Virus record (IMG/VR): IMGVR_UViG_3300042934_001371
Location: 1-25,178 of that record
DNA: 25,178 bases
Strand: one strand, 5' to 3'
DNA from: a virus
Shown one piece after another: positions 1-25,178 of this stretch. Positions within the stretch are counted from its first letter, which is position 1; the number at the start of each line of letters is the position of its first letter. The position numbers and the translations under genes were made by a program. The notes beneath the pieces were generated by a model. That model was not told the origin of the DNA and made no database searches. It worked only from the letters and a program-made list of their open reading frames with translations.

Positions 1-54
1 ATAAAGCATAAATCCTATAAAAATATACCAAATAAAAGCTAAAAAAGTTCCCAA
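1..54 (-). CDS. Partial small membrane protein, N-terminus only
   Basis: A minus-strand reading frame starts at a TTG at 54 and runs off the left edge with no stop, giving 18 residues rich in Phe, Ile and Tyr (MGTFLAFIWYIFIGFMLY), typical of a first transmembrane segment. A strong ribosome binding site, AAAAGGAGG, lies 7 bases upstream of the TTG, which is the main reason to believe it. It diverges from the plus-strand gene at 140. Too little is visible to name a family. Confidence 0.4.
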   Translation of the reverse strand, partial: MGTFLAFIWYIFIGFMLY

Positions 55-56
55 AG

Positions 57-78
57 CAATACCTCCTTTTAGGTATTG
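57..78 (-). repeat. Inverted repeat over the ribosome binding site of the left-edge gene
   Basis: CAATACC at 57-63 and GGTATTG at 72-78 are perfect 7-base inverted copies with an 8-base spacer. On the minus strand the spacer and the second arm contain the AAAAGGAGG ribosome binding site. The structure could hide that site in the mRNA or act as a DNA operator in this divergent intergenic region. Only the repeat is seen; the role is inferred. Confidence 0.35.
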
Positions 79-139
79 TAACATATTTTATATTTTACCA
101 AGTCAGTTATTCGACGAAATAGCAGAAAGGAAAAAGATT

Positions 140-370
140 ATGGTATATCCGAATTTTGAGAAAGAAAGTTCCACCTGTGCTAATTGTGGCAACGCATTGT
201 TCAATGATGGAGCATGGACTAATCAATCATATTTAACGGTTAGAGACAATTTTATGATAGCTAAGTTTTTCCAGTTTGAAGATGGAACTGACAATATGTT
301 TTGTGATGCAAATTGCCTTGCTAGTTTTCTTTCAGCGGAAGAAGTGGAAATAGCAGAAAGCGAGGAATGA
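140..370 (+). CDS. Small zinc-ribbon-like phage protein
   Basis: A 76-residue protein of unknown function. Four cysteines are arranged as CxxC at residues 13-16 and CxxxC at 55-59, a layout typical of small zinc-binding ribbons that stabilise DNA-binding or adaptor proteins. The C-terminus is acidic. The start ATG is preceded by GAAAGGAAA at a normal distance. The stop lies 2 bases before the next gene's start, so the two are probably cotranscribed. Early-region phage genes of this size usually serve replication or host takeover, but nothing here shows which. Zinc binding is inferred from cysteine spacing alone. Confidence 0.6.
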   Translation: MVYPNFEKESSTCANCGNALFNDGAWTNQSYLTVRDNFMIAKFFQFEDGTDNMFCDANCLASFLSAEEVEIAESEE

Positions 371-372
371 AT

Positions 373-747
373 ATGAGTGAATTAGAAAAAATGGGTAGAA
401 ACCTTATGGACATTGCGTTGCAATATACACATCCGAATTTTGAAAGAATGTACTCGGACTGGGACGCTGTCTGCAATATAGGCGAAGAACTCGTTAAAAT
501 GTCTGAACAACCGCAACTCAACGAGAATCAGAAAGCTCTAGTCATCTGGATGCAAGAAAATGAATGCTACAACGGGGATCCACTAGAGTCGATATCTGAT
601 TTATTTTTGGAAGGCACGCCAAGCGAGCATTTTCCTGATTTGCCATTAAGTTGCGTAGAAGCTGCTTACCAAAGTTTAAACAATCAACAAAAAATTGAAA
701 TGGTGCAAAAGTATCTAGAACAGTATTTGGAACAGGGGGAAGAGTGA
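373..747 (+). CDS. Hypothetical phage protein, 124 aa
   Basis: I do not recognise this protein. It is 124 residues, acidic, probably mostly helical, soluble, and has no signal peptide. Two in-frame ATGs occur at 367 and 373. The second is preferred because the GAGGA at 362-366 then sits 6 bases upstream, whereas it directly abuts the first. The C-terminus is Glu/Gln-rich. Its stop overlaps the start of the next small gene (TGATG), which points to translational coupling within an early-region operon. Confidence 0.65.
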   Translation: MSELEKMGRNLMDIALQYTHPNFERMYSDWDAVCNIGEELVKMSEQPQLNENQKALVIWMQENECYNGDPLESISDLFLEGTPSEHFPDLPLSCVEAAYQSLNNQQKIEMVQKYLEQYLEQGEE

Positions 748-893
748 TGGCAGCCTTTATTGGAGGATGCATTGTATATGGAGTTAACAGATACTTATTC
801 GGAGGAAACGCCGATCTTTCGATTTTCTTCGGGTTACTGACATCCATGTGGATTCATGCGAATGAAATGAAATATGAAATTCGGAAGAAGTAA
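747..893 (+). CDS. Small hypothetical protein, 48 aa
   Basis: A 48-codon gene starting at the ATG inside the stop overlap of the previous gene (TGATGG), with GGGGGAAGAG just upstream as ribosome binding site. The sequence begins MAAFIGGCIVYGVNRYLFGG and continues through a hydrophobic stretch (ADLSIFFGLLTSMWIH) to a charged tail ending EIRKK, so one or two short membrane segments are likely. Family and function are unknown. The overlap and ribosome binding site support expression from the same mRNA as its neighbours. Confidence 0.5.
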   Translation: MAAFIGGCIVYGVNRYLFGGNADLSIFFGLLTSMWIHANEMKYEIRKK

Positions 894-931
894 TTCCACA
901 ATCGTCAGCGATAAATGAATGGAGGGATAAG

Positions 932-1066
932 ATGAACAAATTATATATGTTTACAATTAAATTATTGAAAAAAGAAGTTAAAAAACAACAGTCCCTTGTT
1001 TCTTATTACAAAGGACTGTACGAGGGAGAGAAAATTAAGAATCAGAATCACCAAAAACCTCGTTAA
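932..1066 (+). CDS. Small basic hypothetical protein, 44 aa
   Basis: ATG at 932 follows GGAGGGA by 5-6 bases, a strong ribosome binding site. The 44-residue product (MNKLYMFTIKLLKKEVKKQQ...) is Lys-rich with an amphipathic N-terminal helix. Its last 32 bases overlap the 3' end of the convergent minus-strand gene at 1035, so the two transcripts would be complementary there. Function unknown. The strong ribosome binding site is the main support. Confidence 0.5.
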   Translation: MNKLYMFTIKLLKKEVKKQQSLVSYYKGLYEGEKIKNQNHQKPR

Positions 1067-1724
1067 GTTTTTTGAAGGATTCTGGATCTTGAGCCGCCAT
1101 TTGGAACATGGGACCAAATAGGCTACTAACAATTTCTGCTTCTGGAGATTTTTGAGGGTGGGAATATTTAGACATGAGTTCTGCAATTCGTTCAGTCTCC
1201 TTGTCATTTCTAACTTGTACTGCAGATTCTAAATGTTCAAGCTTATCAATAATATTTAATAATAAAGTATTGTCGATATTAGTTTCATTTACAGCAGGTT
1301 TTTGAGGTGTTTCAAAAGTCATATGATTAATAGTTTCGAATAGCTTGTTTTTTACACTCTCAACTTTATCAAGATCATTTGTAACGTAATAGATTGTACG
1401 AAGTGTATTTACATCAAAAGGAATACTTTCACCTTCTGTTATTAGAGGAATCAAAGGTAAGCCTAATGCCTGTCTATATCCAAATTCGTAAAAAACATTA
1501 GCATTATGATAACTCAAATCAATAATTACCAGCTCGGATTCAGATAGATATTCTGTAATAGTATGATCAATTCTATCGACCGTATGTAATTGATCTACAC
1601 GAATCACCTCGAATCCTGCCTTTTCACATACTGGTTTTATTATGTGATTTAAAACAGTATCGGAATTCTTTCGTTCAGGAGATTCATCTTGACCAATGGG
1701 AGTAACAAAAAAGCACTTTTTCAT
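1035..1724 (-). CDS. Nucleoside deoxyribosyltransferase/TIR-like domain protein (candidate phage-encoded immunity gene)
   Basis: A 229-residue protein. The N-terminal ~130 residues show the hallmarks of the nucleoside 2-deoxyribosyltransferase-like/TIR-like Rossmannoid superfamily: a first strand ending in TPIG (8-11), a hydrophobic strand ELVIIDLS (64-71), and NANVFYEFG (74-82), where Glu80 is the expected catalytic acid. Residues 140-229 are helical with a possible coiled coil. Related domains hydrolyse nucleotides or NAD and occur as effectors in bacterial conflict systems; activity here is inferred. The ATG at 1724 is chosen over the one at 1733 because AAAGGATG lies 8 bases upstream of the former and abuts the latter. 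It is the only antisense gene in the phage part of the window and has its own TATAAT promoter, typical of a moron. Confidence 0.75.
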   Translation of the reverse strand: MKKCFFVTPIGQDESPERKNSDTVLNHIIKPVCEKAGFEVIRVDQLHTVDRIDHTITEYLSESELVIIDLSYHNANVFYEFGYRQALGLPLIPLITEGESIPFDVNTLRTIYYVTNDLDKVESVKNKLFETINHMTFETPQKPAVNETNIDNTLLLNIIDKLEHLESAVQVRNDKETERIAELMSKYSHPQKSPEAEIVSSLFGPMFQMAAQDPESFKKLNEVFGDSDS

Positions 1725-1748
1725 AGTTATCATCCTTTCTTTTTTTCT

Positions 1749-1777
1749 ATTATATCAAAGAAATAGGAAGTTAATAA
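1749..1777 (-). promoter_or_regulatory. Promoter for the TIR/NDT-like gene
   Basis: On the minus strand a perfect -10 box TATAAT (1749-1754) lies 17 bases from a weak -35 TTATTA (1772-1777). It stands 25 bases upstream of the ATG at 1724 and just before the AAAGGATG ribosome binding site. It would let this gene be expressed independently of phage operons, including during lysogeny. Confidence 0.5.
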
Positions 1778-1815
1778 ATATAGATCAAAAGAAAAGGAAA
1801 GAAAGAGGGGGTAAT

Positions 1816-2004
1816 TTGAATAATAGACTATTGATAATTACTACGATTATGATTTTTTCTATAGCAAGTTTCTTAATCTATACAATAGTGGACCAGCAAA
1901 AGCAGATCGTGAAGCTAGAACAGCAGCTGCAGCATGAGCAGATGAAGTACAAGATTATTATCAATGATCCGTTAGTCAGGGATGCGATGGAAGCGGGAGG
2001 ATGA
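1816..2004 (+). CDS. Small single-pass membrane protein with coiled coil, 62 aa
   Basis: TTG at 1816 follows GAGGGGG by 6 bases and is the likely start; longer in-frame starts would run through the promoter of the divergent gene. The product has a hydrophobic N-terminal segment (about residues 4-24, LLIITTIMIFSIASFLIY) followed by a Gln/Glu/Lys-rich helix (VDQQKQIVKLEQQLQHEQ) typical of a short coiled coil. It is probably anchored in the inner membrane with the coiled coil exposed. Such proteins are common in phage early regions; function is unknown. The stop is 4 bases before the next gene's GTG. Confidence 0.6.
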   Translation: MNNRLLIITTIMIFSIASFLIYTIVDQQKQIVKLEQQLQHEQMKYKIIINDPLVRDAMEAGG

Positions 2005-2008
2005 AATA

Positions 2009-2251
2009 GTGACATTAGATGAAACGAGTCAAACATTGCTTACTTGGTCCCGAGGATCAATTGAAGAAATAGTAAACAGTATATCGAATGCTTTTAGGCT
2101 ATTCGGTGCATCAATGGATGAAGCTGTTCTAAATATTGAAATCAAACAATCAAGAGATCCAAGGATCAAAAAATATCATCAAATTTATCGTAGGACAAAG
2201 AAATCAAGAATCAAGAGAAAGCAACTGAAAAAAATCAAAGCTATCTTGTAA
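2009..2251 (+). CDS. Hypothetical basic protein, 80 aa
   Basis: GTG at 2009 sits 7 bases after GGGAGGA, which lies in the last codons of the previous gene. The 80-residue product has a neutral helical N-terminal half and a very basic C-terminal third (YRRTKKSRIKRKQLKKIK), which suggests binding to nucleic acid. I do not recognise the family. It is closely spaced with its neighbours in the same direction, so it is part of the same small-gene operon. Confidence 0.6.
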   Translation: MTLDETSQTLLTWSRGSIEEIVNSISNAFRLFGASMDEAVLNIEIKQSRDPRIKKYHQIYRRTKKSRIKRKQLKKIKAIL

Positions 2252-2265
2252 TCGGAGGATAAATG

Positions 2266-2403
2266 ATGGACTTTGCAGTAGCAATTTTTTTCGCAGTCGT
2301 AGCGACAGTGGTCGCAAGTGTAATTTTCGGTAAAGAATTAGATGAAAAGGAGAAGCAAGCCATTGCCAAAGAAAAAATCGAAAGTAAAAAAGAAGAAGCG
2401 TAA
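2266..2403 (+). CDS. Small single-pass membrane protein, 45 aa
   Basis: The sequence begins MDFAVAIFFAVVATVVASVI, a clear N-terminal transmembrane segment, followed by a highly charged Lys/Glu tail. Adjacent ATGs occur at 2263 and 2266; the second is preferred because GGAGG (2254-2258) is then 7 bases upstream. A second reading frame (2342-2518) begins inside its tail. Function unknown; the membrane location is a confident inference from hydrophobicity. Confidence 0.55.
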   Translation: MDFAVAIFFAVVATVVASVIFGKELDEKEKQAIAKEKIESKKEEA

Positions 2404-2518
2404 GTTACTAGAAAAAGCCAAGGCGAACGGAACGATTAATAAAAAAGTCCTTGGTAAGACCTTGAAGAGTTTGGTCATTGATGAAGAACATCAACATGGC
2501 TCACATTTTGATAAATAA
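2342..2518 (+). CDS. Small Lys/Arg-rich protein in an overlapping frame
   Basis: This +1 frame opens at ATG 2342 within the preceding gene and gives 58 residues; an alternative TTG at 2363 has AAAAGGAG 10 bases upstream and gives 51. The first ~25 residues are almost all Lys/Arg/Ser/Pro. The rest (KANGTINKKVLGKTLKSLV...) looks like ordinary protein, and 115 bases of the gene lie outside any other frame. It is probably a nucleic-acid-binding small protein or a frameshift extension of the upstream membrane protein. The A-rich overlap makes the first part less certain. Confidence 0.45.
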   Translation: MKRRSKPLPKKKSKVKKKKRKLLEKAKANGTINKKVLGKTLKSLVIDEEHQHGSHFDK

Positions 2519-2585
2519 AAAAAGCCACTACCTTTTGGGTAAGTGACCTGTGACAAGACTATTTTACCATAAAGGGGTGGCGTTT

Positions 2586-3056
2586 GTGAGATTTCAATGG
2601 CTTAAAAACTACCAAGACTTAGAAGAACAAATACTCTTCATGAAATGGAATCTTAACAAGAGTAGGTTGGAATTAGATCGATGGGTCAACGGTGATTTAG
2701 CAAACGTGCGCCTTGAAAAAAATTCAAGATCATCATCGTTGGAAGAAAACATCAGGATTATAGAGAATGAATTAGAGCTGCTTGAAAAAGAAAAAATTGA
2801 ACTGATGGAATTAATCGATTCTTTCAGCGGAGCAGACAATCAGATTGTGAAATTAAAATATATTGATGACATGGATGTTTATGATATAGCAGATGCTACA
2901 GGTTACAGCGTGTCTTATATAAGAAAGCGGCATACTGAGATTCGAAAGACGTTGTCGTTTGTTGATGATTATGAGGCAAGGCGAGAGGACCGCTTAAAGA
3001 AGCAAGAAGAAATTGATTATTATGCAGCAGACCAGAATCAGTTGCGCTTGTTTTGA
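2586..3056 (+). CDS. ArpU/sigma-region-4-like phage late-gene regulator
   Basis: A 156-residue protein with a long Glu/Lys-rich coiled-coil region (about residues 20-85) followed by a helix-turn-helix (about 90-130) resembling sigma-70 region 4: IVKLKYIDDMDVYDIADATG, then SVSYIRKRHTEIRKTL. Proteins of this ArpU/RinA-like type sit at the early/late boundary of Gram-positive siphophages and activate the late operon. GTG at 2586 is chosen because AAAGGGGTGG lies 5-6 bases upstream; a longer frame from GTG 2550 has no good ribosome binding site. Position directly before the packaging genes fits the role. The target promoter is probably in the gap that follows. Confidence 0.75.
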   Translation: MRFQWLKNYQDLEEQILFMKWNLNKSRLELDRWVNGDLANVRLEKNSRSSSLEENIRIIENELELLEKEKIELMELIDSFSGADNQIVKLKYIDDMDVYDIADATGYSVSYIRKRHTEIRKTLSFVDDYEARREDRLKKQEEIDYYAADQNQLRLF

Positions 3057-3088
3057 CATTGTCACAAAATGCGACCTCAAAGCCTGTG

Positions 3089-3117
3089 TATATTTCTTGA
3101 TTTAAACGGGTTATAGT
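3089..3117 (+). promoter_or_regulatory. Possible activator-dependent late promoter
   Basis: TATAGT at 3112-3117, inside GGGTTATAGTAATAG, is a reasonable -10 box. At the proper distance (3089-3094) there is no good -35 hexamer, as expected for a promoter that needs an activator. It lies about 60 bases after the late regulator gene and points to the packaging genes. The call rests on position and one box only. Confidence 0.3.
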
Positions 3118-3221
3118 AATAGCGTAGAAGAAACGGAGAGACGGTTATTGGACTACTCACACTAATCCAAATACTGAAAGGGGGCTAATCCCTCATCGCT
3201 TTACTTCTTTGACGGATATAT

Positions 3222-3288
3222 AAAGACAGCACAATTTTTTGAAAGAGGTGGATCATCTCATTTCAGAATTCGCTAGTGCTGTCTTTTT
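3222..3288 (+). terminator. Long composite hairpin with T-tract (terminator or attenuator) before the late operon
   Basis: AAAGACAGCAC (3222-3232) and GTGCTGTCTTT (3276-3286) are perfect 11-base inverted copies, and the right arm runs into TTTTT (3284-3288). Between them is a second hairpin: TGAAAGAGGTG (3240-3250) pairs with CATCTC plus TTTCA (3254-3265) around a GAT loop, with one bulged A and one G-U pair. AATT at 3233-3236 can pair with AATT at 3267-3270 and stack the two stems. The form fits an intrinsic terminator, here between late regulator and late genes. Confidence 0.55.
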
Positions 3289-3316
3289 GTGTTTAAAAAA
3301 TATTAGGAGTGATGAC

Positions 3317-3523
3317 ATGGTATACAGACCAAGATATTTAGATCCTAAACGCAATAAGAAATTCGTCCGCAATGCTTTTATTAAGGGTGGAAAAATGTTC
3401 TTTGAATATACAGATGGCAGCATGATCGTTCTTGATAGTTACGGAATTCATCCAGTCAATAGAGAAGATTTAGAAATCAAGGAGGTACAGAACAAATGGA
3501 TAAAGAAAAAGAAGACTTGCTGA
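3317..3523 (+). CDS. Hypothetical phage protein, 68 aa
   Basis: ATG at 3317 is preceded by AGGAG with a 7-base gap. A longer in-frame version from TTG 3239 would begin inside the composite hairpin and is less likely. The product (MVYRPRYLDPKRNKKFVRNA...) is small and basic, with a beta-strand-rich middle (GGKMFFEYTDGSMIVLDSYG) and a Lys-rich end. Family unknown. Its last 28 bases overlap the next gene, whose ribosome binding site it contains. Confidence 0.55.
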   Translation: MVYRPRYLDPKRNKKFVRNAFIKGGKMFFEYTDGSMIVLDSYGIHPVNREDLEIKEVQNKWIKKKKTC

Positions 3524-3768
3524 ATGTGGGTATGGGGATTCTCAAAAGTGCAGATGCAAGTAAATTAGAATCAGTGAATGTAAATGCAACGAAGCGCTCG
3601 GATGGATCTAAGATAATTGCTATCGAGTTGGTTTATCCAGAAGAAATCGGCAGTAACGACTATCATATTCACACAGGAAAGATTACAAAGTGCGAGCCAA
3701 TTGATCGATCGATTGATGACATTATGAAACAGTCACAGGATCATTGGGGAAGGATCTTGGGATACTAG
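3496..3768 (+). CDS. Hypothetical phage protein, 90 aa
   Basis: A 90-residue protein starting at ATG 3496, preceded by AAGGAGGTA with a good gap. The sequence alternates strands and helices (SKIIAIELVYPEE, YHIHTGKITKC) without a motif I recognise. It lies between the late regulator and the HNH gene, where such phages carry small accessory genes. It overlaps the preceding gene by 28 bases, so the two are likely coupled. Function unknown. Confidence 0.65.
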   Translation: MDKEKEDLLNVGMGILKSADASKLESVNVNATKRSDGSKIIAIELVYPEEIGSNDYHIHTGKITKCEPIDRSIDDIMKQSQDHWGRILGY

Positions 3769-3803
3769 AATAGTACCCAAATAAAATTAAGGAGGAATCA
3801 TAA

Positions 3804-4244
3804 ATGATAGTACCTATCAGAAAAACAATTGCTGGAACAGAGTATTGGGATACAGAAAAGAAACAATCATTGTTTGTACTTAAAGGAAGTGAACCAGACT
3901 TTGAAGTGACTGAAAATCCTAAGTCGATGATCACACCGGAAGGAGACAAGGAAGACATTGGCAATGCAGCTAAACTATTTATCAAAGGGACCGAAGTGAA
4001 ACCAGATGACAATCCAGAAATCAATAATGCTGCGGATCATATCCATGCAGGCACAATCAAACAAGAAGCACTAGATTCTGATGGTGAGCCTGTTACAAAT
4101 CCAGAAGATGAAGAACCATCGGAATTGGAAAGCATGAATACTAAGGATTTACGTGCTTATGCGAAAAAGAATGGGATTGCAATTCCAGCTGCTATCCGAT
4201 CTAAAGGAGATATCTTACGAACGATTGAAGAAGCAGAAAAATGA
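3804..4244 (+). CDS. Acidic protein with C-terminal SAP/HeH/Rho-N-like helix-extension-helix
   Basis: A 146-residue protein. Residues 1-40 form a short beta-rich head, and about 40-105 are Asp/Glu/Pro/Asn-rich and probably disordered. About 108-146 (ESMNTKDLRAYAKKNGIAIP, then AAIRSKGDILRTIEEAEK) match the short two-helix SAP/HeH/Rho-N-terminal pattern found at the ends of phage proteins that contact DNA or structural partners. The start has AAGGAGGA upstream. The stop overlaps the HNH start (ATGA), so the pair is translationally coupled and may share a packaging-related role. The domain assignment is by pattern; the function is not known. Confidence 0.6.
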   Translation: MIVPIRKTIAGTEYWDTEKKQSLFVLKGSEPDFEVTENPKSMITPEGDKEDIGNAAKLFIKGTEVKPDDNPEINNAADHIHAGTIKQEALDSDGEPVTNPEDEEPSELESMNTKDLRAYAKKNGIAIPAAIRSKGDILRTIEEAEK

Positions 4245-4606
4245 AGTACTGTGGATTTGACGGATGTCAGGTCAAGATAGATCGTGGTACTTATTGCAAG
4301 GAACATGCACCAAGGCGAAAGACTAAAGCTAAGAAGAGTGCATACCACCATGAGAACAAATCGTTCTATCGAACGCAAGCATGGCGTGATGTTTCTGATT
4401 TTGTTTATGAAAGAGAAGGTGGCTGCTGTCAAAGATGTGGTCGCTTTGTATTTGGTAGACAGGCGCATCGACACCATGTAGTACCAATCAAGAAGAACGA
4501 CATGCTCAAGCTTGATCCAAACAACATCCGATTATTATGTCCAAGTTGTCACGTAATTGAAGAAAATGAAACAGACGAGAAAAAAGTTTTCCCGTCTTAT
4601 TTTTGA
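4241..4606 (+). CDS. HNH endonuclease (packaging-associated)
   Basis: A 121-residue HNH nuclease. The core has CxxC at 63-66, the catalytic pair His78-His79 in AHRHHVVP, Asn95, and the second zinc pair C100-C103, followed by His104. An additional Cys/His cluster (C4, C9, C19, H22) near the N-terminus may bind another zinc. Phage HNH proteins encoded directly upstream of the small terminase act with terminase in cutting cos DNA during packaging. Position here, about 115 bases before TerS, fits that. It begins in an ATGA overlap with the upstream gene, and its last 11 codons contain a terminator hairpin. Confidence 0.88.
   Translation: MKYCGFDGCQVKIDRGTYCKEHAPRRKTKAKKSAYHHENKSFYRTQAWRDVSDFVYEREGGCCQRCGRFVFGRQAHRHHVVPIKKNDMLKLDPNNIRLLCPSCHVIEENETDEKKVFPSYF
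4573..4604 (+). terminator. Rho-independent terminator inside the end of the HNH gene
   Basis: AGACG (4573-4577) pairs with CGTCT (4593-4597) and GAAAA (4579-4583) with TTTTC (4587-4591), separated by one A-C mismatch, loop AAG; TTATTTTT follows. The hairpin is formed by the last codons of the HNH gene. It lies before the candidate cos region and the terminase genes. Confidence 0.6.
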
Positions 4607-4715
4607 TTAACCCCCCCTATCCTTTTCAAAAAAATTTGTTTGCTGGGAGATAGGTCAGAGGGAGTTACGCGCATCGTTTTTTTTAAAATTTAAAAAAATA
4701 AAAGGGGGGTACGTA
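4607..4715 (+). other. Candidate cos (packaging/cohesive-end) region
   Basis: A gene-free stretch of about 110 bases between the HNH gene and the small terminase. It begins with a run of seven C (4611-4617) and ends with six G (4704-4709), so ACCCCCC and GGGGGGT are inverted at its edges. The inside holds an A/T-rich block, a G-rich part with GGGAGATAGGTCAGAGGG (about 4645-4662), and ACGCGC (4666-4671). In phages whose HNH gene adjoins terS, cos lies here and is cut to short 3' overhangs. The exact nick positions cannot be read from sequence. Confidence 0.5.
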
Positions 4716-4720
4716 TAAAA

Positions 4721-5176
4721 ATGACGACGAAGGCGCAACGTAAAGCGATTGTTGATGAAAAAGTAAGTGCGGAAAAAGCACGAATTTTATTGATTATGCG
4801 GGAGTCTGATATTTATATGATTACCTTAGACCCCTTGATTGAATCCTATTTGGATATTTTTGAAATCTACCAATATAAGTTCTTGGCGTGGAAAGAAAAA
4901 GGATTTCCTGAAACTCAAAAATACACCAATAAATCGGGAGCCACCAACCCAACAAAACATCCATTGGCCCAACAAGTCGAATTTTGGTCAGATAAAAAAA
5001 TGAAGGCTCTTGATTATTTAGGACTGACCAACAAAGCGGCAATTGGTAAAAAAGTCACTGGAGGATCTACTGCAAGACAAAACGAAGAAATCACTCGTCC
5101 GAAAGAAAAGCCAGTGGATGAATTAGCTGAACACCGAAAAAAATGGCGCGTAAAGCAGGTGAAGGAAAATGATTGA
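4721..5176 (+). CDS. terS: Terminase small subunit, P27 family
   Basis: A 151-residue protein with the helical layout of P27-type small terminases: a basic N-terminus with helices, the central TNPTKHPLAQQVEFWSDKKM segment and LDYLGLTNKAAIGKK near residue 105, then a charged disordered tail. TerS oligomers recognise the packaging site (probably the adjacent 4607-4715 region) and stimulate the large subunit. The gene overlaps terL by 8 bases, as usual for coupled terminase genes. The ribosome binding site is the AAAGGGGGG run, somewhat far from the ATG. Role from family and position is secure; the family name is slightly less so. Confidence 0.85.
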   Translation: MTTKAQRKAIVDEKVSAEKARILLIMRESDIYMITLDPLIESYLDIFEIYQYKFLAWKEKGFPETQKYTNKSGATNPTKHPLAQQVEFWSDKKMKALDYLGLTNKAAIGKKVTGGSTARQNEEITRPKEKPVDELAEHRKKWRVKQVKEND

Positions 5177-6896
5177 ACCTGGCGTAAATTACGCTGATTT
5201 ATTTGCTAAAGGTGTTCGTAAAAATCCGCACAAGTATCCGAAAACAGTTCGTTTGGCTATTGATCGCTGGTATCGATGGAAGAAACGTAAAGATATTTGG
5301 TTTGATGTTGATCGTGCGAATGAAATGATGGATTGGGTTGAATCGTTTATTGTTCACACAAAAGGCGATATGGTTGGTAAACCTTTTATTCTGGAACCAT
5401 GGGAAAAGTTTATTTATTCGTGGATCTATGGATGGGTAAAGATAAATGAAAAGGGACAAACAGTTCGGGTCACTCGTGAAGCTTACGTTCAGATTCCTAA
5501 AAAGAATGGCAAAACGTTGATTGGTGTGGGTTCTTTAGGATATGCGATGTATGGTGAGGGTGCTTTATCTGTCAATTGCTATGCATGTGCTTCCGATTAT
5601 GCTCAAGCGCAATACGCCGCACAACCATTCGCTGATACGATTTTGAATAACGAAGTGCTGCTTGATGGAACGAAAATTTTTAAAGGTCCCAAAGGAACCG
5701 TGGCAAGCGTCACTTATCGATATATTGTCGATAATATGGCTTATACAAATAAATTTATCGTTCAAACCAAAAATATCGAAAACATTGAGGGATCAAATCC
5801 ATATTTCATTGTTAACGATGAATTGCATAAGCAAGAAAAAATGGAGCAATACGACAACTTCAAATCTGCTCAAATCTCCTTGCCGCAACCTTTGATGTTT
5901 AACATTTCAACCGCTGGTAAAGGATCGTCTTCGGTCGGCATGCGTGTTTACCGTGAAGCCAAAGAAGTGTTGAAAAAGGACGATAACGATTCGAACTTTG
6001 TTTTGATTTACGAACCAAACAAAAACTATGATTGGACTGATCGTAAAGTTTGGGAAATGTGCAATCCTAACTGGGGGATATCTGTTGACTTGTCAGCTTT
6101 AGAATCAGCTTTTAAAACGGCTCAACGTTCTGCCCATTCAAAAGCTGAATTTTTGACCAAGCATTTGAATGTGTTCGTCAATGGTGCTGATAATTTCTTT
6201 GAACAAGATCAAGTAGAACCTTGCTTAGTATCTAGTAAAGAACTAGGGGATCTTCAAAATGAACCTTGCTATATAGGTTTGGATCTATCGAAAACACGAG
6301 ATTTAACTTGTGTTTCTCTCAATTTCCCAACATGGGATGAAAATGGAAAATCAATTTTAAAAGTTAAACAGCTCTATTTTATTCCGAGTGAAGATTTAGA
6401 TTTCCGAGAAAAAGAAGACAACGTACCTTATCGAGAGTTAGAAGAACAAGGGTTTGTTGAATTTTGCGATGGTAAGATGATTGATCAAGAGCAAATACTT
6501 CAGTTCATTGAAGATTGTATGGAACTATACGATATCCAGCAGGTCAATTATGATCCGGCGATGAGTGCCAAGCTTATCGATAAGTTGGAGAATCTAGGAC
6601 TAGAATGTATCGAGGTGCCACAGTATCCCAAATACTTGAACGGTCCATTCGATGATGTCGAGCGACTTTTCTATGAACAAAGAATATTATTCGATAATCC
6701 ACTTATGCTGTACTGTACATTAAATGTCGTAGCAGTAACCAATATGAGTGGACAAAAAGCGCCAAGTAAACGTCAGTCAAAAAAGAAGATTGATGGTTTC
6801 GTGGCGTTTTTATGTGCCCACAAAGAAACGATGAATCAAATGACAGATTTTGATGATGGGCAGTTGGCAGATTACTTGGGAAGTATTTACAGATAG
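5169..6896 (+). CDS. terL: Terminase large subunit (Terminase_1, HK97 type)
   Basis: A 575-residue packaging motor, the normal length for the family. The N-terminal ATPase has a Walker A-like IPKKNGKT (109-116) and Walker B IVNDE (214-218). The C-terminal RNase H-like nuclease begins around residue 368 with YIGLDLSKTRDLT, where the Asp coordinates metal, and further acidic residues follow (for example NYDPAMSAK around 460). The protein cuts concatemeric DNA at cos and pumps it into the prohead by ATP hydrolysis, docked on the portal. It starts within the end of terS. No frameshift or missing motif is seen. Confidence 0.95.
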   Translation: MIEPGVNYADLFAKGVRKNPHKYPKTVRLAIDRWYRWKKRKDIWFDVDRANEMMDWVESFIVHTKGDMVGKPFILEPWEKFIYSWIYGWVKINEKGQTVRVTREAYVQIPKKNGKTLIGVGSLGYAMYGEGALSVNCYACASDYAQAQYAAQPFADTILNNEVLLDGTKIFKGPKGTVASVTYRYIVDNMAYTNKFIVQTKNIENIEGSNPYFIVNDELHKQEKMEQYDNFKSAQISLPQPLMFNISTAGKGSSSVGMRVYREAKEVLKKDDNDSNFVLIYEPNKNYDWTDRKVWEMCNPNWGISVDLSALESAFKTAQRSAHSKAEFLTKHLNVFVNGADNFFEQDQVEPCLVSSKELGDLQNEPCYIGLDLSKTRDLTCVSLNFPTWDENGKSILKVKQLYFIPSEDLDFREKEDNVPYRELEEQGFVEFCDGKMIDQEQILQFIEDCMELYDIQQVNYDPAMSAKLIDKLENLGLECIEVPQYPKYLNGPFDDVERLFYEQRILFDNPLMLYCTLNVVAVTNMSGQKAPSKRQSKKKIDGFVAFLCAHKETMNQMTDFDDGQLADYLGSIYR

Positions 6897-6906
6897 GAGA
6901 AGAAAC

Positions 6907-7245
6907 ATGAGTTATTGGAAGACGAATCCCAAACACATGAAAAGAAATTTAGATATGTGGGTGGCTTTTGAAAACATATCTAGTTTAGAAGCGATGTCAA
7001 TGATTGATCAAAATGATATCGAAAATCTCTACTTTGTTGAGAAGCGAATAGAAATGTTACTTATGCCAAATGGTTTTGCTCGTTTAGAAGATCAGCTTAC
7101 AGATCTAATAAGGTTCGGTTCAGAAATAATCATTGAAACAGGCCGCACTTATTTCTTTAAGTTCAAAAAAATTAAAGCAGCACCAAAAAAGATTAGTGAT
7201 CAGTACATTGAACATTATTGGTTCAAAAGAACGAAAAGTCTTTAA
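6907..7245 (+). CDS. Hypothetical protein between terminase and portal, 112 aa
   Basis: ATG at 6907 follows AGGAGAAG by about 5 bases, directly after the terL stop. The 112-residue protein (MSYWKTNPKHMKRNLDMWVA...) is mixed alpha/beta with a basic C-terminal half (FFKFKKIKAAPKK). It has no membrane segment and no motif I recognise. Many HK97-type phages have nothing or only a very short protein at this place. Translation in register with the late operon makes a structural or packaging-accessory role possible, but that is inference only. Confidence 0.65.
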   Translation: MSYWKTNPKHMKRNLDMWVAFENISSLEAMSMIDQNDIENLYFVEKRIEMLLMPNGFARLEDQLTDLIRFGSEIIIETGRTYFFKFKKIKAAPKKISDQYIEHYWFKRTKSL

Positions 7246-7275
7246 GGGCGATTATTTGAAAGGCGGTGAGACTTA

Positions 7276-8502
7276 TTGAGATTAAGAGATAGAATTTCAA
7301 ATGCAGTATTTTCATTCATGGAAAAGCGAGGGTATCTTGAAGACATCTTTGGTAAAACGACACGTTATGGCCAAAGGTATGTTACTGACAATTCAATCAT
7401 GGAATCGTCTGATGTATATGAATTGGTTCAAGATATTTCCAATCAAGTAGCATTAGCCACTCCAATTGTGATTGGGCCGAATGGTCAAGAAGTAAAAGAT
7501 CATTTCTTGTTGAATATCCTAAATAACCCAAATGATTATCTAACCGGGTTCGAGTTTTCGAAGTTGGAAACAAATACACTTTTGATTAATGGAGAAACAT
7601 TTCCTTTGACGGATCGTGATCAACTCCATTTGGCGTATGGTGTTACTACCAAAATCAATGAACGGTTGCAAGAAGAATTTAGTATGAATGGTCAGGATAT
7701 ACCTAGTCAAATGATCAGGCATATCAAAAACATTGGTACTGATTCATTAAAAGGTGCTGGAATTATCGACCTAGCCAGAAATACTCTAGAAGGCGTTCTG
7801 AGCGCCGAAAAGGTTTTAACAGATAAATACTCAAAAGGTGGATTACTTGCGTTCATGCTCAAACTGGATGCGCACATTAATCCAAATAACAGCGCACAAA
7901 CTCAAATCGTTGCAAAGATTCTTGACCAGTTAGAAGGAACCCAAGACGACAACAACCACACAGTCAAGATGATTCCTTTGGGGAAAGGATATTCAATTGA
8001 AACTTTAAAAAGTCCAGTTGATGATGCAGCAATTTTGAATTACTTGGGTGTGTACAAGAAAGATTTGGGGAAATTTTTGGGGATCAATGTCGATACTTAT
8101 CAAGCATTGATGAAGTCGGATATTGAAAAAGCAATGATGTACTTGCATAACAAAGCAATCAAACCAATATTGAAGAACAAGGGCGAACATTACACCGCTC
8201 TTTTTTTTATGCCTAATTCTGGTTATCGAGTGGAATGGAAAATCAATATTTTAGACTTTGTTCCTTATTCAACCAAAACAAATATTGGTTATAACATTGT
8301 TCGTACTGGTATTACAAGCCCAGACAATGTGGCAGATATGCTTGGTTTCCCTAAACAAAACACGCCAGAAACACAAGCAATCTATATTTCTAATGATTTA
8401 TCGAGGATCGGCCAAAAGAATGCAACAGATGATTCGTTGCCTACTGGTGATGATCTGAAGGGAGGTGATGGAAATGAAAAAGAAGGAAATTCGGACATTT
8501 GA
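7276..8502 (+). CDS. Portal protein, HK97 family
   Basis: A 408-residue portal of usual length. Family features are the early SSDVYELVQDISNQVALAT segment (about 43-61), the helical stem region, and GVYKKDLGKFLGINVDTYQ near residue 260-278. Twelve copies form the ring at one capsid vertex through which terminase pumps DNA and to which the neck attaches. The start is a TTG at 7276 with AGGCGGTGAG upstream. The 3' end overlaps the protease gene by about 30 bases, a common coupling in this gene order. The C-terminal ~30 residues are Gly/Asp/Asn-rich and probably disordered. Confidence 0.92.
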   Translation: MRLRDRISNAVFSFMEKRGYLEDIFGKTTRYGQRYVTDNSIMESSDVYELVQDISNQVALATPIVIGPNGQEVKDHFLLNILNNPNDYLTGFEFSKLETNTLLINGETFPLTDRDQLHLAYGVTTKINERLQEEFSMNGQDIPSQMIRHIKNIGTDSLKGAGIIDLARNTLEGVLSAEKVLTDKYSKGGLLAFMLKLDAHINPNNSAQTQIVAKILDQLEGTQDDNNHTVKMIPLGKGYSIETLKSPVDDAAILNYLGVYKKDLGKFLGINVDTYQALMKSDIEKAMMYLHNKAIKPILKNKGEHYTALFFMPNSGYRVEWKINILDFVPYSTKTNIGYNIVRTGITSPDNVADMLGFPKQNTPETQAIYISNDLSRIGQKNATDDSLPTGDDLKGGDGNEKEGNSDI

Positions 8503-9046
8503 TATCACCAACTTCAGTACAAGGGATGATACCGAAAACAATAGTCGAATCGTTACCGGTTATGCTGCTGTATTTAATAGCCGCACGCTTTTATGGGAAG
8601 GGCTTGAAGAAGTGATTTCTCCCGGTGCTTTTTCAAGAGCATTGTCTGGTTCAGACGTTCGATGTTTGTTTGACCATGATTGGTCCAAAGTCTTAGGACG
8701 TACTAAAAGTGGCACGCTTCGATTAGAAGAGGACGATCGTGGTTTGAAATTCGAAGTTGAATTGCCAAACACAACAGTCGCAAATGATCTTATTGAGTCC
8801 ATGCAACGCGGCGATATCAATCAATGCAGTTTTGGTTTTATTCCCACAGAAGAAACATGGGATTACAACACTGACCCAGTGCTTCGTACGGTCAATGAAG
8901 TGGATTTATTCGAAGTATCAATTGTTTCTTTACCTGCTTATCAGGATACAGAAGCAGCGCTTGCTAGAAGCAAACAGGAAGTCCAGCAAGACATTGCAAC
9001 ACGCAAAAAAATGATTCAAAAAATTAACGGGGCGCTTAACGCATAG
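8474..9046 (+). CDS. HK97-family prohead protease
   Basis: A 190-residue serine protease of family S78 that matures the capsid by removing the delta domain of the capsid protein. Visible signatures are VTGYAAVFNS near the N-terminus, the catalytic His in LFDHDWSKVLGRTKSGTL (about residue 66), Ser in NQCSFGF (about 118), and EVDLFEVSIVSLPAY (about 140-154). ATG 8474 is chosen over GTG 8465 and ATG 8468 because GGGAGG (8460-8465) then has an 8-base gap. It begins inside the portal gene and is followed by its substrate 11 bases downstream. Confidence 0.93.
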   Translation: MKKKEIRTFDITNFSTRDDTENNSRIVTGYAAVFNSRTLLWEGLEEVISPGAFSRALSGSDVRCLFDHDWSKVLGRTKSGTLRLEEDDRGLKFEVELPNTTVANDLIESMQRGDINQCSFGFIPTEETWDYNTDPVLRTVNEVDLFEVSIVSLPAYQDTEAALARSKQEVQQDIATRKKMIQKINGALNA

Positions 9047-9057
9047 GAGGCTACATC

Positions 9058-10425
9058 ATGAACAAACCATTATTGAAAAAATTACAAGCTCGTCATGAGC
9101 AACGCTTGACGGAATTACGCGGACGAATCGAATCCGGTGAAGTACGTGAAGCTGATCTTGAATCCGTACAAAATGAAATTGACACTTTGATTGATGAACT
9201 AAAAGATATCAAGACAGAATTGGATGAAGGCACAGATGAACCAGCGACGGATCCCGCAGACGGTGAAGGTCGTTCAGCTGATGATGGGGATGATACAGAT
9301 CCAGTAGATCCACCAGCGGATGAGCCGGAAGCAGGCACGAAAGAAAATCGTGATGGGATGATCACTCAGGAACAACGCGATGGCTTGTTGGGCAACATTA
9401 AAAAAGGAATGGAAGGACGTAACGCTTTGAACAAAAAACAACGAGAGCGGCAACAGCGCAAAGCATTTGCTGATTTCATTGTCGGGAATATCTCTGAACA
9501 TGAAGCACGCGCATTAGGTATCGTTACTGGTAATGGATCTGTCACAGTTCCAGAAGTAATTGCTTCGGAAGTTATTACGTACGCACAAGAAGAAAACTTG
9601 TTACGTAAATATGGGGTAGTAAAACGTACGGCAGGAGACGTTAAATATCCGTTCCTTGTCAAAAAAGCAATGGCAAACGTCAGCAAGAAAGAACGTACGA
9701 CAGATGTTCCTGAAACGGATATCGAATTTGATGAGATCACATTGGATCCAGCTGAATTCGATGCATTGGCAACTGTAACTAAGAAGTTATTGAAAATGTC
9801 TGGTGTTCCAGTTGAAGATATCGTGGTCGAAGAATTGAAGAAAGCCTATGTACGAAAAGAAATCAACTACATGTTCAATGGTGATGACGCAGGGAATGAA
9901 AACCCTGGCGCATTAGCTAAAAAAGCTGTGGCATTTACACCTGAAGTAGCTGTGGATTTGACTGCTGTAGATGCTGGTCAAAAACTTTATGACGCTTTGA
10001 TCGAAATGAAAAACACTCCTGTGTCTGAAGTAATGAAAAAAGGTCGTTTCATTATCAATCGGGCTGCATTGACTGCAGTTGAAAAAATGAAAACAACTGA
10101 CGGTTTCCCATTGTTACGGCCATTCACCCAAGCTGAAGGCGGAATCGGGCATACTTTGGTTGGATACCCTGTTGATTGGACTGATGCTGCAGATAAGAAA
10201 GGCGAAGTTGATACACCGGTTATTTACTTCGGGGACTTCTCTGCATTTAAAATTCAAGAAGTTATTGGAGCATTGGAAATTCAAAAACTGGTTGAAAAAT
10301 TCTCTGGTAAGAACCAAATTGGTTTCCAAATCTATAACTTGTTAGATGGGCAGCTAATCTACTCGCCATTTGAACCAGCGGTTTATCGTTATGAAATTGG
10401 GGCAGTTGCTGGCGGCGGTGAATAA
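9058..10425 (+). CDS. Major capsid protein, HK97 fold, with N-terminal delta domain
   Basis: A 455-residue capsid protein. The first ~55 residues form a charged coiled coil (delta/scaffold domain). A strongly acidic Asp/Glu/Pro/Gly-rich linker (about 57-96) follows, and then the HK97 core from about residue 130 with the typical GNGSVTVPEVIASEVI start. The protease gene just upstream should cleave between delta domain and core; the exact site is not visible. The core ends FEPAVYRYEIGAVAGGGE. About 415 copies would form a T=7 shell in this family. A strong AGGAGG lies 8 bases before the ATG. Confidence 0.94.
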   Translation: MNKPLLKKLQARHEQRLTELRGRIESGEVREADLESVQNEIDTLIDELKDIKTELDEGTDEPATDPADGEGRSADDGDDTDPVDPPADEPEAGTKENRDGMITQEQRDGLLGNIKKGMEGRNALNKKQRERQQRKAFADFIVGNISEHEARALGIVTGNGSVTVPEVIASEVITYAQEENLLRKYGVVKRTAGDVKYPFLVKKAMANVSKKERTTDVPETDIEFDEITLDPAEFDALATVTKKLLKMSGVPVEDIVVEELKKAYVRKEINYMFNGDDAGNENPGALAKKAVAFTPEVAVDLTAVDAGQKLYDALIEMKNTPVSEVMKKGRFIINRAALTAVEKMKTTDGFPLLRPFTQAEGGIGHTLVGYPVDWTDAADKKGEVDTPVIYFGDFSAFKIQEVIGALEIQKLVEKFSGKNQIGFQIYNLLDGQLIYSPFEPAVYRYEIGAVAGGGE

Positions 10426-10427
10426 TC

Positions 10428-10715
10428 ATGGCTGATGAACCTAAAGAGTTATCTTTAGAAGAAAAGTTCAAGGCTCATATTCATTTTGAAGAGGGTATGG
10501 ATGATTCCATGCTCTCTTTCTATTTGGAGATGGCCAAGGACTACGTGATGACCGCTACTGGTGGTCAAAAAGAATATTTGATTTTATTGGTGGCTGGTAT
10601 TGGTTATGAGTATCGTGTTGCCGAAGGTGAATTAGAAGCAGCGTTGAATGCCATTACACCATTTATTGTACAAGGGGTGATCCAAAATGCCGAAGCGACA
10701 GACCAACAAACTTAG
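10428..10715 (+). CDS. Head-tail connector (gp6-like adaptor)
   Basis: A 95-residue, mostly helical, acidic protein directly after the capsid gene. It has the helix pattern of HK97 gp6/Phage_connect-type adaptors (SLEEKFKAHIHFEEGMDDSM, LSFYLEMAKDYVMTATG) that form a ring beneath the portal and start the neck. GGCGGTGA precedes the ATG. The gene overlaps the next one by 29 bases. The call comes from gene order plus the recognisable N-terminal helical region, since the sequence of these adaptors is poorly conserved. Confidence 0.75.
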   Translation: MADEPKELSLEEKFKAHIHFEEGMDDSMLSFYLEMAKDYVMTATGGQKEYLILLVAGIGYEYRVAEGELEAALNAITPFIVQGVIQNAEATDQQT

Positions 10716-11013
10716 GTGGAAGGCTAAATTATTGGATATCGTCGAAACAGTTGACGATCATGATCGACCGGTCACTGAATACCAAGAAAATCGTGATCTT
10801 TGGTATCAGGATATCGGCGTGAGTGCACAAGAAAAATATCTTTCGCAACAAGCTAAAACTGAAGTTGTCAGACGGATTAAGATTAGATTGGATAAATCTA
10901 TCACCGAAAAGCTAAGTGCCGTAAGAATTGATTCTGTGGCTTATAACATTACTCGTATTTATACGAATGTTGATGATCGTGAAATGGAGTTGAGTTTGGC
11001 TTATGTCGATTAG
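10687..11013 (+). CDS. Head closure (head-tail adaptor/stopper) protein
   Basis: A 108-residue beta-rich protein of the SPP1 gp16/Phage_H_T_join type: a basic N-terminus, RDLWYQDIGVSAQEKYLSQQ, TEVVRRIKIRLDKSIT, and a final strand MELSLAYVD. It closes the filled capsid and forms the site for tail attachment. AAGGGGTG lies 7 bases before the ATG. It overlaps the upstream connector (29 bases) and downstream neck gene (11 bases), so all are coupled. Function is by family and position. Confidence 0.78.
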   Translation: MPKRQTNKLRWKAKLLDIVETVDDHDRPVTEYQENRDLWYQDIGVSAQEKYLSQQAKTEVVRRIKIRLDKSITEKLSAVRIDSVAYNITRIYTNVDDREMELSLAYVD

Positions 11014-11338
11014 TTTAAATGAATTGAGAACATTACTTAAAACACTTCCCTACAAACTATATCGGGATATGGCGCCAAAAAACACAGCCTATCCTTATAT
11101 GGTTTACACCTACGATAGCACTGAAAATGTTCATGCCAGCAGCAATGTCTATCGTCGAAAACGAACCTATCAATTGTCACTGTTTACTGACGGTACCGAA
11201 GATGATCTATTGCCGATTGAAGACTTGTTTGCAAAGAACAAGATTCAATATGGCGATTTCTATTCAACTGCTGGTTCCGAAAATGATGACACGATCACTA
11301 ATTTCTATACAGAAATACAGGTGATTGTCGATGGCTAG
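11003..11338 (+). CDS. Neck/tail-completion protein
   Basis: A 111-residue protein with a pattern like DUF3168/tail-terminator proteins: an N-terminal helix, the AYPYMVYTYDSTENVHAS strand pair, and RRKRTYQLSLFTDG. These form the ring joining tail to head. It lies between the head-closure gene and an HK97 gp10-like gene, both overlapped by a few bases. In many relatives the terminator comes after gp10, so the order is slightly different here or this is a diverged neck protein. The structural role in the neck is likely; the exact subunit identity is less certain. Confidence 0.65.
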   Translation: MSISLNELRTLLKTLPYKLYRDMAPKNTAYPYMVYTYDSTENVHASSNVYRRKRTYQLSLFTDGTEDDLLPIEDLFAKNKIQYGDFYSTAGSENDDTITNFYTEIQVIVDG

Positions 11339-11693
11339 AAAAAACGGATTTGAAGCACAAGCTGACTTCTTTGGTAATTTGATGAAACAAGACCCAACGA
11401 AGATCACAATGAAGTCACTAGAAGAAGCTGCTGAGTACTATTTGCAAATGCTTATGCCAAACATTCCAGAATCTTTATTTGACAAAGAACATGCGAAAGA
11501 TCATGTAAAAGTTGAAATAGGAAAGAAGAATGTGCAAGTTGCATTTGAGAATACAGCTTATTATTGGCGGTTCCCGGAAAACGGCACTGTTGATCAAAAA
11601 GCGCAACGCTTCGCAAGCAAGACTTACAAAAAACATAGCGATAAAATCGCTGAAATTATGACAAGAAAAATTATGAACCAATGGAAAGGATGA
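11331..11693 (+). CDS. HK97 gp10-like neck/tail protein
   Basis: A 120-residue protein with the gp10 pattern: an N-terminal helix (GFEAQADFFGNLMKQ), a helical EAAEYYLQMLMPNIP segment, KVEIGKKNVQVAFENTAYYW and a basic end. HK97 gp10-family proteins act in head-tail joining. ATG 11331 lies 8 bases inside the previous gene's end; the ribosome binding site (AGGTGAT) is modest, in keeping with translational coupling. No special feature is seen. Confidence 0.72.
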   Translation: MARKNGFEAQADFFGNLMKQDPTKITMKSLEEAAEYYLQMLMPNIPESLFDKEHAKDHVKVEIGKKNVQVAFENTAYYWRFPENGTVDQKAQRFASKTYKKHSDKIAEIMTRKIMNQWKG

Positions 11694-11698
11694 TTTCT

Positions 11699-12331
11699 TT
11701 GGATGCAAAAGAAATTAAGTTTTTTGAAGGATTAGATGATATTCTAATCGGAATGATGCTAATACCTGAGTCACCGAATGCAGCACCAACGTATGATGAA
11801 ATTGTACGTTTGCCAATTGCAACCGAGTTAGGCATTAGCGGTAATGGAACCACATTGGAAAAATATGCGTCTAGCAAGTTATTCCGTTCAATCAGTCGAG
11901 AAACCAAGCATGAAGTCGCATTGACCCATGTCGGTATTCCAGTCGCATTAATGGATAAACTGAAAGGGTTAGTCGCAACAAAAGGCGTTACTTTCAACAA
12001 AACAGAAGTTACTGAAATGCCTTATTTTGCTTTTGGTTTTATTGGCAATATCGAAGGTGGCGGTAAGAAGGCGGTTTGGTATCCTAAAGTCCAACTGTCG
12101 AATGTCATTGATGATACATACGTTACGGCAGAATCGGAGATTGATATCGCTGATGTAACTGCCAATTTAAACGCGTACGGTTTGAATTTCAACAACGTAT
12201 TGTACTCAACATTTGATTCCTATCGCGAGAGCGCAGAAGGAATCACTTTGGACCAATTTATTGCACAACCGGTCTATAGTGAAGAACAATGGGCAACCTT
12301 ATCTGCAGCACCATCTGGTGGTGGCGACTAA
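11699..12331 (+). CDS. Major tail tube protein
   Basis: A protein of about 210 residues at the standard place for the tail tube subunit, between the neck proteins and the tail chaperones. It is beta-rich with FFEGLDDILIG, an FGFIGNIEGGGKKAVWYPKV pair of strands, YVTAESEIDIADVTANLNAY near residue 155, and a Ser/Gly-rich end PSGGGD. Hexamers stack around the tape measure to form the tail tube. Three starts are possible (ATG 11681, ATG 11690, TTG 11699). TTG 11699 is preferred as AAAGGA is then 9 bases upstream; the two ATGs overlap or abut that site. Confidence 0.85.
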   Translation: MDAKEIKFFEGLDDILIGMMLIPESPNAAPTYDEIVRLPIATELGISGNGTTLEKYASSKLFRSISRETKHEVALTHVGIPVALMDKLKGLVATKGVTFNKTEVTEMPYFAFGFIGNIEGGGKKAVWYPKVQLSNVIDDTYVTAESEIDIADVTANLNAYGLNFNNVLYSTFDSYRESAEGITLDQFIAQPVYSEEQWATLSAAPSGGGD

Positions 12332-12795
12332 TGGCAAAATTATCCGATTATGGCATTACATTAGGCGAATTAGAAACAGTCACTATTCAAGGGCATAAAT
12401 TTCCGGTAGATGCCACCATGGAAACATGGGAATTTATCGCTGAAATCTATGATCAAGATTATTCTGTTTTTGAAGCAGATATGAATGACATGTTAAAACG
12501 AGCAGATGGCCGAATGGATTTAAGATCCGTCACGCCATCTGATTTTAAAATTATGCGAGCATTGATCTATGGCATGCTACGGACTGGTGGACTTGATGAA
12601 GATCCTAAGACGATTGAACGTTTCTTAGGAATGGGCGAGGAAGTGTTGCAAGTCTACTCAGTTTGTATGAGGATTTACGCACCAAAACAATTCCAAGAGG
12701 TAGACTTAAAAAAATCCAAAAAGCCACAAGATTATCAAGTCTCAAAAACCCAAAAAAGAAAAAATCAAAAGCGAAATCGCAACAAGAACCGATAG
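12331..12795 (+). CDS. Tail assembly chaperone G
   Basis: A 154-residue protein starting at the ATG that overlaps the tail tube stop (TAATG). A helical core (METWEFIAEIYDQDYSVFEA and following) is followed by a very basic Lys/Arg/Asn end. Gene G-type proteins coat the tape measure and guide tail assembly; a minority of ribosomes shift frame to make the longer G-T protein. Two A-rich slippery heptamers lie near the end (12708-12714 and 12759-12765), and an open -1 frame continues to 12974. Position between tail tube and tape measure is exactly as in lambda-like tails. Confidence 0.85.
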   Translation: MAKLSDYGITLGELETVTIQGHKFPVDATMETWEFIAEIYDQDYSVFEADMNDMLKRADGRMDLRSVTPSDFKIMRALIYGMLRTGGLDEDPKTIERFLGMGEEVLQVYSVCMRIYAPKQFQEVDLKKSKKPQDYQVSKTQKRKNQKRNRNKNR

Positions 12796-12974
12796 GCACT
12801 CCTTGGGATTTCTATCTTTATGTAGCCCTCACTCTATTGAATTGGAGTGAGGATTTCTTTTTACGAGCAACGCCAAACTTGTGGCTTAAATCCTATATCC
12901 AGTGGCTATTAGCGAATGTTCCAGATTTTGAAATACCTGAAACGACTACGTTAGACAATAGCCCGTTCTGGTAG
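12663..12974 (+). CDS. T part of tail chaperone G-T, made by -1 frameshift
   Basis: This open frame is -1 relative to gene G and overlaps its last 133 bases. Its unique part after the G stop encodes about 60 residues (GTPWDFYLYVALTLLNWSED...) that are hydrophobic and helical, as in T extensions that bind the tail tube protein. It has no ribosome binding site or good ATG of its own, so it should be made as a G-T fusion of 214 residues by slippage at A-AAA-AAA (12708) or A-AAA-AAT (12759); both give the same total length. Confidence 0.8.
   Translation: MYEDLRTKTIPRGRLKKIQKATRLSSLKNPKKKKSKAKSQQEPIGTPWDFYLYVALTLLNWSEDFFLRATPNLWLKSYIQWLLANVPDFEIPETTTLDNSPFW
12708..12714 (+). other. Slippery heptamer 1 for G/G-T frameshift
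   Basis: Seven A in a row read as TTA-AAA-AAA in the G frame, so both tRNAs can re-pair after a one-base backward slip into the open -1 frame. It lies 28 codons before the G stop. No strong stem-loop is evident right after it. Confidence 0.45.
12759..12765 (+). other. Slippery heptamer 2 for G/G-T frameshift
   Basis: AAAAAAT read as AGA-AAA-AAT in the G frame fits the X-XXY-YYZ rule for -1 slippage and is closer to the G stop than the first site. A tiny GCGA/TCGC inverted pair follows at 12771-12780 but is too small to be a convincing pause structure. Which of the two sites is used cannot be told from sequence. Confidence 0.45.
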
Positions 12975-12987
12975 AAAGGAGAGAAGC

Positions 12988-15360
12988 ATGGCGAAAAATA
13001 CAAAAGAGTCTGATGTAGTCCTCAATTTTAGGATGAATGGTGAAGTTGCTTATTCTAAAACGATCAAAGAGATCAATAATGACATGAAATTGGCGACTCT
13101 TGAATACAAAAATCAGATATCCGGCATGGATAAAAATGCGAGTGCGACGGAAAAGCTAGCAGCTGCTAAACAAAAGCTTGAAAAGCAATTAGATATAGCG
13201 GCCGCCAAAACTGAAGCTTTGCGTGAAGAGTATGCTAAATCAGCTAAAGAAACCGGAGAGAACTCCGAAAAAACGCGAAAGCTTTACGAGATGCTATTAA
13301 AGTCTGAAACTAGCGAAAATAATCTTCGAAAAGCATTACAATCTACAAATGATGCGTTAGATGCGCAAGGAAATAAAGCATTAACTACTGCTGAAAAATT
13401 GGAAAAGATCGAAAAAGCAGCCGAAAAAGTGAAATCAGCTGGCGAAAAGCTCTCGGTTGGTGTAACGGCACCAGTGGTGGCAATGGCTACTGCAGGTGCT
13501 AAAGCATACAATGATCTTTCTACTGCCCAAACAGAACTACAAGCATCTTTCGGACTTACTGAAAAAGAAGCAAAAAGTTCAACCACTGCAATGGAGAATA
13601 TTTTCGCAGATGGATTAGTTGAAAACATAGATGAAGCAAAAGAAGCTGTCATAAAAATGATCAATCAGTTTCCTGAATTGAAAAACCAAGGTTCTGATGC
13701 TATTCAGGCAATGACGGAGAAGGCTTTAACGCTGGAAAAACTTTTTGATGCAGATATGGATGAAACCTTGCGTGGTGCAAATGCGCTCATGACTGCTTAT
13801 GGTTATGACGGAAGCGAAGCAATGGACTTGATTACTACTGCGACACAAAATGGATTAGATAAAACGCATGAGTTGGGAGACAACTTAGCAGAGTACGCAA
13901 CGCTTTTCCACCAAAGTGGATACTCCGCTGAAGAAATGTTCTCTATTTTAGAAGCTGGTTTGGACGGCGGTGCGTATAACCTTGATAAGGTTAACGACTT
14001 AGTCAAAGAGTTTGGTATTCGAGTAAGTGATGGAACTGTAAAAGATGCTGTTGGCAACTTAGGCGGCGATTTTTCCAACCTATACAAGCAAATAGAAGAT
14101 GGGAATCTTTCTTCTAAAGATGCTTTCCAATTACTTTCTACCGAGATATCTAAAATGAGTTCTGAGCAAGACAAAGCAGCTGCTATCTCAGCAATTTTCG
14201 GAACTCAAGGTGAAGATGCAGGTATTCAAGTAATTGAAGCTATGTCTGGTGCAACTGATGCAATTGAAAAAAATAAGCAAGCGTATGACGATGCCGCCGG
14301 ATCAAGTGACAACTTAACTAATAAAGTTAAAGAAACAGTCACTTACCAAAGTGCTATGAACAATATGATGTTGGCAGCAGCTGAAGTAGGCGAAGAGTTA
14401 GCACCTACGATCAATAGTGTTGCTGAAGCAGTGAAAAATGCTGCTCAGTGGTTTAGAGGCTTGGATGAAGGCACTCAAAAAACTATTATGACCATTGCGG
14501 GGATAGCAGCAGCCATAGGACCTGTTCTTGTAATATTTGGAACACTCATGGGATCAATTACCAAAATATCCGGCGGTATTTCTACTATGATTGACCTTTG
14601 GGGCAAGCTTTCGCTATTTCTAATGCAAAACCCATTCGTATTGGTTATTGCAGGTATTGCCTTGCTTATTGCAGGATTAGTTCTCGCCTATAATAAGGTG
14701 GAATGGTTTAGGAACGGTGTGAATGCATTCTTTCAAGGTGTATCGGATGTCGCCGTTGAGGTATTCAACTTTATTGGGGGATACATTAGTGGAGTATTCG
14801 AAGGACTTTGGACAAATATTTCCAACGTATTCGAAGCTGGAAAACACATATTCACTGGTTTTATTGATTTTATCACTGGAGTTTTCACTGGGGATTGGGA
14901 ACGAGCTTGGAATGGTATTGTAAACATTTTTGGTGGTATCTTCGATGGAATTGTTGCAATTGCGAAAATGCCACTAAACAACATGATCGGTTTGATCAAC
15001 GGATTTATTCGAGGTCTGAATAATATCAAGGTTCCTAAATGGGTGCCTGGTGTTGGGGGTAAAAGTTTCAGTATTGGAGAATTACCCTATCTAGCAAAAG
15101 GTGGGCATGTACTGAATGGCCAAGCGATCGTTGGTGAAGCTGGACCAGAATTGCTTACGAACAAAAACGGTAAGACCACTGTTACTCCGTTATCAGACGA
15201 AGAAAAACGCAAAGGTATTGGTGGTAAAGTACAGCCTTCTAAAGTGGAACAACATATCCACATTGGCAATGTCGATGCGAATAACCCAAGCGAATTAAAC
15301 AAAATGAACCGTAAATTTTACCGTGCAAGCAAACAAGCACTTGCCGGTGTGGGAGGTTAG
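12988..15360 (+). CDS. Tail tape measure protein
   Basis: A 790-residue protein. It has a long charged coiled coil (about 25-150), a central TP901-type tape-measure core (about 155-440: AYNDLSTAQTELQASFGLTE, AYGYDGSEAMDLITTATQNG), hydrophobic membrane-like segments at about 500-530 and 543-570, and the common end motif YLAKGGH...AIVGEAGPELL near residue 705-725. It sets tail length and passes into the host membrane during DNA entry. At roughly 0.15 nm per residue the tail should be near 120 nm. AAAGGAGAG lies before the ATG. A second, minor start or processing is not evident. Confidence 0.93.
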   Translation: MAKNTKESDVVLNFRMNGEVAYSKTIKEINNDMKLATLEYKNQISGMDKNASATEKLAAAKQKLEKQLDIAAAKTEALREEYAKSAKETGENSEKTRKLYEMLLKSETSENNLRKALQSTNDALDAQGNKALTTAEKLEKIEKAAEKVKSAGEKLSVGVTAPVVAMATAGAKAYNDLSTAQTELQASFGLTEKEAKSSTTAMENIFADGLVENIDEAKEAVIKMINQFPELKNQGSDAIQAMTEKALTLEKLFDADMDETLRGANALMTAYGYDGSEAMDLITTATQNGLDKTHELGDNLAEYATLFHQSGYSAEEMFSILEAGLDGGAYNLDKVNDLVKEFGIRVSDGTVKDAVGNLGGDFSNLYKQIEDGNLSSKDAFQLLSTEISKMSSEQDKAAAISAIFGTQGEDAGIQVIEAMSGATDAIEKNKQAYDDAAGSSDNLTNKVKETVTYQSAMNNMMLAAAEVGEELAPTINSVAEAVKNAAQWFRGLDEGTQKTIMTIAGIAAAIGPVLVIFGTLMGSITKISGGISTMIDLWGKLSLFLMQNPFVLVIAGIALLIAGLVLAYNKVEWFRNGVNAFFQGVSDVAVEVFNFIGGYISGVFEGLWTNISNVFEAGKHIFTGFIDFITGVFTGDWERAWNGIVNIFGGIFDGIVAIAKMPLNNMIGLINGFIRGLNNIKVPKWVPGVGGKSFSIGELPYLAKGGHVLNGQAIVGEAGPELLTNKNGKTTVTPLSDEEKRKGIGGKVQPSKVEQHIHIGNVDANNPSELNKMNRKFYRASKQALAGVGG

Positions 15361-15365
15361 TAGGA

Positions 15366-16070
15366 ATGTTCATGGATGCTGATACACCGAATTTTATATT
15401 CAAAGGAATCAACGCAGTTATGGATATGGATTGTATTATCGAAACTGAACTTTCTGAGATCTATCCAAACAAACGCTACGAAGAAATCACTGTGCTAGGA
15501 CGAAGCGGATCGTTACACGAAACCTTTGACGACTACGAATCTTATGATTTACCAGTAGAAAATATAACAATTCCGTACGATCGCTTGCGTGAAGTAAAGC
15601 AATGGTTACGAGGTCGCGGGCAATTGATTACTCATAATGATTACAATACTTATCGAGATGTTATTTGCATGATGGATTCCCCTACTGAGTTTGAAAACGA
15701 GTGGGGGTATTTCTATACCTTTGATTTAACTTTTCGATGCCAACCTTTTAAGCGGAAAGTAAATGAGCAATCATTGCCATTCGCTACTTCACTGGTCTTT
15801 CATGATCCTGGCGATGAAACAGCAAAGCCATACCTTGAATTGAAACCAACAGGCGGAAACGTCAAACTTACGATCAACAGTACTTCGTTGACGATTACGA
15901 ACAGCAGTACCGAAGTAATCAAAGTCGATTGTGAACACGGTAAAATTATTCAAGGTTCCAAAACACTATTCAGCAAAGGAGAATGGCCGTTGGTTCGTCC
16001 GGGAGAAAACAAACTGACCACCACAGGTGTATCTAGCGGCACAATTTTAAGAAGGAGCGTGTATTTGTGA
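15366..16070 (+). CDS. Distal tail protein (Dit)
   Basis: A 234-residue protein immediately after the tape measure, where Dit is always found. The N-terminal ~130 residues follow the Dit belt-domain pattern (ERYEEITVLGRSGSLHETFD-like start: NKRYEEITVLGRSGSLHETF, then DYESYDLPVENITIPYDRLR, and YTFDLTFRCQPFKRKV). The rest is a beta-sandwich-like tail (LTINSTSLTITNSSTEVI). Dit hexamers cap the tail tube and hold the Tal and receptor-binding proteins. ATG 15366 has GGAGG 9 bases upstream; ATG 15372 with TAGGA is an alternative. It overlaps the next gene by 4 bases. Confidence 0.85.
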   Translation: MFMDADTPNFIFKGINAVMDMDCIIETELSEIYPNKRYEEITVLGRSGSLHETFDDYESYDLPVENITIPYDRLREVKQWLRGRGQLITHNDYNTYRDVICMMDSPTEFENEWGYFYTFDLTFRCQPFKRKVNEQSLPFATSLVFHDPGDETAKPYLELKPTGGNVKLTINSTSLTITNSSTEVIKVDCEHGKIIQGSKTLFSKGEWPLVRPGENKLTTTGVSSGTILRRSVYL

Positions 16071-18808
16071 GTTTAGCTTATGTTTATGAAGAAATGCCAG
16101 CGGACTTAGAAACGAACGGTCACGCTTTGATCGATTGGGCTGATTTACCTGAAATCAACCGTATTCTAAATGGTGACTATACTTTCTATGGCAACTATTC
16201 ATTAGATGGTCAAAACGTGGAATATCTCAAAGAAGATAACTTCATTCGTGCAGAAGATGAAGACGGCAAGATGAAATACTTTGAGATAAAAAAAGTAACG
16301 AAAAATCTCAACTCTTTCTCTATTACTGGACGAGCGATTGGCTATATGTTGAGTCGAAATTTCATTGAGAGTAGTTTCACTCAAAATGGTACTGGATCAA
16401 TTATCATGAGTAGATTAAAGGCTGCCCTAGCATTTGAGCAGCCTTTTTCATTTGAGTCAGATATTCAAACTGTCCACCAATTTACTGTAAAACAAACCAA
16501 TCCAGTTGATGCAGTGATTGGATCAAATAATGGCAACGAGAATCTAGCGAGTATCACTGCTGGCGAATTGGATATGGACAACTATCGTTTCAGGTTGCTA
16601 TCTAGAATCGGAAAAGACAATGGCTATCGGGTTGATTTAGGAGTGAACCTAGAATTGATTGAGGAAGAGATAGACGGCAACTATTACAATAGCTTGTATT
16701 TAATCGGCGGAGTGCCAGAAGGCGATTACGATGAAGATAAAGAGCCAATCACGTACAAATATCTCGAATTAACTGGAGTAACCGATAAAAACCGCCGCAT
16801 TGGCAAATACGAAAATTCGGAACTCACCACGGTTGAAGAATTGAAAAAATGGGGCCAATCGAAATTTGATGTCGATCGAGTACATGAGCCTTCAATCACT
16901 CATACGGTTTCAATGGTCCAACTTGAAAACACGATGGAATATGAAGATCTATACGATGATATTGCAAGATTGCATTTCGGTGATACTTGCTATTGTACAG
17001 TTGCAAAATTAGGCATTGAAGTAGCCGAACGAATGATTGAGTACACTTGGTACCCAACGCTTGGCAAATACAAGAGCGTGACTTTAGGTAATGATATCGA
17101 GTTCTACACCAATGCAACGGCAACTGAGACGGCAAAGCTTCGTCAAAAGGTTGAAAGTCGCACTGAATTGATGGTCGAAGCCGTTCGAAATGCTTCTAGT
17201 TGGATCACTGGAACAAAAGGTGGATACGTTCGTATGCGACCTGAAAAGGCACCTAGCGAAATCTTAATTATGGATAAACCTTCTGTCGCTGATGCTCAAA
17301 AGGTTTGGCGATGGAACTTAGGCGGACTAGGGTACTCTAACAACGGCGTGAACGGTCCTTACGGTTTAGCAATGACTCAAGACGGAGCGATCGTGGCTGA
17401 CTTTATCACTGCAGGCATTCTGTCAGGTATCCTCGTTCAAGGGGTAGCTTTGAAAACATTGGATGACAAATCATTCCAAGTAGTCGTTGAAGGCGGTAAA
17501 GTCTCGTTTGAAAAGAAAGTTGTTTCTACAGGGTTGGATGATGTTCATGGGGAATCACTAGGAGCTATCACATCTACTTATGGAGCAGATAAAAATATCA
17601 ACGGATTTGCTATTTGGAAAGAACCAAATTACATTTTTTCGATTAATACTGGTGATGGTGATGGGAAATCAGTTGCGGTCTTCCAAATTCCAAAAGAAAG
17701 TACACCTGACGCACCGTTATATAGACTTAGCGGTGAAGGGACTTTTCGTAATGGCAAAGTGACGTTCCAAGATGCAGTCGCAATGGATGGTCGTTTAGAT
17801 GTCAAAGAACTTTATGTAAATGGCGTTAAAATTGATCAAAATGGTGGTGGTTCAGGCGGAAATGGCGGCGGATGGAATGGACAATATCCTCCAGAAGTAA
17901 CGAGCGATCGTGACAAACGTTATTGGCAAATCTGGGCGATGTTTATTGGTGCTGGTGGTACACAACAAGCCGCAGCCGCTTTACTAGGCAACGCTCAAGG
18001 GGAATCAGATGCGAATCCAACCGCAGATGAAGGAAATGGCGCTCCTGGTTTTGGTTATGGGGTATGGCAATGGACTGATGGAACTGGTGCAACAAGTGGT
18101 CGTGTTTATATGATTAACTTGATGACTAGAGCTGGAATCTCTGGTGATCCAGATACAATCACAACACAGTTTAAATTACTGATGTGGCATGCGCCAAACG
18201 GTCAGTGGATTGCAACAAGTGCTTATCCATATACTTGGTCACAGTTCATGAATATGACTGATATCGCTGTTGCTACAAGAGCGTTTGAGGAAAACTTCGA
18301 ACGCCCGTTGAACGATCATCCAGAACGAATTACGTGGGCTAATGAATGGTATTTAAAATTTAAAAACCTAGATATTCCACAATCAAGCGGATATATTGTT
18401 CCGATTGATGCGCCAGTGACTGTAACGAGTGAATTTGGCTGGAGAACACACCCAATCACTGGTGAAGCAAATTACCACAATGGCATCGATCTAGTAAATA
18501 ACAATTCAAATGCACCAATTTATGCATCTGCAGACGGTGAAGTGATCGTTGCAGGAGATGCGAACTACTTTGATTGGTATGGGAATTGGGTTGTTATCAA
18601 ACATAGCGATGGTATGTACACCGGATATGCTCACCTTAGCAGCGTAAACGTTTCTATAGGAAGTACAGTTACACAAGGACAACAAATCGGCGTAATTGGA
18701 ACGACAGGTCCAAGCACTGGAATACATTTGCATTTCCAATTTTTTGATGAAATGTATCCTAGTTCAAATGACCACTTTTTCAATCCACGCAATTATATTG
18801 ATTTTTAG
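16067..18808 (+). CDS. Tail-associated lysin (Tal) with lysozyme-like and M23 peptidase domains
   Basis: A 913-residue tail-tip protein with three parts. Residues 1 to about 370 are the baseplate hub domain (Siphovirus Gp37-like), and about 370-590 a beta-rich linker ending in a Gly-rich hinge (GGGSGGNGGGWNG). About 600-775 match the tail-tip lysozyme domain, with candidate Glu near 646 in NAQGESDANPT and VWQWTDG. About 785-913 form an M23 metallopeptidase with HNGID (HxxxD, near 804-808) and GIHLHFQF (HxH, near 886-888), both zinc motifs intact. The protein would cut both glycan and peptide bonds of peptidoglycan during DNA entry. GTG start, GAAGGAGCG upstream. Confidence 0.9.
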   Translation: MSLAYVYEEMPADLETNGHALIDWADLPEINRILNGDYTFYGNYSLDGQNVEYLKEDNFIRAEDEDGKMKYFEIKKVTKNLNSFSITGRAIGYMLSRNFIESSFTQNGTGSIIMSRLKAALAFEQPFSFESDIQTVHQFTVKQTNPVDAVIGSNNGNENLASITAGELDMDNYRFRLLSRIGKDNGYRVDLGVNLELIEEEIDGNYYNSLYLIGGVPEGDYDEDKEPITYKYLELTGVTDKNRRIGKYENSELTTVEELKKWGQSKFDVDRVHEPSITHTVSMVQLENTMEYEDLYDDIARLHFGDTCYCTVAKLGIEVAERMIEYTWYPTLGKYKSVTLGNDIEFYTNATATETAKLRQKVESRTELMVEAVRNASSWITGTKGGYVRMRPEKAPSEILIMDKPSVADAQKVWRWNLGGLGYSNNGVNGPYGLAMTQDGAIVADFITAGILSGILVQGVALKTLDDKSFQVVVEGGKVSFEKKVVSTGLDDVHGESLGAITSTYGADKNINGFAIWKEPNYIFSINTGDGDGKSVAVFQIPKESTPDAPLYRLSGEGTFRNGKVTFQDAVAMDGRLDVKELYVNGVKIDQNGGGSGGNGGGWNGQYPPEVTSDRDKRYWQIWAMFIGAGGTQQAAAALLGNAQGESDANPTADEGNGAPGFGYGVWQWTDGTGATSGRVYMINLMTRAGISGDPDTITTQFKLLMWHAPNGQWIATSAYPYTWSQFMNMTDIAVATRAFEENFERPLNDHPERITWANEWYLKFKNLDIPQSSGYIVPIDAPVTVTSEFGWRTHPITGEANYHNGIDLVNNNSNAPIYASADGEVIVAGDANYFDWYGNWVVIKHSDGMYTGYAHLSSVNVSIGSTVTQGQQIGVIGTTGPSTGIHLHFQFFDEMYPSSNDHFFNPRNYIDF

Positions 18809-18819
18809 GAGTGATGAAT

Positions 18820-21369
18820 TTGGAACTAGATCAATTTAGAGATGTCGATTTAGTGATTGATTATGCGAACTATACGTTTATAGAAAAGCAGGTCGTTTCT
18901 CAGGGGGATTATAAAGGTCGTACACTTACTGTTCAGGTCACTAACAAAGGCGTTGTTGGAGAAGTTCCCGGATTAACTTTAAACCTCAATTGGCATAATG
19001 AAGCGAGCGGGCTGACAGACTTGTCGGCTTTTTCTGTTTTAGATAAATCAACGAGCAAATTTAGAATTGAATTTCCGCAACATATGATGACACCAGGGAG
19101 AGTAATTGCTAGTATTCAGGTAATTCAAAACGGGAAAGTAACAAATTTAAAACAATTTGAATTGACTGTTCAAAGATTGGCTGGACAAGCAGTGGGTATC
19201 GTTGAAAAAGCTGAATTCAGCGCATTAGTAGCGGTTCTAGCAGATGCGAATCAGTTTAGGACTGATATAGAATCGCTTGAAATAATAAAAGCAGATAAAA
19301 CGCAAGTTGCTAGCAAAGCCGAGAAAACTTATGTTGATTCGATGCTAACATCGATAGCTCAAGGTGGGCCAAGAGAATTATTCTACTCATTGGCTGCGCT
19401 TAAAGCGAAATATCCAAATGGTGCAGATGGCACTTATTTAGTATTTGACAGTACAACTACAGACGGTGCGCATTCATATATGTGGGACAAAACTGCATCC
19501 GTTTGGAAGGATTTGGGTATTTATCAAGGCGTTAAAATTGCTAGTGGATCAGTTGCTAATGAAGCTATTACAAATGATGGTTTAAGAATGGATAGCACGA
19601 ATTTCGCGGAAGGATATTACGCTTTTACGGCCAATGAAATGATCAAGGGTGTATGGCTGCCTACTGATGGAACAGCTTTGATTGACTTCCCAAGAGCAAG
19701 AGTAATTTTTTTAAAAACGGCTAAAGGGAAAAAATATACAATCACGAAGTCGAAGGTAACCGATGCTTTCGTAATAGGCGCCAGTAGTGGTAAAAGTGCT
19801 GGGTCGTCTGCTGAAAGAATTTATAGTAATGCGCTTATTACAGAAGTTACGATTACAAACACAACTGATTATCCTTATCTGTACATTGCTGTATCAAATA
19901 ACGAAGCAACGTGCGATGTGACAATTAAAGAGGAGAGCATAAAAATCGCAGGGAGAAAGGTAAATGAAACTGGCTTTGGAATTCTTATATCAGAAAACCC
20001 TATTGAAATAGACTGGGTAAACAAACTGCTAAAAATAAACGCATCTGCTAGACTTTCTCAAGGAACAAAAGATATCCAATTAGCTAATAGCTCCGGTTTG
20101 ACGATTGACTTTAGCGGCGTAGCTAGTAAAAACGTTGTTTACTTCTTCTACGATTTAGATACATTAACCGTTTCATGTAAAGGATACAATGATGCTTTCC
20201 CAATGAATGCTATCTTGTTTGCAATAGTGAGGATAGCTGGAAAACAAATCTGGACAACCGCAAAAATAAAAAAAGCAGAAGAAACCATTTCTATTGCTTC
20301 AAATAGAATTATTTTCCCAGAAACTTTATACATGATAGAAGATGAGAGTTATCCAGTAATTCTTAATAATATCATTTATGATAAGTATGAAGATACTATT
20401 GTGTATGGCGAAGTCACAGATTTACAAGGTTCTAAACAGTTTCAAAAAAGCTTTCTTTTAGAAAATAAATACGCTGCGGAATTAGATTCCAAAATCGTGG
20501 TTAAGGTAAAAGGAGACAATTCTATTTTACGTAAAGATTTTAAAATGAAAACCATCAACCCAGCAGCATTGAACGGAAAACAAGTTAAAGTTTTAATGAT
20601 TGGGGATTCAACAACTCAAACTAATATGCCAGCAACTGTAAAGTGGTGGTTAAGTCAATGGGGAGTAGAATCAACAATGATTGGAACTACCCTTAATAAG
20701 CGAGACCAATTCGGTTTTGGTATGCCATTAACTGGTGAGAAAGGAGAAGGCAGAGGTGGTTGGCGTTTAGCAGAAATGTTGAATGACGCTTACTTGAGCG
20801 ACGGTACTCGGTTTTATCCACCGGGCAATCCTTTTTTGAACGCAAGTAATGTTTGGGATTTTGAACATTACATGACCACAAACAATTTTGATGGTGTAGA
20901 TGTTGTTCATTTCCAGATGGGAACAAATGATATTATCCCGTATTCTGTTTTCAAATCGGAAATGGGTTATGATGTTGCCTTAGAGTCATTTGAGGATAGT
21001 TTGAGCAAACTACCTGGAAGATTAAGGGGGATGATCAGCAGCATCCATGCTTATGATTCTTCAATTAAAATTGCGATTAACCCACCTATGGTTGCAGGTT
21101 TAGATGAAACATTTAACCAAAAAGCAATCCGTTACGCCGAAACAGAATTTTTCGCATTAAAGGAACATGAAAATGTGTTTGTGTTACCGTCTTATGTTGG
21201 TATTGGCAATTTGTCTGTTGCTGGAGGATATATTGGTAGCGGTAGCGAGGTTAGTAGCATCAACTCGTCTAAAGTCGATACAATTTCTAACAATGTACAT
21301 CCAGACGGAATGGGCCAATTATCAAATGCGCTTTGGGTAGCAAGTTGGATAGCTCATCAAATAGCTTAA
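18820..21369 (+). CDS. Receptor-binding/upper baseplate protein with SGNH hydrolase domain
   Basis: A protein of about 849 residues. Residues 1 to about 140 resemble the BppU N-terminal domain that attaches to the baseplate, and a helical trimerisation segment follows (about 145-185). The middle is beta-rich with a lectin/fibre look. From about 585 to the end is an SGNH/GDSL hydrolase: Ser597 in IGDSTTQ, Asn703 in MGTNDI, and His827 in VHPDG. These enzymes remove acetyl or similar groups from surface polysaccharide or teichoic acid, fitting a receptor-processing role. TTG 18820 has AGGAG 8 bases upstream; GTG 18811 and ATG 18814 overlap or nearly touch it. The position three before His827, usually Asp, is Asn. 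Confidence 0.85.
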   Translation: MELDQFRDVDLVIDYANYTFIEKQVVSQGDYKGRTLTVQVTNKGVVGEVPGLTLNLNWHNEASGLTDLSAFSVLDKSTSKFRIEFPQHMMTPGRVIASIQVIQNGKVTNLKQFELTVQRLAGQAVGIVEKAEFSALVAVLADANQFRTDIESLEIIKADKTQVASKAEKTYVDSMLTSIAQGGPRELFYSLAALKAKYPNGADGTYLVFDSTTTDGAHSYMWDKTASVWKDLGIYQGVKIASGSVANEAITNDGLRMDSTNFAEGYYAFTANEMIKGVWLPTDGTALIDFPRARVIFLKTAKGKKYTITKSKVTDAFVIGASSGKSAGSSAERIYSNALITEVTITNTTDYPYLYIAVSNNEATCDVTIKEESIKIAGRKVNETGFGILISENPIEIDWVNKLLKINASARLSQGTKDIQLANSSGLTIDFSGVASKNVVYFFYDLDTLTVSCKGYNDAFPMNAILFAIVRIAGKQIWTTAKIKKAEETISIASNRIIFPETLYMIEDESYPVILNNIIYDKYEDTIVYGEVTDLQGSKQFQKSFLLENKYAAELDSKIVVKVKGDNSILRKDFKMKTINPAALNGKQVKVLMIGDSTTQTNMPATVKWWLSQWGVESTMIGTTLNKRDQFGFGMPLTGEKGEGRGGWRLAEMLNDAYLSDGTRFYPPGNPFLNASNVWDFEHYMTTNNFDGVDVVHFQMGTNDIIPYSVFKSEMGYDVALESFEDSLSKLPGRLRGMISSIHAYDSSIKIAINPPMVAGLDETFNQKAIRYAETEFFALKEHENVFVLPSYVGIGNLSVAGGYIGSGSEVSSINSSKVDTISNNVHPDGMGQLSNALWVASWIAHQIA

Positions 21370-21376
21370 AGTCTTG

Positions 21377-21408
21377 GCGGACAATCATTCTTGGTTGTCT
21401 GCTTTTTT
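21377..21408 (+). terminator. Terminator after the receptor-binding protein
   Basis: GCGGACAA (21377-21384) and TTGTCTGC (21395-21402) form an 8-base stem with one G-U pair, followed by TTTTTT (21403-21408). It starts 7 bases after the gene's stop and probably ends part of the late transcript. Confidence 0.7.
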
Positions 21409-21461
21409 GGCTAATTATGTTGTGGATTATATTTTAGGAAGAAGGTGATGAATTGTGAAAA

Positions 21462-21644
21462 TTGAAAACTTATCATCTAGAGTGTTTGGTGAAGATAATA
21501 TTAGATAATAAAAAATGTATAAAGAAATTTATTGAATCCTTTAAAAATGATATCATTGTCATAAAAACCAAAGGAGATAATGATGGAAATTTTAGGGATG
21601 AAAGAACAAATGATAAAAATATTAGACACTCCATTAGGAAATAG
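21462..21644 (+). CDS. Possible small or decayed gene, 60 aa
   Basis: The frame from TTG 21462 gives LKTYHLECLVKIILDNKKCI and then KKFIESFKNDIIVIKTKGD, which reads like real protein for about 42 codons, then continues less convincingly into the next gene. It lacks a ribosome binding site at the right distance. The good site GAAGGTGATG (21441-21450) instead serves an ATG at 21448 or GTG at 21455 in other frames, which stop after 5 and 17 codons. It could be a frameshifted remnant of a small gene. Low confidence. Confidence 0.25.
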   Translation: MKTYHLECLVKIILDNKKCIKKFIESFKNDIIVIKTKGDNDGNFRDERTNDKNIRHSIRK

Positions 21645-22086
21645 AATTTCTATAAGCGCAGATTTTGAGATGCCAGAACAATTAAACATGGAAATATTGA
21701 TGGCGATAAAACTCGTAGAGTTAGAAATGGAGTCACAAGGAATCAATATTGAAAAACTAAAGGGTACGAACTTAATCATCCTTGCTTCAGGAGAAGTTAA
21801 GTTGAAAATGAGTAGTATAGGTAACTACATTCGTTTTTCTGTCATAGATCACTCTAAACTAGCAAATATTAGGAATGAGAGTGCTAGAATTGCTATGATA
21901 ATTGAAGAGTTAGTCCATAATTTTTGGAATTATAGCGATGAAGAAAAAATCAAATTGATTGATATTAAAATTATAAAGAGATTTGATCAGAAAGTTGAGC
22001 TTGAAGATATATTTGACATGAGTACTATAGAGGATTCTGAAAAAATTAATTATCTAGTACTTACACCCGAAAATTTTGATAAGTAG
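21583..22086 (+). CDS. AT-rich moron-like gene of unknown function, 167 aa
   Basis: A 167-residue, soluble, mostly helical protein that I cannot assign. A noteworthy segment is ARIAMIIEELVHNFWNYSDE (about 101-120), with Glu108, Glu109 and His112 spaced as EExxH. It is clearly richer in A/T than neighbouring structural genes. ATG 21583 follows AAAGGAG by 6 bases. The gene is boxed in by a terminator on each side (21377-21408 and 22093-22119), unlike the tightly packed genes around it, which is the usual layout of a moron acquired between tail and lysis modules. A role in lysogeny or host interaction is inferred from this only. Confidence 0.65.
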   Translation: MEILGMKEQMIKILDTPLGNRISISADFEMPEQLNMEILMAIKLVELEMESQGINIEKLKGTNLIILASGEVKLKMSSIGNYIRFSVIDHSKLANIRNESARIAMIIEELVHNFWNYSDEEKIKLIDIKIIKRFDQKVELEDIFDMSTIEDSEKINYLVLTPENFDK

Positions 22087-22092
22087 TAAATT

Positions 22093-22119
22093 AAGCATAC
22101 TCAATAGAGTGTGCTTTTT
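22093..22119 (+). terminator. Terminator after the moron-like gene
   Basis: AAGCATACTC (22093-22102) pairs with GAGTGTGCTT (22107-22116) over 10 bases with one T-G pair and loop AATA, followed by TTT and ATTTT. It separates the moron-like gene from the lysis cassette. Confidence 0.72.
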
Positions 22120-22141
22120 ATTTTAGGAAAGTAGGTGGCAT

Positions 22142-22168
22142 ATGTTCAGTTGGGGGAAATTAAAATGA
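22142..22168 (+). CDS. Possible 8-codon leader peptide
   Basis: ATG 22142 follows TAGGTGG by 5 bases and encodes MFSWGKLK, ending at a TGA that overlaps the ATG of the next gene (ATGA at 22165-22168). The best ribosome binding site in this interval belongs to this tiny frame, so it could set translation of the lysis-module membrane protein by coupling. It may also be accidental. Confidence 0.25.
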   Translation: MFSWGKLK

Positions 22169-22629
22169 AAGAATTTTTGGAGATCAATAGTTTTTGGGCA
22201 GCAGCATTTGGCAGTGGTTTATTGGCTACACTGTGGCGGGTTGGTACATGGGTCACTAAGCTAGTTAAAGCTAAAAGGGCTGAGAATGAGCTTAGGGAAC
22301 AGACAATTACAGCCTTAGAAACGGCAAATACTGATCAAGACAAGCGCCTAAAAAATGTAGAGGATTATCAGGCAATGGCTGAAATTAGGAGCCAGAAAAT
22401 CGTTAAAGCTGAGAAGGCTTCACTCCATAATCAAATATGGAACAAAGCAGATGAGTACATCAAGCGTGGGTATATTACGGTTGGGGAGTTGAACAACTTT
22501 GATTATCTGTTTGAAGCTTATAAGAATCTTGGGGGAAATGGAACTGGAGATACATTACGGGCCAAGGTATCTAATTTAAATGTACGTGATGAAGGAATTC
22601 TGCAGCAAAAAGAAATTGATGAACATTAG
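22165..22629 (+). CDS. Lysis-module membrane protein with coiled coil, 154 aa
   Basis: A 154-residue protein with one hydrophobic N-terminal segment (about 9-28, FWAAAFGSGLLATLWRVGTW), then a long charged helix (about 30-90), and a compact end with YIKRGYITVGELNNFDYLFE and AYKNLGGNGTG. Proteins ending in this Gly-Asn-Gly-Thr pattern are common next to holins in Gram-positive phages; their function is not established. ATG 22165 is chosen as start; it overlaps the stop of an 8-codon leader frame, with GGGGGAAA 7 bases upstream. The holin gene follows 11 bases later. Confidence 0.65.
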   Translation: MKEFLEINSFWAAAFGSGLLATLWRVGTWVTKLVKAKRAENELREQTITALETANTDQDKRLKNVEDYQAMAEIRSQKIVKAEKASLHNQIWNKADEYIKRGYITVGELNNFDYLFEAYKNLGGNGTGDTLRAKVSNLNVRDEGILQQKEIDEH

Positions 22630-22640
22630 GAGGAATTATC

Positions 22641-22886
22641 ATGAAATTAACTAATAAACAGTACGATTTAGCGAAAAAAGCACTAACTGTAGGTGTGCCA
22701 GCAGTAACAGCATTCATTGTAACGATGGGTGGGTTGTATGGGTTTCAAACGGAAATCATTGTAGGAACAATCACAGCCGCAGCAACTTTAGCTGGTGTGT
22801 TCTTGAATATTGCTAGTAGCCAGTATCAAGATGAACAGAAACCTGATTACGGTGATGGACAGGAGTTCACAGACAAGAAGGAGTAG
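22641..22886 (+). CDS. Holin, Dp-1-like
   Basis: An 81-residue holin. The start MKLTNKQYDLAKKAL is characteristic of the Dp-1-like holin group. Two hydrophobic segments follow (about 14-34 and 38-59: GVPAVTAFIVTMGGLYGF, then EIIVGTITAAATLAGVFLNI), and a charged, acidic tail. It accumulates in the membrane and opens it at a set time so that endolysin reaches the wall. AGGAGGA lies before the ATG. The endolysin gene follows after a terminator-like hairpin that includes the holin stop codon. Confidence 0.85.
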   Translation: MKLTNKQYDLAKKALTVGVPAVTAFIVTMGGLYGFQTEIIVGTITAAATLAGVFLNIASSQYQDEQKPDYGDGQEFTDKKE

Positions 22887-22909
22887 CCTAGCGGCTGCTC
22901 TTTTCTTTT
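22881..22909 (+). terminator. Hairpin with T-tract between holin and endolysin
   Basis: GAGTAGCC (22881-22888) pairs with GGCTGCTC (22893-22900) with one G-U pair, loop TAGC, followed by TTTTCTTTT. The holin stop codon lies in the left arm. It may reduce rather than stop transcription into the endolysin gene. Confidence 0.6.
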
Positions 22910-22927
22910 ATAGGAAGGAAGATAAAA

Positions 22928-23878
22928 ATGAGCATTGAACAAATGATTAAATGGATGACTGACCGTGAAGGTAAAGTAACCTATTCAATGACAAGTCGAT
23001 TGGGGCCTAACAGTTACGACTGTTCTTCTGCAGTGTTCTTATCCATGATAGCGGGTGGATTCTTACCTAGTGGGTCCATGGGTAACACTGAAACATTATT
23101 TGCAATGTCAGGTACTAAATTGAAAAAAATCAGTCGATCAGAAGTGAAACGAGGAGATATTTTCGTTGCTGGTACTCCTGGGCAGTCCAACGGATCAGGG
23201 GGACATACAGGTATTTTCTTAAGCAACAAGAGCTTCATTCACTGTTCGTATTATTGGAATGGAATTCATACTGATAGCCACGATTCATACATGAGCACTC
23301 GGCTGACGCATAATTTCTACCGTATTGTAGAAACAGAAAGCACAACAACGGGCGGAAAATCTATTGAAGCAGTTGCCAAAGAAGTGATCAACGGCTTGTG
23401 GGGGAATGGAGACAAACGTAATGCAGCATTGAAGGCTGCAGGATATGATCCGACTCAAGTCCAAAACAAAGTGAACAGCTTGCTATCCGGTAATACATCC
23501 TCGAACATTGTTGAGCAATTTACAACATTATCAGTTGATGGTAAGTGGGGACCCGCAGTTACCACACGTCTGCAAGAGTATCACGATACCTATAAAGATG
23601 GCGAAGTAAGTCACCAGTACAAAGAAGCATGTAATGCTAACTTGCATTCGGCTCAATTTGATACTACACTGATCGGGTCTGAATTGATTTGTGTGATCCA
23701 GAAAGGGTTGAAAGCAAAAGGTTATTACTTTGGTGCAGTTGACGGATTGTGTGGAAAGAACACAATTAAAGCAATGCAGAAAGCACTTGGAACAAAGCAA
23801 GATGGAGTTATCAGCTCTACATCTGAAATGGTCAAAGCCTTGCAACGAGCGCTTAATAACAATAAATTGCCTTGGTAA
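22928..23878 (+). CDS. Endolysin: Amidase_5 catalytic domain, CW_7 repeat, C-terminal PG-binding region
   Basis: A 316-residue lysis enzyme. Residues 1 to about 140 are the phage NlpC/P60-like Amidase_5 domain, with catalytic Cys32 in YDCSSAVF and His93 in GGHTGIFL. A single CW_7 cell-wall binding motif follows (about 146-186, EVINGLWGNGDKRNAALKAA, GYDPTQVQNKVNSLL). About 200-316 contain a two-part peptidoglycan-binding-like region (VDGKWGPAVTTRLQEY and VDGLCGKNTIKAMQKALG). It cleaves peptidoglycan from inside once the holin opens the membrane. No signal peptide is present, so export depends on holin. AGGAAGGAAG lies upstream of the ATG. Confidence 0.92.
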   Translation: MSIEQMIKWMTDREGKVTYSMTSRLGPNSYDCSSAVFLSMIAGGFLPSGSMGNTETLFAMSGTKLKKISRSEVKRGDIFVAGTPGQSNGSGGHTGIFLSNKSFIHCSYYWNGIHTDSHDSYMSTRLTHNFYRIVETESTTTGGKSIEAVAKEVINGLWGNGDKRNAALKAAGYDPTQVQNKVNSLLSGNTSSNIVEQFTTLSVDGKWGPAVTTRLQEYHDTYKDGEVSHQYKEACNANLHSAQFDTTLIGSELICVIQKGLKAKGYYFGAVDGLCGKNTIKAMQKALGTKQDGVISSTSEMVKALQRALNNNKLPW

Positions 23879-23884
23879 TAAAAT

Positions 23885-23903
23885 AGCCCGCTTTGGCGGG
23901 CTT
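23885..23903 (+). terminator. Hairpin after the endolysin gene
   Basis: AGCCCGC (23885-23891) and GCGGGCT (23896-23902) form a perfect 7-base stem, loop TTTG, but only TTATA follows, so it may be a weak terminator or an mRNA-protecting hairpin. The sequence right after it (GGGCTTATACATAGA) recurs after the hairpin at 24144-24172. Confidence 0.55.
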
Positions 23904-23927
23904 ATACATAGAAAGGTGTGGTTTGAA

Positions 23928-24110
23928 ATGAGCGAACGGATTTCTAAAGAAAGCCTACTTAAAATAAAAGAATTACGAGATGAAATGAAGGATTTAGTGA
24001 ACAAACTTAAATCGGATGAAGAATGGGATTCCTTTACTGCTTTTTATGTTCAAAACTCTTTTTTTAACATGGATGATGCCTATGCTCACGCGTTGGAGGA
24101 ATGTAAATAA
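23928..24110 (+). CDS. Small helical hypothetical protein, 60 aa
   Basis: A 60-residue charged helical protein (MSERISKESLLKIKELRDEM...), with ATG 23928 preceded by AAAGGTG. It is the last plus-strand gene before the presumed prophage end, placed between two hairpins. Small genes at this position in prophages are often expressed during lysogeny, but no sequence sign of function is seen. I do not recognise the family. Confidence 0.6.
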   Translation: MSERISKESLLKIKELRDEMKDLVNKLKSDEEWDSFTAFYVQNSFFNMDDAYAHALEECK

Positions 24111-24143
24111 CGAAAATAAAATATTCAATTCGCAGATAAATAA

Positions 24144-24172
24144 AAGCCCCTTACTCGTTTGAGAAGGGGCTT
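24144..24172 (-). terminator. Strong hairpin, T-tract on the minus strand
   Basis: AAGCCCCTT (24144-24152) and AAGGGGCTT (24164-24172) are perfect inverted copies, with an inner CTC/GAG pair around GTTT. On the minus strand it is followed by TTTATTTATC; on the plus strand no T-run follows. It therefore best terminates leftward transcription, though it also lies after the last phage gene. Confidence 0.6.
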
Positions 24173-24196
24173 GTACATAGATCATATTCGTTTTAC

Positions 24197-24225
24197 TTGC
24201 AGTAATTTAGTTTATGCTATATATT
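24197..24225 (+). promoter_or_regulatory. Promoter of small-RNA candidate
   Basis: TTGCAG (24197-24202) and TATATT (24220-24225) are separated by exactly 17 bases, a good sigma-70/SigA promoter with one mismatch in the -10. TGC precedes the overlapping TATATA, giving an extended -10 character. Transcription would begin near 24232. Confidence 0.5.
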
Positions 24226-24230
24226 AGCAA

Positions 24231-24312
24231 TTGCGTGCAATACTTTATGAAGAGTAGTTAGGCGGTGGTAGCTTGGGGAAGTGTGCCTAATACTCTTCTT
24301 GTTTATTTTATC
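24231..24312 (+). ncRNA. Candidate small RNA with long stem-loop
   Basis: After the promoter at 24197-24225 the transcript would contain a stem of 14 pairs: GAAGAGTA and TTAGGC (24249-24263, with one bulged G at 24257) pair with GCCTAATACTCTTC (24285-24298). The 21-base loop contains an exposed GGGG flanked by CTT/AAG. The right arm runs into TTGTTTATTTTATC, a moderate T-tract. No frame of useful length is present. This suggests an independent RNA of about 80 bases, possibly an antisense or antitoxin-type RNA; no matching toxin gene is seen nearby. Confidence 0.5.
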
Positions 24313-24413
24313 ATTATTTCAATGTAATAGATATTATTGTTCAGAATATAGTTTAAAATCTTTTTATGTTTTTCAGGATATTATAATTGTAAATTCATGA
24401 CAAAATAGAAAAA

Positions 24414-24445
24414 CCCCTTACTCAAATAGAGTAGGGGGCTTTTTT
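24414..24445. terminator. Bidirectional terminator between small-RNA region and minus-strand operon
   Basis: CCCCTTACTC (24414-24423) pairs with GAGTAGGGGG (24429-24438) with one T-G pair, loop AAATA. TTTTTT follows on the plus strand (24440-24445) and TTTTT on the minus strand (24409-24413). The last codons of the minus-strand gene at 24422 lie in the hairpin. Confidence 0.75.
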
Positions 24446-24691
24446 CATTGCTTCGAATTCAATCATAATCTTCGTTTTGCCAATCACCGTATACTTTTTC
24501 ACAACAAATTGTTTCCTACTATTATACTCACCAGCAACCACAATTTGCATTCCTTCGTCAACATCAGCTAAGAAGTTCAAACTATGCGCAGCAATCAAGC
24601 AGTTAACTCCATCAAGAGAGAACCGCACCAAAGGGGTCTTGCTCATCTTCAACACACGTATCTTCGAAACTACACCTTTCATCGATTTCAT
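24422..24691 (-). CDS. Hypothetical small OB-fold-like protein, 89 aa
   Basis: ATG 24691 is preceded by GGAGG with an 8-base gap, so it is preferred to the ATG at 24718. The 89-residue product (MKSMKGVVSKIRVLKMSKTP...) alternates short beta strands (LVRFSLDGVNCLIAAH, GMQIVVAGEYN, QFVVKKYTVIG), a layout like a small OB-fold, as in single-strand or RNA-binding proteins; this is a guess from pattern. Its first 80 bases overlap the end of the upstream gene in another frame. It is the last gene of a leftward operon ending at the bidirectional terminator, probably outside the prophage. Confidence 0.6.
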   Translation of the reverse strand: MKSMKGVVSKIRVLKMSKTPLVRFSLDGVNCLIAAHSLNFLADVDEGMQIVVAGEYNSRKQFVVKKYTVIGKTKIMIEFEAMKKAPYSI

Positions 24692-24878
24692 AACAATCGC
24701 CTCCATAGCGTTGTACATAATAGCGATAATTTGTTTGGCCTAAAGTGACAGCGACATAAAACTCGACACATTTTGTGCCGTATAAAGCTTCCTGAGATTC
24801 AGAAATAGAGTCAGGGAAATCATTTATAAACTCAGAAAGAGATAGGTACCTTTGCTCATATTGAGTAATAATATTCAT
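24612..24878 (-). CDS. Hypothetical acidic protein, 88 aa
   Basis: ATG 24878 directly follows the stop of the upstream gene (TAAATG) with only a weak GGGCGG upstream, so translation is probably coupled. The 88-residue product (MNIITQYEQRYLSLSEFIND...) has a helical start, a beta-rich middle (CVEFYVAVTLGQTNYRYYVQ) and an acidic, Cys-containing end. The family is unknown. Its last 80 bases overlap the next gene in another frame. Confidence 0.55.
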   Translation of the reverse strand: MNIITQYEQRYLSLSEFINDFPDSISESQEALYGTKCVEFYVAVTLGQTNYRYYVQRYGGDCYEIDERCSFEDTCVEDEQDPFGAVLS

Positions 24879-25178
24879 TTAGTTGCCGCCCGGTTTGTAC
24901 TTGATGTCAGTATCGTACTTTCGGAGAATTTTTTCTTGGGTCCTCACGTGATCAAATAGATAGTTGTCGCCGTCTTTTTTAAATACAAAAGCCAGTTCTT
25001 CCGAATAACCACTGTAGCTTGAGGGAACGGTAAAGTAGGGTTTTCCGAAATTATCCATGGTTCTAACGAATTGATCATATAATAGATGAGCTGGGCCCAT
25101 TCTTTCGATAAATTCGTAGTAGTAGCGTTCAAAAGCATATGTCCGTTGGTGCGCAAGTGGTATTTGCATATCAATCAC
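24879..25178 (-). CDS. Hypothetical protein, probably 5'-truncated by the window edge
   Basis: The frame runs from the right edge to a TAA at 24879 and gives 99 residues. A GTG lies at the very edge and an ATG four codons in, but no ribosome binding site can be seen, so the true start may be outside the window. The sequence (IPLAHQRTYAFERYYYEFIE...) is Tyr/Phe-rich, soluble, mixed alpha/beta, and ends KYKPGGN. I do not recognise it. It is the first visible gene of the leftward three-gene operon. Confidence 0.55.
   Translation of the reverse strand: MIDMQIPLAHQRTYAFERYYYEFIERMGPAHLLYDQFVRTMDNFGKPYFTVPSSYSGYSEELAFVFKKDGDNYLFDHVRTQEKILRKYDTDIKYKPGGN

Follow-up and report, generated by a model that had tools for sequence, protein, structure and literature searches.

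The Fst/RNAII (par) locus of enterococcal plasmids is a type I toxin-antitoxin system in which two convergent RNAs share a complementary region. CJnc190 and CJnc180 of Campylobacter jejuni form a fully antisense pair, of which one RNA represses its trans target ptmG at the ribosome-binding site and the partner antagonises this repressor in cis, as shown experimentally (PMC8687705). AgvB is a phage-encoded anti-sRNA of E. coli which is associated with Hfq and mimics the sequence of an mRNA substrate (PMC4104026, PMC12803456). RsaE/RoxS of Staphylococcus and Bacillus is common to the core genomes of these bacteria and directs C-rich regions against G-rich Shine-Dalgarno sequences (PMC4409812).

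The hairpin locus described here shares with Fst/RNAII the arrangement of two convergent (here predicted) RNAs with a shared complementary region as well as the residence on enterococcal mobile elements, but the hairpin family contains no toxin frame. Like CJnc190/CJnc180 it carries promoter signatures that face each other across a shared complementary region, here known from sequence and present on each side in 32 of 36 members. It differs from that pair in phylum, sequence and target. The site bound by the CJnc190/CJnc180 effector is G-rich (PMC8687705), the reverse of the present case, in which a G-rich loop would pair with a C-rich site. It is on this precedent that a decoy role is proposed for the minus-strand RNA (PMC8687705). 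Like AgvB and other E. coli prophage sRNAs, the RNA is prophage-borne and would act on host regulation, with the minus-strand RNA mimicking spx in the manner of AgvB; unlike these enterobacterial RNAs the family is also chromosomal and multicopy, and no relation in sequence or structure to them is shown (PMC4104026, PMC12803456). With RsaE/RoxS it would have in common a Gram-positive host, a conserved short seed directed at translation initiation and a connection to redox, but its loop, unlike the RoxS regions, is G-rich and would bind C-rich coding sequence (PMC4409812). Small RNAs that act by base pairing, that are encoded in prophages or that come with an antisense partner are known kinds of regulator; the family itself, its spread over phages, plasmids and chromosomes, its arrays and its predicted link to Spx were not found in Rfam 15 or in the open-licence literature searched. 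An Rfam search had been recommended in a preliminary description of this DNA and matched no known family: at the gathering threshold, Rfam 15 gave no match in the window and tRNAs only in ten family loci.

The window, the whole analysed stretch of 25,178 bases, represents a prophage or phage of Enterococcus type. E. faecium phage records contain a large terminase with 88% identity to its own, and a region of genome G007 matches it at 82-86% DNA identity. The endolysin gene (22928-23878) is followed by a 60-aa ORF (23928-24110), for which a homology search found no relatives, then by the hairpin feature and three small leftward genes. The hairpin had been placed at the prophage edge, where the late genes end. 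The latter holds, as the spot is the junction of the lysis genes and the leftward genes, but "prophage edge" is imprecise because in phage phiEG37K the lysin is followed by one short leftward gene and the integrase comes after it. One of the leftward genes, 24422-24718 (minus strand), belongs to phrog_15227, to which no function is assigned; it has 53 relatives in viral contigs and a DUF5960 gene behind it. The elements of the feature are as follows, A1 being a 43-row alignment of family members.

24197-24225, plus strand: promoter of sigma-A type for the plus-strand RNA, TTGCAG-17-TATATT, from sequence and recurrence in members
24197-24202, plus strand: -35 element TTGCAG, with a 17-base spacer to the -10
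24220-24225, plus strand: -10 element TATATT, from sequence
24231-24312, plus strand: predicted sRNA of about 82 nt, its start and end inferred from the -10 position and the T-rich tract
24249-24298, plus strand: hairpin in which a bulged G at 24257 separates 8 pairs from 6
24249-24263, plus strand: 5' arm of the hairpin, from direct reading and covariation
24264-24284, plus strand: 21-base loop GGTGGTAGCTTGGGGAAGTGT, from direct reading
24272-24284, plus strand: seed CTTGGGGAAGTGT, exact complement of ACACTTCCCCAAG, spx codons 5-9 in genomes G003 and G004
24285-24298, plus strand: 3' arm of the hairpin, from direct reading and covariation
24299-24312, plus strand: T-rich tail, in which the plus RNA probably terminates, from sequence and A1
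24305-24313, minus strand: extended -10 TGATAAAAT (motif TGnTAnnnT), 6 nt outside the hairpin
24326-24346, minus strand: AT-rich block, conserved in the alignments and located upstream of the minus-strand -10; may be an activator or UP-like site
24135-24298, minus strand: predicted antisense RNA of about 164 nt that would display loop CUUCCCCAAG, placed on the basis of the minus -10 and the terminator-like hairpin
24144-24172, minus strand: terminator-like hairpin, then TTTTATTTAT, from sequence and fold

Direct reading of the sequence confirms the promoter, the bulged stem of 14 pairs, the G-rich loop of 21 bases and the T-rich tail reported earlier. The predicted plus-strand sRNA consists of a leader, the hairpin and the T-rich tail, folds with -19.2 kcal/mol and is conserved in A1; the loop lies outside the main helix in the computed folds and forms a mini-hairpin of three pairs. 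For the minus-strand RNA, the foot of the hairpin is the predicted start and the terminator-like hairpin at 24144-24172 a possible end.

The feature appears to be non-coding, in keeping with the earlier statement that it holds no protein frame and no Fst-like toxin frame. The ORFs overlapping it are 20-63 aa long; across this stretch and 67 family members neither a toxin frame nor a conserved small ORF was found. A hydrophobic 39-aa ORF (24281-24400) has an in-frame start in 38 of the 67 members, and in 32 of them its frame stops within 15 codons. The preliminary description also considered an antitoxin-like RNA, which has no support, as neither a toxin frame nor a conserved small ORF was found and the neighbours vary in kind and strand. 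An Fst-type (type I) system was rejected as no small hydrophobic toxin frame is present, and a type III system, in which RNA repeats lie directly upstream of a toxin gene, as the downstream genes differ here in identity and strand. A conserved peptide ILSLF..NRYYC running through the tail was ruled out by a frame check in the members. A leader RNA of a cargo gene was rejected because members differ in which gene follows, at what distance and on which strand.

The hairpin belongs to a multicopy small RNA family of the Enterococcaceae that is found in prophages, plasmids and chromosomes, a breadth that had escaped the preliminary description. With the leftward gene 24422-24718 as bait, 53 related prophage loci were retrieved from viral contigs, and the feature recurs at 28 places aligned with the window, in some loci several times. 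A hairpin pattern matched 31 viral and 22 genome stretches; one viral stretch (L066) and 12 of the 22 genome stretches, which are not from Enterococcus, were excluded as chance matches because their flanks have nothing in common. The rows of A1 were found by this pattern and gave rise to covariance model R1, and a second model, R2, was built from 56 members. R1 locates the family in 13 of 105 Enterococcaceae genomes at E up to 0.001 and, at E up to 0.1, detects two to seven copies per genome in six Enterococcus genomes, with seven in Enterococcus casseliflavus NBRC 100478, while R2 at E up to 0.01 finds it in 36 of the 105. Three Enterococcus plasmids bear members as well. Among prophages, L075 has six copies, L078 and L080 have five each and L037 has three. 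At the prophage end L075:8043-12085 the six hairpins stand in a row with different stems and the same loop. Comparison with named phages gave short weak matches only, and none for a type-2 copy; two chromosomal loci compared with plasmids yielded no match and one transposase match. The suggestion that the hairpin might be a boundary RNA of the flanking element finds no support in this distribution, since members occupy lysis-module junctions in some cases and sites among cargo genes, on plasmids or on chromosomes in others.

Folding alone is insufficient as proof of a structured RNA, because the whole feature folds only modestly better than its dinucleotide shuffles (z -1.90; 10 of 200 shuffles equally good) and 12 of 2513 50-nt windows of the record fold no worse than the hairpin. 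A generic promoter and terminator scan did not list the promoter of the feature and found 10 against 9.7 expected from shuffles. What lifts the feature above chance is covariation together with promoter recurrence (32 of 36 dereplicated members versus a shuffle mean of 4.35). In A1, 91.5% of the cells in the 14 pairs are paired (shuffles: 86.0%) and 44 cells carry double changes (shuffles: 15.1); structures slid along the alignment reach at most 47.5% pairing. In a broader alignment, A3, which leans to the search model, the main helix is 95% paired and 10 of its 11 pairs show double changes; there are 103 double-change cells versus 29.6 in shuffles (0 of 500 shuffles), and slid structures are at most 57.2% paired versus 86.1%. 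The two innermost pairs (38% paired) of R1, and of the fitted structure that A3 and R2 inherit from it, are to be ignored. Ten members folded individually have z values from -2.68 to -5.70. The hairpin is therefore a conserved structured RNA and not a chance fold, and arms without covariation, which had been named as grounds for giving up the candidate, are not what is seen, as compensatory changes occur in both A1 and A3. The stems are unrelated in sequence between members while the loop TTGGGGAA stays constant, so that the G-rich loop singled out by the preliminary description is the invariant piece of the family. GGGGAA is repeated in some members, with two units in several, and one subfamily has the loop TTGGAGAA.

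For the promoters, 67 same-strand members were reduced to 36 by removal of near-duplicates. A plus promoter of the form TTG-(16 to 18)-TAnnnT is located upstream of the stem in 32 of the 36 (shuffle mean 4.35, maximum 10) and is missing in four; it lies outside R1 and is therefore independent of the search. Beyond the other arm, the extended -10 TGnTAnnnT of the minus strand is likewise present in 32 of 36 (shuffle mean 1.2, maximum 5). Although R1 includes this motif, the 43 rows of A1 came from the hairpin pattern and every one of them has it. Four copies, L128 (second copy), L131, L080 (1852) and L037 (1628), keep the plus promoter and lack the minus motif. With promoter signatures on both sides, the hairpin sits between two convergent promoters, of which the opposing one on the minus strand was missed earlier. 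Covariation and the conserved promoter strongly support the earlier reading of the feature as a candidate small RNA driven by a promoter of its own, whose transcription is so far a prediction. A palindrome in L114-L116 was dropped as an operator of the plus promoter and is better read as a minus-strand terminator.

Three genomes were searched with the 10-mer complement of the loop, and one recognised gene was matched in all three, which from its protein sequence we take to be spx (MLTLYTSPSCTSC). Spx is a regulator of the thiol and oxidative stress response that binds RNA polymerase. Codons 5-9 of spx read TAC or TAT, ACT TCC CCA AGT or AGC, and the window seed CTTGGGGAAGTGT is complementary to spx of G003 and G004 over 13 exact bases, or longer if G-U pairs are included. 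Target prediction with the loop, as proposed in the preliminary description, was carried out by simple gene calling on 2410 predicted translation starts that cover 2.4 of the 3.2 Mb of the host-group genome G003, and spx ranks first with -32.7 kcal/mol, the next start having -26.6 (z -5.74). CTTCCCCAAG is found in a single one of the 2410 sampled starts, that of spx. In a retest of five loops including that of the window, spx was first for four and second for one. For nine diverse loops against the first 1630 starts it ranks 1, 1, 1, 6, 2, 15, 3, 2 and 1, the 6th and 15th places belonging to the loops of L121 and L109, while the opposite strand of the same nine loops puts spx between 739 and 1525. 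None of 91 shuffled loops produced as large a gap and two reached as low a z; in another set of 60 shuffled loops the largest gap was 8.5, above the observed 6.1.

Nine or more contiguous pairs with the own spx (G-U allowed) are predicted for 36 of 45 members, and in 26 of 27 cases the predicted pairing with the own spx is stronger than that with the second Spx paralogue. The five members with loop TTGGAGAA have just 5 contiguous pairs with their own spx, the seed being lost. In the genomes whose spx has CCCCTAG, none of the 12 members has compensated; CTTGGGG is kept, with CTTGGAG in one, and since the RNA has not followed the change its own pairing is weaker than that with spx of other species. 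In the remaining members the pairing with the own spx exceeds the mean of other species' spx in 33 of 33. The predicted complementarity of the loop to the spx translation start is thus above chance, and mixed across species; spx is a good but not proven target, and other targets may exist.

The target site is itself unusually conserved. Codons 6-7 of spx (ACT TCC; L173-L202) are fixed in 26 of 26 orthologues and are the sole invariant pair among the 63 conserved spx positions with four or more codons, although TCC accounts for 10 of 108 serine codons later in spx. The 26 orthologues were selected by protein sequence from 30 returned spx loci plus three and are mostly close relatives. A Spx-type pattern occurs in 102 of the 105 Enterococcaceae genomes, and by hand tally ACTTCCCC is present in at least one Spx-type gene in 93 of the 105. 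It is found in all 36 RNA-carrying genomes and in 57 of the 66 others with a match (Fisher p 0.025, hand-tallied and ignoring kinship). As no RNA was detected in 57 of the 93 genomes that have the spx sequence, the codon constraint may have another cause; the conservation of the loop, for its part, could need no target because the loop forms its 3-pair mini-hairpin.

On the computed family, covarying stem, invariant loop, two promoter signatures, complementarity and codon constraint it is proposed that the sRNA represses spx via its loop and that the antisense RNA antagonises it, an account whose probability we put at roughly one half. The plus strand would be transcribed into an sRNA of about 80 nt whose stem is free to change and whose loop CUUGGGGAAGU is kept. 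The loop would pair with codons 5-9 of the spx mRNA, which lie inside the ribosome footprint, and judging from this position Spx translation would be blocked, as pairing within the first codons blocks translation initiation. The minus promoter would give rise to a complementary RNA displaying CUUCCCCAAG, the same letters as the start of spx, and by this mimicry the minus RNA could neutralise the sRNA and relieve repression. For the prophage the gain may be a damped or tunable thiol-stress response, which is speculation. A bolder generalisation, put forward tentatively and held to be less probable than its negation, is that one dispersed enterococcal riboregulator family controls Spx, with one strand as the spx repressor and the other as the spx-start decoy, in arrays of up to six, so that mobile elements and host would bargain through an RNA pairing code that has frozen codons 6-7. 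If the proposed repression of spx is true, prophages and plasmids of a genus that matters in hospitals would be linked through RNA to a central stress regulator, by a short locus with the repressor RNA on one strand and the decoy for it on the other. A reason would also be at hand why two codons of spx, including a rare one for serine, do not vary among the species examined.

A base-pairing sRNA of the same anatomy could act on another target or on several, the spx complementarity being a by-product. The RNAs that ignored the CCCCTAG change in spx, the subfamily with an altered loop and the two GGGGAA units in several members, which fit more than one target, speak for this possibility, yet it is rather doubtful given that spx is first or nearly first for most loops tested and is the one recognised gene matched in all three genomes. 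Roles could also be reversed, with the minus-strand RNA as effector binding G-rich Shine-Dalgarno sequences through its loop CUUCCCCAAG, in the way of the C-rich regions of Gram-positive sRNAs, and the plus RNA as antagonist. Such an exchange would be in line with a minus extended -10 that recurs as often as the plus promoter (32 of 36 each), with a minus RNA in L114-L116 whose predicted end is a palindromic terminator and its T run, and with GGGGAA occurring in 57 of 1630 starts versus TTCCCC in 5. It is nevertheless unlikely: no start stands out and the top energies are spread over unrelated genes, the recurrent top match at 2383145 is an ORF read inside an RNA gene itself, and the four copies that lack the minus motif retain the plus promoter.

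The two other explanations dispense with base pairing to a target. A short invariant loop on freely changing stems is what would be expected if UUGGGGAA were read as an RNA ligand by an RNA-binding protein or nuclease, but the complement of the loop falls on a conserved and codon-constrained site in spx, which makes a purely protein-directed role quite improbable. That the feature only terminates transcription, or gives the late operon some other signal at the DNA level, would conform to the T-rich tail and the position after the lysis genes but is very improbable in view of the invariant loop, the feature's own promoter and the plasmid and chromosome copies away from lysis genes. Repression of spx by the plus-strand sRNA with an antisense decoy is the reading preferred here.

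Several observations concern the surroundings of the members. In the window itself, a leftward gene of 232 aa (1035-1733, minus strand) lies among rightward genes; it belongs to phrog_3634 of unknown function, and its product had no match in a Pfam search and presumably resembles nucleotide-binding effector domains. On two of the three carrier plasmids (L139 and L140), a gene annotated as an Fst-family toxin lies no more than a few kb away. The chromosomal members L325:1627-1698, L123:1363-1436 and L337:1808-1881 adjoin tRNA genes, as integrated elements often do. In four different prophages (L004, L028, L030 and L037) a cargo gene of about 90 aa, which starts with MKVDKLHYRK, follows the RNA by 182-197 bases. 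Right next to the members of two genomes (L130 and L131) there are inverted repeats around a sequence resembling GAACTTTTTGGTTC, as is typical of terminators or small mobile units.
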